Both the position numbers and the translations under genes were made by a program. Below are positions 1-56,851 of a DNA stretch of 56,851 nucleotides, one piece after another. The notes beneath the pieces are model-generated. The model made no database searches. It was not told where the DNA came from and saw only the letters and a program-made list of their open reading frames with translations. The first letter of the stretch is position 1; every line of letters starts with the position of its first letter. Origin of the DNA: Planctomycetota bacterium. GTDB lineage: Bacteria; Planctomycetota; Planctomycetia; Gemmatales; Gemmataceae. The stretch is from positions 1 through 56,851 of the forward strand of contig JACPPF010000094.1 of NCBI GenBank assembly GCA_016191165.1, in the 5' to 3' direction.

Positions 1-1
1 G

Positions 2-91
2 CGTCCGTTTGCCTGGAAGTTCACTCGACAGGATATGCTGAATTGGCTAAAACGTGCGTCGCCGCATTTTTTAGCAGCTTCCGCTGCCTGA
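2..91 (+). mobile_element. IS630-like transposase, C-terminal end (partial)
   Basis: The window opens inside a reading frame with no start here. It encodes about 29 residues beginning RPFAWKFTRQDMLNWLKRAS and ends at TGA 89-91. A proline-aromatic-Ala-Trp-Lys-Phe-Thr motif a few residues before the end is characteristic, as I recall it, of IS630-family DDE transposases. Only the tail is visible, so the family call rests on that short motif and the catalytic core cannot be checked. The next gene downstream lacks a start codon, which fits an insertion here. Confidence 0.6.
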
Positions 92-139
92 GGGAAGGAA
101 CCGGGAAACCACGACGTTATTTGTGAAACGAACCACTTA
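92..139. mobile_element. Probable terminal region of the IS element
   Basis: These bases separate the transposase stop from the first DJ-1/PfpI coding bases and would hold the terminal inverted repeat. IS630-type elements insert at TA; the TA at 138-139 just before DJ-1/PfpI-like coding sequence is a candidate junction. The other end of the element is outside the window, so the boundary is inferred. Confidence 0.35.
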
Positions 140-183
140 GATCAGCCCGTATCGCCGTCCTGGTTGAGCAGCAATACCAGGAG

Positions 184-654
184 ATGGAAGTCTGGTACCC
201 AATCTATCGCCTGCGCGAGGCCGGGTGCAAGGTGACGCTGGTTGGCCCGGAAGCGGGAGCGAGCTATCCGAGCAAGCTCGGTTATCCCGCCAAGAGCGAC
301 AAGGCGGCCAAGGATGTGACGGCCAACGACTTCGACGCCCTGGTGATTCCCGGCGGGTTCGCGCCCGATTTCTTGCGCAGGCATGAAGCGGTCATCAAGT
401 TCGTCAGGCAAATGGGCGACCAAAACAAGCCGATCGCCGCCATCTGCCACGGCCCGTGGGTGCTCTGCTCCACGTCGGCGCTCAAGGGGAAGAAGGCGAC
501 CTGTTTTTTCGCGATCAAGGACGACGTGGTCAACGCGGGGGCGAACTACGTCGATGCGGAGGTCATGCGCGATGCGAATATCATCACGAGCCGCAAGCCG
601 GACGACCTGCCCGCGTTTGTAGTGGAGTTGATGAAGGCGATTCAGGAGCAATAA
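184..654 (+). CDS. DJ-1/PfpI family protein, 5' end apparently lost
   Basis: DJ-1/PfpI (class I glutamine-amidotransferase-like) domain. Families with this fold include glyoxalase III/deglycase-like enzymes, chaperones and intracellular proteases; the exact activity cannot be assigned. The nucleophile elbow AICHGPWVL supplies the Cys, and FDALVIPGGF and the ending DLPAFVVELMKAI are typical. The first ATG is at 184, but the frame upstream encodes RIAVLVEQQYQE (148-183), exactly the first beta strand expected of the family. Between the stop at 124-126 and ATG 184 there is no ATG, GTG or TTG in frame. The original start was therefore probably removed or displaced by the adjacent IS end. The gene may be inactive, use a non-canonical start, or make a protein lacking the first strand. 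Confidence 0.75.
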   Translation: MEVWYPIYRLREAGCKVTLVGPEAGASYPSKLGYPAKSDKAAKDVTANDFDALVIPGGFAPDFLRRHEAVIKFVRQMGDQNKPIAAICHGPWVLCSTSALKGKKATCFFAIKDDVVNAGANYVDAEVMRDANIITSRKPDDLPAFVVELMKAIQEQ

Positions 655-706
655 CAGCCACCACGCCCGCACCCGAAAGGGTGCGGGATCAAGGCAAGAT
701 CATTCG

Positions 707-1015
707 TCACGCCGGCGCCAAAATCTGCAACGTCACGCTCTCCACCAAATCTTTGACGCGCACGCGATAGTCGGCCATGTGCGGCGCCTGGGTATGAGCC
801 TTTAACGCATCGAGGCTTTCCCACTTCTCGATGATGACTGCGATATTCTCGCGCGGCGGCCCCTGCATCGACAACCCGCTCGCCACATCGACCGTCGGCC
901 CATACTCAAGACAACCCGCCTCCGCGTGAACGAGCGGCACAATGCGATGGAACTCCGCCAGGAACGCATCGCGCTGGCCCGGCTTCACGGTGATGGTGGC
1001 GATAACGTGGATCAT
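707..1015 (-). CDS. Antibiotic biosynthesis monooxygenase (ABM) domain protein
   Basis: A 102-residue single-domain protein of the dimeric alpha/beta-barrel ABM superfamily, which includes cofactor-free quinol monooxygenases such as YgiN. It starts MIHVIATITVKPGQRDAFLA and continues with the typical EAGCLEYG and IIEKWESLDALKAH segments, ending with a short helix and strand. Length and order match the family. The substrate cannot be told from sequence. It is convergent with the DJ-1/PfpI gene (53 bp apart) and lies downstream of smc on the same strand with a 109-bp gap. Confidence 0.85.
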   Translation of the reverse strand: MIHVIATITVKPGQRDAFLAEFHRIVPLVHAEAGCLEYGPTVDVASGLSMQGPPRENIAVIIEKWESLDALKAHTQAPHMADYRVRVKDLVESVTLQILAPA

Positions 1016-1124
1016 AGGTTTTCCTTTCTGGATTCAATCCTGGATCACAAGATCACGCAAATCGCCGTGATGCGTGGATCGGCGACGCCAATTTTGATTG
1101 TCCTTGGGCCGGCAGTCTCGGGAG

Positions 1125-4100
1125 TCACGATGCCTGCGCCTTCGGCTCCGGTTGTTCCTCCACCCAGTCGTCGAAGCGGATCGTGACTTGCTTGGAGATG
1201 CCCGACTCTTGCATCGTGATGCCGTAGAGCGTGTCGGCGGCGGACATCGTCTTCTTGGAATGCGTGACGACGATGAACTGCGATAATTCCGAGAATTCGC
1301 GCAGCACCGACGTGAAACGCCCGATGTTCGCCTCATCGAGGGCGGCATCAACTTCGTCGAGCAGGCAGAAGGGGCTGGGCTTGCTCTGGAAGACCGCGAG
1401 CAGCATCGCGACCGCGGTCAGCGTCTTCTCCCCGCCGCTCATCAGCGAGATGCTGCGCAACTCTTTTCCGGGCGGACGCGCTATGATGTCGATGCCTGAT
1501 TCAAGCACGTCGTTTTCATCCTCCATCACGATGTCGGCCATGCCGCCGCCAAAGAGCTTGCGGAAAATCTCCTGGAAGTGAGTTCGGACCACGGCGAACG
1601 TCTCCAGGAACAGGCGTTTGCTGTCCAGATTGATCTTGGCGATGATCTCCTCCAGAGATTTCTTGGCCGAGGTCAAGTCATCGAATTGCGTCTGCAATTC
1701 GCCGGCTCGGCGTTCGAGATCCTGCAGCTCGGCGAGAGCCTCCATGTTGACGTTGCCCAGGCGGCTGAGCTTGCGCCGAAGGTCGTCGATTTCTTCCTGG
1801 GCGGCGGCTTGATCGAATGGAGGAGTGTTTTCCACACTCGCCGAAGGCGGGCGGCTAAACAGATCGGTGACTTCGATCTGATAGTCGTCGCGCAGCCGGT
1901 CTACCAGAGCGTCGCGTTGATGGCGGAGGCTGTTCGCTTCAAGCTCGCGCTGATGGACGCTCTCTTGATGGGTGCGCCATTCCGTGCGCGCTGTCTGCGC
2001 CTGCTGGGTCAGGCGGGCCCGCTCCTGACGTTTGGTGTCGCGGTCGGCGAGCATGACGGCGATCTGAGCCTGCGCCTGTTCCTTGGCGAGATAGGCATGG
2101 GCGAGCAATGCCGAGGCGTTGAGCCTGGTGCGTTGGCTTTCCAGGAGGCGCGCCTTGAGACTTGCAACGTGTTGCTGATTTTGCTCAAGTTCCTGCCGGC
2201 GCTGGTGATGCTCGCGCGCGACCTGCTGATGCTGGGTTTGCAAGCCGCGCAGACGCTCCTCGACCTGGGCAAAGGCGACGCGCGATTGCGTGCACGCCGC
2301 CTGGGCCTGCTCGCGCCGCGTCTCTTGAACGCGGATTTCAGCGTCGGCCTCGTGGAGCCGCGCGTGCAGCGTCCGGACATGCGATTCCGCCGCCTCGGCT
2401 TGTTGTTCGTTCCGTCGCCACGCGTTCTCCAGATCTTGTACATCCTGCTCGACGCGCTGGATTTCCTCCCGGCTGATGGTGACTTCCTCGTGAAGACCCT
2501 GTCGGCGATCTTGATGCCGCTGGACGCGCGAACGCAGGTCGGCGGCTTGCTCCGTGAGGACGGTGATTTCCTCCTGCTGCTCGCGGAGGGCGGTCTCGCC
2601 GGCGTGAAGTTTTTCCTGTACCGCGCCTTCGTCCTGCTCCAGTTCGGCAATGCGAGTTTCCAGCGACAAAAGTTGTTCGCCGAGCTCGCGCCATTCGCTT
2701 TTGCGCGACAACATGCCCGACTCGGCATGATGGGCGCCGATCGTCAGGCTGCCGTCCGGTTCCAGAAGCTCGCCTTGAAGCGTGATGAGGCGAAATCCAG
2801 GCGTGTGCTCGGCGATGGCGCGGGCGGTTGCCAAATCGCGAACGATCAGCGTTCGTCCCAGAAGCTGCGCGGGCAGATCGGCAAGATCGGGGTGTTCGCA
2901 CGACACAAGCTGTTCCGCCGGCGCCACCAAGCCCGCGTGCTCCGGCGCTGGCGAATCCGCTTCCTTGACGTGGCTCAAAAGCGAAAGCTGCACAACCCGA
3001 TTCTGCCGGAGCGTTTGCAGCGCCGACGCGGGGGAATCCACCTCCGCCGGCGTCGTGACCAGCGGCACGAAACTCACGCGCCCCGATAACGGCCGGGCGT
3101 GGCCTTGGAGCGCTTCCACGAAGCGCGGCATGTCGCGCACGATAAAACGCTGGGCCCAGTCCCCCAGGGCCAGATCGATGAGCGGAGCATATTCGCGCTT
3201 GACCGTCAGAAAGTCGGCGATCATGCCGAGGACCGCGCTCCACGGTCCCGCGTTGGGCGCTTCGACCAGCGCAATCACTTCGCGCACGCCGGTACCGAGC
3301 CCTTCGTGGCTTTTGATCAAACCGTCGAGCACATCGATCCGGCTCCCCAGGGCGCTGCGTTCCTGGCGCATCTCGGCGATGCGCTCATGCGTGCGGTGGC
3401 GCAGCTGGTGGAGGCGATCCTGTTCCAGTTTTTGCTCCTGGAGCCGGCGCCGCGATTCCTCGAGTCGGCCGAGGAGTTTGGTCTCGGCATCAAGCAGGTC
3501 TTGCAATTCGACATCGATGGACGCCAGGCTGGTCTGTGCCAGTTCCGAGCGCTGGCGCAAGCGATCACGCTCGCGGCGAAGGTTGTCCACCTGCGCCTTG
3601 CTTGCCACTGCTTCGTTCTGGAGGTGGGCGGCGCGGCGCATCTCCTCAAAGTGGGTCGTCTTGTCCGTGGCAATCTGTTCATTCAATTCGGCAAGCCGGG
3701 CGAGGGTGGTCTGCAACTCGGTCTCATGGCGATCGACTTCGGCGCGATCGCGCTCGGCCTGGCTGGTCGCGTCTTGAAGCGCGGTCTCGGCGTTGTCCGC
3801 CGACTCCGCAAGGGTGCGGACGCGCGTCGTCAGCACGTTAAGTCGGTCGCGCGTTTGCTGCAATTCCGTTTCGAGGTCGATCGCGAGGGCCGCTTCGTGG
3901 GTCAGGGTGGTTTCTTCGGATTGGATTTGCTGCAGGCCCTTGGCCAGGGCGCCTTCTTCAAGGTGAAGCTGGTCGTCGAGATCGGCGAGGGCGATCTCCA
4001 GGCGTTCCGCTTCCGCCTCGCAGGCGCCGGCGCGGGCGGCGCGCTGATCGAGTTCGCCCTTGAGGGCATCCAGGGCCGCGGTCTCGGCGTCGAGCCTTCG

Positions 4101-4811
4101 GGTCAGTTCTCGATAATCCACCTGCCCCAGCGCGAGGCGAAGTTCTTTCAGGCGCGTGCTGTACTCGTTGTAGCGCTGGGCCTTGGACGCTTGCAATTTC
4201 ACGGAGCGGAGTTGTTTCTCGACCTCCTCGATGATGTCCTTGACGCGAGCCAGGTTCTGATCGAACCGCTCGAGTTTGCGCAGGGTTTCGATCTTCTTGG
4301 CCTTGAAGCGGCTGATGCCGGCGGCCTCTTCAAAGATACTGCGGCGGTCTTTGTTGGAGGCTTGCAGGAGTACATCGACCTTGCCCTGGGCGATGATGCA
4401 TAGGTCGTCATTGCCCGCGCCGGAGCCCAGGAACATTTCCTTGATATCTTTGAGACGGGAGGTTTGTCCGTTGATGAGGTATTCGCCTTCGCCGGTGCGG
4501 TAGACGCGGCGGGTGATCTGGACTTCGTTGGCCTCGGTGGCGAGTTGCAGGTTGCGGTTGTCGAAGGTCATGGTGACCTCGGCAAACGCCAGGCTGCGCC
4601 GGGACGACGAGCCGTTGAAGATGACATCCGCCATCTCGCCGCCGCGCAGGCTCTTCGCGGATTGTTCGCCCAGGATCCAGCGGACGGCATCGACGATGTT
4701 GCTCTTGCCCGACCCATTCGGTCCGACAATGGCGGTGATGCCGTCGCTGAAATCGAACACGGTCTTGTCGGCAAAGCTCTTGAAGCCGACGAGTTCCAGA
4801 CGCTTCAGCAT
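1125..4811 (-). CDS. smc: Chromosome segregation protein SMC
   Basis: A 1228-residue structural-maintenance-of-chromosomes ATPase that compacts and helps segregate DNA as a homodimer, normally with ScpA/ScpB (neither is in this window). Visible parts: N-terminal head with Walker A GPNGSGKSN (residues 30-38), a long heptad-rich coiled coil, a hinge around residues 510-650 (starting near GLGTGVREVIALV), a second coiled coil, and the C-terminal head with signature LMSGGEK (1123-1129), Walker B CLLDEVDAALD (D-loop) and the switch histidine in VVTHSKKTM. Length is at the upper end for bacterial SMC. The start sits directly before the conserved MLKRLELVGFKSF. The DJ-1/PfpI gene at 4986 lies 174 bp upstream on the same strand. 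Long open frames on the opposite strand here are shadows of high-GC coding. Confidence 0.97.
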   Translation of the reverse strand: MLKRLELVGFKSFADKTVFDFSDGITAIVGPNGSGKSNIVDAVRWILGEQSAKSLRGGEMADVIFNGSSSRRSLAFAEVTMTFDNRNLQLATEANEVQITRRVYRTGEGEYLINGQTSRLKDIKEMFLGSGAGNDDLCIIAQGKVDVLLQASNKDRRSIFEEAAGISRFKAKKIETLRKLERFDQNLARVKDIIEEVEKQLRSVKLQASKAQRYNEYSTRLKELRLALGQVDYRELTRRLDAETAALDALKGELDQRAARAGACEAEAERLEIALADLDDQLHLEEGALAKGLQQIQSEETTLTHEAALAIDLETELQQTRDRLNVLTTRVRTLAESADNAETALQDATSQAERDRAEVDRHETELQTTLARLAELNEQIATDKTTHFEEMRRAAHLQNEAVASKAQVDNLRRERDRLRQRSELAQTSLASIDVELQDLLDAETKLLGRLEESRRRLQEQKLEQDRLHQLRHRTHERIAEMRQERSALGSRIDVLDGLIKSHEGLGTGVREVIALVEAPNAGPWSAVLGMIADFLTVKREYAPLIDLALGDWAQRFIVRDMPRFVEALQGHARPLSGRVSFVPLVTTPAEVDSPASALQTLRQNRVVQLSLLSHVKEADSPAPEHAGLVAPAEQLVSCEHPDLADLPAQLLGRTLIVRDLATARAIAEHTPGFRLITLQGELLEPDGSLTIGAHHAESGMLSRKSEWRELGEQLLSLETRIAELEQDEGAVQEKLHAGETALREQQEEITVLTEQAADLRSRVQRHQDRRQGLHEEVTISREEIQRVEQDVQDLENAWRRNEQQAEAAESHVRTLHARLHEADAEIRVQETRREQAQAACTQSRVAFAQVEERLRGLQTQHQQVAREHHQRRQELEQNQQHVASLKARLLESQRTRLNASALLAHAYLAKEQAQAQIAVMLADRDTKRQERARLTQQAQTARTEWRTHQESVHQRELEANSLRHQRDALVDRLRDDYQIEVTDLFSRPPSASVENTPPFDQAAAQEEIDDLRRKLSRLGNVNMEALAELQDLERRAGELQTQFDDLTSAKKSLEEIIAKINLDSKRLFLETFAVVRTHFQEIFRKLFGGGMADIVMEDENDVLESGIDIIARPPGKELRSISLMSGGEKTLTAVAMLLAVFQSKPSPFCLLDEVDAALDEANIGRFTSVLREFSELSQFIVVTHSKKTMSAADTLYGITMQESGISKQVTIRFDDWVEEQPEPKAQAS

Positions 4812-4985
4812 GCTCCGTCCTCAAAGCAGCGGGCGGCAGGCGGCCAGCAGCGGGCGGCCTGGGTTAGGGTATTCTCCCCAAGAATGCGGTAAACAACAAG
4901 CGGAGATTTCCGGTTGGCGGGCCGGGGATCCCGAGTTGGCAGGATCGCGAAACCGCACGCGTAGTTTGGCGCGATCGGGCGCCTT

Positions 4986-5534
4986 CTATTCATTGAGTTT
5001 CCGCATGAATTCGCGCATCCACAGGTGGTTGTCGTGCCAGGTTCGGGCACAAACCAGGTTGCCATCGACGACGACCGGCTCGTCGAGGAAGGTGGCGCCG
5101 ACCACCTCGGCGTCGAATCGGCATTTCTTCACGGTGGTCACCTTCTTGCCACGGATGACGCCAGCCGTGGCGAGGATCTCGATGCCGTGGCAAACGGACG
5201 CCACCGGCCGACCCTTGTCGCAAAGGTAGCGGACGGTCCGCAGCAGGTCCTCATCGTAGCGGATGTACTCGGGCGCCCTTCCGCCCGAAAGGACGATGCC
5301 AGCGTACTCGTCCGGCTTGATGTCGCGGAAGGCAATATCCGACGCGAGATGGTAGCCGGCCGTCTCCTGGGTAATGTCCCAATCCTCGGGGCGTTCGTGC
5401 TGGACCATGTGGTAACGCCGCTTCTCTGGACCGGCCACGACCACCTTATGGCCGTCCTCCTGAATGCGAAAGTAGGGGTACATGGTGTCCAAAAGTTCAA
5501 CGGCATCGCCGATGATGAGGAGAATCTTTTTCAT
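4986..5534 (-). CDS. DJ-1/PfpI family protein
   Basis: A complete 182-residue DJ-1/PfpI protein. It begins MKKILLIIGDAVELLDTMYP (first Rossmann-like strand), has the glutamate-bearing strand AGIVLSGGRAPEYIR, the nucleophile elbow VASVCHGIEIL with the reactive Cys, and ends with the DGNLVCARTWHD segment seen in PfpI proteases and deglycases. It is clearly diverged from the other family member at 184, which carries AICHGP. Specific activity (deglycase, protease or non-enzymatic) is not decidable here. The start codon has no Shine-Dalgarno-like sequence, and a TACAAT box lies only 7 bp upstream, so the transcript may be leaderless. Confidence 0.9.
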   Translation of the reverse strand: MKKILLIIGDAVELLDTMYPYFRIQEDGHKVVVAGPEKRRYHMVQHERPEDWDITQETAGYHLASDIAFRDIKPDEYAGIVLSGGRAPEYIRYDEDLLRTVRYLCDKGRPVASVCHGIEILATAGVIRGKKVTTVKKCRFDAEVVGATFLDEPVVVDGNLVCARTWHDNHLWMREFMRKLNE

Positions 5535-5540
5535 GTATCC

Positions 5541-5546
5541 ATTGTA
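5541..5546 (-). promoter_or_regulatory. Possible -10 box for a leaderless DJ-1/PfpI transcript
   Basis: Read on the minus strand this is TACAAT, ending 7 bases before the ATG at 5534. No convincing -35 box is present at 16-18 bp. Transcription starting at the usual distance would begin at or near the A of the start codon. Confidence 0.3.
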
Positions 5547-5662
5547 TTGGTCGATCCTGGCAATCGTACGGTCCGCAAGATTTGCACAATCGGCATTTTC
5601 GTGCTACCTTTGCGCGCAAGGAGTGCTTTCTCGAAACGCAACCGTTTTTTCGAGGGCGAACC

Positions 5663-6142
5663 GTGGGCATTTTACAACAGTTCCTCCAGCTGCCTTATCT
5701 GTATCTCTGGCTACCCGGCCTGGTCTTCGTGGTGGTTGCGGCTGGGTTTTACTGGCTGACGCGGCCGGCGCCGACACCCGCAGGGGCGGCAACTCCGAGT
5801 CCGCCGGCCGTGGAGTCGGTGAAACCGCCGGAACAGCGCGGTGCTTTTCGGCGGCAGGGCAATCCGGTACAAGTCCACGTGGGATCGCCAGACAACAAAA
5901 ACGAAACCGAGATTGGCAGTGTCCTCGACCGTTCGGTGGGGGGCATGAAGCTTGCGCTATTTGCCGAGATGCCGATCGGAACCGTGATTTCCATCCACCC
6001 GGTCCATGCAGATGCGATAGTGCCCTGGATCGACCTGGAGATTCGCAGCTGTCGGCCAAGCGAGGAGATGCCTGGACAGTTTGACATCGGCTGTCAATAC
6101 GTCAAGTCGCCGCCCTATTCCATTCAGCTGTTGTTCGGTTGA
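5663..6142 (+). CDS. Membrane-anchored PilZ-domain protein
   Basis: About 159 residues from the GTG at 5663, chosen because GAGGG stands 7 bases upstream; a TTG at 5582 would add 27 residues of unlikely sequence. An N-terminal hydrophobic segment (about residues 8-28, PYLYLWLPGLVFVVVAAGFY) is followed by a Pro/Ala-rich linker and a PilZ-like beta barrel with the two signature elements: an arginine pair (FRRQGNPVQV) and D-x-S-x-x-G (LDRSVGGMKL). PilZ domains bind cyclic di-GMP; here the first motif is RRxxNP-like rather than a clear RxxxR, so binding is likely but not certain. The protein ends VKSPPYSIQLLFG. The element between it and the next gene is a type A repeat. Confidence 0.75.
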   Translation: MGILQQFLQLPYLYLWLPGLVFVVVAAGFYWLTRPAPTPAGAATPSPPAVESVKPPEQRGAFRRQGNPVQVHVGSPDNKNETEIGSVLDRSVGGMKLALFAEMPIGTVISIHPVHADAIVPWIDLEIRSCRPSEEMPGQFDIGCQYVKSPPYSIQLLFG

Positions 6143-6184
6143 TTCGCAACATGCCCAGGGGTGAGCGTTGCGAATCCTTGGGAT
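6140..6184. repeat. Type A palindromic element (degenerate single unit)
   Basis: One type A unit (CCCAGGGGTGAGCG...CCTTGGGAT), overlapping a longer hairpin in which GATTCGCAAC (6140-6149) pairs with GTTGCGAATC (6167-6176). It starts at the PilZ stop codon. Full copies of this unit occur at 14186, 15827 and 17631. Confidence 0.7.
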
Positions 6185-6199
6185 CGGGAACCCAATTTC

Positions 6200-6802
6200 A
6201 TGAACCAACTTCAAATGCCTGCCACGGAAAACGGCGCCGCCCCGTGCCCGCGCTGCCAGAGGCCGTTAATTGACCCCAACGGTCTGGGCTGGTGCCGGGC
6301 GTGCGGCTATTGCCGATCGCTGGACGAGAGTGAGAAGACCACCGTCCACGCCGCGGCGCAGCAGCACCAGAGCCTGAAGGCATCGGGCCCCGACCTGGGC
6401 GCGGTGCCCACCTGGATTTGGGCGACGCTGTTCGGCGTAGCGGTCGTGAGCGCGGCGAGCTGGATGTTTGGCAAGTACCTTCCGATGGGGCCGTTCGGGC
6501 GAGCTCTCTTCGCTACGTTGCAGATCGCGACCGGGATCGGGGTGATGTTCATTGGCCAATTCATGGCCTTGATTCGTATCGCCCCGGAGGACTCAGCGCT
6601 CACGTTCAAGGATGCAATCTTTCCGTTCCGGCTTTATTCGTTGATTCTGAAACGGTTGCCGGTTACGAAATTCAGTTTGTATTTGGGCGCCTGGGGACTC
6701 GCGGCTGCGCTTTCCGCCGGCTTCCTGATTGGCGGCCTAGGTCACTGGTTCACGTATTTGCCGGGCTACAAGGCGCCGCCCGTGAAAAAAGGGCGAGTTT
6801 GA
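6200..6802 (+). CDS. Zinc-ribbon membrane protein of unknown function
   Basis: A 200-residue protein from ATG 6200. An earlier in-frame start at 6161 would only translate the type A repeat (SVANPWD), so it is rejected. Residues about 15-37 form a zinc ribbon, CPRCQRPLIDPNGLGWCRACGYC, with two CxxC pairs. Three or so hydrophobic segments follow (around WIWATLFGVAVVSAASW, ALFATLQIATGIGVMFIGQF and LYLGAWGLAAALSAGFLIGG), and a short basic tail. I do not recognise the family. The layout suggests a cytoplasmic metal-binding head on a membrane domain. It lies 57 bp after the PilZ gene on the same strand, possibly co-transcribed. Confidence 0.65.
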   Translation: MNQLQMPATENGAAPCPRCQRPLIDPNGLGWCRACGYCRSLDESEKTTVHAAAQQHQSLKASGPDLGAVPTWIWATLFGVAVVSAASWMFGKYLPMGPFGRALFATLQIATGIGVMFIGQFMALIRIAPEDSALTFKDAIFPFRLYSLILKRLPVTKFSLYLGAWGLAAALSAGFLIGGLGHWFTYLPGYKAPPVKKGRV

Positions 6803-6810
6803 CACGTCCG

Positions 6811-6869
6811 CGCCTGAAACGCCAGCGAAGGAATGCACTACTTCGCTGACGTTTCAGGCTCGGGAAACT
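6811..6869. repeat. Type C palindromic element
   Basis: An inverted repeat: GCCTGAAACGCCAGCGAAG on the left and CTTCGCTGACGTTTCAGGC on the right, around a short centre. It lies between the convergent zinc-ribbon and WD40 genes, where it could act as a two-way transcription terminator. Related elements lie at 28400, 43529 and 46414. Confidence 0.75.
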
Positions 6870-6891
6870 TGGCAAGTTTCACCGCGCCTTT

Positions 6892-8571
6892 CTATTTTCT
6901 CTCTTTCGTACTTGGGTGGCCTAAGCGAACTAGCGAAGCCTGGGCCGCTTGAGTGACGGAGGATTCCGTCAGTCCATCCGCCAGATTTTTTAGAATCCTC
7001 ATCGCCTCAGGTGAATGCACCTGTTCGAGTACATCGATGGCGCGAAGGCGCTGTAGTTCCCAAGCAGGTGCGGGTACACGCTTGAGCTTGTCGAGCAGCA
7101 AATTCCCACGCCGAAGGGTTTCAAGCGAAACGCCGCTCTTCAAAAACGTCTCAAGAACCGGCCGCGCCAAAACGCCGACATTCTCTAATTGGCGAGTCGC
7201 CTCATCCCGCGTCTGAAAAACTCCGCTATCCAGGGCGTGGACCCATTGCTTTATTTCTGCTTGTTGGGGCACCTTGGGCCGAATTTGCTCCGGCGTTAGA
7301 TGCTTCAGGAAGATTTGCAAACTCTCACGTGGGTGCGCGGCCAGAATGCGCATGGCCTCATGAGCCGTCGTGTCGTCCGATCGCAGGGCGTTCCAGGCGG
7401 TTTTCAGGAGCTGGTCGTTTTGCATGTGGTCCGGTTTCGAATTCTTGAGAAGGGGACTTACGTCCCAAAGCCGAAGCTTGGATTTCGGCTTGCCACCGGT
7501 GAACTCAGCGATGGCCAGGGTTCGGCCATCGGGAGATAGAGCGCCTGATCGCGAAACTCCGTATCCAAAATGGGCCAACTCCGCGCCGGTCGTTGGATGG
7601 TGAAGACTGTAGCCGCCATGCCGATTTTGGAGGTCCGGGCGCGGACGGTAATCGGGAAAAACAAGCGGCGAACCGGTGGATGCAAAGCCCACGCGAACGC
7701 GCCGCGGCGACCAGAAAAATAAGGCGCCGTCGCCAGCAGGTGAATTTCCGTAGTATCCCTTACCCCAGTGCAGAATGCCAGCAGCGCCCACGGCGTGCAG
7801 GCCTGCTCCGCGGTTGCCCATTTTTGGAATGGGAGGCGGGACAATAGCGCCGCGATCTTTGGCGTGAGCCAGGTCCCATACGCGGACCGTTGCTTCCCAG
7901 GGAAGATTGGCTCGGTTGCCCAACGCATGCTCGGCAATGATGAAGCGCCCGTCAGCCGAAAGCGTGAAAGCGATTACATTCTCTTTGACCCCGGCGATGG
8001 TCCGGATACATCGACCTGTCGCAACCTCCCAAATCTTCAGACCCCATAGCCGAAAACGTGGACCATTCGGCGGAACCACGGCAAACACAAGCTTGCTGTC
8101 CGGACTGAAAAGTTGCGGATAGACAATTTCCGAATCATCCAGCCGTTGTAGTTTTTTGCCGGTGCGGTAATTCCAAATCGAGGCGCCGTCATTGGCATTC
8201 ACCGCAACACGTTGCCCGTCTGGTGCAAAAACAAGCGCGTTCACGGCACCTGGCATGATGACACGCATGATGTCTCTTCCAGTTGCCACATCCGCGAACC
8301 GCAATGCGTGTTCTAATACGACTTGATTGCCGTCGCGTAACTGAATCGTAGCCACATAGGCCAGCGTCTTTGAATCCGGCGAGAAGGCAACCTGCGAGAT
8401 CATGTCATTTGGGGTGACGACAAGGTCGCGAACGGGCAAACGAGCTGATGCAGCACCCTTGTGTGCCTTTTTTTCTTGCTCTGTTGCTGGCGTTATTGTT
8501 GTCATTCCAGTCAACGCAATGGCAACGCTCGCCGCGAGGAAAAGCCGGGGCGTGAACGAGTTGCTATCCAT
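6892..8571 (-). CDS. Secreted WD40-repeat protein
   Basis: About 559 residues from the ATG at 8571 (MDSNSFTPRLFLAASVAIAL), preferred over 8592 because it puts an uncharged signal-like segment near the N-terminus. The body carries WD40-type blades with the recurrent F/VSPDSKTLAYV, FAPDGQRVAV, FSPDSKLVFAV and SPDGRTLAIAEF motifs and W-D endings (KIWEVATGRC, RVWDLAHAKD, RLWDVSPLL). The last 150 residues are helical and HEAT-like (TRQLENVGVLARPVLETFL), a combination common in planctomycete periplasmic proteins. Probably a scaffold in the periplasm or on the envelope. No catalytic motif is seen. Confidence 0.8.
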   Translation of the reverse strand: MDSNSFTPRLFLAASVAIALTGMTTITPATEQEKKAHKGAASARLPVRDLVVTPNDMISQVAFSPDSKTLAYVATIQLRDGNQVVLEHALRFADVATGRDIMRVIMPGAVNALVFAPDGQRVAVNANDGASIWNYRTGKKLQRLDDSEIVYPQLFSPDSKLVFAVVPPNGPRFRLWGLKIWEVATGRCIRTIAGVKENVIAFTLSADGRFIIAEHALGNRANLPWEATVRVWDLAHAKDRGAIVPPPIPKMGNRGAGLHAVGAAGILHWGKGYYGNSPAGDGALFFWSPRRVRVGFASTGSPLVFPDYRPRPDLQNRHGGYSLHHPTTGAELAHFGYGVSRSGALSPDGRTLAIAEFTGGKPKSKLRLWDVSPLLKNSKPDHMQNDQLLKTAWNALRSDDTTAHEAMRILAAHPRESLQIFLKHLTPEQIRPKVPQQAEIKQWVHALDSGVFQTRDEATRQLENVGVLARPVLETFLKSGVSLETLRRGNLLLDKLKRVPAPAWELQRLRAIDVLEQVHSPEAMRILKNLADGLTESSVTQAAQASLVRLGHPSTKERK

Positions 8572-8610
8572 TGGCTCACCGTGCCAATCCACATCGAAAA
8601 AACAACGCGA

Positions 8611-8730
8611 TCTGCGACCGGGTGGTGGTACAGTTTGCCGTAGGTCAGGCTTTCCAGCCTGACCTTTCGCGGCTGCTGTCAGGCAAGAAAGCCTGACCTA
8701 CTTCAGACTGTACCACCACCTGTGACCGCG
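8611..8730. repeat. Type E nested palindrome
   Basis: Outer arms GGTGGTGGTACAGT (8621-8634) and its exact complement ACTGTACCACCACC (8707-8720) enclose a second inverted pair. The inner left arm is GTAGGTCAGGCTTTCCAGCC and the inner right arm ends AAGCCTGACCTAC. The inner motif recurs as a near-perfect hairpin at 50611. The element lies just upstream of the WD40 gene, in its presumed promoter or leader region. Confidence 0.8.
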
Positions 8731-8805
8731 CAACTCACTTGGGGCGGCTAAATGATACCACGCTGGCTGAATGAACGCACACCAAAACTACGTCGCCGAA
8801 TTATC

Positions 8806-8850
8806 AAAAAAACCGCGAGGCGGCCTGGCAAATGCCTGGGCCGCCTCGCG
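8806..8850 (-). terminator. Rho-independent terminator for the DUF1549/1553 gene
   Basis: On the minus strand a GC-rich stem (CGCGAGGCGGCC pairing with GGCCGCCTCGCG, loop around AGGCATTTGCC) is followed by GTTTTTTTGAT. It lies 58 bases past the stop of the gene ending at 8908. Confidence 0.85.
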
Positions 8851-8867
8851 TTGCTTTATCTTCCCAA

Positions 8868-8904
8868 TCCCAACGGCTCGCTGCGCTCGCCATTGGGCTT
8901 CGGG
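8868..8904. repeat. Type A palindromic unit
   Basis: Inverted orientation (ATCCCAACGGCTCGCTGCGC...ATTGGGCTT), a diverged copy of the 34-bp type A unit, directly downstream of the DUF1549/1553 stop. Confidence 0.7.
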
Positions 8905-8907
8905 GGT

Positions 8908-11415
8908 TTAATGCCGGAACAGGAACTCTTTCGAGTTGATGAGTGCCCAGTGCACGTCTTCCAGAGCCCGGCGGCGGTCCTTGGCGCTGGAGATATGGCC
9001 GAGCATCGCGCTTTCCTCGGTCTCGTTCGGGCGGCGCGACAGCGTGGTCAGAAACAGGTCGGCGACGATCTCCTTGTCGTTCCTTTTAGCTGCCAGCAGC
9101 TTACCGATGCGGTTGTTGGCGTTACGCAGGCGGTCATTGACGGCGGGGCCGTTGATGAGCTGCAATGCTTGCGCGAGGTTCGAATCCCCTTCGCGCTCGC
9201 ATTCGCAGGCCAGCTCGCGAGCGGGTTGGCCGAAGGTCTTGAGGAATGGGTGATTGACCTCACCATCGGGCAGCTGCACTGACCGGGTTCCCAAAGGCAT
9301 TCCGGCGAATTTCTCGGGCACCTCGGTCACCTGGCACAGCGCGTCAAACAGTTGCTCGGCGGTCAGCAGCTTGGTGACGGCGTGAGAGAAATACTTGTTA
9401 TCGTCCTTGTTGAATTCGTTGGTCTGGGCGCTGAGTTGATAGGTGCGCGAGTTCATGATGGTGCGCAGCAGATGCTTGGCGTTCCAGCCCTTGCCGACGA
9501 AATCCTTGGCCATTGCATCGAGGAGTTCGTCGTTGGCGGATGGGTTGGAATCGCGGAAGTCATCGACGGGATCGACGATGCCCTTGCCCATCAGGTGGAA
9601 CCAGATTCGGTTAACGATCGACTTGGGCACGAACGGGTTGTCCTTGGAGGACATCCACTTGCCCAGCGCCTCGCGGCGATCGCGGCCCGGCAGGATGGTC
9701 GGGATCGCACCGCCCATGAACTTGGGGGCCATGACCTTGCCGGTGCGGGGCTGGGTCAGTTCGCCGGCGCGGTCGACGTAGATGTATTCCGCCCCGTCCT
9801 TCTTCTTGGCGTCGCCGCCGTCGATCGGATCGGTGCGGTATTTCACGCGATTGAAGAACGCTGCCATGCTGTAGTAATCGTCCTGCGTCCAGCGCTCAAA
9901 CGGGTGGTTATGGCACTTGGCACATTGCATGCGGATACCGAAAAAGAGCTGGGCGGTGGTTTCCGCCAGCGTGGTCGGATCGCGCGAGATGCGGTAGTAA
10001 TTGGCGGCCGGGTTCGAGAACGTGCTGCCGCCGGAGGTAATGACTTCGTAAACGATCTGGTCGAAGCCGGTGTTCTGGTTGACGTGATTCCGTAGCCATT
10101 TTTGGAACACGTGGGTCCCCTTGACCTTGATGGTCTTGCGGGTCGAACGGAAAACGTCGGACCACTTGAGGGTCCAGAAGTCGGCATATTCGGGGCGGTC
10201 GAGCAGCTGGTCGATCAGCTTCGAGCGCTTGTTGGCGTCCTTGCTGGTTAGGAATGCGGTCACTTCGGGGGGCGTTGGCAGTACGCCGCACACGTCGAGA
10301 TACGCCCGGCGGATGAACTCCTGGTCGGTGCAAATATCCGATGGCAGGATGTTGAGCATCTTCAGCTTGGCGAATGTGTACTTGTCAACGTAGTTGCTTT
10401 CCGGTGGGTTCGTCCACTTGAAGCCAAGCTTGGGTTCGAGGTAGGTCAAACGTACCGGGACCAATTCCATCAGGTAACGGCAAAGAATGGCGACCTCGCC
10501 CGACTGCGCGAACTCGACCAGGCCGTTCGGGTTGACGCCGGCGATGGCGGGTTCGCTGGATGAGAATACGGTCAAGCGGGTGACATCGCGCGTCGTGCCG
10601 TCGGAAAACGTTGCCAGTACGGAAAGCTGCTGATAGCGCGAGGGCGCGTTGAGAATGCGATTGCCGGGAAGGACCTGGACGCTCTTGACGGTTGCATTGG
10701 CGGGCGGATCGTCGTTTAGCCCTTCGGACATCCACGCGGAAATCGTCCGCGCGGGAATGCTGGTGGCCGGGAAACGGGCCCCGCCTTCATGGGCCACACG
10801 CCCCAGTCCCTTGAGAAGCACCAGGCTCATCTCGGGGTTCAGACGATCGCAGCGGCGACCGAGAAGTTCACGCGTTAGCTGGGTGTAATCGGATTCCGGG
10901 TCGTAGCCGCGCAGGCTGAGTTTGAATCCATTCTTGCCCGACGGCGTCCCATGACAGGCGCCCGAGTTGCATCCGCCGACATTGAGGGCGGCAATGACGT
11001 CGTTGCGGAAACTGACGGGGATCGGCTTTTCAAAACCCTGAACCTCGACGGGAAGTTTGATCGACTTGCCACCGGCGGAGATCGTGACCGTGCCAGCGCC
11101 GTTTTTCTTGGCGGTGACGAAGCGATCGGTATCGATGACGATCATCGGGTCGTTGCCGTCAACGATGAACGTGGCAACGGGGGTGAGGTCGCGCACGGTT
11201 CCATCGGCATAGATTCCAGTGATGACCGGCTGCGCCGTGGCGCGCGGGCCTACCAGCGTGATCTTTTCGGGCTGAACTTTCAACTCCTTGGGAGTGCCGA
11301 TCAGCTTGGCGATCACGGCTGGGTCGGTCGGCACGTCGGCGCGGATTTCGCGGGAGGTCAAACAAACGACGCTGAGGGCCAAACCCCAGCAAACGAGCCA
11401 GTTGCGGGTCAACAT
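8908..11415 (-). CDS. Secreted DUF1549/DUF1553 protein with Ig-like domains and haem-type motifs
   Basis: An 835-residue planctomycete-type protein. A signal peptide (MLTRNWLVCWGLALSVVCL...) is followed by two bacterial Ig-like (Big2) segments, around residues 45-130 and 245-330. Between them lies the motif GGCNSGACHG, a CxxxxCH rather than the normal CxxCH. DUF1549 follows (FIRRAYLDVCGVLPTPPEV) with a standard CAKCH, and then DUF1553 (IVNRIWFHLMGKGIVDPVDDFR). Such proteins are exported and thought to be c-type-cytochrome-like partners of secreted sulfatase or dehydrogenase systems; their reaction is not established. GGAGGCG precedes the start. It is transcribed divergently from the kinase gene and ends at a clear terminator. 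Confidence 0.92.
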   Translation of the reverse strand: MLTRNWLVCWGLALSVVCLTSREIRADVPTDPAVIAKLIGTPKELKVQPEKITLVGPRATAQPVITGIYADGTVRDLTPVATFIVDGNDPMIVIDTDRFVTAKKNGAGTVTISAGGKSIKLPVEVQGFEKPIPVSFRNDVIAALNVGGCNSGACHGTPSGKNGFKLSLRGYDPESDYTQLTRELLGRRCDRLNPEMSLVLLKGLGRVAHEGGARFPATSIPARTISAWMSEGLNDDPPANATVKSVQVLPGNRILNAPSRYQQLSVLATFSDGTTRDVTRLTVFSSSEPAIAGVNPNGLVEFAQSGEVAILCRYLMELVPVRLTYLEPKLGFKWTNPPESNYVDKYTFAKLKMLNILPSDICTDQEFIRRAYLDVCGVLPTPPEVTAFLTSKDANKRSKLIDQLLDRPEYADFWTLKWSDVFRSTRKTIKVKGTHVFQKWLRNHVNQNTGFDQIVYEVITSGGSTFSNPAANYYRISRDPTTLAETTAQLFFGIRMQCAKCHNHPFERWTQDDYYSMAAFFNRVKYRTDPIDGGDAKKKDGAEYIYVDRAGELTQPRTGKVMAPKFMGGAIPTILPGRDRREALGKWMSSKDNPFVPKSIVNRIWFHLMGKGIVDPVDDFRDSNPSANDELLDAMAKDFVGKGWNAKHLLRTIMNSRTYQLSAQTNEFNKDDNKYFSHAVTKLLTAEQLFDALCQVTEVPEKFAGMPLGTRSVQLPDGEVNHPFLKTFGQPARELACECEREGDSNLAQALQLINGPAVNDRLRNANNRIGKLLAAKRNDKEIVADLFLTTLSRRPNETEESAMLGHISSAKDRRRALEDVHWALINSKEFLFRH

Positions 11416-11717
11416 CGGAAAACGCCTCCTCGATTGGGGCTACGGAAAATTGGGTGGGTGTGCTAAATCGGCTCCGCACGGAGGGAACTATCAATCATCA
11501 GTGTAACGACTTTGACCGGGCGATGCGACAGGAAAACCGGAATTTTTTTCGTTATCGCGCGTCGTCAGTGGAGTGGCGTTTGGCGAGCACGCGGGTTGGT
11601 GCCCCTTCACCAAAGTTTAATGAACGTTTTTTTCACTTGCTTCGTCCTATAATTATCACTCCCCGCCGGGAGGTCGCGGAACACGATCTTCCCGTCCCGT
11701 GCGAAAGAGGTGAAACC
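11416..11717. other. Divergent intergenic region with kinase promoter element
   Basis: This separates the DUF1549/1553 and kinase genes, so it should carry both promoters. A perfect TATAAT lies at 11648-11653 on the plus strand without an obvious -35 box. The Shine-Dalgarno for the kinase is AAAGAGGTG (11704-11712). I see no gene in it. Confidence 0.6.
11648..11653 (+). promoter_or_regulatory. Candidate -10 box of the Ser/Thr kinase gene
   Basis: Exact TATAAT, 65 bp upstream of the ATG at 11718. No good TTGACA-like hexamer is found 16-18 bp further upstream, so this is tentative. Confidence 0.4.
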
Positions 11718-13034
11718 ATGAATCCGGTCATGGTTGATCGCGAAACCTTCCTGCAAAATCTGCGTGTCAGCACGTTGTTGACGCCGCACCAGTTCCGCGC
11801 AGTCATTGACCGGCTTGCCAGCGTTGACAATACGCGCGAAATCGCCAAGGCCCTCGCCTCGTGGAAGCTCATCACCAAGTACCAGGCCAAGATGCTGCTC
11901 ATGGGGCGAAACACGGGTTTCTTCCTCGGACCGTACCGGATTCTCGACCAACTCGGCCAGGGAGGCATGGGGCGAGTTTACAAGGCCATGCACCAAACCA
12001 TGAACCGGGTCGTGGCGTTGAAAATCTTGGCGCCGCAGCTGGTGGGCACGGCACGGGCCCAGGAGTTGTTCCTGCGTGAAGTTCAGGCGGCGGCGCAGCT
12101 CAGCCATCCCAACATCGTCATGGCCTTCGACGCCAACGAGATCGATGGCCGACACTATCTGGCCATGGAATACGTGGATGGGCCCAACCTCGAACGCTAC
12201 GTGAAGAAACACGGGCCCTTGCCATTCGGGCTGGCCAGTGAAGTCATCTATCAGGTTGCCAACGGTCTGCAGCACGCCCATGAAAAGGGCATGGTGCATC
12301 GCGATATCAAGCCCGCCAATCTTTTGTTGCAGCAAGAAGACGGCCACGAGACGGTGCGGGCCAAGATTCTCGATTTCGGCCTGGCCCGCCTTCAGACGGT
12401 GGATGCCCCGCGGGCGAAGTCGGTCCTGGCCAAGGAAAACACGGTGATGGGAACGCCGGATTTTCTATCCCCGGAACAATCGACCAATCTGCACGACGTG
12501 GACATTCGCTCGGACCTCTACAGCCTGGGATGTACGTTTTATTACCTATTGACCGGCGAAGTCCCATTTCCCGGGGGCAGCGTCATGGAAAAGGTGTTGC
12601 GCCATCATCGGGAGTTGCCGGCGGCGCCCGAGACGCTGCGGCCCGCGCTGCCGCCGAAGATTGGCGCCATCGTCAGCCGGCTGCTAGCCAAAAATCCCGC
12701 CGACCGCTTTCAAACGCCGGACGAATTGATGGAAGCGCTGGCGCCCCACGCCGCACCGAGCGTGATGGATTGGCCGATCGCCGCGCCGAGCACCGGGGAA
12801 CGCGCCAGCCAGGAAAACATTGAGCTTGCGGAAGAAACGCAGGTCGATACGGAGCCGCGGGCGCAATCGTCAACGCAGATCAGCGATGCCGATTCGATCC
12901 TGGAATGGGTGGATGTCAACCGCAGAAAAAGACGGCTGGCGCGGCGTGTGACGCTGATTCTCGTCGTCGCCGCCCTGTTGGCTCTGGGCATTGCCCTCAC
13001 GGGGCTGTTGGGTTGGGCGCTGTTTCCCTGGTGA
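11718..13034 (+). CDS. Membrane-anchored Ser/Thr protein kinase (Pkn type)
   Basis: 438 residues from ATG 11718, which follows AAAGAGGTGAAACC. An N-terminal region of about 70 residues (LTPHQFRAVIDRLASVDNTR), often seen before planctomycete kinases, precedes a full Hanks-type kinase domain. Its parts are the glycine loop LGQGGMGRVYKA (79-90), the VAIK-type lysine (ALKIL, Lys102), the HRDIKPANLL catalytic loop, DFGLARL, and the GTPDFLSPEQ activation segment ending. All catalytic residues are present. A variable linker leads to one C-terminal transmembrane helix (LILVVAALLALGIALTGLLG) with almost nothing outside, so no extracellular sensor domain. It converges on a phosphatase gene, with a type D hairpin between the two stop codons. 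Confidence 0.95.
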   Translation: MNPVMVDRETFLQNLRVSTLLTPHQFRAVIDRLASVDNTREIAKALASWKLITKYQAKMLLMGRNTGFFLGPYRILDQLGQGGMGRVYKAMHQTMNRVVALKILAPQLVGTARAQELFLREVQAAAQLSHPNIVMAFDANEIDGRHYLAMEYVDGPNLERYVKKHGPLPFGLASEVIYQVANGLQHAHEKGMVHRDIKPANLLLQQEDGHETVRAKILDFGLARLQTVDAPRAKSVLAKENTVMGTPDFLSPEQSTNLHDVDIRSDLYSLGCTFYYLLTGEVPFPGGSVMEKVLRHHRELPAAPETLRPALPPKIGAIVSRLLAKNPADRFQTPDELMEALAPHAAPSVMDWPIAAPSTGERASQENIELAEETQVDTEPRAQSSTQISDADSILEWVDVNRRKRRLARRVTLILVVAALLALGIALTGLLGWALFPW

Positions 13035-13037
13035 CCA

Positions 13038-13110
13038 TTACCAGCCCCCGGCGCAAGCCGGGGGTGACGCCGCTTCACCCCCCCCGGCTTGCGCCGGGGG
13101 CTGGTCACGG
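13038..13110. repeat. Type D palindrome between convergent stops
   Basis: Near-perfect inverted repeat: ACCAGCCCCCGGCGCAAGCC...GGTGA (13040-13067) against its complement ending GCCGGGGGCTGGT (to 13105). The kinase stop is 6 bp before it, and the phosphatase stop codon (13105-13107 on the minus strand) overlaps its right end. It is well placed to terminate transcription from both sides. Confidence 0.85.
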
Positions 13111-13578
13111 CACATCCGCCTCCGCCTGCATCTTCCGGCGGCGCGCGAATTCCGCCACGGCGTCCGCTTGCTCCGGCGTTTCGATCGAGCCGGGCCGCAG
13201 CCGACGGACCCGGGCGATGGCATCGCGCGCGGACATGCCCTGTACCACCAGCCAGCAGGCGAGCATCGTGCCCGTGCGACCCATCCCCGCGAGACAGTGC
13301 AGGCCAACCCCGAGCCCTTTCTTGTTCGCCTTGTCGATCCCCCCCATGCACACATCGATTTGATTTTGCGTCGGCGGATGCAGATCCTCTATCGGGATGT
13401 GCATCGAAAACAACCCTGCGTCATTGATCCACGTGCGCGGCGGCGCGTCCTCCGTCAAGCAAATCACAAGCTGGATTCCCTGCTCGCGCAGCCATTGATA
13501 TTCCCCAAGCGAGCCCGGTTGCGCCATCGCGGCCAGGCGGGGCTTGTCGATCCAGGAAAACTCGTCGGGGGCAGGCAT
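13105..13578 (-). CDS. Cys-based protein tyrosine / dual-specificity phosphatase
   Basis: 157 residues from the ATG at 13578 (MPAPDEFSWIDKPRLAAMAQ). The PTP loop HCLAGMGRTG holds the nucleophile Cys95 and Arg101. An upstream acidic loop (IEDLHPP, Asp65) is in position to be the general acid. The MPxPxxFSW...LAAMAxPG opening is typical of small dual-specificity-like phosphatases with a cyclin-dependent-kinase-inhibitor-3-like fold. It could remove phosphate from Ser/Thr/Tyr or from phospholipids; sequence alone does not decide. It converges on the Ser/Thr kinase gene. Its TGA lies in the type D repeat, so repeat sequence follows its last codon directly. Confidence 0.88.
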   Translation of the reverse strand: MPAPDEFSWIDKPRLAAMAQPGSLGEYQWLREQGIQLVICLTEDAPPRTWINDAGLFSMHIPIEDLHPPTQNQIDVCMGGIDKANKKGLGVGLHCLAGMGRTGTMLACWLVVQGMSARDAIARVRRLRPGSIETPEQADAVAEFARRRKMQAEADVP

Positions 13579-13592
13579 CGTCACTCTCACGT

Positions 13593-13653
13593 CTAGCCGG
13601 ACCTTTGGTCCGCGCGTTGCGCACAATGCGCGCGGACCAAAGGTCCGCGGCTA
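13593..13653. repeat. Type H palindrome carrying a stop codon
   Basis: TAGCCGGACCTTTGGTCCGC (from 13593) mirrors GCGGACCAAAGGTCCGCGGC plus TA (to 13653), with a smaller GCGCGTTGCGC/GCGCAATGCGC centre. The outer edge on the minus strand reads TTTAGCCGCGG; its TAG is the stop codon of the release-factor-like gene. Confidence 0.85.
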
Positions 13654-14175
13654 AACCAGATTCTTGTGGCCAAAGCGTTGCCGCAGGTGGTTGGCTTGTT
13701 CCCAGACCTTCGGTTCGCATTGCAGGAAATCTATGAGATGCCCGGTCGAAATGCCAAGCGCGGCCGCGGATTCGCCGACGCGCGCCTCGGTTGCTTCCAG
13801 GACATCCAGCACGAGGCTGACGAGCGGCCAGAAACGCGCGTCCTTACGGCCCACCTCGATCTTGCCGGCGGGAGAACGCACCGAGGCGAGTTCCGCGCGT
13901 TGGGAAACGGAACTCAATTCCTCGGCGCTGATCGCCTCGCGCAGCTTGAGATGGAACGCCTGCTTCAGACGCTTCAGCGCCTTGACGCGGTTTTCGTGTT
14001 GCGACCTGCTTTCTTCGGCGATGACGATGAGTCCGCTCGGCAAATGGCGGATGCGCACGGCCGAGCTGGTCTTGTTGCGCTTCTGCCCGCCGGGTCCGGA
14101 GGCGCGGTAGGTATCGACCTCGCACTGGGCGAGGAGTTTGGAGTCATTCAATTCGGCCCATTGTGAACGTGACAT
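13651..14175 (-). CDS. Release-factor-like protein with GGQ motif
   Basis: 174 residues from ATG 14175. The N-terminal half is a class-I release-factor hydrolase domain: DTYRASGPGGQKRNKTSSAV with the GGQ at residues 29-31, then RIRHLPSGLIVIAEESRSQ. There is no codon-recognition domain, as in ArfB/YaeJ and mitochondrial ICT1-type rescue factors. However, the C-terminus is not the basic tail that ArfB puts in the mRNA channel. It is a structured segment containing ESAAALGISTGHLIDFLQ, which looks like a helix-turn-helix. Expected role: peptidyl-tRNA hydrolysis on ribosomes, possibly rescue of stalled ones. The stop codon is part of the type H repeat. Confidence 0.85.
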   Translation of the reverse strand: MSRSQWAELNDSKLLAQCEVDTYRASGPGGQKRNKTSSAVRIRHLPSGLIVIAEESRSQHENRVKALKRLKQAFHLKLREAISAEELSSVSQRAELASVRSPAGKIEVGRKDARFWPLVSLVLDVLEATEARVGESAAALGISTGHLIDFLQCEPKVWEQANHLRQRFGHKNLV

Positions 14176-14185
14176 GGGATCCAGC

Positions 14186-14265
14186 AAGCCCCGGGGTGAG
14201 TGTAGCGAACCCCTGGGATCGGTGTTCAGTATCCCAGGGGTTCGCTGCGCTCACCCCTGGGCTTC
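14186..14265. repeat. Paired type A palindromes
   Basis: Two 34-bp units in opposite orientation (14186-14219 and 14231-14264) with an 11-bp spacer. Each unit is itself a hairpin (CCC-GGGGT...ACCCCTGGG), so the pair can fold as two small hairpins or one long cruciform. It fills most of the space between the release-factor-like and oxidoreductase genes. Confidence 0.88.
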
Positions 14266-14273
14266 ATGGGTTG

Positions 14274-15725
14274 TTATGCTTCCAACCGCCAAGCCGGACG
14301 CCGCGCCCGGCTGAGGTGCCGATTGGCCGCCTCGGCGTTGTCGCCGGTGAACTGCTGGGCAACGGGACTCCATGGCAAGGTCTGGTTCGCGAAGAAGCGG
14401 GTCGCGATCACGCCGATATGACACACCGTCACCGAACGGTGACCTACATTCGCATGGCAGATGGGCCGTTCGCGCGAGCGCACGCAGTCCAGGAAGTTGC
14501 GCATGTGGTGGTTGCCCGTCGCATTGACGCGAGGCAAGCGCGTCGCGGTTGGCGGCAGGGCCTCGTCGAGCAATGCGGGTTCGCTGGCCTGGATGGTCCG
14601 CCGGCTGACCCAGATCCACTTGTTGTCGTCGCCTTCGAAGAGGATGCCGTTGTCGGCGACGTTGTTGTTTTCGCGGATTGGCCAGTTCGCGGCCGGTCCG
14701 CTGCGACAGACGAGTTGCGTACCCGCGCCGCCGTTCGGGCCGTTGCCGTAGGTGTAGGTGACTTCAAAAGTCGGATGGCAGTTATAGCTGTTGGCCTGCG
14801 CGGAGGGCGCCGCGCCGGTGCCGCGCACGCTGATTGGGCCGCTCTCGTCCATGCCGAGCGCCCACTGGGCGATGTCGTTGTGATGAGCGCCCCAGTCGGT
14901 CATCTTGCCGCCGGAGTAATCGTACCACCAGCGGAACTCGTAATGGCAGCGCTCGGTGACGAAGGGAACCTGGGGCGTGGGTCCGAGCCAGAAGTTCCAG
15001 TCGAGGCCCTCGGGCACGGGCCGAACCTGGAACGGACCTCCCGCGGGGTTTGTACCGATCAGGGTGGTGATGCGACGGACGCGCCCGATCCGGCCATTGC
15101 GCACCAGTTCCGCGGCGAGGCGGAAGCGGCCGCCATATTCGGTGCGTTGCTGCGTGCCGACCTGAAAGACCTTGCGAGTTTCCCGCGCGACGCGCGAAAC
15201 CAGAATGCTCTCTTCGACGGTGAGCGTCATCGGTTTTTCGCAATAGACATCCTTGCCTGCTTGCATGGCGGCGATGGCGATCTGGGCGTGCCAGTGGTCC
15301 GGCGTGCCGATGGTGACTGCGTTGATGTTGCGATTCTCCAACAGGCGGCGGTAGTCTGGAATGAGCGCGCAGTCGCGGCTGCCGCCGCGCTGGGCGGTGC
15401 GAACGAGATTCTGCGCGAATTCGCCATTGGGCCGATCGACATCGCAGACGGCGATGAACTGAACGCCTGGTTCCGCCATCGCGTTTTGCATGATGTGCAC
15501 GCCACGCTCCCCGTGCAGCGCCCGGTTGCCCCGGCGCAGGCGATTGGTGCCCGTGCCGATGGCGCCCATGACGATGCGGTCGTTCGCTGCCGGCTGCCGG
15601 CCGGTCTTGGTTTCCTGGGCGTCGATGACCAAATCCTTGGCGAACCAAACGGGTAGCCCGACGGCGACGGCGCCAGCGACTGATTTTGCCAAAAAACCGC
15701 GGCGCGAGAGATTTCCACGATTCAT
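14274..15725 (-). CDS. Tat-exported Gfo/Idh/MocA family oxidoreductase
   Basis: 483 residues from ATG 15725, which has GGAGG 8 bases upstream. The open frame continues far upstream (to 16943), but that part is antisense to the isomerase gene and is rejected. A twin-arginine signal (SRRGFLAKSVAGAVAVGLP, RR at 8-9) is followed by a NAD(P)-binding Rossmann fold (IVMGAIGTGTN). Then come the conserved EKP motif (GKDVYCEKPMTLTVEES) and the GFO-type alpha/beta C-terminal domain with GGKMTDWGAHHNDIAQWALG, whose histidines are at the usual catalytic position. Such secreted planctomycete members probably oxidise or epimerise sugars or inositols in the periplasm. The substrate is unknown. Confidence 0.93.
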   Translation of the reverse strand: MNRGNLSRRGFLAKSVAGAVAVGLPVWFAKDLVIDAQETKTGRQPAANDRIVMGAIGTGTNRLRRGNRALHGERGVHIMQNAMAEPGVQFIAVCDVDRPNGEFAQNLVRTAQRGGSRDCALIPDYRRLLENRNINAVTIGTPDHWHAQIAIAAMQAGKDVYCEKPMTLTVEESILVSRVARETRKVFQVGTQQRTEYGGRFRLAAELVRNGRIGRVRRITTLIGTNPAGGPFQVRPVPEGLDWNFWLGPTPQVPFVTERCHYEFRWWYDYSGGKMTDWGAHHNDIAQWALGMDESGPISVRGTGAAPSAQANSYNCHPTFEVTYTYGNGPNGGAGTQLVCRSGPAANWPIRENNNVADNGILFEGDDNKWIWVSRRTIQASEPALLDEALPPTATRLPRVNATGNHHMRNFLDCVRSRERPICHANVGHRSVTVCHIGVIATRFFANQTLPWSPVAQQFTGDNAEAANRHLSRARRPAWRLEA

Positions 15726-15826
15726 GATGCGTACCTCCGGAGAGCAAAGGGTTGCCGTGAAGAATTGGATGGATGTTAAAGGAGATTGTATGCCGGGGCA
15801 AGGAGTAAATGCGGGTTTTTCCGCCG

Positions 15827-15906
15827 AAGCCCAAGGGTGAGCGTAGCGAACCCTTGGGATCTGGAAGGCGTTATCCCAAGGGTTCGCTACGCTCACCCTT
15901 GGGCTT
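15827..15906. repeat. Paired type A palindromes
   Basis: Two 34-bp units, 15827-15860 and 15873-15906, exact complements of each other, with a 12-bp spacer. They lie in the divergent region between the oxidoreductase and isomerase genes. Confidence 0.9.
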
Positions 15907-15998
15907 CGCAAAACTGCTCTCCCATTTTTCCGCGTCGGGCGGTATTCTTTTTTTCGGAAATAGGAATCCGCACTCGGTCCTCGACACGGAGGTTGAAC

Positions 15999-17021
15999 AT
16001 GTTGACAAGTAAGGCGCCCTGGCGAACGCTGGCAATCTCGGTGATGCTCGTTGGCGCCGGCGGCGTTTCTGCCCAGCCCACGCCGCCGCCCCTTCCCCCC
16101 AAGACGCCGGTAAAAACTGCTTCCAGCAGCGGCAGCGCCCAGATCATTCCCGTCAGCCTCAAGAACGAACACGTGGCCGCGTCGGTCAACGGCGAGCGCA
16201 TCCTCGTCGGCGAGGTCAAGGCCGTCCTCGATCAACGTCCCTATCCCGTGACGCTGACGGAAGTCCAAAAGAAAGAGCTGCGCAAGGCCGCGCTCGATGT
16301 GCTCATCGAGGACGTGCTCATGCGGCAATACCTCACCAAATATGTCCCGAAAGTCGATCAGGCGTCCTACAACAAGGAAGTCAAGGACCTCCAGGACGCC
16401 CTGGCGAAACAGAAGAAGACGTATGCCGAATTCCTTAAAGAAAGCGGCCAGACCTCCGAGCAACTCCAGCGTGACATCATCGCGCGTTTGCAGTGGAAGC
16501 AGCTTCTGGGGCGGTTCTATCCCGATGCCAAGGCGAAGGCTTACTACGATGAGAACAAGGTTTTCTTCGACAAGATATTCGTCCGCGCCAGCCACATTCT
16601 GATCAAGCTGCCTGCCAACGCTTCCAAGGAGCAGGTCGCCCAGGCGACGCAGCAGATGCTTGTTTGGCGTCAAGAAATCCTGAGCGCCAAGGTGAAATTC
16701 GAGGACGTGGCCAAGCAGCATTCCGCGTGCGAGAGCAAGAAGAACGGCGGGGACATCGGACAATTTCCCTATAAGTTCGTGGTCGTCCCGGAGTTCGCGC
16801 GGACGGCATTCTCGCTCAAGAAGGGAGAGATCGGCGGCCCGATTCGCACTTCTTTTGGCGTGCACCTGATCCTGGTGACCGACCGCACCGCGGGTGAGGC
16901 GACCACGTTTGACGCAGTCAAGGAAACCGTCCGCGAGGTGCAAGCGCAGGACGATGACCTGTACCAGCGCATCCTGGCTGATCAGCGCAAGAAGGGTACG
17001 ATCAAGGTTGATTTGCCGTAG
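15999..17021 (+). CDS. Exported parvulin-type peptidyl-prolyl isomerase
   Basis: 340 residues from ATG 15999, preceded by GGAGG. A signal peptide (MLTSKAPWRTLAISVMLVGAGGVSAQ) and Pro-rich stretch lead into a SurA/PrsA-like N-terminal chaperone region (VNGERILVGEVKAVLDQ...ALDVLIEDVLMRQYL). A PpiC rotamase domain covers roughly residues 195-300 (RASHILIKLP, GGDIGQFPYKFVVVPEF, GVHLILVTDRTAG). Expected role: folding of secreted or outer-membrane proteins in the periplasm. The window also contains two large beta-barrel proteins (BBP7 and LptD-like), which are typical clients, though that link is inference. It ends with TAG 15 bp before a type B hairpin. Confidence 0.92.
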   Translation: MLTSKAPWRTLAISVMLVGAGGVSAQPTPPPLPPKTPVKTASSSGSAQIIPVSLKNEHVAASVNGERILVGEVKAVLDQRPYPVTLTEVQKKELRKAALDVLIEDVLMRQYLTKYVPKVDQASYNKEVKDLQDALAKQKKTYAEFLKESGQTSEQLQRDIIARLQWKQLLGRFYPDAKAKAYYDENKVFFDKIFVRASHILIKLPANASKEQVAQATQQMLVWRQEILSAKVKFEDVAKQHSACESKKNGGDIGQFPYKFVVVPEFARTAFSLKKGEIGGPIRTSFGVHLILVTDRTAGEATTFDAVKETVREVQAQDDDLYQRILADQRKKGTIKVDLP

Positions 17022-17037
17022 GACCTCACGCGTTATT

Positions 17038-17075
17038 CGTTTAGCGCTCGCCTGGCGCCGCGCGAGCGCTAAACG
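17038..17075. repeat. Type B palindrome carrying a stop codon
   Basis: CGTTTAGCGCTCGC...GCGAGCGCTAAACG inverted repeat between the convergent isomerase and acetyltransferase genes. On the minus strand the TAG of its TTTAGC edge is the acetyltransferase stop (17069-17071). Confidence 0.88.
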
Positions 17076-17602
17076 TCAAGCACCGATTCCATCACCTGGT
17101 ATCCGGTCATCGCCATTCCCATCGACCGGTAGGTCGCCTGCGCCCCGGCATTGTCATACTCGACGTAGAGCCGAACGCCGATGACCCGCGGCGTGCGTCT
17201 TGCTTCGTTGACCACGTTTTCGTAGAGCAGGCGAAACACTCCCTGGCGCCGCGCTTCCTTCGCGACGTAAACGCTCTGGATCCACCAGAAGGCGCCGTTG
17301 CGCCAATCGCTCCATTCCACGGTGACGCCGAGTTGACCGACGATGTCTCCCGTCTCCCCTTGCGGGAAAGGCGTAAGCGGCCTAGCACCCCTCTCCCCTT
17401 GTGGGAGAGGGGTCGGCGGTGAGGGGTGAATTTCCGCCACGAAATATCGCCCCTTGTTCGGGTCGCACAACATCGCGACAACGCCGGCTTTCAGAATGGC
17501 CAGATCGAGATGTTTGTCCTCGGTCTCCAGCGCCAGCAGGCGATTGAATTCGCAGATCACGTCGGCGTCGGATGGGCTGGCGGCGCGAATTGTGAGGTTC
17601 AT
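17069..17602 (-). CDS. GNAT acetyltransferase with repeat-derived in-frame insertion
   Basis: 177 residues from ATG 17602 (MNLTIRAASPSDADVICEFN). GNAT fold: beta1-alpha1, the strand GRYFVAEI, GQLGVTVEWSDWRNG, the acetyl-CoA region IQSVYVAKEARRQGVFRLLYE (a variant of the usual R/QxxGxG/A), and VRLYVEYDNAGAQATYRSMG near the end. Residues about 59-83 (HPSPPTPLPQGERGARPLTP and onward) do not belong to the fold. They are encoded by a palindromic element of about 75 bp that keeps the frame. The insertion falls in the loop between two strands, so the enzyme may still work. The stop codon is in the type B repeat. Substrate unknown. Confidence 0.85.
   Translation of the reverse strand: MNLTIRAASPSDADVICEFNRLLALETEDKHLDLAILKAGVVAMLCDPNKGRYFVAEIHPSPPTPLPQGERGARPLTPFPQGETGDIVGQLGVTVEWSDWRNGAFWWIQSVYVAKEARRQGVFRLLYENVVNEARRTPRVIGVRLYVEYDNAGAQATYRSMGMAMTGYQVMESVLDV
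17347..17430. repeat. Type F palindromic element inside a coding sequence
   Basis: An 11-bp stem (ACCCCTCTCCC 17387-17397 with GGGAGAGGGGT 17403-17413), plus a degenerate half copy at 17353-17373, lies wholly within the acetyltransferase frame. A related element (CCCCTCTCCCTCCGGGAGAG) lies between genes at 30650. Confidence 0.88.
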
Positions 17603-17630
17603 GAATCCCCCTCGGTTCATACAATTCCCA

Positions 17631-17706
17631 AAGCCCAGGGGTGAGCGCAGCGAACCCCTGGGATAAAACCTGATCCCGGCGGTTCGCTGCGCTCACCCCC
17701 GGGCCT
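17631..17706. repeat. Paired type A palindromes
   Basis: Units at 17631-17664 and 17673-17706 in opposite orientation, 8-bp spacer. They fill the divergent gap between the acetyltransferase gene and apt, ending 10 bp before the apt start, so they would be in or next to its leader. Confidence 0.88.
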
Positions 17707-17716
17707 GGATGGAATA

Positions 17717-18229
17717 ATGGACCTCAGCAAGTATATCCGCAACATCCCAAATTTCCCGAAGCCGGGGATTCTGTTCAAAGACATCACACCGCTGCTGGCC
17801 GACCCGGGGGCGTTTCACGAAGCGGTCGAGTTGATGCGCAAGCGGTTCGAGCATACCCCGATCGATGCGATCTCCGCTGCCGAGGCGCGCGGCTTCCTGT
17901 TCGCGGCTCCGCTCGCCTACCTGATGAACAAGCCGCTCGTGCCGTTGCGCAAGCCGGGGAAGCTGCCCTATCAGACCCATCGGCTCCAGTACGACCTCGA
18001 ATACGGCCAGGCCGAGTTGCACGTCCACATCGACGGCTTCAACCCCGGCGCCAGGGTGTTGCTGGTGGACGACCTGCTCGCCACTGGTGGCACCCTCGAA
18101 GCGGCGTGCAAGTTGATCGTGCAGGCCGGCGCCCAGGTCGTGAGCTGTTGCGTGCTCGTGGAGTTAACGTTTTTGCTCGGGCGTGAAAAGCTTCGGCCGT
18201 ATGATGTATTTAGTTTGATTGAATATTGA
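17717..18229 (+). CDS. apt: Adenine phosphoribosyltransferase
   Basis: 170 residues, the normal Apt length. It converts adenine and PRPP to AMP and pyrophosphate (purine salvage, cytoplasm). The opening IPNFPKPGILFKDITPLL is diagnostic. The PRPP-binding motif VLLVDDLLATGGT lies at residues 114-126, and the flexible-loop region LRKPGKLPYQTHRLQYDLEYG is complete. It is the first of three genes in a row (apt, hisI, hisG) concerned with PRPP or its products. The gap to hisI is 66 bp and holds a type B hairpin. Confidence 0.96.
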   Translation: MDLSKYIRNIPNFPKPGILFKDITPLLADPGAFHEAVELMRKRFEHTPIDAISAAEARGFLFAAPLAYLMNKPLVPLRKPGKLPYQTHRLQYDLEYGQAELHVHIDGFNPGARVLLVDDLLATGGTLEAACKLIVQAGAQVVSCCVLVELTFLLGREKLRPYDVFSLIEY

Positions 18230-18238
18230 CAGGTTGAA

Positions 18239-18280
18239 TTCGTTTAGCGCCCGCGCGGCGCCACGCGGGCGCTAAACGAA
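18239..18280. repeat. Type B palindrome
   Basis: TTCGTTTAGCGCCCGCG...CGCGGGCGCTAAACGAA, a near-perfect 17-bp-arm hairpin between apt and hisI. It ends 15 bp before the hisI ATG and is the best-preserved copy of this type. Confidence 0.9.
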
Positions 18281-18295
18281 GAAGGAATAAGCGCA

Positions 18296-18670
18296 ATGTT
18301 AATCGACTTCGAGAAATCCGCCGGCCTGATTCCCGCCATCGCGCAGGATTATCAAACCGGCGAGGTCCTCATGATGGCGTACATGAATCGTGAATCGTTC
18401 GAGGAAACCGTCCGCACGAAACGCGCCGTCTACTATAGCCGTAGCCGCAACAAGCTCTGGCGCAAAGGCGAAGAGTCCGGCAACGTGCAGGAAGTGAAGG
18501 AAATTTTCATCGACTGCGACAATGACACGATTTTACTCAAGGTTCACCAGATCGGCGGGGCCGCCTGCCACGAGGGTTACAAGAGCTGCTTCTTCCGCCG
18601 CGTCGATGGCGCTGAGCTGACAACCATCGGCGAACGCGTGTTCGATCCGAAACAGGTTTACAAGAAATAA
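18296..18670 (+). CDS. hisI: Phosphoribosyl-AMP cyclohydrolase
   Basis: 124 residues; single-domain HisI without the HisE part. It opens the ring of phosphoribosyl-AMP in the third step of histidine synthesis. The whole metal site is visible: DCDND (residues 73-77, three aspartates), with the zinc cysteines Cys74, Cys91 and Cys98 in the C-terminal half ([15 protein letters not shown]). The [16 protein letters not shown] substrate segment is conserved. GAAGGAATAA precedes the ATG. hisG follows 50 bp later on the same strand. The other his genes are not in the window. Confidence 0.96.
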
Positions 18671-18720
18671 CTGGCGAGCGTCGGGGCGGAAAACCCACCG
18701 CCAAAATGGATTGATTCGCA

Positions 18721-19611
18721 ATGACCCAGCAACTCCGCCTCGGCATTCCCGCCGGTTCCTTGCAAGAGGCGACCGCCGAACTGTTCCGCAATGCCGGCTT
18801 CAAGATTACGTTCACGAGCCGCAGCTATTATCCGTCGATCGACGATCCGGAGATCCATTGCACGCTGATCCGCGCGCAGGAGATGCCGCGTTATGTCGAG
18901 GCCGGCTCGCTCGACTGCGGCCTGACCGGGTACGACTGGGTTCTGGAAAACGAGGCGAAGGTGACGCAGCTCGCGGAGCTGGTGTTCTCGAAGGTCAGCC
19001 GCCGGCCGGTGCGCTGGGTGCTCGCGGTGCCAAACGATTCGCCGATTCAATCGGTGCAGGACCTGCAAGGCAAGCGCATCGCGACCGAGCTGGTCGGCGT
19101 CACCAAGCGCTATCTGGCCGACAACGGCGTCAGCGCTCACGTTGAATTCAGCTGGGGCGCGACGGAAGTGAAACCGCCTCGCTTCGTGGACGCCATCGTC
19201 GATGTCACGGAGACCGGCAGCTCGTTGCGTGCGAACAATCTGCGCATCGTCGCCGAATTGATGCAATCGACGACGCGTTTCATCGCCAATGAGAAAGCAT
19301 GCGCCGACGCCTGGAAGAAGCAGAAGATGGACGACATCGTCCTCATGCTCAAGGGCGCAATGGCCGCCGAGGGGATGGCCGGCTTGAAGCTCAATGTCCG
19401 CGTCGCCGACAAGGACAAGGTGCTCGCGTTCCTGAAGGCGCACCCACGCACGGCGCTCAATAGCCCGACGCTGGCGCCGCTTGCCGATCCCGAATGGCTC
19501 GCCATGGAAATGATCATCGACGAGGACATCGTCCGCCACATCATGCCGCAGCTCTACGCGGTCGGCGCGCGTGGGATCGTCGAGTATCCGATCAATAAGA
19601 TCATTCTCTAG
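18721..19611 (+). CDS. hisG: ATP phosphoribosyltransferase, long form
   Basis: 296 residues, the long (HisG_L) type that carries its own C-terminal ACT-like regulatory domain and does not need HisZ. It joins ATP and PRPP in the first, histidine-inhibited step of histidine synthesis. Visible parts: [14 protein letters not shown], the DCGLTGYDW segment, the PRPP loop [13 protein letters not shown], and the regulatory domain from about residue 215 ([18 protein letters not shown]...[14 protein letters not shown]). It is grouped with hisI and apt. TAG 19609-19611 is followed by a degenerate type B element. Confidence 0.96.
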
Positions 19612-19668
19612 CCGTCTTCGTTTAGCGCCCGCGCGGCGCCACGCGAACGCCAAGCCGCAAGCGGCTGA
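19612..19668. repeat. Type B palindrome, degenerate
   Basis: Left arm CGTTTAGCGCCCGCGCGGC as in the copy at 18239; the right arm has diverged (GCGAACGCCAAG) and runs into GCCGCAAGCGGC, a small hairpin that also recurs elsewhere. It lies between hisG and the dehydrogenase gene. Confidence 0.75.
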
Positions 19669-19682
19669 ACCGGGAGTCAAAA

Positions 19683-22600
19683 ATGCGTCGCGTCATCGTC
19701 ATTTCCATCGCCGCCGTTTTCGCGCTCACCACCGCCGCGCAACAGCCGCAAAAAGGCTCTGGCCCCGGCAAGCCGCTGTCCGCCAAAGAAGCACAAAAGC
19801 TTTTCAAGCTCGACGACGGCCTGCGCATCGAGCTCGTCGCGTGTGAGCCGCAGATCGAAAGCCCGGTCGCGATGCAGTTCGCGCCCGACGGCAAGCTCTG
19901 GGTCGTCGAGATGCGCGACTATCCCAACGGACCCAAGAAAGGCGAGAAACCCGCGGGCCGTATCAAGATATTGGAGGATAAGGACGGCGACGGCTTCTTT
20001 GAAACCGCAACCGTCTGGGCCGACAACTTGCTGTTCGCGAACGGCATCTTTCTGTGGAAGGACGGCGCGATTGTCACCATGGCCCCGCACATCGCGTTAT
20101 TTCGGGACACCGACGGCGACGGCAAGGCCGATAAGAAAGAAATCTTATACGCGGGTTTCGCCGCCGAGAACCCGCAACTACGCGTCAGCCATCCCATCAT
20201 GGGCCCCGACGGCGGGATTTATTGCGCTAACGGTCTACGCGGCGGCAAGGTGGTTCGCGTCGCACCGGGCGCTAACGCGCCCGGCTCGGCCAAACCAGTT
20301 GATCTCAGCGGCATGGACTTCCGCTTCGATCCCGTCCATCTCGACAAGTACGAAGCCATCACCGGCCCCGGGCAGTACGGCAACACGTTTGACGAGTGGG
20401 GCAACCGCTTCGTGTGCGACAACCGCCATCACTTGCGTCATGTGGTGATGGAAAATCGCTACATCAAAAGAAATCCCTATCTCGCCGCTCCGTCGCTTTT
20501 GCAAGACACCTCCATCCTCGAAGACGGCCCGCTCTCCTCCGGCGGCAAGATTTACCCGATCAGCAAGAACTGGACGACGTCGAGCCTGCACGAAGGCCGA
20601 TTCACCGCGGCGTGTGGGGTTTTCATCTATCACGGCGGTTTGCTCGACACCAGCCCGGAGCGCAAGCGACGGGACGACCCGAAGAAACCCGTCGCTGGCG
20701 CTCCGGGCTGGTTGTATCATGGCGCCGCCTTCACCTGCGACCCGACCGGGAACCTCGTCCACATGGAAATCCTCACGCCCAAAGGCGCGACCTTCGAATC
20801 GCGGCCACACAAGAAAGGCGTCGAGTTCCTCGCCTCGCCGGACGACTGGTTCCGCCCGGTCTTCCTGACGCACGGCCCCGAAGGCGCGATGTACGTCGTC
20901 GATATGTACCGCGCCGTCATCGAGCATCCGCAGTTCATGCCCCCCGAACTCAAGAACCGGCCCGACCTCACGCTGGGCAAAGACAAGGGCCGCATCTGGC
21001 GCATCGTGCCGAAGAACCACAAGTTTAGCCGGTCGCCTCTGGCGAGCGCTCCCCTGTCCAAGGCCACCATCCCCGACCTCGTCAAAACCCTCGCCCACCC
21101 CGAACCCTGGTGGCGGCAGACGGCCCAGGCTTTGCTGTTGGAGAAAAACGACAAGGCGATGATCGAGCCGTTGGCGAAGCTACTCAACGAGACGAAGAGC
21201 CCGCATGCGAAGATTCTGGCGGCGTGGATGCTGGAGCGGCAGGGGAAGTTGAGCAACGCACAGGCAAAACGGATGTGGCAGGATGAACACGCGCGGGTTC
21301 GTGAACACGCATTGCGCATCTCCGAGTATCAGATGGTCAAAGATCTTGTTCAATTTCATAAGGATCCCCTCCATTTTCAACGGATGCGCGGCCTGGCCCG
21401 CGACACGGATGCGCGGGTGCGATTTCAACTCGTTTTGTCGTTGGCCGAAAGCGGTGTCGTAGGTGGTGCGGGCCCAACTCTTGGCGACATGGTGTTAAAG
21501 TCAGGACGTGACCGCTGGACGCTATTGGCAGCGCATTGCTCCGCGCCAACGGATATTTGGATGTTGTTGAACGCCTTGACCAATGCACCGGAAGGACAAG
21601 CGTCACCTGAAATGATTCGTGACACTTCAATCTTGTTTGCGGCGCACAAGGAAAACATGCGATTGTTACTCCATTCATTTCAGTTCGCGAAGAAAAACGA
21701 ATCTGTCAAGTGGGCTACATTGGCTGGCTTCGCCGAAGGCCTTGAGCGCCGGGGCAAGACCTTGCTAACTGCATCGAGCGAACTTAAATCCAAGAACCAA
21801 CGCCAGCGCTACATGGACGAGGTGCTTACGATGATTGCTGAGGCTCGCAAACACGTCCAGGATGCGAAAAAACCACTTGGTCATCGACTCCTAACCTTGC
21901 GAATCGTGAGCCACGCGCCCTGGCCCACCGCCAAGACCGCCCTTGTCCCCCTCGTAGAAAAGGAAACCAATATCGAACTGCGCATCGCGGCGTTGCGCGC
22001 TCTCGCATCGCAGCAAGACAAGGAAGTGGCGACGCTCCTGATGAAGCTCTGGCCCGGGGCGACGCCGAGCGTGCGGCGTGAGATTTTGGAAGCGATGTTG
22101 CGGCAGCCGGCGCGCGTCACGATTCTGCTTGACGAGATCGAATCGAAACGCATGAAAGCGAGCGAACTCGATCCGCTGCGCACCCGGCAATTGCTGGGCA
22201 ATAAGAACGCCGCCATTCGCGATCGCGCCAGGAAGTTGCTCGCCAGCAACCTGCCGGCTGATCGCGCCAAGGTGCTGGCCCAGTATCAGGCCGCGCTGAC
22301 GATGAAGGGCGATGCCAAACGTGGCCGCGATATTTTCAAGAAGGAATGCGCTATCTGCCATCGTGTCGCGGGCATCGGCATCGACGTCGGGCCGGACATC
22401 GCCGACACGCGCACCAAGACGCTCGGCGCCATGCTCAACGACATCCTCGCGCCGAACTCCGCGATCGATGCCAACTACGTCAACTACGTCGTCTCGACAA
22501 AAGATGGCCGCATCTTGACCGGGCTTTTGACGGCCGAGAGCGCGTCGAGCATCACGCTGGTGCGTGCCGAGAAGCAGATGGACGTGGTGTTGCGCAAGGA

Positions 22601-22739
22601 TATCGACGAGATCGCCTCGACGGGGGTATCGCTGATGCCCGAGGGTTTCGAGACGAAGATCAGCGTGCCGCAGATGGCGGATCTGTTGCGATTCCTGAAG
22701 GACTGGCGGTACCTGGATGGGTCGGTGCCGTTGCGTTAG
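19683..22739 (+). CDS. PVC-type membrane-bound dehydrogenase with CxxCH haem motif
   Basis: 1018 residues. After a signal peptide (MRRVIVISIAAVFALTTAAQ) comes a six-bladed propeller of the sugar/sorbosone-dehydrogenase type (residues about 40-440; QFAPDGKLWVVEMRDYP, DGDGFFETATVWAD, MYVVDMYRAVIEHPQF). A HEAT-rich middle (about 460-860) and a C-terminal cytochrome-c-like domain (CAICHRVAGIGIDVGPDIAD, then SANYVNYVV-type and LRFLKDWRYL) follow. Expected to oxidise a sugar or other secreted substrate and pass electrons to the haem. The middle section has markedly lower GC than the ends (see findings). Its TAG is the first part of a TAGCCGCTTGCGGCT hairpin. Confidence 0.92.
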   Translation: MRRVIVISIAAVFALTTAAQQPQKGSGPGKPLSAKEAQKLFKLDDGLRIELVACEPQIESPVAMQFAPDGKLWVVEMRDYPNGPKKGEKPAGRIKILEDKDGDGFFETATVWADNLLFANGIFLWKDGAIVTMAPHIALFRDTDGDGKADKKEILYAGFAAENPQLRVSHPIMGPDGGIYCANGLRGGKVVRVAPGANAPGSAKPVDLSGMDFRFDPVHLDKYEAITGPGQYGNTFDEWGNRFVCDNRHHLRHVVMENRYIKRNPYLAAPSLLQDTSILEDGPLSSGGKIYPISKNWTTSSLHEGRFTAACGVFIYHGGLLDTSPERKRRDDPKKPVAGAPGWLYHGAAFTCDPTGNLVHMEILTPKGATFESRPHKKGVEFLASPDDWFRPVFLTHGPEGAMYVVDMYRAVIEHPQFMPPELKNRPDLTLGKDKGRIWRIVPKNHKFSRSPLASAPLSKATIPDLVKTLAHPEPWWRQTAQALLLEKNDKAMIEPLAKLLNETKSPHAKILAAWMLERQGKLSNAQAKRMWQDEHARVREHALRISEYQMVKDLVQFHKDPLHFQRMRGLARDTDARVRFQLVLSLAESGVVGGAGPTLGDMVLKSGRDRWTLLAAHCSAPTDIWMLLNALTNAPEGQASPEMIRDTSILFAAHKENMRLLLHSFQFAKKNESVKWATLAGFAEGLERRGKTLLTASSELKSKNQRQRYMDEVLTMIAEARKHVQDAKKPLGHRLLTLRIVSHAPWPTAKTALVPLVEKETNIELRIAALRALASQQDKEVATLLMKLWPGATPSVRREILEAMLRQPARVTILLDEIESKRMKASELDPLRTRQLLGNKNAAIRDRARKLLASNLPADRAKVLAQYQAALTMKGDAKRGRDIFKKECAICHRVAGIGIDVGPDIADTRTKTLGAMLNDILAPNSAIDANYVNYVVSTKDGRILTGLLTAESASSITLVRAEKQMDVVLRKDIDEIASTGVSLMPEGFETKISVPQMADLLRFLKDWRYLDGSVPLR

Positions 22740-22796
22740 CCGCTTGCGGCTTAATAACATTCGAAAAATAACTTCCTGATTCCCTGTTTCGGCAGG

Positions 22797-22841
22797 CATT
22801 CGTTTAGCGCCCGCATTGCGGTCTGCGGGCGCTAAACGAGG
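22797..22841. repeat. Type B palindrome
   Basis: ATTCGTTTAGCGCCCGC...GCGGGCGCTAAACGAG in the gap after the dehydrogenase gene. Confidence 0.85.
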
Positions 22842-22885
22842 ATTCGCTTGAATGGCGAAATCGGGAGGTTGTTCTTCGAACGTTC

Positions 22886-23012
22886 CTTAGCGCTCGCATG
22901 ACGGCCCGTTTTGCAAAATGGATTGCCCACTATTTTGGCAAGACGGTTTACGGACGCAATCGCCGTTTGATACGATTACGAAAGACCCGCCTCCGCGAGC
23001 GCCAAGCCGCAA
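22886..23012. repeat. Interrupted type B palindrome
   Basis: A left arm CTTAGCGCTCGC (from 22887) and a matching right arm GCGAGCGCCAAGCC (from 22995) are separated by about 95 bp of unrelated AT-richer sequence that includes TTTTGCAAAA. In the other copies the arms are 10-15 bp apart, so this looks like a split element. It lies in the leader of the tricorn-like gene. Confidence 0.55.
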
Positions 23013-23038
23013 GCGGCAAACCGCAGGAAAACCCACCC

Positions 23039-26000
23039 ATGAAACGCATCGTGATCGCCGCCCTTTTTTTTATGCCCCCACTCACCAGCGCCGAGGAGCC
23101 GATCCGCTTCGCGCGTTCGCCGGCGCTGTCGCCGGACGGAAAGACCGTTGCGTTCAGCTACCTGGGTGACTTGTGGACCGTCGATGCCAAGGGCGGTGTC
23201 GCCCGGCCGCTTACCCGACATGAGAAGCACGACTTCAATCCGGTTTACAGCCCCGATGGGCAGTGGCTCGCGTTTTCCTCGAATCGGCATGGGCAGTACG
23301 ATGTCTACCTGATGCCCGCGCGCGGCGGGCGACCCCGCCGGCTCACGTTCGACTCCGCGGACGATCACGTCACGGATTTCTCGCCCGATAGCAAGCACGT
23401 CCTGTTCATGTCGAACCGTGAGACCGACCTGCCGGGCCGGGCCGAGCTTTTCTCCGTGCCGGTGACGGGCGGTCGCGTGCGCCGCATCAGCGCCTTCGAG
23501 GGGCGCAACGGCGTCTACTCGCCCAAGGGCGATCAGATCGCCTACGTCCGCGGCCCGGGCTTTTGGTATCGCCGGGGTTACCGCGGGTCCACCAACAACG
23601 ACATCTGGCTGTCCAAATCCGACGGCACAAACAACCGGCGCATCACCACCCATAACGGGCAGGACGATTACCCGATGTGGGCCGCGGACGGCAAGACCCT
23701 CTACTACGTCAGCGATGTCGCCACCGGGCTTGCGAATCTCGTCAAGCAATCCATCGGCGGCAAGCCCGTCGCGATCACGCATCACAAGGACGAATTCGTT
23801 CGCCGCGCGCGCATCAGCGCCAATGGGGAGTTCATCGCATACGAATGCGGCTTCGATCTATGGATCCATTCCATTAAGGACGGCAAGAGCCGCAAACTCG
23901 CGATCGAGGTCCACGCCGACTATCAGGTGAACCCGGAAACGATCCAGACCTTCACGACCGGCGCGACCGAGTTTGCCTGGTCGCCCGATGAAAAGCATGT
24001 CGCGTTCGTCGTTCATGGCGAGATTTTCCTGACCACGCGCGCGGGTGGCGTTACGAAACGCCTCACGCATTCCCCGGCCTTCGATCACGGCCTGGCCTGG
24101 TCGCCCGATGGCAAGAGGCTGCTGTTCGTGTCCGACCGCAACGGGCACCAGGACATTTATTCGCTCGAGGCGAACGATCCGGACCATCCCGATTTCGTGC
24201 GCGCCCATCGCTATCAGGTCAAGCAGCTCACGGACACGCCGCAAAAGGAAATCGGCGTCAGCTTTTCACCCGACGGCAAGCGCGTGGCGTTCGTGCGGGC
24301 CGGCAAACTTGTCACAATGGACCCGGACGGCAAAAACGAGAAAGTCCTGGTCGGCCAGGGACAGGTCTTCGACTACGAATGGTCGCCCGACAGCCGATGG
24401 GTCTGCTATGCGCGGGCCGACGCATCGTTTGCCAGCGAATTGTACATCATTCCTTCAAGCGGTGCGACGGCGCAGGATCCGGCCCGCAACATCACGCGTT
24501 TCGCCACCTACAACGGCGGCGTCACCTGGAGCCGGCTGGGCAACAAGCTCGCGTTCATCAGCTTGCGCAAGGGCATCGGCTTCACCGCTCACGTCCTCTC
24601 CCTGCAAAAACCCGCGGCGCGCGGCGTGTTCGCAGGCAACGCGATCGACTGGGACAATATCCACCTCCGCGTCAAGCAGCCTGCCGGGCTACTCCTCACC
24701 AAAGAATGCTCCATCTCGTCCGATGGCAACAAGATCGCCTTTCGTGGGCCGTCTGACCTCGGCGAGGATCTCTGGGTTGCCAACGCCAACGGCGGATCGG
24801 TGACGCGCATCACCAACGAAAACCTGCAGCCCACGCAGATTCAATGGTCACGGTTTTTTCCCGGGCAGATCTACTTCCGCGACGGCAAGGGGAATTGCCG
24901 GGCGGTGATGATTGGCGGGACCGGCGTCATCGGACCCAACATCGTCCCTTTCAACGCCCGCATGGCGATTCGCCAGGACGAACTGTTCCTGGAAATGTTT
25001 GAACAGAGCTGGCGGGCCCTGAATGAGGAGTTTTACGATGCGAAGTTTCACGGAGCCGACTGGAAAGCCATTCGCACAAAGTACCGCCCGATCGTTCGTC
25101 ACTGCGTTCTGAAAGAGGACCTGTATACGCTTATCAGCCTGATGCTGGGCGAGTTGAATGCGTCGCACCTGGGCATCTCGGGGAAGCTGGGCAGTCCGGA
25201 TCAGCAAACCGCCGACCTGGGTTTGCTCTTCGATCCCACCCATCGCGGCCTCGATCTGAAAATCGCCGAGATTCTCAAGGGAGGCCCGGCCGACCAGCGC
25301 GGCGTCAACCTGCGCGCGGGCGATCGCGTCGTTGCCATTGACGGTTTCGCCCTGACGCCCAAGACCAACGTGTCGAGACTTCTCAACGACAAGGTCGGCG
25401 AGGTGGTCACCCTGCTCGTCACCAATGCCGAGGGGGGCGCCCAGCGCCGCGTCGAGATACGGGGCGAGAGCCGGGCCAAGCTCAACGAGTTCATGTACGA
25501 GCGCTGGGTCGCGCGGAACGCGAAACGGGTGGCGGATTTGTCGGGCGGGAAACTGGGCTATATCCACATTCCCAACATGCAGGAGCCCGGACTGGAGCGT
25601 TTCGTCCGCGCGCTGTATTCGGATAACTTCGACAAGGAGGGCATCGTCCTCGACGTCCGCTACAACGGCGGCGGGTTCACGCACGACCAGGTGCTCAACT
25701 ACCTCGTCGGCAAGGAGCACACGATCTTCACGCATCGCGATGGCTCGTCCGGCCTGGTGCTGCGCTCGTTCGACCGCAAATGGCACAAGCCGCTCGTGCT
25801 GCTCATCAACAACCGCTCCTATTCCGATGCCGAGATCTTCCCGCACGCGTTTCGCACGCTGGGCCTGGGCAAGTTGGTCGGTGAGCCGACGGGCGGGTTC
25901 GTGATCGGTACGCGCAACATCAAGCTCATCGACGGCTCGACGTTTCGCACGCCGCGCATCGGCGTCCACACCCTGAAAGGCGTCAACATGGAAAAAGAGG

Positions 26001-26158
26001 GCGTGCGCCCAGACATTCTCGTTGAGCCGCACCCTGATGATTTGGCGCGCGGTATCGACGTTCAACTTCAGCGTGCAGTCGAAGTGCTTGACCGCGACGT
26101 GACGGCGTGGAAAAAAACACGCATGCCCGCGAGCGGTGGGAGCGCGACCAGTCCGTGA
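23039..26158 (+). CDS. Tricorn-like protease (S41 family, PDZ)
   Basis: 1039 residues from ATG 23039; the frame is open further upstream but only through repeat sequence. A signal peptide (MKRIVIAALFFMPPLTSAEE) is followed by two beta-propellers (about residues 25-330 and 330-640) with many WSPDGK/FSPDGKRVAF blades. After these come a helical segment, a PDZ domain (about 740-830, GLDLKIAEILKGGPADQRGV) and the S41 catalytic core. In the tricorn scheme the Ser-His pair is in NASHLGISG and the nucleophile in NNRSYSDAEIFPHAF, followed by GEPTGG; all are present. Archaeal tricorn is cytoplasmic; the signal peptide suggests this one acts in the periplasm on peptides. Confidence 0.93.
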   Translation: MKRIVIAALFFMPPLTSAEEPIRFARSPALSPDGKTVAFSYLGDLWTVDAKGGVARPLTRHEKHDFNPVYSPDGQWLAFSSNRHGQYDVYLMPARGGRPRRLTFDSADDHVTDFSPDSKHVLFMSNRETDLPGRAELFSVPVTGGRVRRISAFEGRNGVYSPKGDQIAYVRGPGFWYRRGYRGSTNNDIWLSKSDGTNNRRITTHNGQDDYPMWAADGKTLYYVSDVATGLANLVKQSIGGKPVAITHHKDEFVRRARISANGEFIAYECGFDLWIHSIKDGKSRKLAIEVHADYQVNPETIQTFTTGATEFAWSPDEKHVAFVVHGEIFLTTRAGGVTKRLTHSPAFDHGLAWSPDGKRLLFVSDRNGHQDIYSLEANDPDHPDFVRAHRYQVKQLTDTPQKEIGVSFSPDGKRVAFVRAGKLVTMDPDGKNEKVLVGQGQVFDYEWSPDSRWVCYARADASFASELYIIPSSGATAQDPARNITRFATYNGGVTWSRLGNKLAFISLRKGIGFTAHVLSLQKPAARGVFAGNAIDWDNIHLRVKQPAGLLLTKECSISSDGNKIAFRGPSDLGEDLWVANANGGSVTRITNENLQPTQIQWSRFFPGQIYFRDGKGNCRAVMIGGTGVIGPNIVPFNARMAIRQDELFLEMFEQSWRALNEEFYDAKFHGADWKAIRTKYRPIVRHCVLKEDLYTLISLMLGELNASHLGISGKLGSPDQQTADLGLLFDPTHRGLDLKIAEILKGGPADQRGVNLRAGDRVVAIDGFALTPKTNVSRLLNDKVGEVVTLLVTNAEGGAQRRVEIRGESRAKLNEFMYERWVARNAKRVADLSGGKLGYIHIPNMQEPGLERFVRALYSDNFDKEGIVLDVRYNGGGFTHDQVLNYLVGKEHTIFTHRDGSSGLVLRSFDRKWHKPLVLLINNRSYSDAEIFPHAFRTLGLGKLVGEPTGGFVIGTRNIKLIDGSTFRTPRIGVHTLKGVNMEKEGVRPDILVEPHPDDLARGIDVQLQRAVEVLDRDVTAWKKTRMPASGGSATSP

Positions 26159-26160
26159 AT

Positions 26161-26212
26161 TAGCCGCTTGCGGCTTAGCGTTCGCGCGGCGCCGTGCGAA
26201 CGCTCCGCCGCA
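26161..26212. repeat. Type B palindrome
   Basis: TAGCCGCTTGCGGC followed by TTAGCGTTCGCGCGGCGCCG...GCGAACGCT, two linked hairpins starting 3 bp after the tricorn-like stop codon. Confidence 0.8.
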
Positions 26213-26319
26213 ACCGTCATGGGGCTTGTATCCCCTTTTCATTTTCCTACAACGTATGCAGGTCGGTGACGGAACACCTGGTTGCTGATTCATCCCCCCA
26301 TTTCATAGGTGTCATCGTG

Positions 26320-27018
26320 GTGCAGCCACTGATTTTGCAATATTACCAATTACTTCCAGAACACCGACACGAGGACGAGCCTTCAGACTGGTCGAGACAA
26401 TATCGAAAAACGCTTTTGAAATACAAACGGGCCGTCGAGGCCCGTTACCTGGAATCCACGCTCGAACGACTCTTGAGCGCCGAGGACGCGGAGGTTCGCC
26501 AGGCGTCGATTCTGGCGCTCGGCTTGACGGGGACCATGAAGGTTAACCCGTCCCTCGCCAAATGCCTGCGCGACGACGACCCGGTCGCCCGCCAGCTGGC
26601 GGCGGAAGCGCTGTGGTCGCTGTGGCAGCGCAGTGACACGCCGGAAAATAATCACGAACTCCAGCGGCTCGCGCAGCTGGTCGTCGCCGAGGCCAATGCC
26701 GAGGAAATTTTCGCGGGCTTCGATGCCCTGATCCGCAAGGCCCCGCGTTTTGCCGAGGCTTACAACCAGCGGGCCATTTTCTACTACCATCGCGGCGAAT
26801 ACGCTCGTGCGGTTGCCGACTGCGAGAAAGCGTTACGGCTCAACCCGTGTCATTTCGGCGCCGCCAGCGGCATGGGGCAATGCTTCATGAAGCAGAAGAA
26901 ACTCCGAGCTGCCTTGCGAGTTTATCGCCGGGCCAACCGCATCAATCCCAACCTCGAGACCGTGCGCGAGGCGATCCAGTCGCTGGAGCGCATGCTGGGC
27001 GAGGAGGGCAAGCGCTGA
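26320..27018 (+). CDS. HEAT/TPR repeat protein
   Basis: About 232 residues from the GTG at 26320 (QPLILQYYQLLPEHRHEDEP); GTG 26317 is equally possible, and the open frame to 26194 adds unlikely sequence. Residues about 45-110 form HEAT-like helices (EDAEVRQASILALGLTG, DDDPVARQLAAEALWSLW). The C-terminal half contains two or three TPR units (AEAYNQRAIFYYHRGEYARA, AASGMGQCFMKQKKLRAALR). There is no signal peptide or catalytic motif, so it is probably a cytoplasmic protein-binding scaffold. No partner can be named. It lies between the tricorn-like and methyltransferase genes on the same strand. Confidence 0.75.
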   Translation: MQPLILQYYQLLPEHRHEDEPSDWSRQYRKTLLKYKRAVEARYLESTLERLLSAEDAEVRQASILALGLTGTMKVNPSLAKCLRDDDPVARQLAAEALWSLWQRSDTPENNHELQRLAQLVVAEANAEEIFAGFDALIRKAPRFAEAYNQRAIFYYHRGEYARAVADCEKALRLNPCHFGAASGMGQCFMKQKKLRAALRVYRRANRINPNLETVREAIQSLERMLGEEGKR

Positions 27019-27245
27019 GCCTGCCGTTTTCGACCCGCTTTCCTTTCACCAACCCCGAGTGCCAGCGCGGTGAGCGCGGTATGATTTACGACTGCGGCGC
27101 CGACATCCCGCCAACCCGTCGTTTGCGCTCGGGGCTGGTCAAGCAAATTGGCCTTGATTCTTTCGCGCAAAAAAACTAAGTGCCACGTTGCAAACCAACC
27201 AGAACAGGACGTTCGAACGCAGTGCGTGAATGGAGACCCAGGCAC

Positions 27246-28142
27246 ATGGCGGAGTCTTTTCCTTTCAAGGTGCGGATTTGGGAGAACCCGGGCTTGGCGC
27301 TTCAGTCAATCTTCGGCCGACCCGAGGTGGACAGTCCCGAAGCAAGGCCTGAACACCTGCAAGGGCCGCACAACCCGCGCGAGTTTGCCCAGAGGCTCTA
27401 CTCGCTCGAAGCCCTTCAGCCCGCGCCGGTACGCCAGACCAAGACAGACGAACCGGAGCCGTATTCGTTGCAGTGGTTCCTCGACATCGAAAACGAACGG
27501 CATTCCAAGCACGGCAAATGGATTCCCAAGCTGCTCGAGTTTGCCAAACACTCCGGCGAAAAATTGTTAGGTGTCGGCCATGGCCTGGGTACCGACTGGG
27601 TGCAATATGCCCAAAACGGCGCCGGCGTGATCGTCTGCACGCCGGTGCCAGCGCAACTCGAACTGGTGCGGCGCAACTTCGAGCTGCGCGGCCTTCGCGG
27701 TCAGTTCATCCAGGCCGAGCCCACCGGCTTGCCCCTGGAAGCTGGCAGCATCGATGTGGTCTGCATCAGCAGCTTGCACCACGGCATTGACCATCCCGAA
27801 CAGGTCATCGAGGAGGTGCATCGCGTTCTGAAGCCTGGCGGGAAGGTGCTCGCTGTCACTCCGGCCTACTACGACGTGGATTACTGGGTTCGCACGCTCT
27901 TCTTCTGGAATCGCTGGGTCCGCCCCCATCGGGGCAAGAACCCGCTGCGCTGCAAACGACGCTATTCCGGAGTCCAACTACGCCAGATGTTCGCGCGCTT
28001 CATCGACGTTCGCGTGCGCAAACGTCAACTGCGCCGCTCCGAGGTGCCGCATGTGGCCAAGTGGATTCCCGTGCCGATCCTGGCGCGTCTGATGGGGCGG
28101 GTATTGGTGATGAAGGGATTCAAACCGGTGAAGGAAGGGTGA
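27246..28142 (+). CDS. Class I SAM-dependent methyltransferase
   Basis: 298 residues from ATG 27246. An N-terminal region of about 100 residues (FPFKVRIWENPGLALQ...SLQWFLDIENERHSKHGKWIP) precedes a methyltransferase Rossmann fold. Motif I is LLGVGHGLGTDWVQYA, the acidic strand after it is unusual (IVCTPVP), then IDVVCISSLHHGIDHP and the post-motif HRVLKPGGKVLAVTP, which is typical of UbiE/Methyltransf_11 enzymes. Motif I is off the usual GxGxG and the acidic residue that binds the SAM ribose is not obvious, so activity needs proof. A basic C-terminal region (RVRKRQLRRSEVP) follows. Substrate unknown. Confidence 0.82.
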   Translation: MAESFPFKVRIWENPGLALQSIFGRPEVDSPEARPEHLQGPHNPREFAQRLYSLEALQPAPVRQTKTDEPEPYSLQWFLDIENERHSKHGKWIPKLLEFAKHSGEKLLGVGHGLGTDWVQYAQNGAGVIVCTPVPAQLELVRRNFELRGLRGQFIQAEPTGLPLEAGSIDVVCISSLHHGIDHPEQVIEEVHRVLKPGGKVLAVTPAYYDVDYWVRTLFFWNRWVRPHRGKNPLRCKRRYSGVQLRQMFARFIDVRVRKRQLRRSEVPHVAKWIPVPILARLMGRVLVMKGFKPVKEG

Positions 28143-28161
28143 AGAAGTGCGCAAGGAAAAA

Positions 28162-28229
28162 AATCGAGGTAGCGACTCCCAGCGCGAGGCGGTAACCCAA
28201 CGCGAGTACCACCCAGTCACTACCTCGAT
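28162..28229. repeat. Imperfect inverted repeat downstream of the methyltransferase gene
   Basis: ATCGAGGTAGCGACT pairs with AGTCACTACCTCGAT (one mismatch) across about 37 bp. No other copy is seen in the window. It could be a terminator-like or regulatory hairpin. Confidence 0.6.
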
Positions 28230-28399
28230 ACTGTCGTGAGCGAAACTCACGACAAGCTAATATTGCCTCTCTTCGCCAAAACTCAAATCTTGCCTGCATT
28301 CTTTCTTTGGAAAAAACCCAACTTGGCGGGTGATTGTGCCGAGCGGCGCGATTGTAACGATTATTCCGGTTCAACCGGTGTATTGGGTAACAGCCGCGA

Positions 28400-28482
28400 A
28401 CTGACGAGCCGGGCGCATGAGCGACCAGCGAAGCAAGCACGGGAGGCACTTCGTTTCTCCGGTCGCTGACGCTCCGGGCTTG
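28400..28482. repeat. Type C palindrome, diverged
   Basis: GAGCCGGGCGCATGAGCGAC...GTCGCTGACGCTCCGGGC arms, related to the GAGCCTGAGCGCCAGCGAAG type found at 43529 and 46414. Confidence 0.55.
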
Positions 28483-28552
28483 CCAACTACGAACGAGGCC
28501 GGAAAATCGGGCCTGGTTCACATCCGTCGATCCTAGGGGGAACAAACAATCC

Positions 28553-28629
28553 GCGAGCCGCCGGGCTTGTCCCGGCGGTGAACCAAGACGGATGGGGATT
28601 CACCGCCGGGACAAGCCCGGCGGCTCGCA
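28553..28629. repeat. Type G palindrome
   Basis: GAGCCGCCGGGCTTGTCCCG...GGTGAA against TTCACCGCCGGGACAAGCCC...GGCTC: perfect arms of about 26 bp around AGACGGATGGGG-like centre. Only copy of this type seen here. Confidence 0.85.
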
Positions 28630-28790
28630 GTGACCTTCCCTTGAACCAGCCCGAAAATCGAACACCGCTTTGCACTTTTTCAACGCCAGCCGCCTTGTTA
28701 TACTTCGCGCGATTCGAGCCGCGTGGAGCCCGGTCGTGAGGCGTGGTAAAATGCGATTGACAAAGCGCTCGATTCGAGGATTCTCGCAGG

Positions 28791-29618
28791 ATGGAATGGC
28801 TGGTCGAGATCGGGGACCTCTGCCTGCAAACGCTGGGCTGGCTAGTTGGCCTGGCAATTGTGTTTGCGATCCTTGCGCGCTTCATGCCGTGCAATCGCGG
28901 CATGTACTGGTGGACCGATCCGCGTGGGGCGGTGACCGACTTGCTCTACTGGTTCGTCATGCCGCTCCTGCTGCGCGTGTGCCGCACGGTGGTGTTGGGA
29001 GTCGCCCTGGCCATCCTGTTCGGCGGCGAGCCGCCCGGGTTTCGCGAGTTGACGGCGTTGCCCCTCTGGGTGCAGTGCATTCTCGTGCTGCTGATTCAGG
29101 ACGTGTACCTCTACTGGATGCACCGCCTGTTTCATTCGCACTGGCTGTGGGCCTTTCATGCGGTTCACCATTCGTCGCGCGTCCTGGACTGGGTGTCGGC
29201 CGCGCGGTTTCACCTGGTGAACAACCTGCTGTCGTTCGTCGTGGCGGATGTCGGCGTCATGTTGCTGGGCTTCTCGCCGGAGTCGGTGATCGTGATGACG
29301 CCGTTCAACCTGATCTACTCCGCGATGGTGCACGCGAACCTGAACTGGACATTCGGGCCGCTGCGATTTGTCTTCGCGAGCCCAGTGTTTCATCGCTGGC
29401 ATCACGCGGTGGAGGAAAAAGGCATGAACCGGAATTTCGCGCCGACGTTTCCGATCCTGGACGTGATTTTCGGAACCTTCCATATGCCGGCCGGTGAGTT
29501 GCCTCACGATTTCGGCAATGGGGAGCGCGATTACCCCGAGGACTTCGTCAGCCAATTTTTCCAGCCGTTTCTGGGCCGACCCGAACCGGAGTCGCCCCCG
29601 GAGTCGAATGAAGTTTAG
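28791..29618 (+). CDS. Sterol desaturase / fatty acid hydroxylase family protein
   Basis: 275 residues, an integral membrane di-iron enzyme. All histidine clusters are present: HRLFH (111-115), HAVHH (123-127) and HRWHH (201-205), with HANLN between the last two. There are about four hydrophobic segments. Family members hydroxylate or desaturate sterols, carotenoids, sphingoid or fatty acyl chains using O2. The planctomycete Gemmata is known to make sterols, which makes a lipid substrate plausible but unproven here. TAG 29616-29618 belongs to a TTTAGCCGTTCGC sequence resembling the type B edge. A TPR gene follows 50 bp later. Confidence 0.9.
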   Translation: MEWLVEIGDLCLQTLGWLVGLAIVFAILARFMPCNRGMYWWTDPRGAVTDLLYWFVMPLLLRVCRTVVLGVALAILFGGEPPGFRELTALPLWVQCILVLLIQDVYLYWMHRLFHSHWLWAFHAVHHSSRVLDWVSAARFHLVNNLLSFVVADVGVMLLGFSPESVIVMTPFNLIYSAMVHANLNWTFGPLRFVFASPVFHRWHHAVEEKGMNRNFAPTFPILDVIFGTFHMPAGELPHDFGNGERDYPEDFVSQFFQPFLGRPEPESPPESNEV

Positions 29619-29668
29619 CCGTTCGCATCGGGCGAGCGCGATTGACAAGAAAATGCGAAGGAGCGCAA

Positions 29669-30640
29669 ATGTCCACGTCAACGCAAACGGTTCCCACGCT
29701 GGATACCGTCACGCCGAAACGAGGTCGCGGCTGGGGTCGAGACATCACGATCGGTGTGGCTTTGCTCGCCGTCGTGGTGATTGGCGTCCTCTGGGGCCAA
29801 CACCTCCGCGGCCGCAATCGGCGCGACCAGCGCGCGGAAAAGTACGTGCAAGAGAAGCAGTACGATCGGGCAATCGAGGAATATACCGAATCGATTCGTC
29901 ACGACCCCAAAAGCGCGCTGACTTTCGCCAACCGCGCCTCGGCTCACTTCCGCAAGGGGGATTTCGATCAGGCGATTGCCGACTGCGACCGGGCGCTGGA
30001 CCTGGATCCCAATCTAGCGATTGCGTATGTGAATCGCGGCGGCGCGTACCTGAACCGCAACGATTTCGAAAAAGCGCTGGCCGACTCGACACGGGCGATC
30101 GAGTTGAATCCAAATCTGGCCCAGGCCTACGCCAACCGCGGCGGGGCCTACTTCAAGAAAGGGGACTTCGATCGGGCCGTTGCCGATTGCTCTCAGGCAG
30201 TGAAGCTCGATCCCGAGTTGGCGGTCGCCTGGTTTTGCCGGGCGGCGGCCCATTTTCGCAAGAACATGCTCAAGGAGGCCCAGGCCGACTATACCGAGGC
30301 CATTCGCTGCGATCCAGGCTTGGCGGACGCTTACGTCAACCGGGCCGTGCTATGGTTGGGCAGGGGCGATACGAAGAAAGCATTGCACGATCTTAACCAG
30401 GCAATCGAGTTGAATCCCAGGTTGGCCGAGGCGTTTGCGTATCGCGGGACGCTGGCCCTGAGTTTGGAAGACGGCAAACAAGCGATCAAGGATTGCACGC
30501 GCGCCATTCACCTCGATCCGCGTCTGGCGTCAGCGTACTGGACCCGAGCGATCGCGCATGCGCGGGCCGGAAAACGGGACCTCGCCGCCGCCGATCAAAA
30601 AAAAGCCATCGAGTTAAACCCGACGCTGGGCGAGCGCTGA
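29669..30640 (+). CDS. Membrane-anchored TPR protein
   Basis: 323 residues from ATG 29669 (AAGGAG 9 bases upstream); a TTG at 29642 is less likely. One transmembrane helix near the N-terminus (DITIGVALLAVVVIGVLWGQ) is followed by about eight consecutive TPR units covering almost all of the rest, with repeats such as AEKYVQEKQYDRAIEEYTES, ANRASAHFRKGDFDQAIADC and YANRGGAYFKKGDFDRAVAD. The repeats are unusually regular, which suggests recent internal duplication. Probably a periplasmic or cytoplasmic protein-protein scaffold. Partner unknown. It ends 9 bp before a type F hairpin. Confidence 0.88.
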   Translation: MSTSTQTVPTLDTVTPKRGRGWGRDITIGVALLAVVVIGVLWGQHLRGRNRRDQRAEKYVQEKQYDRAIEEYTESIRHDPKSALTFANRASAHFRKGDFDQAIADCDRALDLDPNLAIAYVNRGGAYLNRNDFEKALADSTRAIELNPNLAQAYANRGGAYFKKGDFDRAVADCSQAVKLDPELAVAWFCRAAAHFRKNMLKEAQADYTEAIRCDPGLADAYVNRAVLWLGRGDTKKALHDLNQAIELNPRLAEAFAYRGTLALSLEDGKQAIKDCTRAIHLDPRLASAYWTRAIAHARAGKRDLAAADQKKAIELNPTLGER

Positions 30641-30648
30641 CATGACTC

Positions 30649-30695
30649 CCCTCTCCCTCCGGGAGAGGGGTTGGGGGGTGAGGGTGAGGCAGCCG
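30649..30695. repeat. Type F palindromic element
   Basis: CCCCTCTCCCTCCGGGAGAG...GGGTGAGGG, the intergenic relative of the element found inside the acetyltransferase gene at 17347. Confidence 0.8.
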
Positions 30696-30776
30696 AGCGT
30701 GAATCGGCAACCGGCGACGCACTGGCCATCGCCCAACGCCCCGCATTCAATAACGGCCACACACCAAGGGGCCGCC

Positions 30777-31418
30777 ATGAATACGCTCGTTTTCGGATTC
30801 TTTGTCGTCGCCGGTTTTGCCGGCGACAAAACCACGACCATGCGCTGGGATTTCGAGGACGCCGCCGTCGGCAAGTTGCCCTCGGGCTGGGTCGCCGTGC
30901 GCGGCGGCAAGGGGGAAGGCAGCGTCTGGAAAGTGGTCGAAGACAAGACCGCCCCCCAAGGCGCGAAGGTGCTCGCGCAGGTCTTCGCGAAAGGCCCCAA
31001 TAGTCTCTTCAATCTCTGTATCGCCGACAAGCCCAGCGTTGCCGATCTCGATTTCACCATCTCCTTCAAGGCCGTGGCTGGCAAAAAGGATCAAGGCGGC
31101 GGCCCCGTCTGGCGCTATCAGGATTCTCAGAACTACTACATCGTCCGCATGAATCCTCTTGAGGACAACTTTCGCCTTTACAAGGTCGTCGCCGGCAAAC
31201 GCATCATGCTGGCCAGCGCCGATGTCACGCTGCCCTCCGGAAAATGGCACACCATCCGCGTCGTGCAGCGCGGCAATCGCATTCAATGTTACCTGGATGG
31301 TAAACTCCATTTCGACGTGAAGGACGACACGTTCAAAAAAGCAGGCAAGATCGGCCTGTGGACCAAGGCCGATGCCCAAACCTATTTCGACAACCTCGTC
31401 CTGCGTAAACCGGAATGA
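30777..31418 (+). CDS. Secreted laminin-G/DUF1080-like protein
   Basis: 213 residues from ATG 30777; the frame upstream is open only through the type F repeat. A short signal-like start (MNTLVFGFFVVAGFAGD) is followed by one jelly-roll domain: MRWDFEDAAVGKLPSGWVAV, VADLDFTISFKAVAGKKDQG, WRYQDSQNYYIVRMNPLEDN, WHTIRVVQRGNRIQCYLDGK and IGLWTKADAQTYFDNL. This is the concanavalin-like fold found in laminin-G, 3-keto-disaccharide hydrolase (DUF1080) and carbohydrate-binding proteins. Many such proteins are made by planctomycetes to bind or cut polysaccharides. No catalytic residues can be named, so it may only bind sugars. Confidence 0.8.
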   Translation: MNTLVFGFFVVAGFAGDKTTTMRWDFEDAAVGKLPSGWVAVRGGKGEGSVWKVVEDKTAPQGAKVLAQVFAKGPNSLFNLCIADKPSVADLDFTISFKAVAGKKDQGGGPVWRYQDSQNYYIVRMNPLEDNFRLYKVVAGKRIMLASADVTLPSGKWHTIRVVQRGNRIQCYLDGKLHFDVKDDTFKKAGKIGLWTKADAQTYFDNLVLRKPE

Positions 31419-31478
31419 GCCAGCCAGGCGCCACCTTGCACGTTTTTGAGGCAACGACGCTGGGAGCCCGCCCGATCC

Positions 31479-31943
31479 TCAGCGAATCGGCCGAGAAAGA
31501 TTCGGATTGTATGGCATGAAGCTGCGTTGATTGGGGATGTTGTAGAACGGGTACGCCATCAGGTATCCCGTGATATGCCCCGTTGGCGACATCTGCGATT
31601 CGCGCAAGCGCAGGTTGATCCATTCCTCCGCGCTCTGCGGTCCACCCGCCGGATACATCTGACTTGCACCCGCCCGGGACGGATCGAAACCCGAAAGCAT
31701 GTCTTGACCCAAAAAGATGGGCCGCATCAACTGGTTGCGGTATTCAATCTCCTTCAACACGCCGTTGTAATACGTGGACGCGGCCGTCCCGGGGTTCAGC
31801 AGGCTCAGGTACGGACTAAGATGAGGTCGAGAGTAGGGCGAATAAACCATCGGACTATTCGGAAAAGCCTGGGCCCGCGCTCTTGGGGCGCACACCAAAA
31901 ACAGAAGTGCGACAAGTGGAACGCAGAGAAAATACGCTCGCAT
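31479..31943 (-). CDS. Small secreted protein downstream of the Wza-like gene
   Basis: 154 residues with a clear signal peptide (MRAYFLCVPLVALLFLVCAP, cleavage near ARA-QA). The mature part is rich in Pro, Tyr, Ser and Asn (PNSPMVYSPYSRPHLSPYLS, NIPNQRSFMPYNPNLS) with no recognisable domain. I do not recognise a family. It follows the export lipoprotein gene on the same strand with 82 bp between them and has GAGGTG before its ATG, so it may be co-transcribed with polysaccharide export and act in the envelope. That role is inference from position. Confidence 0.7.
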   Translation of the reverse strand: MRAYFLCVPLVALLFLVCAPRARAQAFPNSPMVYSPYSRPHLSPYLSLLNPGTAASTYYNGVLKEIEYRNQLMRPIFLGQDMLSGFDPSRAGASQMYPAGGPQSAEEWINLRLRESQMSPTGHITGYLMAYPFYNIPNQRSFMPYNPNLSRPIR

Positions 31944-32025
31944 GGTTTCACCTCAGCAATCGTTCGGACGCGTGTTTTCAATCAACCGGCCGAATACGCG
32001 GCACGGCATGCTGACATGATTGAAT

Positions 32026-33180
32026 TTATCTGAACACCGATGTCGTGGTGCCGTTTTTGATCGTGTTGACGGCCTGCCCGCCAAGTAGCGTCGCGCCAAA
32101 GAGGCGTTCGATCGGTTCGAGGATTTTGCCGAGGTTGTTGTTGAACCGCCGGATTGGGTCGGCCTGGACGAACACGCGGTCGCCGGGCATGAGCTGCCAG
32201 TTGGTGTTCATGGCGCCTTGCTGGGTGATGCCGGCCCAATCGACGGGCAGGACGTTGTCCGGTCCCGGTTGTCCGAGATTCTTGCGGGCGACCCAGATGC
32301 GCTTGGCCGACGACACGGGAGGCAGGCCGTTGACGTGGCTGATGGCATCAAGCACGGTCTCGTTGCCGGTCACCGGCAGGCGATATACCTGTTGGCCAAG
32401 ACCCGCGCCGTCGGTGATGACGTAGTAGACGCTGCTATTATAGGCCGCCACGCTCATCTTGAGATTGTCCACAACCTGCTCGAACTTGACGACCTTCTGG
32501 TCGAGCCTGGCATGAATCGCCCGGGCCACTTCCTCGCGGGCCTGTTGGACTGTCTTGCCGGCGACCGGTACTCCGCCATAGACGCCCAGATTGATCAAAC
32601 CATCTGGCGCGACCGCGTGTGGGCCCATGATCGGCTGATTCAGGCCGACTTTTTCCATGTCGATCTTCGGATCAAGATCTTTGCGCTTGAACTGGGGCAG
32701 CAATTCAATCAACAGCACATCCGGCGGCCGGATCACGTAGGTCGGCAGCGTGATGCGGGAAGATTCGTTGGGAACACCAGGCAATGCCAGCATCGGACCG
32801 GGGTAGGACTTACCATGCAACCGATGCCCGGTCGGAGGAACAACTGGCGGCCTGGACGGGGTAGACGCCAGCTTTTCCTTGGGCATCAGATCGGGGAACG
32901 GTGTCAGGTTTTTCGACGGCCCGTCAGGCTGCTGAAAACTGGCCGAGCGCACGGGATCATTGGCATTCGTTCCCGGAGTAGCGGTGGAGAAGTTGTCCGC
33001 GGAGCGCTGCCATGAGGCCGGGTTGGCGCCCGGTGCGGTAGGTTTGCCCAGCGAGACGGGCAAGCGGGAGTCGCCCGCTTTCCGCGACAGGGGCGTGGTT
33101 TGGCAGCCGGCCACGAGGAAAACGGCACTGGTCAGCCAGGCGGCAATCGAAAGCATCCTGCTTTCGGGTTGTTTGTGCAT
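32026..33180 (-). CDS. Wza-like polysaccharide export lipoprotein
   Basis: 384 residues. GAAGGAG 7 bases upstream supports ATG 33180. A lipoprotein signal ends in VFLVAGC (Cys26). After a long linker comes the polysaccharide biosynthesis/export domain (YVIRPPDVLLIELLPQFKRK...AVAPDGLINLGVYGGVPVAGKT), followed by SLBB-like segments (GNETVLDAISHVNGLPPVSS, NTNWQLMPGDRVFVQADPIR). Proteins of this family form the outer-membrane channel through which capsule or exopolysaccharide leaves the cell. It opens the polysaccharide locus divergently from the epimerase gene and matches the BY-kinase-like length regulator at 35733, its usual inner-membrane partner. Confidence 0.92.
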   Translation of the reverse strand: MHKQPESRMLSIAAWLTSAVFLVAGCQTTPLSRKAGDSRLPVSLGKPTAPGANPASWQRSADNFSTATPGTNANDPVRSASFQQPDGPSKNLTPFPDLMPKEKLASTPSRPPVVPPTGHRLHGKSYPGPMLALPGVPNESSRITLPTYVIRPPDVLLIELLPQFKRKDLDPKIDMEKVGLNQPIMGPHAVAPDGLINLGVYGGVPVAGKTVQQAREEVARAIHARLDQKVVKFEQVVDNLKMSVAAYNSSVYYVITDGAGLGQQVYRLPVTGNETVLDAISHVNGLPPVSSAKRIWVARKNLGQPGPDNVLPVDWAGITQQGAMNTNWQLMPGDRVFVQADPIRRFNNNLGKILEPIERLFGATLLGGQAVNTIKNGTTTSVFR

Positions 33181-33490
33181 GGTGTGCTCCTTCGCACCAG
33201 GTGGACCGACTCGGCGCGTGGCATGGGATGGAGCACGCAGCCGCTTCGTCTTGATCGGAACGCCGGAAAAGCGGAATGCACCGGAGTCATTGGCTTTCCC
33301 GACTTTCCTGGCTTATCGCGCAGCACAGGACGCATGGCGGGCAGTGATTGCCCAAATTGCCCATTCGTTTGCCCGCGCCCCGAATGGAGCGCGGGCAGGA
33401 TCGCTTGCGAGTGAATGAAAAAAAACGTGCGTCCTCTTCGGGGCGTGGTTCAACAGGCGGACGTGTATAATGATGCGAAAGGAGTATCCC
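33181..33490. other. Divergent promoter region of the polysaccharide locus
   Basis: 310 bp between the Wza-like and epimerase genes; no gene seen. It should contain both promoters. A perfect TATAAT on the plus strand lies at 33466-33471. Confidence 0.6.
33466..33471 (+). promoter_or_regulatory. Candidate -10 box of the epimerase gene
   Basis: Exact TATAAT 20 bp before the ATG at 33491. Transcription would start close to the AAAGGAG Shine-Dalgarno (33478-33484), giving a very short leader. The -35 region is poor. Confidence 0.45.
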
Positions 33491-34423
33491 ATGCGCTATT
33501 GCCTGGTTACCGGTGGAGCGGGGTTTATCGGATCGCATCTGGTGGAGCATCTCGTCGCCGGCGGATGGAAGGTTCGTGTGCTCGACAATCTGAGCACGGG
33601 AAAGGCCAACAACCTGAGCCACCTCGCGAGTCGTATCGACTTCATCCAGGGCTCGATCAACGACTTTTCGATCTTGAAGCCGGCCGTCGCTGGCTGCGAG
33701 GTGGTGTTTCACCTGGCGGCGTTGCCCTCGGTGGCGCGCAGCCTGGTCGATCCGATGACGACCCACGACGTCTGTGCCACGGGCACGCTAAGCGTTCTCG
33801 ACGCGGCCCGGCAGATGGGCGTACGCCGCGTCGTCTATGCCGCCAGCAGCAGCGCGTACGGCGGCACGCCAGGCGCGCTGCGCGTGGAGACCGACCCGAT
33901 CGCGCCGCTCTCGCCCTATGCGTCATCGAAGTTGGCCGGCGAACTTTACTGTCAAAGTTTCACGAACGTGTATGGCCTGGAGACGGCCCGGCTGCGATTT
34001 TTCAACGTGTTCGGCCCGCGCCAGGATGCACGCAGCCCGTATACCGGAGTGATCGCGCTGTTCATCGCAGCGATGCTGGAAGGCAAGCGTCCGATCGTGC
34101 AGGGCGATGGCCTGCAATCGCGTGATTTCACCTACGTCGAGAACGCCGTGCAAGCGGTGGTCAACGCCGCCGACGCGCCGGACGCCAGCGGCAAGGTGTA
34201 CAATATCGGCAACGGCGAGACGACGACCATCCTGGACCTGGTGCGGCGCCTCAATGAAATCCTGGGCGCAGATCTCGTTCCGATTCACGCTCCGGCACGT
34301 GCGGGGGACGTGCGCCACTCCAAGGCCGACATTTCCCTGGCACGACGCGATCTGAAATACAATCCCCAGGTTTCCTTCGTGGAAGGACTGCGCCGCACCG
34401 TGGAAGCTCAGCGGGCCATTTAG
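33491..34423 (+). CDS. NAD-dependent sugar-nucleotide epimerase (extended SDR)
   Basis: 310 residues from ATG 33491 (AAAGGAG upstream). Extended short-chain dehydrogenase: GGAGFIG (residues 8-14) binds NAD; the catalytic Ser is in ASSSAYGG and the Tyr-Lys pair is Tyr143/Lys147 in SPYASSK. The pattern LRFFNVFGPRQDARSPYTGV is typical of UDP-GlcNAc/UDP-glucose 4-epimerases of the WbpP/GalE kind. It would supply an activated sugar for the polysaccharide made by the genes downstream. TAG 34421-34423 starts a TAGCCGCGGAGCTTGCTCCG hairpin. Confidence 0.92.
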   Translation: MRYCLVTGGAGFIGSHLVEHLVAGGWKVRVLDNLSTGKANNLSHLASRIDFIQGSINDFSILKPAVAGCEVVFHLAALPSVARSLVDPMTTHDVCATGTLSVLDAARQMGVRRVVYAASSSAYGGTPGALRVETDPIAPLSPYASSKLAGELYCQSFTNVYGLETARLRFFNVFGPRQDARSPYTGVIALFIAAMLEGKRPIVQGDGLQSRDFTYVENAVQAVVNAADAPDASGKVYNIGNGETTTILDLVRRLNEILGADLVPIHAPARAGDVRHSKADISLARRDLKYNPQVSFVEGLRRTVEAQRAI

Positions 34424-34445
34424 CCGCGGAGCTTGCTCCGCGCGG
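34421..34445. repeat. Hairpin overlapping the epimerase stop
   Basis: TAGC then CGCGGAGC-TT-GCTCCGCG, an 8-bp stem with a two-base loop; the TAG is the stop codon of the epimerase gene. Confidence 0.75.
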
Positions 34446-34507
34446 GGCACGTCCGCGGCGAATTGCCCATGATTTGTGAAATTTCCCCCAGCATCGCGAA
34501 ACCCTGG

Positions 34508-34537
34508 TTGACTCGAAACGCCGTTCGCTTGTAAGAT
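34508..34537 (+). promoter_or_regulatory. Sigma-70-type promoter of the exosortase operon
   Basis: TTGACT (34508-34513) and TAAGAT (34532-34537) with an 18-bp spacer, about 155 bp upstream of the exosortase ATG. It follows the epimerase gene's end, so the genes from the exosortase onward can be transcribed separately. Confidence 0.55.
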
Positions 34538-34695
34538 GTGCCCTCGGCTCGCATGTCCCCCTGCCGCTTCATGATGATTTGTGGTGGAATGGGCTTGATT
34601 GAGCCGAGCGGACGCGTTTTCCTGCGGGGGCAGGAAACTGTCCATTCAACCTTGCGGATGCACCCGGACGCTCTCGGTCACCACGGAGGGACCTC

Positions 34696-35694
34696 ATGAC
34701 CGCGCAACCCATCCCCGCGCCCAGAATTCGCGCCTTTTCCCTGACCATCGTGGTGCTTCTGATTCCCGCCTGTTTGTGGGCGTACTGGACCACGCTGGAA
34801 CGAATCGTCGCGCGCTGGACGGAAGATCCACAATACTCGCACGGATACCTCGTTCCCGCCTTCGCGCTCTATCTCCTTTGGCTACGCCGCGAGCGCCTCG
34901 ATGCGGCCGCGCTCAACGCCAACTGGCTTGGAACGGCCTTGCTTTTGATAGCTGCGGGGTTGCGGCTCGCGGGAGCGCATTATTCTTTTGAATACCTGGA
35001 TCAGGCGTCGTTTTTGCCCTGTTGCGCCGGTCTATTTCTGCTTGCGGGCGGCTGGCAGGCGTTTTCCTGGTCCTTGCCGTCGGTGGCTTTCCTGGCGTTC
35101 ATGATTCCCTTGCCGCACTCGGTATCGCTGGCCCTGTCGGCGCCGATGCAGGGCTTCGCCACCGCGGTCAGCACGTTCGCGCTTCAGGTGCTGGGCCGAC
35201 CGGCGGTGGCCGAGGGGAATGTCATTCTCCTCAACGACATCGAACTGGGAATCGTCGAGGCGTGCAGCGGCTTGCGGATGTTGGTCGTCTTCTTCGCGCT
35301 CTCCACGGCCGTCGCGATTTTGATCCGCAAGCCATGGTGGGAAAAACTTCTCATTGCCGGCAGCGCCGTGCCGATCGCTTTGGCGTCGAACGTCTTGCGG
35401 ATCACGGTGACGGGTCTGTTCTACGATTCGTTTGGCAATCATTTCGGCGGCGCGTTGTTCCATGATGTCGCTGGCTGGTTGATGATGCCGCTCGGTCTTT
35501 TGTTTTTGGGTATCGAGTTGTGGATACTCAAGACGTTGCTGATCGAGCCGCCCAGTCAGACGGCGCAGGCGACTCGGGTCACGATGCAGCGTTTCGAGGT
35601 CAATCCGCTGGCGCTATACGCCAGCGAAAAACCGCCGAATCGCGAGAAGCCGATCGCCGCGCCGGAAGAGGAAGTAGTGGAAACGGCAACGTGA
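34696..35694 (+). CDS. Exosortase
   Basis: 332 residues, GGAGGG before the ATG. A multi-pass membrane cysteine transpeptidase/protease. The three catalytic residues of the family are in place: Cys190 (IVEACSGLRM), Arg235 (ASNVLRI) and His256 (LFHDVAGW). Eight or so hydrophobic segments make up the rest, with a soluble charged tail of about 50 residues. Exosortases process proteins with a C-terminal PEP-CTERM-type sorting signal and are linked to exopolysaccharide clusters. No protein in this window ends in such a signal, so substrates must be encoded elsewhere. An EpsI-type partner is encoded separately at 38218. Confidence 0.95.
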   Translation: MTAQPIPAPRIRAFSLTIVVLLIPACLWAYWTTLERIVARWTEDPQYSHGYLVPAFALYLLWLRRERLDAAALNANWLGTALLLIAAGLRLAGAHYSFEYLDQASFLPCCAGLFLLAGGWQAFSWSLPSVAFLAFMIPLPHSVSLALSAPMQGFATAVSTFALQVLGRPAVAEGNVILLNDIELGIVEACSGLRMLVVFFALSTAVAILIRKPWWEKLLIAGSAVPIALASNVLRITVTGLFYDSFGNHFGGALFHDVAGWLMMPLGLLFLGIELWILKTLLIEPPSQTAQATRVTMQRFEVNPLALYASEKPPNREKPIAAPEEEVVETAT

Positions 35695-35732
35695 TTGGAC
35701 AGGATTTCGCGCCATCAACACGGAGGTTCACC

Positions 35733-37949
35733 ATGGCTGCTCCAGACCGCCCTTTAGCTGAGAACGTGCCTGTTTTGCCGGAGCCGCGCCGGTCGCCGAT
35801 GGCCGTGGCCTCCTTGGCGCCAATCCCGGTCCTGAATTCGACCCCGGACGCGATGTCGTTGCTCAAGGCGTTGCGGCGGCGCTGGTTTTTGGCCGGGGCG
35901 GTGGGCTTCCTCGCGGCATGTCTGGTCGGTGTGGCGGCCTGGATGTTGTTGCCGTCGCGCTACACCGCGTTTGCGCTCTTGCAAGTTTCGTCGAGGCCCA
36001 GTCCCTTGACCGAGCGCTTGGCCAATCGCGAGGAGTTCGCCATCACGATGAAAACCACTGCCGCCCGCTTGAAAAGTCGCGATGTGCTGATGCGCACGCT
36101 CAGCCAGGACTCGGTGCGGCATTTGAGCCTGATCAAGAAACACCCCGACACGCTCAGCACGCTGACCTGGATGGAAGAGTACCTCAAGATCGACACGCAA
36201 GAAAACTCCGAGCTGCTCACCGTCTCGCTGACCGGCGAGGAGCCCAACGACCTTCAGGTGATTGTCAACAACATGGTCAAATCGTTCATGACAATCACCG
36301 GGAGTGAGGACAAAAGCCGGCGCAAGGATCGCCTGGAAAGGACCAAATTCCTCTACGAGGCCGCCAAGGAAAAACTCGCCGAGAAGGTCAACGCGAAAGA
36401 TAACCTTCTCAAGAGCCAGGGGGTCAAGGATCCCTGGGCGATGATGAACCTGCTCCAAAACACGCAGATCGAGTTGAGGCAGGCGCAAACGGACGGCTCG
36501 CGCTTCCGGTTCGATCTAGAACGAAAAAACGCCCAGGCGGCCAACTTCCAGGCGGCCAAGAAGAACCTCGACAAGCTCTCGCTCAACGACGTTCCTCTCA
36601 AGGAAGCGCTTGACTTTGACTTCGGGTTGCGCAAGGAGGTCGATCATGCCGACCGGCTCGAAAAGTTCGTCGAGCGGCTGGTCAAGATGGGCTACGCCTC
36701 GACCGAGTACATCCTGCAACAGGCGAAGGTCGATTTCGCGGCCGCCAAGAAAAAAGCCGACGAACACATGAAGCAGGTCAAGTCGGAAATGCTGAAAAAA
36801 GTCAGGCAGAAGCAAGAAGCCGATCTGGACCTGAACCTGGCCAACCTGAGGACCGAGATCGTACCACTGGAAAAATTCGTGGCCGAGACGCGCGAACGCG
36901 CCGATTCGCTGGCGAAGGAAATGGAAAGGATCAACTTCTCGTCGAAGAAATTCGACCTGCTCGATTCGGAGATTCAGCAGGAACAAAAAAACGTCGATCG
37001 CCTGTTCGACGTGTTCAAGCACGCCCAGATGGAGGGGGAGGCTGAAGCGCGGATCACGCCCATTGGCGAAGCGGAATTGCAAAATCGCGATCTGAAAAAG
37101 CGTTTGCTCATGCTGATCTTCGCACCGATCCTGGCGTTTTTCGGCTCATTGATCGGCGTCGCCTGGTGGGAATTCGCGGCCCGGCGGATTCACGAGCCGG
37201 ACGAGGTTGTCACTGGGCTGGCGATGCGTGTTGTCGGCGCGGTGCCGGAGTTGCCCGATCCGCGGCATCATCGAGCCGGCGCCAACCCGCGCGAGCTGGA
37301 GATCGTCCGGCACAACCTGATCGAATCGATCGACGCCATCCGGACCATGCTGCTGCGCAATGCCGGTGTCGAGAATCTGCGCGTCATCATGGTCACCAGC
37401 GCCGTGGGCGGCGAAGGCAAGACCACGTTGGCTTCCAACCTGGCGATGAGCCTCGCTCGCGCTGGACGCCGGACCCTTTTGATCGATTGCGATTTGCGCA
37501 GCCCGGCGGCACACCAACTCTTTGAGCAACCACTGCAACCGGGCTTCAGCGAAGTCGCCCTTCGCGAGGTGGAGCTGCCCGACGCGGTGCGGTCCACGTC
37601 GATCGATGCGAACCTGTTTCTGATGCCCGCGGGATTGTGGGATCGCAATGTCGTGCAAGAGCTGGCCAAGACCGGCATCACGGGCATCTTCGAGAAGCTG
37701 CGCGACGAGTACGATTTCATCATCGTCGATTCGCACCCGGTGCTCGCCGCCACCGATTCGCTTTTGATCGCCCAGTACGCCGACGCCGTCATCGTGTCGC
37801 TGATGCGCGACGTGAGCCAGATGCACAATGTCCACGCCGCCAGCCAGCAGCTGGCCACCCTGGGCATTCGCGTGTTCGGCGCGGTCGTGAGTGGAATGCC
37901 GGCGAGTTCCTTTGGCAAACCGATGGCCGCGACGCCGCTTGCGGCGTAG
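35733..37949 (+). CDS. Wzz/BY-kinase-like polysaccharide length regulator without Tyr cluster
   Basis: 738 residues from ATG 35733 (GGAGG upstream). It combines a Wzz chain-length domain (first membrane helix near residue 52, RRRWFLAGAVGFLAACLVGV), a long coiled coil (about 190-440), a second membrane helix (LMLIFAPILAFFGSLIG) and a cytoplasmic bacterial-tyrosine-kinase ATPase. The ATPase has Walker A SAVGGEGKTTLASNLA (about 555-570), Walker A' LLIDCDLRSP and Walker B DFIIVDSHPVL (usually DSPP). The Tyr-rich autophosphorylation tail of typical BY kinases is missing; the protein stops at MAATPLAA. The last residues are encoded by a CCGCTTGCGGC repeat. It should work with the Wza-like exporter. 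Confidence 0.93.
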   Translation: MAAPDRPLAENVPVLPEPRRSPMAVASLAPIPVLNSTPDAMSLLKALRRRWFLAGAVGFLAACLVGVAAWMLLPSRYTAFALLQVSSRPSPLTERLANREEFAITMKTTAARLKSRDVLMRTLSQDSVRHLSLIKKHPDTLSTLTWMEEYLKIDTQENSELLTVSLTGEEPNDLQVIVNNMVKSFMTITGSEDKSRRKDRLERTKFLYEAAKEKLAEKVNAKDNLLKSQGVKDPWAMMNLLQNTQIELRQAQTDGSRFRFDLERKNAQAANFQAAKKNLDKLSLNDVPLKEALDFDFGLRKEVDHADRLEKFVERLVKMGYASTEYILQQAKVDFAAAKKKADEHMKQVKSEMLKKVRQKQEADLDLNLANLRTEIVPLEKFVAETRERADSLAKEMERINFSSKKFDLLDSEIQQEQKNVDRLFDVFKHAQMEGEAEARITPIGEAELQNRDLKKRLLMLIFAPILAFFGSLIGVAWWEFAARRIHEPDEVVTGLAMRVVGAVPELPDPRHHRAGANPRELEIVRHNLIESIDAIRTMLLRNAGVENLRVIMVTSAVGGEGKTTLASNLAMSLARAGRRTLLIDCDLRSPAAHQLFEQPLQPGFSEVALREVELPDAVRSTSIDANLFLMPAGLWDRNVVQELAKTGITGIFEKLRDEYDFIIVDSHPVLAATDSLLIAQYADAVIVSLMRDVSQMHNVHAASQQLATLGIRVFGAVVSGMPASSFGKPMAATPLAA

Positions 37950-37975
37950 GCGCCATACCGTTGGTCGAAGAGCAC

Positions 37976-38052
37976 TTGACCAGCCCCCAGCGCAAGCTGG
38001 CGGTTTTGGAAGGCTGCCCAACCCCCCAACGCGTGCGCGTGGGGCTGGTGTC
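37976..38052. repeat. Type D palindrome, diverged
   Basis: GACCAGCCCCCAGCGCAAGC...GCGTGCGCGTGGGGCTGGT, 27 bp after the BY-kinase-like gene. Confidence 0.7.
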
Positions 38053-38085
38053 GCTCCGCTTGACGAATAGTATTGGGCCTAGGCG

Positions 38086-38203
38086 AGTAGACTCTTGCCT
38101 CGGAACTTCTCCGCAAGCCGCGGAGAAGTTGGAAAGTAGTCGTCTCGCTCCGCGAGACGAAACCGCTCGCGGAGCGAGCGGTCTACTTTGCGGCTTCGCC
38201 GCG
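38086..38203. repeat. Type I multi-hairpin element before epsI
   Basis: Three adjacent hairpins, AACTTCTCCGC/GCGGAGAAGTT (38104-38130), CGTCTCG/CGAGACG (38140-38158) and ACCGCTCGC/GCGAGCGGT (38162-38182), are flanked by AGTAGAC (38086) and GTCTACT (38181). A fourth, GCGGC-TTC-GCCGC, ends 14 bp before the epsI ATG. In RNA this could fold as a branched, cloverleaf-like leader. Confidence 0.75.
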
Positions 38204-38217
38204 TTAGGAGTATTCCG

Positions 38218-38853
38218 ATGCAACGCACCCTCATTATCGCCAGCGCCGTGGTGGTCCTGATCGCGTCCGGCGTCGTCCACGGCGTGTGGACCGATCGCTG
38301 GTCGGAACCAACCGACCTCGGTGACGCGGCCACCCGCCTTGGCAAGTTGCCGATGGTCATTGGCGACTGGCACGGCACGGACCTGCCGATGGAACCCGAT
38401 TCCAGCAATGGGCTAGCCGGGATGATCGCTCGGCGTTACGTCCATGCCACGAATGGCAAGTCGGTGACGATCCTGCTCGCCTGCGGTCGGGCCCGAGCCG
38501 TCTGCACGCACACGCCCGAGGTTTGCTATGCGGGCAATGGTTATGAGGTCGAGACGCCCCGGCGTTTCGCCCTGCCATCGAAAACCGCGCAGGCGCCGCC
38601 GGAGTTTTGGACCGCCCGCTTCGTCAAGGAGCGTGCTGAGGGCAAGACGCATCTGCGCATCTACTGGTCGTGGCACGGGACGGAAGGCTGGCGTATCGCG
38701 GAGCACCCGCGCGTTGCGTTCGCGGGCGAAAAAATGCTGCACAAACTTTATCTGATGCGCGATCTGATGTTGCCCGATGAGCCAATTGACGGCGACCCTT
38801 GCGTGGAGTTCATGCAGGATTTGCTGCCTGTCCTGAGGCGCGAGGTTTTTTAG
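38218..38853 (+). CDS. EpsI / exosortase-associated protein (DUF3485)
   Basis: 211 residues from ATG 38218 (TTAGGAG upstream). One N-terminal membrane helix (LIIASAVVVLIASGVVHGVW) is followed by the EpsI-type domain: LPMVIGDWHGTDLPM, HTPEVCYAGNGYEVE with its characteristic H-x-P-x-x-C-Y, and the end VEFMQDLLPVLRR. In many bacteria EpsI is fused to or next to the exosortase; here the length-regulator gene lies between them. Its biochemical role is not firmly known, but it is a consistent exosortase partner. The 268-bp gap upstream is unusually long for this operon and is full of hairpins. Confidence 0.9.
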   Translation: MQRTLIIASAVVVLIASGVVHGVWTDRWSEPTDLGDAATRLGKLPMVIGDWHGTDLPMEPDSSNGLAGMIARRYVHATNGKSVTILLACGRARAVCTHTPEVCYAGNGYEVETPRRFALPSKTAQAPPEFWTARFVKERAEGKTHLRIYWSWHGTEGWRIAEHPRVAFAGEKMLHKLYLMRDLMLPDEPIDGDPCVEFMQDLLPVLRREVF

Positions 38854-38928
38854 CCCACGTGGATACCGTGCGGGCACGTTGGAGACGTGCCTCAATTCGA
38901 ACCCGATTTCAACCTGGAGGTTAGTAGG

Positions 38929-39714
38929 ATGCTGACCAACCTGGATACGCTTTCATTATCTTCCGATTCGGCCGTTGGCGAGGAGAACGCGATTCTGGCG
39001 TTTCCTCGGTCTGAGCCGAGGATGGCGCAACCGACACGAGCGCAACGAATCTACGCGCCGCTTCGGCGCCTGGTGGACTTCGCGCTGGCGCTCGTGTTGA
39101 CGGTGTTGGCTGCGCCGATCGTTTTGCTGGCGGCGTTAGCGGTGCGGCTGACGTCGCGCGGGCCGGCGTTTTACACGCAGATTCGCACGGGTAAAAACGG
39201 CCGGCCGTTCACGATCTTCAAGATTCGCACCATGATCGACCAATGCGAATCGCTCACCGGCCCGCGCTGGACGATCCCCGGCGATCCGCGCATCACCTAC
39301 ATCGGCTGGTTCCTGCGCCGCGCGCACATCGACGAATTGCCGCAATTGCTCAACGTTCTTTTCGGCGAGATGAGCCTGATTGGTCCGCGTCCAGAGCGTC
39401 CGGAGTTTGTCGAGGAACTGGCGCAAGCGCTGCCGACCTATCGACAACGCCTCGCCGTACTGCCGGGCATCACCGGTCTGGCACAAGTGCAACTGGCACC
39501 CGATACCGACCTGGAAAGCGTGCGTCGCAAGCTGATATGCGATGTGTACGCCATCGAGCACGTGAGCCTTTGGCTCGACCTGCGCATTCTGCTGGCAACC
39601 GGCTTGCACATGCTGGGCATGTCGTTCGAGCGCTTGCACCGCCTGCGCATTGTCCCGCGGCCCGAGGCGGTCGATCAGCCGCCATCCAGGGCGCAATTGC
39701 CGCTTGCGGCCTAG
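38929..39714 (+). CDS. Initiating sugar transferase (polyprenyl phosphate glycosylphosphotransferase)
   Basis: 261 residues from ATG 38929; the open frame to 38887 is less likely because GGAGG lies 9-13 bases before 38929. One membrane helix (VDFALALVLTVLAAPIVLLA) is followed by the bacterial sugar-transferase domain: PAFYTQIRTGKNGRPFTIFK, KIRTM, DELPQLLNVLFGEMSLIGPR, and LPGITGLAQVQ. It moves a sugar-1-phosphate from a UDP-sugar to undecaprenyl phosphate, the first committed step of chain assembly at the inner membrane. It lacks the N-terminal multi-helix domain of WbaP/WcaJ. The C-terminus ends LPLAA, encoded by a CCGCTTGCGGC repeat as in the length-regulator gene. Confidence 0.93.
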   Translation: MLTNLDTLSLSSDSAVGEENAILAFPRSEPRMAQPTRAQRIYAPLRRLVDFALALVLTVLAAPIVLLAALAVRLTSRGPAFYTQIRTGKNGRPFTIFKIRTMIDQCESLTGPRWTIPGDPRITYIGWFLRRAHIDELPQLLNVLFGEMSLIGPRPERPEFVEELAQALPTYRQRLAVLPGITGLAQVQLAPDTDLESVRRKLICDVYAIEHVSLWLDLRILLATGLHMLGMSFERLHRLRIVPRPEAVDQPPSRAQLPLAA

Positions 39715-39727
39715 CTACGCGAATTAC

Positions 39728-39802
39728 ACCCGCCCCGCGCGCTAGCGTGGGGATTGCTTGGAATTCGTGCAATCCTCACGCTTGCGCGTGGGGCTGGTCG
39801 GC
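39728..39802. repeat. Type D palindrome, diverged
   Basis: CGCGCTAGCGTGGGGATTGC...GCAATCCTCACGCTTGCGCG followed by TGGGGCTGGT, between the sugar transferase and ligase genes. Confidence 0.65.
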
Positions 39803-39824
39803 CAAGAATCCGAGAGTCAACACC

Positions 39825-41177
39825 ATGCGATTTTTCCTGTTCCTACTGGCCAACGCGATGCTGTTCATTCGTCCGAGTGAGCTGATCCCGGATCTCGCCA
39901 CGGTGGAAATCTATCGCTGGATCATTCTCGCCTGTCTAGGTGTGTCCCTGCCCACGGTGCTTCAGCAGATGTCGGTTCGCTCTCCGGGCGTGCCGCCGAT
40001 TGCCGCCTGTGTGTATTTGCTGTGGCCTGCGGTCTTTCTTTCTGGCTTCTTTCACGGCAACACCGAGCTGATCCAGGAGACGGTAGTCGAGTTTGCGAAG
40101 ATTTTGATCTACTTTCTTCTGCTAATTTCGCTCATTACCGACACGGACAAGCTGCGGCAATTTTTGCGCTGGATCACCCTCTTCTGCGCTGGCGTGACCT
40201 TGATTGCCGTTCTGCGCTATCATGCCGATGTCGCCATGCCCACCGCCAGGCCGAAAGTCGCGTTGGGGCAAAAGGATATCAACCACGGAACCTACGTGGT
40301 CGATCAAGTTCGCGATCCGCACACCGGAGCGATGGTCAATGTCAACCGTATGTGTGGCACCGGCATCTTCAACGATCCCAATGATTTCGCGTTGATCCTC
40401 GTCACCGCCATCCCGTTGTGCCTTTACTGGCTCACGGATCCGACCAGCAAGGCGATGCGGCCATTCTGGTTCGTCCTCCTGGTCTTTTTTGGTTACGCCT
40501 TGATGCTCACCCATTCGCGCGGCGGTTTTCTCGCACTCATGACCGGCCTGGGCGCACTCGTTCACCTGAAGTTTGGCGGCAAGAAAACGGTGCTGCTCGG
40601 TCTGATCTGTCTGCCCCTGGTGCTGATCGTGTTTGCCGGGCGCATGACAAGTATTTCCACCGATGAAGGGACTGGCCAGACGCGCATTCAGCTCTGGAGC
40701 GATGGGCTGATGTATTTCCAGCAATCGCCGATCTTCGGCATTGGCATGGACAACTATCGGCAGTTTTCGAGCCACGTGGCGCATAACTCGTTCATTCACA
40801 GTTTCACCGAACTCGGCCTGATCGGCGGCACGCTATTCCTTGGCGCGTTTTATTATTCCGTGCGCGGCTTGTTCCAGTTGCGAAAACCGCCGCCGGAGAG
40901 TGACGAGGTCGATCCGGAGTTGCGAAGGCTGCACCCGTTCATGATGGGGATGACCATCGCCTACACGATCGGCATTTGCTTCTTGTCGCGGGGGTACATC
41001 GTGCCGACCTACATGATCCTGGGCCTGGCCGTCGTCTACCTTCGGCTTCACGCGACGCAGACAACCATCGCCTTGCCCGCGTGGACGTTCCTCGCCTGGT
41101 CTCGACTCGTGGGCGTGAGCGGCGGGTTTTTGATCGCATCCTACACGTTTGTGCGAATGTTCGTGAACTGGCGCTAA
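39825..41177 (+). CDS. O-antigen ligase / Wzy-type polymerase family protein
   Basis: 450 residues from ATG 39825. About eleven hydrophobic segments and a large loop with the features of the O-antigen ligase (Wzy_C) family: GTGIFNDPNDFALILVTAIP, THSRGGFLALMTGLGALVHL, GRMTSISTDEGTGQTRIQLW and IGMDNYRQFSSHVAHNSFIH. Such proteins either polymerise lipid-linked repeat units or ligate finished chains. Within an exopolysaccharide cluster the polymerase role is more likely. The frame extends upstream to 39243 only as a shadow of the sugar transferase. It sits between two palindromic elements. Confidence 0.9.
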   Translation: MRFFLFLLANAMLFIRPSELIPDLATVEIYRWIILACLGVSLPTVLQQMSVRSPGVPPIAACVYLLWPAVFLSGFFHGNTELIQETVVEFAKILIYFLLLISLITDTDKLRQFLRWITLFCAGVTLIAVLRYHADVAMPTARPKVALGQKDINHGTYVVDQVRDPHTGAMVNVNRMCGTGIFNDPNDFALILVTAIPLCLYWLTDPTSKAMRPFWFVLLVFFGYALMLTHSRGGFLALMTGLGALVHLKFGGKKTVLLGLICLPLVLIVFAGRMTSISTDEGTGQTRIQLWSDGLMYFQQSPIFGIGMDNYRQFSSHVAHNSFIHSFTELGLIGGTLFLGAFYYSVRGLFQLRKPPPESDEVDPELRRLHPFMMGMTIAYTIGICFLSRGYIVPTYMILGLAVVYLRLHATQTTIALPAWTFLAWSRLVGVSGGFLIASYTFVRMFVNWR

Positions 41178-41186
41178 AGTGCCGGA

Positions 41187-41219
41187 ATCCCCGGGATGAG
41201 CGCAGCGATTCCCGGGGAT
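41187..41219. repeat. Type A palindromic unit
   Basis: ATCCCCGGGATGAGCGCAGC...TTCCCGGGGAT, a single type A unit between the polymerase and 2-epimerase genes, 22 bp before the latter's ATG. Confidence 0.75.
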
Positions 41220-41241
41220 GGTCATACCGAGGAGAGCCAAG

Positions 41242-42363
41242 ATGCCATTGAAACTGATGCTCGTCGCGGGCGCTCGCCCGAATTTCATGAAAGTGGCGCC
41301 GCTCCTGTGGGAGATCCAGCGCCGCGACAATGTGGACGCGTTGCTCGTTCATACCGGGCAGCACTACGACGAAAAGATGTCGCAGCAGTTCTTCACCGAA
41401 TTGAATATTCCCAGGCCCGATGAAAACCTCGAGGTCGGCTCCGGCTCCCATGCGGTGCAGACCGCCGAGGTGATGAAACGCTTCGAGCCGGTGCTGCAAT
41501 CGCACAAGCCCGACGCCGTCGTGGTTGTTGGCGACGTGAATTCGACGCTGGCTTGCGCCTTGACCGCGGTGAAGCTCGGCGTGCCTGTCGCCCATGTCGA
41601 GGCGGGTTTACGCAGCTTTGATCGTTCGATGCCCGAGGAAGTCAATCGCATCCTGACCGACGCCATCAGCACCTGGCTCTTCGTCTCTGAGCCGAGCGGC
41701 GCGGCGAATCTGCGCGCGGAGAACGTGCCGGGCGAGCGCGTCCATTTCGCGGGCAACGTCATGATCGATACGCTGATCGCGTGTACCGCCCGGATCGCGC
41801 AATCGACCGTGCTGGATAGACTTGCCGTGAAGCCCCGGGAGTACGCGGTCTTGACGATGCATCGGCCGGCGAATGTGGACCGGCCGGAGGTTTTCGCCGG
41901 CCTGATGCGCGCCATCGCACGCCTTCAGCGCGAGCTCCCATTTGTTTTCCCGGTCCACCCGCGAACGCGCCAGGCGCTTGGGCAAGGCGAAGCGCTGCCC
42001 AACCTCTTGTTCACGGAGCCGCTTGGCTACCTCGACTTCATGAAGCTGGTCGGCGACGCCCGTTTCGTACTCACGGACTCGGGTGGCGTGCAGGAGGAGA
42101 CGACCTACCTGGGCGTCCCGTGTCTGACCATGCGCGAGAATACCGAGCGGCCGGTCACGGTGGCGCAAGGGACCAACCGGCTCGTCGGTCTCGATCCTGG
42201 CAAGATCGTCGCCGAGGGCTTGCACGCCCTCGCTGGTTGCAGCGCGCGGCATGTCGTTCCGGAGTTGTGGGACGGCCAGGCCGCGCGCCGGATCCTGGAT
42301 GTGCTGACGCCCCATGTTAACCGACCCGCCCACGAACCCGTGCATTCGCTGGACGCACGATAG
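41242..42363 (+). CDS. wecB: UDP-N-acetylglucosamine 2-epimerase (non-hydrolysing)
   Basis: 373 residues from ATG 41242 (GGAGAG 6 bases upstream); ATG 41218 lies in repeat sequence. It interconverts UDP-GlcNAc and UDP-ManNAc. Family motifs: LVAGARPNFMKVAPLLWEI, VHTGQHYDEKMSQQFF, VVGDVNSTLACALTAVKL, VAHVEAGLRSFDRSMPEEVN (catalytic Asp/Glu region), FPVHPRTRQAL and TDSGGVQEETTYLGVPCLT. Full length and intact. A ManNAc dehydrogenase (wecC) that often follows is not present, so the product may be used directly as ManNAc or oxidised by an enzyme encoded elsewhere. Confidence 0.95.
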   Translation: MPLKLMLVAGARPNFMKVAPLLWEIQRRDNVDALLVHTGQHYDEKMSQQFFTELNIPRPDENLEVGSGSHAVQTAEVMKRFEPVLQSHKPDAVVVVGDVNSTLACALTAVKLGVPVAHVEAGLRSFDRSMPEEVNRILTDAISTWLFVSEPSGAANLRAENVPGERVHFAGNVMIDTLIACTARIAQSTVLDRLAVKPREYAVLTMHRPANVDRPEVFAGLMRAIARLQRELPFVFPVHPRTRQALGQGEALPNLLFTEPLGYLDFMKLVGDARFVLTDSGGVQEETTYLGVPCLTMRENTERPVTVAQGTNRLVGLDPGKIVAEGLHALAGCSARHVVPELWDGQAARRILDVLTPHVNRPAHEPVHSLDAR

Positions 42364-42430
42364 ACCCGTGGCACACTACGCTGGGCGGTTTCGCGCATCT
42401 GGCGCATTCAAATCAATTGTGGGATTCATC

Positions 42431-43537
42431 ATGCGCCTGCGCGTCATCCACCTCACCGGTTGTCTGGACCTCGGCGGCCAGGAAAAGCTGCTCGTCGAGT
42501 TCGCCAAACACGCGGATCGAGATCGCTATGATCTCCGATTCGTGTCGCTGGGCACGCGCGGCGTCCTGGCGGCGGAACTCGAAGCCCAGGGTTGGCCCGT
42601 CACGGCGCTGGGCCTCGGCACGGGGTTGCGGCCGCGCTTGCCATTACAACTCGCGAAAATGCTTCGCAGGTGGCACGCCGACATCGTTCATACCCACAAC
42701 GAAAGGCCGTTGCTCTACGGCGGGGCTGCCGCTTGCCTGGCGCGCGTGCCGCGGGTGATTCACACCAAGCACGGGCGCGGGACGTACAACAGCCGCCGGC
42801 AGGTCTTCTTGACTGCGCTGGCGGCGCGGCTGACAAATCGCTTTGTATGCGTGTCGGACGATTGCGCCAGCCTGGCGCTGGCCCAGGGCGTGCCGGTCGA
42901 GCGAATCACCGCGCTGCACAATGGCATCGACACCGCGTGTTTTACGTTCATGGGGCCGTGCGTTGACGGCCCGGCGGTCATCGTCGCGCGGCTGTGCGCG
43001 GACAAGGACCTCGCCACGTTGCTTCAGGCTGTCAAGTTGGTGGTGCGAACAGAGCCGACGTTTCGCTTGCAGATCGCCGGCGACGGACCGCTGCGCGCCG
43101 ATTTGATCCGACTGGTCGAACACCTCGATCTGGCAAAACAGGTGCAGTTCCTGGGAGTGATTCGGGACGTACCTGCCTTGTTGCGCCAGGCGTCGATGTA
43201 CGTTCTGTCGTCCATCTCCGAGGGGGTGTCGCTGACGATCCTCGAAGCGATGGCGTGCGGCTTGCCGGTTGTGGCGACCAACGTGGGTGGCACGCCTGAG
43301 GCAGTCGCAGATGGCGCGACGGGCGTGCTCGTTGCACCGCGCAATCCGGAATCGCTCGCGCTGGCACTTTTGCGCCTCTATCGCGATCCGGTCGCGGCCC
43401 GCCGGATGGGTGAGGCGGGCAGGCTGCGCGTGCAGGAGCATTTCGACGTGCGGAAGATGGTTGCGCGTTACGAGCGACTCTACGACGGCTCAACGGTTCA
43501 GGCGGCGCGCGGGCACGCGGTTGCGATCCGAGCCTGA
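42431..43537 (+). CDS. Glycosyltransferase family 4
   Basis: 368 residues from ATG 42431, where MRLRVIHLTGCLDLGGQEKL matches the usual GT4 opening; starts further upstream overlap wecB. GT-B fold: N-terminal acceptor domain (IVHTHNERPLLYGGAAACLA, VIHTKHGRGTYNSRRQ) and nucleotide-sugar domain (PAVIVARLCADKDLATLLQA, LQIAGDGPLRADL, then SSISEGVSLTILEAMACGLP, the E-x7-E motif). It should transfer one sugar of the repeat unit at the cytoplasmic face. The last residues (IRA) and the TGA stop are encoded by the start of a type C repeat. Confidence 0.92.
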   Translation: MRLRVIHLTGCLDLGGQEKLLVEFAKHADRDRYDLRFVSLGTRGVLAAELEAQGWPVTALGLGTGLRPRLPLQLAKMLRRWHADIVHTHNERPLLYGGAAACLARVPRVIHTKHGRGTYNSRRQVFLTALAARLTNRFVCVSDDCASLALAQGVPVERITALHNGIDTACFTFMGPCVDGPAVIVARLCADKDLATLLQAVKLVVRTEPTFRLQIAGDGPLRADLIRLVEHLDLAKQVQFLGVIRDVPALLRQASMYVLSSISEGVSLTILEAMACGLPVVATNVGGTPEAVADGATGVLVAPRNPESLALALLRLYRDPVAARRMGEAGRLRVQEHFDVRKMVARYERLYDGSTVQAARGHAVAIRA

Positions 43538-43596
43538 GCGCCAGCGAAGGGCAGACGATTTGCGCGCGAATGCCCTTCGCTGGCGCTCAGGCTCGG
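43529..43596. repeat. Type C palindrome carrying a stop codon
   Basis: CGAGCCTGAGCGCCAGCGAA...GGGCA (43529-43553) and its complement TGCCCTTCGCTGGCGCTCAG...GCTCGG (43571-43596). The TGA in GAGCCTGAG is the stop of the preceding glycosyltransferase gene. Confidence 0.9.
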
Positions 43597-43690
43597 CAAC
43601 CAATCAATTCGGGCTTGCTTTCACGAGCGTAATCTCGCTACCATTCGTCCTGAGGATGGACCAGGCAAGTTTTTGATGGAAGGGGCAAGG

Positions 43691-44887
43691 ATGCGTATCG
43701 CACATTTGACAGCGTCGCCGTTTTTTGGCGGACCGGAACGGCAGATGCTCGGGCTGGCGCTGAGTCTGCCCTTCGATGTCGAATCGCGTTTCTTTTCGTT
43801 TCCCGAGCGTGGCCTGTGTCACCCGTTTCTGGAAGAATTGACGCGCCATGGATTCCACGCCGAGGCGCTGGCCAGCAATTCGCCACACTACTTCGCGGTG
43901 CAGCGCGAGCTGCGCGAAAAACTCGAGGGTCAAAAAATCGATCTGCTTTGCTGTCACGGCTACAAGGCGGGCTTGCTCGGGCGACCCGCGGCGAGGCGCG
44001 TCGGGATCCCGGTCGTGCGGGTCTCACGTGGCTGGACCGCGGCAACGTGGAAGGTTCGGCTCTACGAGATGCTGGACCGGATCAACATGCGTTTCATGGA
44101 TCGAGTCGTGTGCGTCTCGGAGGGGCAGGCAGCCAAGGTGCGCCGCGCCGGCGTGCCCGACGAGCGCGTGAGCGTCATCCGAAATTCGATCTTCACGGAC
44201 CGCTTCGGCGAGCCCGACGCTCAGGGCCGGGCGTTTTTGCAATCGTTCTTTTTGAAGCCCCGCGAATTCCTGATCGGGGCCGCGGGGCGTCTGAGCCCGG
44301 AAAAGGGCTTCGAACACCTTGTGGACTCGGCGGCGCATGTGGTGCGAATGCAGCCGAATGCCGGGTTCCTTCTCTTCGGCGATGGCCCCCTCCGCGCCGC
44401 GCTGGCGAGGCAGATTGCCAGCCGGGGCCTGCGAAACAACTTCGTCCTTGCGGATTTCCGCGCGGACCTGGATCGCTGGCTGCCGAATTTCGATGTATTC
44501 AGTTTGCCATCGTACACGGAAGGCCTGCCCAACGTGGTGCTGGAGGCGTTTGCCGCCCGCGTGCCGGTGGTCGCGACGGCGGTCGGTGGCACGCCGGAGG
44601 TGATCGAGGACGGGCTAAATGGTTTCCTTGTCCCGCCCGGTCAACCCGTGCCGCTCGCCGACGGCATCAACCGGCTGCTGAGTAACGCATGTCTGCGTGA
44701 AACCTTCGGCATGGCTGGCTACTACCGCGTGCGCGATCACTTCACCTTCGAGGCGCAAGCGCAACAATATGTGCGCCTGTTTCGAGACCTGCTTGAAGGT
44801 AAATCCCGCCAAACCCATGCGCCGCACGGCAAGCCGCACGTGGTTCCCACTCGGTCGAGTCGAGCCGCCACCGGGGGCGAAAAATGA
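43691..44887 (+). CDS. Glycosyltransferase family 4
   Basis: 398 residues from ATG 43691 (MRIAHLTASPFFGGPERQML). GT-B enzyme with IDLLCCHGYKAGLLGRPAAR, VVCVSEGQAAKVRRAGVPDE, LIGAAGRLSPEKGFEHLVDS, and the donor-site motif SLPSYTEGLPNVVLEAFAAR (E-x7-E). It is distinct from the GT4 upstream and probably adds another sugar. A basic low-complexity tail (about the last 30 residues, HGKPHVVPTRSSRAATGGEK) follows the domain. Its last four bases overlap the start of crcB (ATGA), so the two are probably translated together. Confidence 0.92.
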   Translation: MRIAHLTASPFFGGPERQMLGLALSLPFDVESRFFSFPERGLCHPFLEELTRHGFHAEALASNSPHYFAVQRELREKLEGQKIDLLCCHGYKAGLLGRPAARRVGIPVVRVSRGWTAATWKVRLYEMLDRINMRFMDRVVCVSEGQAAKVRRAGVPDERVSVIRNSIFTDRFGEPDAQGRAFLQSFFLKPREFLIGAAGRLSPEKGFEHLVDSAAHVVRMQPNAGFLLFGDGPLRAALARQIASRGLRNNFVLADFRADLDRWLPNFDVFSLPSYTEGLPNVVLEAFAARVPVVATAVGGTPEVIEDGLNGFLVPPGQPVPLADGINRLLSNACLRETFGMAGYYRVRDHFTFEAQAQQYVRLFRDLLEGKSRQTHAPHGKPHVVPTRSSRAATGGEK

Positions 44888-45336
44888 TCGGCTTCCTCTT
44901 ACATCCGGTGGTGCTGCTCACGCTTGGCGGCGCGGCGGGCACGAATGCTCGCTACTGGCTGGGGCGCTGGATCGCGTCGCACCATTGGACGGAACATTTT
45001 CCACTGGCGACGTTCGTCATCAACGTGACTGGCTCCTTGCTGCTCGGCCTGTCCGTGCTGCCGTTGCGCGATCGGCTGCCGGCCTGGTACATTCTGCTCG
45101 GCGTTGGGTTCTGCGGCGGTTACACGACGTTTTCGACGTTTGCCCTGGAGACGGTGGATTTGATTCGCCGACACCATCAACCGGGCGTCGCGCTTCTGAA
45201 TGTTGTCGTGAGCGTGGCGGTGAGTTGCCTGGTCGTCTGGCCCGCTCTGGACGGGATGGACCGGTTTTATCCCAAACCGCCGATGCGACCCCCGGTCATG
45301 GAAGCGGCAGATCCCGAAACGCAAATGGAACCGTGA
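44884..45336 (+). CDS. crcB: Fluoride channel CrcB/Fluc
   Basis: 150 residues, four membrane helices. CrcB proteins form dual-topology dimers that let fluoride out of the cell. Signature segments: GGAAGTNARYWLGRWI, FVINVTGSLLLGLSVLPL (Asn47 region) and GFCGGYTTFSTFALE (78-91) with the phenylalanines lining the pore. A Pro-rich tail of about 25 residues extends past the usual end. It starts inside the last codons of a glycosyltransferase gene (ATGA overlap). No fluoride riboswitch can be placed directly before it because the upstream sequence is coding. Its last 41 bp overlap the convergent gene at 45296. Confidence 0.93.
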   Translation: MIGFLLHPVVLLTLGGAAGTNARYWLGRWIASHHWTEHFPLATFVINVTGSLLLGLSVLPLRDRLPAWYILLGVGFCGGYTTFSTFALETVDLIRRHHQPGVALLNVVVSVAVSCLVVWPALDGMDRFYPKPPMRPPVMEAADPETQMEP

Positions 45337-46387
45337 ACGCCGTCACCCGACTGGGCGTGCGATAGTGCAGCGTCACGTCCGCCCCAGGCGGCGGCAGCGG
45401 TGTTTTCTCGCTCGGCTCAAGCGCAAACGCGATTCTCATCTTTTCGCTGGTCCCGTCCCGATATTCCGCGAACGGACCGGACATCAACGTCTGTTTCTTT
45501 TTAGTACGCGGATCGGTCCAGGTCAGCCACAGGCGATTGTTATCCAGCCAGGATTGAGCGCGAAAGGATTCCAGTTCGGGAATCGCGCCCTCTGGATTCT
45601 GAATCACCAGGTCCAGCGACCACAGTTTCGTGGCTTTTTTCAGGCCCGCCACGGTGACGATGACGCCCTCCTGCTTGGCCGAGCGACGCTCCTTTTCCTT
45701 CAGGCCCGCAAAAGCGAATTCCAGCATGCGCGGCGGGGCGAGCACGCGCAACTCGCCGTGGAGTGACTTGATTTCCTCTTGCTGTCGTGGCGGGGCCAAC
45801 AGGCGCAGCTCGATCTTGTCCGTGGCGCCGGCGCCGGCGACATTGAGTACGCCCTGGCGCGCCAGCTTCTGCGCCTTGTTGCCAAAGGAGGCGACGCCTC
45901 CTTCCAGATTTATGAGGATCGGTTCCAGGCGTGGCTCCCAGGCGATGTCAAGGGCGACGTCCACGAAATGGGCGCCGGTTTCATCGTCGCGCGTCGCCGT
46001 GACGCGCCGGACGGCGAAACGGAACAAGCCGCCGTGATGGATCATCATCTTCTTGCGATAGGGCGTATCGATGAGCGCCACCGCGCGGCTGGGTTGATAG
46101 GCGGAAAACCCGATGCCCGACTGCGCTCCGATGGCGTCGAGCGTTTCCCAGAAGGTTTTGGACTTGAGAGTCAACGTCGGGTTGGCACGATTTGATTCCC
46201 CGCGGCGATCGACGATGGCGTTGCCGGTCTGTTCCTGAAGGTCCTTCAAGACCTGCTCCAGCGTACGCTCGCCGGCGGGAGATCGGAAAGGGCGAGGTTG
46301 AAAGTCCTTTGCAGGCTCACCGGCCAGAGCGACCAACCCGCCGAAGAGGATGCACCAGGCCGCGAGAATTACGCGGATCGACAGCAT
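45296..46387 (-). CDS. Secreted protein with STN-like N-terminal domain, function unknown
   Basis: 363 residues from ATG 46387 (GGAGG upstream); further upstream the frame only translates type C repeats. A signal peptide (MLSIRVILAAWCILFGGLVALAG) is followed by a segment resembling the secretin/TonB short N-terminal domain (TLEQVLKDLQEQTGNAIVDR, FWETLDAIGAQSGIGF), which is also seen in planctomycete secreted proteins. The rest is beta-rich (VTATRDDETGAHFVDVALDI, LWSLDLVIQNPEGAIPELES) without a recognised domain. It converges on crcB with a 41-bp overlap. A role in the envelope is likely; nothing more specific can be said. Confidence 0.75.
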   Translation of the reverse strand: MLSIRVILAAWCILFGGLVALAGEPAKDFQPRPFRSPAGERTLEQVLKDLQEQTGNAIVDRRGESNRANPTLTLKSKTFWETLDAIGAQSGIGFSAYQPSRAVALIDTPYRKKMMIHHGGLFRFAVRRVTATRDDETGAHFVDVALDIAWEPRLEPILINLEGGVASFGNKAQKLARQGVLNVAGAGATDKIELRLLAPPRQQEEIKSLHGELRVLAPPRMLEFAFAGLKEKERRSAKQEGVIVTVAGLKKATKLWSLDLVIQNPEGAIPELESFRAQSWLDNNRLWLTWTDPRTKKKQTLMSGPFAEYRDGTSEKMRIAFALEPSEKTPLPPPGADVTLHYRTPSRVTAFTVPFAFRDLPLP

Positions 46388-46413
46388 GGCAACCTCCAGG
46401 ATTCGTGGCCAAG

Positions 46414-46533
46414 GGCATCCGAGCCTGAGCGCCAGCGGAATGGCATCCGAACCTGAGCGCCAGCGGAATGGCATCCGAACCTGAGCGCCAGCGAAGGGCA
46501 TTGAGCGGCTCTTCACTGGCGCTCAGGCTCGGT
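46414..46533. repeat. Type C element with three tandem 28-bp units
   Basis: Three direct copies of GGCATCCGAGCCTGAGCGCC... (46414-46441, 46442-46469, 46470-46497), the second and third with GAACCTG, followed by one inverted arm CACTGGCGCTCAGGCTCGG (about 46514-46532). It looks like the left arm of a type C palindrome expanded in tandem. It lies in the promoter region of the STN-like gene. Confidence 0.88.
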
Positions 46534-46624
46534 AGACGCCATTATCTTACCACGAGAGGGATCCAAAAACGCGAGAAGCCCAAGGGCGAATTCCTTCGGG
46601 CTCTGGGAAGCGGACGGCAGAGCA

Positions 46625-47677
46625 TCAACCGGTGAGGGCGAGTTTTTCCTTGCGCATCGTTTCCCAGCGTTCCATTTTGACCGCGGGAATGTCGGCCCAG
46701 CGCAACACGGTGGCGCCCCAGGTCAGACCGCCGCCGAAGGCGACGAACAGGAGATGATCGCCAACGTCGATTGCGTTGCCCTGAAGGAACTCGCCCAGTG
46801 CGATGGGAATCGACGATGCGCCGGTGTTGCCGTAGCGGTCGATGTTGACGAACATCTGCTGGTCGGAAACGCCGAGCGCATCCTGGGTGGCCGTGAGAAT
46901 GCGGTGATTGGCCTGGTGGGGAATGACGGCGCGCAGGTCGCTTGTGACCAGACCGGCTTTGGCAAGCGCCTCCTGTGCCGACTGCGCCATGCTGCGGACG
47001 GCCAGTTTGAATATCTCGTTTCCCTTCATGCGCACGCAATGCGCTTTCTCTGCCAGCGTCTCGGCGGAGGCCGGGCGGGCAGAGCCACCCGCCTCGATGG
47101 AGAGCATGTGCTCGACGTCGCCCCGCGAACCGAGAACCGTGCTGAGCACGCCTGCGGTTTGGGCGGTCGGTTCGAGCACGACAGCGGCGGCGCCATCGCC
47201 GAAAAGGATGCAGGTCGAGCGATCCTCCCAGTTCATGAATCGGCTCAGCGTCTCGCCGGCCACGATCAGGATGCGCCGGGCGCCACCTGCTTGAATGAAC
47301 TGCGTTCCGGTGGCGAGCGCATAAAGAAACCCGGAGCAGGCCGTGTTCAGATCAAACGCCGCCGCGTGGTTGGCGCCCAGGTTGCGCTGGATCAGGCACG
47401 CGGTCGCGGGGATGAGGTGGTCGGGCGTCGTGGTCGCACAAATGATCAAGTCGAGATCGCGAGCGGATAACTCAGCCTCTTCGAGCGCTTGCCGCGCGGC
47501 GATGGTTCCCATCGTGGACGTGGTTTCGTTGGGCCCCGCGATGCGCCGTTCGCGGATTCCGGTGCGCGATTGAATCCAGGCGTCGTTGGTGTCCACCAGT
47601 TTTTCGAGGTCGTGATTGCTCAGAACCTGAGCCGGACTGTACCAACCCCACCCGGTGATGGCGGCGTTGTAATCCAT
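46625..47677 (-). CDS. fabH: Beta-ketoacyl-ACP synthase III
   Basis: 350 residues from ATG 47677, where MDYNAAITGWGWYSPAQVLS matches the family start; the frame to 47752 adds nothing recognisable. KAS III condenses acetyl-CoA (or another acyl-CoA) with malonyl-ACP to start fatty acid synthesis. The triad is complete: Cys114 (NTACSGFLYAL), His254 (IPHQANHRI) and Asn284 (YGNTGASSIP). A C-terminal extension of about 15 residues (VKMERWETMRKEKLALTG) goes beyond the usual end. It stands alone here without other fab genes, so it could also serve a special lipid pathway. It is divergent from the HEAT/propeller gene. Confidence 0.95.
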   Translation of the reverse strand: MDYNAAITGWGWYSPAQVLSNHDLEKLVDTNDAWIQSRTGIRERRIAGPNETTSTMGTIAARQALEEAELSARDLDLIICATTTPDHLIPATACLIQRNLGANHAAAFDLNTACSGFLYALATGTQFIQAGGARRILIVAGETLSRFMNWEDRSTCILFGDGAAAVVLEPTAQTAGVLSTVLGSRGDVEHMLSIEAGGSARPASAETLAEKAHCVRMKGNEIFKLAVRSMAQSAQEALAKAGLVTSDLRAVIPHQANHRILTATQDALGVSDQQMFVNIDRYGNTGASSIPIALGEFLQGNAIDVGDHLLFVAFGGGLTWGATVLRWADIPAVKMERWETMRKEKLALTG

Positions 47678-47999
47678 AAAACCATTCCCCTTGGGAACAA
47701 GCGTCAAGGTTCGCCGCGTTCCCGCCAAATTGGGACGGTTTCTTCCTTGCATTTCACGAACTCAACCTTGAGGTCGTCACGAAAAAGCAAACGCTATTGT
47801 ATGCGTTCGGTTGGCTTGTGTCGATTATTTGAACACAATCGGCAAAAATCGGCAAGTTCTTTGGGAAGTTTGTCGGCTTCATGTGTCAATGTGTGATTAC
47901 CTGGTGTAAAATGAGTCTCCGTTGCGACCCGCGCAAGCGCAAATCCCAAAAAACCAGGCGAGCGTCGCGCGAGGAAAGAAAAAACACCACGGATTGCCG
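47678..47999. other. Divergent intergenic region fabH / HEAT-propeller gene
   Basis: 322 bp, AT-richer than its surroundings, no gene seen. TAAAAT at 47907-47912 is a possible -10 box for the plus-strand gene without a good -35. CAATCGGCAAAAATCGGCAAG contains a short direct repeat (ATCGGCAA twice) whose role is unknown. Confidence 0.5.
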
Positions 48000-49685
48000 A
48001 TGAATCCTAGACCAAAAGTAGGTTGTGCCTTGATCTTGTTGGGCGCCGTGACTTTGTCCGCGTTGATGGGCTGGGCAGGGCGGGCTGGGGGTTTGAAGGC
48101 GCAATCGCTTTTGTCGCAGGATGAACAAACGCTCAAGCGTGCAGGTGTCGCGATCGACGGTCCGGGATTGTTGGCCTATTTCCGCCGGCGAACGCCTAGC
48201 GGCACGGAACAAGCGGCCCTTAAATTGCGGGCGGCGCAGCTCGGCAGCAGCCGCTACACCGAGCGCGCTCGTGCGACCGACGAGCTGATCCGCGCCGGCC
48301 GACCCGCCTTGCCCTTCCTGCGCGAAGCGGCAAGGCAACGCGACGCGGAGACCTCCCGGCGGGCGAAATACTGCATTCAACTCATCGAGCAAAATACGCG
48401 TCTCGGCCTCGCCGCGGCTGCGGGACGCCTACTCGCCGAGCGCCAACCGCCCGGCGCCCTTGAAACGCTACTGAATTACCTGCCATTCGTGGACGAGGCC
48501 TGGGTGGAGGACGAGCTTCGCAAGGCAGTGAAAAAAATGGCTGGCGCCGACGCGCGCGGCGAGCGCATGCTGGAACAGGCTCTTGATGACAAACAGCCGA
48601 AATGCCGGGCGGTGGCTGCCTGGATTCTCGGCGCATCGGCGGATCCCCGCCAGCGCGCGAAGGTGATTCCCTGTCTGGTTGATGGGTCCAGCGAGGTGCG
48701 TTTCTTGGCCGCTTCGGCCCTGGTGCGGGCGCATGAGCCTAAAGCCGTGCCGGCCTTGATCGGCCTGCTGACCGGCGACGCGCCAGAATTGGCCTGGCGC
48801 GCGGAGGATCTGCTCTTTCGCCTCGCCGGCGAACGAAGCCCTCCTGTCTGGCTCGACCCTACCAACGATAACCAGGACAAAAAAGTTCGCGGGGCCTGGG
48901 AAACCTGGTGGAAAAACCATGAGGCCAAAATCGTCTGGAATTCCCTCCACCTCGACGAGCAACCACTTGGCCTGACGCTCGTTGCCGAGAGTCAACGCGC
49001 CGACGGCACCGGGCGACTTTATGAATGCAACAAGTCTGGTGACATCCGCTGGCAGGTCGCCATCCAAAACCCAATCGACGTCCAGTGGCTCCCCGGCGGT
49101 CGCCTCCTCGTCGCCGACTCGCGCGCCTCCCAGGTCTACGAATTGGACACCCGCGGCGTCATCGGCTGGAAACATGCAGGCATTGCCCCGACCAGCGTTC
49201 AACGTCTGCCCAACGGCAATACGGTGATCTCCAGTTATCAGAGCATTATCGAGGTGACACGCGAAAACCGGATTGTCTTCAGCTACAAGACGCAAGGTCA
49301 TACTTACCACGCCCGCAAGCTCCCGGACGGACATTACGTCTGGATCGATGCGAGCGGCGACATCGGCGAAATCGACGACAAGGGCGCCTTGGTCCGGAAG
49401 GTCAAGGTCGGCAACGGCCTCGCCTGGGGAAGCGTCGAACGCCTTCGCAATGGCCGATATCTCGTCGCTCTGGGCGGCGTCGGCAAGGTGCGGGAAATCG
49501 ACGCCACAGGAAACGTCCACTGGGAATGCAACGTCAACAACCCCAATCGCGCCATCCGCCTCGACAACGGGCATACGCTGGTCGCCAGTCACGGCGACGG
49601 CTGCGTCTACGAATTCGACGCCAACGGTACGGAACGCTGGAAGCACGCCTGCGTTGGACGACCGTTCGCCGTTCAGCGACGCTGA
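48000..49685 (+). CDS. HEAT-repeat / beta-propeller fusion protein
   Basis: 561 residues from ATG 48000. An N-terminal signal or anchor helix (VGCALILLGAVTLSALMGWA) is followed by HEAT-like repeats (about residues 65-270; RYTERARATDELIRAGRPAL, VRFLAASALVRAHEPKAVPA). The C-terminal 260 residues are an NHL/PQQ-like propeller with repeated short blades: NPIDVQWLPGGRLLVADSRA, GIAPTSVQRLPNGNTVISSY, HARKLPDGHYVWIDASGDIG and AIRLDNGHTLVASHGDGCVY. No enzyme motif. Probably a periplasmic binding or signalling scaffold. The regular G-x-T-L/V-V-A-S blades suggest a stable six-bladed ring. I do not know a characterised homologue. Confidence 0.8.
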   Translation: MNPRPKVGCALILLGAVTLSALMGWAGRAGGLKAQSLLSQDEQTLKRAGVAIDGPGLLAYFRRRTPSGTEQAALKLRAAQLGSSRYTERARATDELIRAGRPALPFLREAARQRDAETSRRAKYCIQLIEQNTRLGLAAAAGRLLAERQPPGALETLLNYLPFVDEAWVEDELRKAVKKMAGADARGERMLEQALDDKQPKCRAVAAWILGASADPRQRAKVIPCLVDGSSEVRFLAASALVRAHEPKAVPALIGLLTGDAPELAWRAEDLLFRLAGERSPPVWLDPTNDNQDKKVRGAWETWWKNHEAKIVWNSLHLDEQPLGLTLVAESQRADGTGRLYECNKSGDIRWQVAIQNPIDVQWLPGGRLLVADSRASQVYELDTRGVIGWKHAGIAPTSVQRLPNGNTVISSYQSIIEVTRENRIVFSYKTQGHTYHARKLPDGHYVWIDASGDIGEIDDKGALVRKVKVGNGLAWGSVERLRNGRYLVALGGVGKVREIDATGNVHWECNVNNPNRAIRLDNGHTLVASHGDGCVYEFDANGTERWKHACVGRPFAVQRR

Positions 49686-49690
49686 AACCG

Positions 49691-49735
49691 CTTGCGGCGT
49701 GGCACCACGCGCGCTTGCCAAAGGCGAGCGGCTAA
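49691..49735. repeat. Type B-like degenerate palindrome
   Basis: CCGCTTGCGGC then GGCGAGCGGCTAAAC; lies between the HEAT/propeller gene and the SDR gene and forms part of the latter's ribosome-binding region. Confidence 0.6.
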
Positions 49736-49737
49736 AC

Positions 49738-50592
49738 ATGACGAAAACACTTTTGATCCTTGGCTGTGGCTATCTGGGCCGTCGCGTCGCGGCGCGGTGG
49801 CGTGAGCGCGGTGACCGAGTGTTCGCCGCCACGCGCAACGCCACGCACCTTCCGCCCGATGTCGAACCGATCGTTTGCGATGTGCTCGATGTCAACAGTC
49901 TTCGTATTTTGCCCCGCGTTGATACGGTGGTGTACGCAATTGGCTTTGATCGCAGCTCCGGGGCCAACATGCGTGCGGTCTACGTGAACGGTCTGGCGAA
50001 TGTGCTCTCTCATCTGCCGGCGCCGGGGCGATTCATCTACGTGAGCAGTTCGAGCGTGTATGGGCAGACCGAAGGCGAATGGGTGGATGAAACCTCGCCG
50101 GCGGCGCCGGTGGAGGAGTCGGGCCGAATCGTGCTTGATGCCGAGGCCGTGCTGCGGGATCGATTGCCCAGCGCGCTGGTGCTGCGATTCGCGGGCATCT
50201 ACGGTCCAGGCCGATTACTGCGCCGGCAGGCGATCGAAAAGGGCGAGCCAATCGTGGGCGACGCGGACAAATGGCTGAACCTGATCCAGGTTGACGACGG
50301 CGCCGAGGCCATTCTCGCGGCCGAGTGCCAGGGCGTCGCAGGCCTGACGTACAATATTTGCGACGATCACCCGGTCCGCCGGCGCTGGTTTTATTCGGCG
50401 CTGGCCCACTTGCTAAAGGCGCCGGCCCCTCGATTCTTGCCGCCACCGGCAGACCAGCCGGCGCCGCCTCACGAGAAGGGCAATCGACGCATCAACAACT
50501 GGCGGATGAAAAAAGAGTTAAGGGTAGCGTTGCGGTATCCTGATTACGAACAGGGGTTGCGTGGAAGCACAAAATCGCCGCATGCGACTTAG
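49738..50592 (+). CDS. Atypical NAD(P)-dependent SDR (YeeZ-like)
   Basis: 284 residues from ATG 49738. Rossmann fold with GCGYLG (residues 9-14), a short N-terminal half, the strand FIYVSSSSVYGQTEGEWVDE and FAGIYGPGRLLRRQAIEKGE, as in YeeZ/YbjT-like atypical SDRs. At the place of the catalytic YxxxK the sequence is ESGRIVLDAEAVL: both Tyr and Lys are missing. It may therefore bind nucleotide sugars or NAD(P) without normal dehydrogenase chemistry. Part of the C-terminal half follows the sugar-epimerase pattern (WLNLIQVDDGAEAILAAECQ). It ends 18 bp before a strong type E hairpin. Confidence 0.85.
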   Translation: MTKTLLILGCGYLGRRVAARWRERGDRVFAATRNATHLPPDVEPIVCDVLDVNSLRILPRVDTVVYAIGFDRSSGANMRAVYVNGLANVLSHLPAPGRFIYVSSSSVYGQTEGEWVDETSPAAPVEESGRIVLDAEAVLRDRLPSALVLRFAGIYGPGRLLRRQAIEKGEPIVGDADKWLNLIQVDDGAEAILAAECQGVAGLTYNICDDHPVRRRWFYSALAHLLKAPAPRFLPPPADQPAPPHEKGNRRINNWRMKKELRVALRYPDYEQGLRGSTKSPHAT

Positions 50593-50604
50593 AGCGTCCA
50601 AAGA

Positions 50605-50671
50605 AATGAAGTAGGTCAGGCTTTCCAGCCTGACCGTCAGGCTGGAAAGCCTGACCTACTTTCATTGTTTT
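50605..50671. terminator. Type E hairpin, probable bidirectional terminator
   Basis: Left arm GTAGGTCAGGCTTTCCAGCC... (50611-50634) and its exact 24-base complement (50636-50659) separated by one base, flanked by AATGAA and TTTCATT, then GTTTT. It lies between convergent genes (SDR and BBP7). Same sequence type as the inner part of the element at 8611. Confidence 0.85.
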
Positions 50672-50677
50672 AGGCAC

Positions 50678-50722
50678 TCTTAGCGTTCGCATGGCGCCGC
50701 GCGACCGCAGAGCCGCAAGTTG
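50678..50722. repeat. Type B palindrome, degenerate
   Basis: CTTAGCGTTCGCATGGCGCC...GCGACCGCAGAGCCGCAAG, just downstream of the BBP7 stop. Confidence 0.6.
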
Positions 50723-50726
50723 CATG

Positions 50727-52142
50727 TCAATATTGAAAATTCAATCCGATGTTGATGCCGTGGGCCCAGTAGTCGCTGCCCTGGAAGTTGAATGCCGGAC
50801 GCGCCGGCCCGCCGGGGGTGCCGAACAGGTTGTCGGTGGGCACGTTGTTGACGTTGACCGCACGATCGATCTGGTTGCCTGGCCGGGCCACGTTGCCGAT
50901 GTAAAGGAAGTTGTATCCGACGTAACCGCTCAGACGTTCGGTGAAACGCAGACCGAGATTGATCCCCACCTCGGGGACGACGGTGAAGACATCGCGTGAA
51001 TAGCCGCCGATGTTGCTGGGCAACGCGAAGATGCCGCCCGGCGCGACGGTCTGCGCCAGCGTGGGCTTGATGAGCAATGACCCGCCGTCGATGTCGGCAA
51101 TCTGGTGCGTGGCGCCCAGCCCGACCTTGGCGGTGACGCCGACCGTGAAGAGCCCGTCGGTCCAGTCCACTCGGCCGCCCACCTGGCCGCCGTTGAACTG
51201 GTTGCGCGTACCGAAACGGTCGAAACTCGACATCACATCGCCAGGCGCCGCGGGTGCCCCGGCAAACTGAAAGCCCGGCCCCAGAATGGTGAACCGCTGA
51301 AACGCCTCCAGCCGTTCTTCCAGCTGTAGGTTGCGATAGCCGATCAGGAAATCCGCCCGGACCGCATTGGTCCGCCGGACGTTGAAGGCGAGGTTGAACT
51401 CATATCCAAACAGGCGCGACGAGTTGTGGACCGCGGTCAGGCCCGCGGCAAACCCCGGGAAGGACGTGATGTACGCGCCTTCCCCATTCACCGTCGCATC
51501 GAGGATCGGCGTCGCGAAAACTGGATTGCCCGCGGCATCCGACCTGGCGGAGAAGATTTGCGTGCGCCGTTCCAGAAGGAACCCACTTGCCTCAAACGCC
51601 GTTTGTTGCTCACGGTCCAGCCATACTCCACCGCTCAGGCGCAATCCGGAAAACCCGCCGAGGGATTCGCTTCGCCCGCCATAGATGACCTGCGTGCCCG
51701 GCGCGCCCAGGCGCCCGAAGCCGATGTTATCGCCCACGGTGACCAGCGGGGTCGGAACCGGGCTGCTTTTGGTAAGCCACAAGATATATTCGGCCGAAAA
51801 CCATACCCGGGCGGGCGCAGCTGACGGGTTGGCACGCGGCCGTTCCCCCGGCACGAGGCTGGGCGGCAACACGCCGATTGGGGGCAACGAGCTTCCGGTC
51901 AACGCGATCACCGGCGGCAAGGCGAGCGGCGCTCGTTCCGTAATGTGAGGCGGCGTCACGGGCTCCGGCGCGCTGGCAACCGGCGCTTGCAATAGCGCTC
52001 TGGGCCGCGAGGAAGCCAGGGTTGGCATCTCCCCCGGTAGGTCACTCGCAACGGGCGCCTTCAGGATGTTCCTCGGCTGGCCTTCCACCCCGCTCGCCAT
52101 CACCAGACCGACCAGCATTATGCCGAGGATGACCTTGCGCAT
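50727..52142 (-). CDS. BBP7 family outer-membrane beta-barrel protein
   Basis: 471 residues, GGGAGGCG before the ATG. A signal peptide (MRKVILGIMLVGLVMASGVEG) and a Pro/Ala-rich linker lead into a barrel domain from about residue 110. It starts with the family hallmark VWFSAEYILWLTKSSPVPTP and has alternating strands (GYEFNLAFNVRRTNAVRADF, FTERLSGYVGYNFLYIG) ending in an aromatic residue (INIGLNFQY), as outer-membrane barrels do. BBP7 is a planctomycete-enriched family of putative porins. It probably forms or decorates outer-membrane channels. The last residues NFQY fit a BAM-type beta signal. Confidence 0.92.
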   Translation of the reverse strand: MRKVILGIMLVGLVMASGVEGQPRNILKAPVASDLPGEMPTLASSRPRALLQAPVASAPEPVTPPHITERAPLALPPVIALTGSSLPPIGVLPPSLVPGERPRANPSAAPARVWFSAEYILWLTKSSPVPTPLVTVGDNIGFGRLGAPGTQVIYGGRSESLGGFSGLRLSGGVWLDREQQTAFEASGFLLERRTQIFSARSDAAGNPVFATPILDATVNGEGAYITSFPGFAAGLTAVHNSSRLFGYEFNLAFNVRRTNAVRADFLIGYRNLQLEERLEAFQRFTILGPGFQFAGAPAAPGDVMSSFDRFGTRNQFNGGQVGGRVDWTDGLFTVGVTAKVGLGATHQIADIDGGSLLIKPTLAQTVAPGGIFALPSNIGGYSRDVFTVVPEVGINLGLRFTERLSGYVGYNFLYIGNVARPGNQIDRAVNVNNVPTDNLFGTPGGPARPAFNFQGSDYWAHGINIGLNFQY

Positions 52143-52349
52143 TTTCGCCTCCCAGCCGCGACCCTGTTTTGGCTTCCAATTACTCCGGTTATTCCCTCTT
52201 TACCAGTTTTCGGACCAGTAACGGATTTTCTTCGTGCGAAACACGTTTCGATTACGCCGTGGCGCGAAGAATGGCGAAGGCGGTCCGATCAGGAGGTTTG
52301 CGACGACTTGACAACGTGATTTGACGATGCGGCATTGGCGCCCACGCCG

Positions 52350-53144
52350 TTATTTGGCCTCATACAGCTTCCGCACGCGCCGCGCCAGCAGGTAATCGAC
52401 CAGACGCGGAAGCCAGCGATTGACGCGGAGCATCCATTGCGTATCCCCGCCAATCCAGGTTTCGGTCTTGTTCTTTCGTAGGGCGTTGACGATTGCCGCT
52501 GCGACGGATTCGGGTTTCATGCCCTTGTCGTATTCGATCTGGGCCCTGCCCTCGGAGCGCAGGAAATGCTGGGAAAACTCGCTGCTCGTCAAGCCCGGAA
52601 CGATCAGAAGGATATCAATGTCAAACCGGGCCAACTCACCTCGCAAGGCCTCGGTCAAACCGCACAGGGCGTATTTGCTCGCGGAATATTCACTCCAAGC
52701 CGGCATGGCGCGTCGGCCACACATTGAGGCAACGTTCACGACCGCCGGCTGATTGCCGTTCACGAGGAATGGGATGGCTGAGCGAAGCAGTTCCGCGGGA
52801 GCAAAAAAATTCACCTCCATGATCCGTCTGAGGATTTCCTCGGTCGAATCCGCAAAGTGTGCCCAGCTGGCGATGCCTGCGTTGTTGACGAGCGCGTCGA
52901 GTCCCCCGAAGTGCTCGCTGGATCGTTCGAGCAAACGCCGGCGCTGATCCTCCTGGGTGATGTCCGTGGGAACAACGAGGGGAGACCCGGGAAGCGACGA
53001 AGCCAGCGCGGTGAGCTTGTCCTCCGAACGGGCAGCGAGGGTAAGCTTCGCGCCCAGTGGCGCGAGCTGTTGCGCCAGCGCCTTGCCAATACCACTGGAG
53101 GCGCCGGTGATGAGGATGCGTCGGCCTTGCAGATTTCGGGTCAT
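52350..53144 (-). CDS. Classical short-chain dehydrogenase/reductase
   Basis: 264 residues. NAD(P)-binding TGASSGIG (residues 14-21), NNAG, catalytic Ser in VNVASMCGR and the pair YSASK are complete. The tail (MLRVNRWLPRLVDYLLARRV) resembles the DltE/YqjQ type that often works on lipid-like or ketone substrates. The basic residue after the first strand (AARSEDKL) suggests NADPH. Substrate unknown. It lies between the BBP7 and LptD-like genes on the same strand, but gaps of 207 and 122 bp argue against tight coupling. Confidence 0.93.
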   Translation of the reverse strand: MTRNLQGRRILITGASSGIGKALAQQLAPLGAKLTLAARSEDKLTALASSLPGSPLVVPTDITQEDQRRRLLERSSEHFGGLDALVNNAGIASWAHFADSTEEILRRIMEVNFFAPAELLRSAIPFLVNGNQPAVVNVASMCGRRAMPAWSEYSASKYALCGLTEALRGELARFDIDILLIVPGLTSSEFSQHFLRSEGRAQIEYDKGMKPESVAAAIVNALRKNKTETWIGGDTQWMLRVNRWLPRLVDYLLARRVRKLYEAK

Positions 53145-53266
53145 GGTGGGGTTATCGTAACAAACCCCGTTGCTTTCCTGAGCGCCACATCCGGCAATCT
53201 GGCCGCATTTGGTCCGAAGTGCGCCGGCACGATCGCTACAATCGTGCCAGGCCGCGAGCGGCTGGG

Positions 53267-56200
53267 TTATCGCTGATTGATCATTGGATCGATGTTGGTC
53301 AGGGGCATCGGGAAGAGACCCGCGGTGCGCCCGGTGCGGCGCGACAGGTTCGGGAGAACCTCGAACGCCACGCCAAAGGTGTTCACCGTGGAGTTGTAGT
53401 TGATGCCAAAGTTGACCATGACATCCGTGCCCATACGCGTCAGATAGACCCCGTAGGTTTGCACGTTCACACCGAAGTCCCAGATCGTGTTGGCGGTGAG
53501 GGCGTACTTGGAACTGAAGGGATAGGTGACGTTCGCCACGACGGCCTTCGAGCGCACGGGGTCGATCTGGCGGTAGCCGATGTAGAACTGCGTGGTATCC
53601 GGTCGCTGCAAGACGGCGCCGAAGTCAAAAACGCGCGGCCCACCGTCGAACGGCTCGAACCAGCCTGAGCTGGTCAGGGCGGTGCGGTCGCCGATGTTCC
53701 AGGTCCAGTCGTATTCCAAAATGCCAAAGGTATGGCCAAAGTTATCGCGATCGGAACGCGGGAAGATCGAGACGCCCAGGTTGAAGGTCATCCAGTCGAT
53801 GACGTGCTCGTTGCCCGGGAAGCCGCGCTTGGTCTGCCAGCGCTGGCGAATGCCGAGTTGCAGCACGTCGATCTGATCGAGTGTGTCCACATTGGAGTCG
53901 ATCAGGCGGCGAATCAAGTAGGACTGCGGGTTGAACAAAGGCGAACTGGTGAGATACGAGGCATTGGTCGGGTTGAGCGCAGACTGCCGCGGCGTGATGT
54001 CGCGCAAGGCCTGATCGGTGGCGTCATCGTTGAGCCGATCGAATTGCGAAAAATTAGTGAACCGCGAGCTACTCGCGGCCGTGAAATAGTTGCCGGTCAG
54101 GTTGACCTTGTGATAGATGCCGTTGAGGTTGAAAAGCTCGCTTTGAATGTCCGGGAACAGGCGTGACAGAGGCATGTTCCAGCGCAGGCCAGCCCCGCCA
54201 TAGAGCCGGCCGCGCGAATCGCCCGAAACATCTTGTGAGTAGTAAGCCAGGTCCCCAACGACATAGGGCGCGACTTTCACCGGGCCGAGATAAAATGGCA
54301 GGCTGATGTCTTGCAGCAAGTCGACGCGCCCGGCATCGGTGCGAATGTCCGTCGGCATGTACGCAAAGGGAGCCAGGCTGCTGGGGCGCAGGCGCCCGAA
54401 GCCGGCGCTGGCGCGCGCGTTGTAGACCAGCCAATCGTCGAGGAAGGTCTGCCCCGTCAGGTAGCCGTCGGCCTTGGGCAGCCAGTCGGTCTCGGTCACC
54501 CATTCGCGCACGCTGATCTGGCCAAATAGCGACCACGCCCAGTTGTCCTGTTGCTGTTTTGCGTACAGGTAGGTGTTCTGGTTCAGTTCATTCAAATGGG
54601 TGTTGAAGTAATATTGCTCCAGGAAGTTGCGGTCGCTCAAAAACGACAGCTGGCCCAGCACGTTAAAGCCCGCAGGCAGGTCTTGCACGTTGATCTTGCC
54701 ATAAGCCCAGCCACGGTAGGTGGGATGGGTGATCGGAATCGGGGTCATGGCGCTGGGCCAAAACGTCTCCTGGCCGCGATTGCCGCCCAGGAGGTCCGGG
54801 TTGTTGTCCATCATGCCGTAGAGTTTCATCACACCCGTGAAATAGGCTTTGGTTCCGAACAAGTCTCTGCCGCGGAAATCGAACTCGGTGCCCAGTCCGG
54901 GCCCGCGTGCGCTGAGATAGTCGGCGTTGAGGCGCCAGCGCGTGCCCTCAATCTTGGGCAAGTTGAGCAGGTCGTAGATGTCCCAGGTGGTGTAGAGTTG
55001 GAAACCGAGAATCCTGTCATAACTGATATTCGCGCCTTCGAACGGGCCGAGCGGATCCTCGATATTGCCCCGCAAATACGGGAAATAGAACAACGGCACG
55101 CCTTCGATCCGGGCGACCAGATTGCGTCCGGTGAAGTGGCGTTCGGTGTCCACGACGCGCTTGCCGTCCCGGTCATAAGCCGGGAAGAGTCCGAGGTAGG
55201 TGCGTTCGGTTTGCCGTTCATCGATGGTGACGTCGTCGGCGTTGAAAATCAGGCCAGGGTCGGAGGGGATGATGGAACTGTAGAGTCCGACCCCCACGGC
55301 CTTGTAGAGCTTGGGATTCACCTGAATCAACTCATCGGTAATCATGTGGAGCGGGCGATAGAGCTTGCCCGACATAATTTCCAGGTCGGCCTTGCGCGCG
55401 ACGGCGACGCCCCGGCGGACATCGTAATAGACCTCCTCGGCCCGGAGGGTTTCCACCTCGTTCTTGGTTCGCGTGCGGATCTCGACATGGCCTGACATGT
55501 AGATCTCGTGGGCCCCGCTATCCGCCCCGTGCTCAGACTTCATGTCGCTGAAGAGTTTCTGACCATTTCCCTTGGTCCAGATGACGACGTGATCGGCCTC
55601 GATGTCGAGGTTGCCCGGATTATCTGGCGTCCTTCTGGCCGCTCCGTTAATGAGCACGATGACGCCGCCCGTACCGGTGACGATCACCGCGGTCATGCCG
55701 TCGTCCATCGGTTTGTATTGGACCTGGAGGTTTCCGGCATAACGCGGGCGAATGCTCACGCGGGGCTGCGCCTTGCGCGGCGCGGGTGCGGGGAGCGGAT
55801 TCGGGCTGAACATCGGCGGCGGCGATGGCGGCATCGGGCCAGCGCCCGGGAATTTCGGTTCCGGGATCGCCTTGGGATCGCCCGGAACCTGAAAAAAGAA
55901 CGTCTTCTTTGGCTCCGGGGCCGGTGGCAGATCAAGCGACTTTTTTGGATCGATCAACGGCGTCGGCACCGACGGCAGCGGCGCCGGCTGGGAACCGCCC
56001 GTCAACTGGATGCCGGCGCCGGGATTGGACGTCGTCGCGATTGGCTGAACCAGGGCAGGCGACGCGGGCTTCGCCTCAGGCATTGCCGAGAGGTTCGCGA
56101 GCGCCCTGAGGTAAAGGCGGTCGCTCGACAGGTCGCGCTTCAGGACTTGACTTTTGTACACGTTAAGCGTCACGCCCTCGGTCGTCGCCGTCCGGAGGTA

Positions 56201-56581
56201 GCCGTAGTCGGCCTGTACCTCGGCCTTGGTGCGCTCGAGTCGTACCGACTTGTCGCCAAAGACTACGACATGGTACACCTTCTCCTTCTCGAAGCGAGCT
56301 TGATCCACCCACACAACGGCTTCGGGCGACCGAAACACGGTTGAACCCTGACTGATCACCGCGTCCTTGAGCAAAAAAACCTTCCTACCCGCTTCATCCC
56401 ACGTCGCGGCGTGGTCTGCGGAGACGTTGATTGGAGCGGAGCGGTCGGCCGAGGGCAGGGTCTCGTTTAATATCCGTTGAGCAAGCGAGGTCGGCGCAAG
56501 CGTCAGCGCCAGCACGATGCCACTCAGGACAGCGACCTGCCGCACCAGCGCGCCAAACCTTGGCCGACGACCGTGAACCAC
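53267..56581 (-). CDS. Very large LptD/OstA-like outer-membrane assembly protein
   Basis: 1104 residues from the GTG at 56581, chosen because GGGAG precedes it by 5 bases and because a strong promoter lies at 56655-56682, downstream of the next possible start (ATG 56728). Signal sequence VAVLSGIVLALTLAPTSLAQ; then an OstA-like beta-jellyroll (INVSADHAATWDEAGRKVFL...) repeated with a second one around residues 330-480, separated by a Pro-rich linker. From about 500 to the end is an LptD-type barrel (LVARIEGVPLFYFPYLRGNI, SARGPGLGTEFDFRGRDLFG, ALTANTIWDFGVNVQTYGVY). LptD inserts lipopolysaccharide in Gram-negatives. It is longer than E. coli LptD (about 784). Confidence 0.85.
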   Translation of the reverse strand: MVHGRRPRFGALVRQVAVLSGIVLALTLAPTSLAQRILNETLPSADRSAPINVSADHAATWDEAGRKVFLLKDAVISQGSTVFRSPEAVVWVDQARFEKEKVYHVVVFGDKSVRLERTKAEVQADYGYLRTATTEGVTLNVYKSQVLKRDLSSDRLYLRALANLSAMPEAKPASPALVQPIATTSNPGAGIQLTGGSQPAPLPSVPTPLIDPKKSLDLPPAPEPKKTFFFQVPGDPKAIPEPKFPGAGPMPPSPPPMFSPNPLPAPAPRKAQPRVSIRPRYAGNLQVQYKPMDDGMTAVIVTGTGGVIVLINGAARRTPDNPGNLDIEADHVVIWTKGNGQKLFSDMKSEHGADSGAHEIYMSGHVEIRTRTKNEVETLRAEEVYYDVRRGVAVARKADLEIMSGKLYRPLHMITDELIQVNPKLYKAVGVGLYSSIIPSDPGLIFNADDVTIDERQTERTYLGLFPAYDRDGKRVVDTERHFTGRNLVARIEGVPLFYFPYLRGNIEDPLGPFEGANISYDRILGFQLYTTWDIYDLLNLPKIEGTRWRLNADYLSARGPGLGTEFDFRGRDLFGTKAYFTGVMKLYGMMDNNPDLLGGNRGQETFWPSAMTPIPITHPTYRGWAYGKINVQDLPAGFNVLGQLSFLSDRNFLEQYYFNTHLNELNQNTYLYAKQQQDNWAWSLFGQISVREWVTETDWLPKADGYLTGQTFLDDWLVYNARASAGFGRLRPSSLAPFAYMPTDIRTDAGRVDLLQDISLPFYLGPVKVAPYVVGDLAYYSQDVSGDSRGRLYGGAGLRWNMPLSRLFPDIQSELFNLNGIYHKVNLTGNYFTAASSSRFTNFSQFDRLNDDATDQALRDITPRQSALNPTNASYLTSSPLFNPQSYLIRRLIDSNVDTLDQIDVLQLGIRQRWQTKRGFPGNEHVIDWMTFNLGVSIFPRSDRDNFGHTFGILEYDWTWNIGDRTALTSSGWFEPFDGGPRVFDFGAVLQRPDTTQFYIGYRQIDPVRSKAVVANVTYPFSSKYALTANTIWDFGVNVQTYGVYLTRMGTDVMVNFGINYNSTVNTFGVAFEVLPNLSRRTGRTAGLFPMPLTNIDPMINQR

Positions 56582-56654
56582 CGCGTCTCCCGCCTTTCCG
56601 CACTCCCCCGGTGGGTGCGTTTTCCCTGACAACAGTGAGCCAAAAGAGCGGCGG

Positions 56655-56682
56655 AGTATAGCGCTGGATAAAGAAGTGTCAA
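56655..56682 (-). promoter_or_regulatory. Sigma-70-type promoter of the LptD-like gene
   Basis: On the minus strand TTGACA (56682-56677) and TATACT (56660-56655) with a 16-bp spacer: a close match to consensus. Transcription would start near 56648, which rules out the ATG at 56728 and supports the GTG at 56581. Confidence 0.75.
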
Positions 56683-56795
56683 GGCCAAGGCCATTTCTGG
56701 CAGGTCGAGCCCCAGGGCAATTCGCCAATTGAGGTTGGTTGGTCGGAAGGAATTAAGTAGAAGGGGGAATCGCTTTCTTAGGATTGGAGATTGCC

Positions 56796-56851
56796 ATGAT
56801 GGCTCCGCTTTCCCTTCTTGAAGTGCTTGCCGATTTGCCTGATCCCCGCAG
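56796..56851 (+). mobile_element. ISAs1-like transposase, N-terminal start (partial)
   Basis: An ATG at 56796 (or 56799) opens a frame running off the window: MMAPLSLLEVLADLPDPR. A Leu-rich opening followed by the L-x-D-P-R motif is typical, from family knowledge, of ISAs1 (H-repeat-associated) transposases. A weak purine-rich stretch (AGGATTGGAGA) precedes it. Only 18 residues are visible. Confidence 0.65.

Follow-up and report, generated by a model that had tools for sequence, protein, structure and literature searches.

In-frame insertion of a dispersed palindromic repeat in a planctomycete acetyltransferase gene and the association of the repeat with DUF559 genes

The window analyzed here is a stretch of 56,851 nucleotides from the draft genome (G000) of a planctomycete of the family Gemmataceae, and the gene of interest encodes a GNAT-family acetyltransferase (Table 1). 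In the analysis, the genome was placed among the planctomycetes by its gene content (PSCyt1, DUF1549/1553 and DUF1501 genes). Its open reading frame of 183 residues extends over 17069-17620 on the minus strand and is open from 17620, but homology begins at the methionine at 17602. Both the profile and the fold place the protein in the GNAT family, the best structural match of its AlphaFold model being 3dsb_A (Z 21.6, rmsd 1.8, 152 residues). The GNAT motifs are conserved, the frame is intact and the sequence on both sides of the insert is that of an ordinary GNAT protein. The insert itself, residues 64-91 (segment IHPSPPTPLPQGERGARPLTPFPQGETG), consists of two direct copies of a palindromic repeat. 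Since the native loop of the relatives is about 4 residues long, the insertion adds a net 25 residues (75 nt) and the frame is kept. The first-pass annotation had described about 25 residues interrupting the protein, formed by a hairpin with an 11-bp stem and a degenerate second copy and related to an intergenic element near 30650; all of these elements were found, the insert within 1 base of where it had been placed. When the insert DNA was folded as a single strand, 0 of 200 shuffled sequences equalled its fold.

Table 1. Features of the window discussed in the text
Feature	Coordinates	Strand	Remarks
GNAT-family acetyltransferase gene with insert	17069..17602	-	Pfam Acetyltransf_1 E=9.7e-11; PDB 3dsb E=5e-34
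In-frame insert, two direct repeat copies, GNAT residues 64-91	17348..17431	-	Net +25 aa relative to relatives
Intact hairpin ACCCCTCTCCC-ACAAG-GGGAGAGGGGT	17387..17413	-	11-bp perfect stem, 5-nt loop, 23-nt-core subtype
Conserved asymmetric repeat tail CCCCTCACCGCCGA (consensus CCCCTCACCCCCRRC)	17413..17426	-	Gives orientation; 84 aligned copies
Degenerate second hairpin copy, direct orientation	17350..17372	-	39-nt period (13 codons)
Palindrome of another family, GTTTAGCG...CGCTAAAC	17039..17074	.	Supplies TAG stop of GNAT gene; 66 copies in this genome
Palindrome of a third family, CCCAGGGGTGAGCGCAGCGAACCCCTGGG (CCCAGGGG-TGAGCGCAGCGAA-CCCCTGGG)	17634..17662	.	Just upstream of GNAT gene
Intergenic single copy of the repeat	30647..30669	+	No flanking coding signature in census

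The GNAT model had a mean pLDDT of 87, which fell to 56 and 47 over residues 71-90; the insert was modelled as a disordered, low-confidence loop linking strands 58-65 and 92-104. Against four congeners the dN/dS of the gene, calculated without the insert and with synonymous sites near saturation, was about 0.13-0.20, which indicates that the gene is under purifying selection while carrying the insert. That the insert is translated, how it folds and that it is neutral remain inferences.

To place the insert among relatives, we used a family panel of 95 genomes, all of them drafts. GNAT matches were obtained in 82 and 30 proteins were aligned; a short native loop was present in all of these except the window protein, two congeners and G070. 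The 26-residue loop of G070 was considered as a copy of the same repeat and rejected, being neither palindromic nor related. The segment was also absent from 23 orthologues of other groups (Nitrospira, Rhodothermia, Omnitrophota, Proteobacteria, other planctomycetes and an archaeon), and PDB 3dsb_A has 4 residues (62-65) at the place where the window protein has 29. The clean gap that had been predicted for orthologues was thus observed, and the segment is not an old loop in so far as no distant orthologue among those aligned carries it. Congeners G061 and G064 harbor a one-copy version of the repeat at the same GNAT residue, so the insertion site is not unique to this species, while the site is empty in G062, G063, G065 and G066. 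These comparisons confirm that the segment is an in-frame insertion of a palindromic repeat, with a degenerate tandem copy.

Alignment of 84 copies gave the repeat consensus CCCCTCACCCCCRRC-CCCTCTCCC-N3..7-GGGAGAGGG-GAGAA. The stem pattern matched 104 exact hairpins in the 7.23-Mb draft genome against 0 for a reversed-pattern control, hence the hairpin in the GNAT gene is not a chance structure. As read off the consensus, five of the six reading frames are free of stops, the only stop lying in the frame across GGGTGAGGG. Copies occur as singles, inverted pairs and direct clusters. The inverted pairs are numerous, and those at short distance on contigs C92, C94, C102, C111, C86, C176 and C182 give an organisation like that of REPINs or BIMEs. 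The ends of the 84 aligned copies are CCCCTCACC and GGGGAGAA; the copies have no GTAG tag at the base of the stem and no terminal CGTC tetranucleotide. Two to three direct tandem copies with periods of 36-51 nt were seen in several other genes (L119, L088, L098 and L087), suggesting tandem growth in frame after insertion, as in the GNAT gene.

The position of the copies relative to genes was determined in a census of 49 unselected copies, taken in contig order from the list of 104 matches. No gene finder was used: a copy was called coding when its frame ran without a stop for 35 codons or more to either side and showed a signature of GC by codon position. About half of the copies (24/49) lay within coding frames. 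A wider, partly selected set comprised 47 copies in about 34 genes. Many of the genes hit are conserved housekeeping genes, and inserts fall inside single Pfam domains, namely GatB_N, DNA_pol3_alpha, KdpA, Trp_syntA, SelA, Peptidase_M32, AAA_31 (ParA), Acyl-CoA_dh_M, Aminotran_3, HATPase_c, PSCyt2 and DUF1501. Every open frame of the repeat is used as peptide (PSPPTPLPQGERG, PHPQPLSHEGRGE, LTPNPSPTGGEG, LPSPLAGEGxGVRG and LPSPSGRGxGGE), so that the expectation of finding the GNAT peptide in unrelated proteins was met in five reading frames, inside dozens of proteins of this genome. No published mention of these peptides in a bacterial context was found in a literature search that left out most subscription journals.

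The neighbourhoods of 16 further genes carrying the repeat (100 residues each) were fetched from the congeners and compared. The residue filled in this genome was also filled in at least one congener in MutL, TrpA, ParA, UPF0261, a lactate-racemase-like gene, polyprenyl synthetase and an acetolactate-synthase-like gene. In GatB, DNA polymerase III alpha, GcvPB, SelA, M32 and FBPase the site was empty in all congeners examined. The filler in the congener was often another palindrome: CCCAGGGACGGCCGTCCCTGGG in MutL of G062, GGGCGAGGCTCCTGCCG...CGGCAGGAGCCTCGCCC in ParA of G062 and GTTTAGCG...CGCTAAAC-type palindromes in UPF0261. Most of these fillers outfold nearly all shuffled sequences. For the GGGCGAGGCTCCTGCCG...CGGCAGGAGCCTCGCCC and GTTTAGCG...CGCTAAAC families, the copy numbers are 45-69 per strand in G062 and G065 and 52-252 per genome. 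The fillers are not all repeats, since TrpA of G063 and G066 has a longer loop that is not palindromic. In 62 gene-by-congener comparisons covering 6,155 aligned positions, all length changes of at least 5 residues were at the repeat site and none was found away from it. The filled sites correspond to short variable surface-loop positions in orthologues (YAAA/RAGKN/NAGRN in GatB, ADEP/TDD in ParA, DG/QG in GcvPB), from which we infer that tolerance of the protein, more than targeting of the DNA, decides where copies are found. In the acetolactate-synthase-like gene of G061 (L227, contig C315), a repeat with 29 nt between the anchors seems to shift the frame; this may be a recent inactivation or an assembly error.

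For the GNAT gene, the order of events was explored with tree tests. The neighbouring genes rejected all topologies in which the empty G062 and G065 are joined (AU p 0.00002-0.007), and so did the GNAT gene (AU p 0.003-0.007). A single clade of carriers opposed to the non-carriers is therefore rejected, and the distribution requires either at least two gains, or one gain followed by at least two exact losses. The repeat copies also differ in subtype, with a 21-nt core in G061 (the dominant form in that genome), whose left arm is in a different reading frame, and a 23-nt core in G000 and G064.

The genes bracketed by the repeat encode DUF559 proteins. In the genus, each of the seven full-length DUF559 genes is bracketed by this repeat type in inverted orientation, and the tail points inward in all copies where it is legible. 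The hairpin at L296 is a long-loop variant and that at L291 is diverged; the upstream copy of L297 is too worn to be oriented. With a threshold of at least 45 for the terminal-repeat alignment score, 22 of 34 DUF559 loci of the family were positive, as compared to 0 of 422 control windows (0/82 around other genes and 0/340 across genus sequence). The criterion for a MITE of the DUF559 unit, namely a dispersed repeat of the same kind as the terminal repeat of the unit, is met. The plasmid DUF559 genes of Azospirillum lipoferum, Sinorhizobium meliloti and Sphingomonas are also flanked by inverted hairpins, CCCTCTCCC-like or CCTCCCC-like, and those of Deinococcus and Synechocystis show the same arrangement weakly; no inverted hairpins were found at the plasmid DUF559 genes of A. 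brasilense, Azospirillum TSH58, A. argentinense, Shinella and Methylobacterium. The putative catalytic residues D, ExD and H do not vary among 13 DUF559 proteins, and the profile matches 3hrl (E=8e-34) and the mobile intron protein 3r3p (E=0.0046).

Several observations count against mobilisation of the repeat by DUF559. Nine of the 34 family genes have no terminal repeats, and no DUF559 gene could be detected in G062 and G065 despite 43 and 34 repeats, respectively (strict pattern). Across the family, DUF559 was present in 10 of 18 repeat-bearing and 28 of 77 other genomes (strict pattern, full-length genes), which is not a clear co-occurrence. Of the two copies in this genome, one is interrupted by a stop codon and the hairpin beside the other has diverged. 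Mobilisation by DUF559 is a supported inference and has not been demonstrated; no transposition was seen, nor any target duplication, for which the congeners are too divergent (70-90% protein identity). Two further features of these loci may be mentioned. A CTTGCAA-like motif with ATG or ATGG after it, which may be a recognition element, recurs in the long-loop hairpins flanking DUF559 at L303, L307, L308, L296 and L311, and on S. meliloti pSymB (L350) a DUF559 gene lies between nearly identical inverted repeats of about 110 bp that contain the hairpin (score 208), a unit that looks like it moved recently.

Intragenic palindromic repeats are known from other bacteria. The classical ones are the RPEs (PMC10969869, a review), one end of which is tagged with the tetranucleotide CGTC (PMC3733652). 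Di Nocera et al. (2013) reported intragenic REPs in many genes of the verrucomicrobium Opitutus terrae and of R. conorii, including error-prone DNA polymerase genes, and two Xanthomonas in which recB carries a REP at nearly the same position (PMC3733652); the mobility of REPs is credited to RAYT/TnpA-REP (PMC8266576). Similar to the RPEs, the present repeat consists of in-frame palindromes read as protein in many unrelated genes, with several families per genome. It differs in sequence, in its 7-Mb planctomycete host, in coming in units of 12-16 codons that are often tandem, in the DUF559-bracketed units and in having no CGTC tag, so the likeness to Rickettsia palindromic elements proposed in the first-pass annotation stands as an analogy only. 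With REPs and REPINs ("REPtrons") it shares short G+C-rich hairpins, high copy number, singles and inverted pairs, and intragenic copies; unlike RAYT REPs, it has neither tag and is not associated with the Y1/RAYT genes present, and the gene that it brackets encodes a different nuclease fold. As the GTAG, CGTC and RAYT criteria failed, we did not file the repeat as an RPE or a RAYT REP even if it behaves like both. The DUF559 profile matches both the EDxHD (Vsr-like) homing endonucleases (3r3p) and the DUF559 protein 3hrl, but unlike homing endonucleases there is no intron or intein, the gene lying between inverted hairpins. Whereas intragenic REP and RPE repeats were already known, the link with DUF559 and the recurrence of different families at one site, which the intragenic REPs of Di Nocera et al. 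do not share, appear to be new. A literature search found no link between DUF559 and REPs, but DUF559 papers were covered by title and abstract and most subscription journals lay outside the search. The genome-wide scale, the same-site recurrence in congeners and the DUF559 association go beyond the first-pass annotation.

The observed in-frame insertion, copy number, coding-frame positions, same-site recurrence and DUF559 bracketing are, in our opinion, probably best explained by a dispersed REP-like repeat inserted in frame at tolerant loops, with DUF559 as the likely source of mobility; the movement by DUF559 and the chemistry of insertion are inferred. The GNAT insert would be a copy of a palindrome that acts as terminal repeat in a very small mobile unit, spreading as single repeats, inverted pairs and direct clusters. 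We propose that about half of the copies persist within genes because five of the six frames are stop-free and purifying selection purges copies that shift the frame or hit structure. Those that survive would form flexible loops rich in Pro, Gly and Ser at the few turns of each protein that tolerate them. The GNAT turn between strands 58-65 and 92-104 would have been filled repeatedly in the genus, with an additional tandem duplication of the copy in this genome. The putative motor is a nuclease of Vsr-like or PD-(D/E)XK-type fold, inferred from the DUF559 genes bracketed by inverted copies. We would more tentatively suggest, without being ready to back it over other outcomes, that the CCCTCTCCC-type hairpins seen in several phyla belong, as non-autonomous ends, to DUF559 (Vsr-like) mobile units and not to HUH elements, and that in these planctomycetes the repeats of DUF559 and those of RAYT compete for a small number of shared tolerant loops and keep adding new loop sequence.

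We cannot rule out that the GNAT insert stems from one ancestral event shared by G000, G061 and G064 and precisely lost in G062 and G065, the subtypes arising from later turnover (indels or conversion by other repeat copies). The three carriers have the same repeat family, residue and orientation, palindromes are prone to deletion, and two gains would be enough if G000 and G061 alone share an event (topology 3 was not rejected). Nevertheless, this requires that deletion restored the native 4-residue loop at least twice, leaves the different core and left-arm frame of G061 to be accounted for and cannot explain unrelated palindrome families at the same residue in other genes, and we regard it as unlikely. 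That same-residue insertion reflects specificity for local DNA sequence and not protein tolerance seems less likely still: insertions of different species do fall within a few codons, and yet the sites are common to different palindrome families and are short variable surface loops in orthologues, with the recB case (PMC3733652) as the one comparable case in Di Nocera et al. We give very little credit to the idea of a GNAT pseudogene in decay, with the insert as debris. It evolves faster than the neighbouring APRT gene (66% versus 88% identity to G061), but its low dN/dS, intact frame and conserved motifs speak against decay, as does the presence of the repeat in many conserved housekeeping genes.

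The repeat might instead be mobilised by HUH transposases (RAYT/TnpA-REP), DUF559 being a passenger or a domesticated repair enzyme in repeat-rich gaps. RAYT-REP is the established model (PMC8266576, PMC3733652), the inverted repeat pairs look like REPINs, and this genome has 11 Y1_Tnp (RAYT/IS200-like) genes. RAYT as partner of the repeat is unsupported, however, as no hairpin of this family was found within about 0.9 kb of any of the 11, most of which are flanked by other inverted palindromes, for example of the CCCAGGG and GTTTAGCC types. With the GTAG and CGTC tags missing as well, and DUF559 bracketing seen in several phyla, we consider the HUH explanation doubtful, and DUF559 remains the preferred candidate.

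Hairpin repeats are common in bacterial genomes and the spread of most is unexplained, with a candidate enzyme only for RAYT-linked families. DUF559 would be a second, unrelated candidate, and one that can be purified, which makes the question directly testable. Unrelated palindromes at the same residue provide a natural map of insertion tolerance in housekeeping proteins, and the repeat is a concrete case, outside Rickettsia, of selfish DNA turned into protein sequence. For annotation, peptides like PSPPTPLPQGERG or LTPNPSPGGRGE should be taken as a warning of translated repeats.

Other palindromes deserve mention. Most Y1_Tnp genes of the genus (L073, L079, L080, L082, L084 and others) have their own inverted palindrome on both sides, hence several RAYT-like families coexist in one genome. 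The GTTTAGCG...CGCTAAAC palindrome has two more copies in the window (18242-18277 and 22802-22837) and 52-252 per genome in the genus. A second copy of the CCCAGGGG-TGAGCGCAGCGAA-CCCCTGGG palindrome is at 14233-14261, and the CCCAGGG palindromes flanking the Y1_Tnp gene L073 are related to it.
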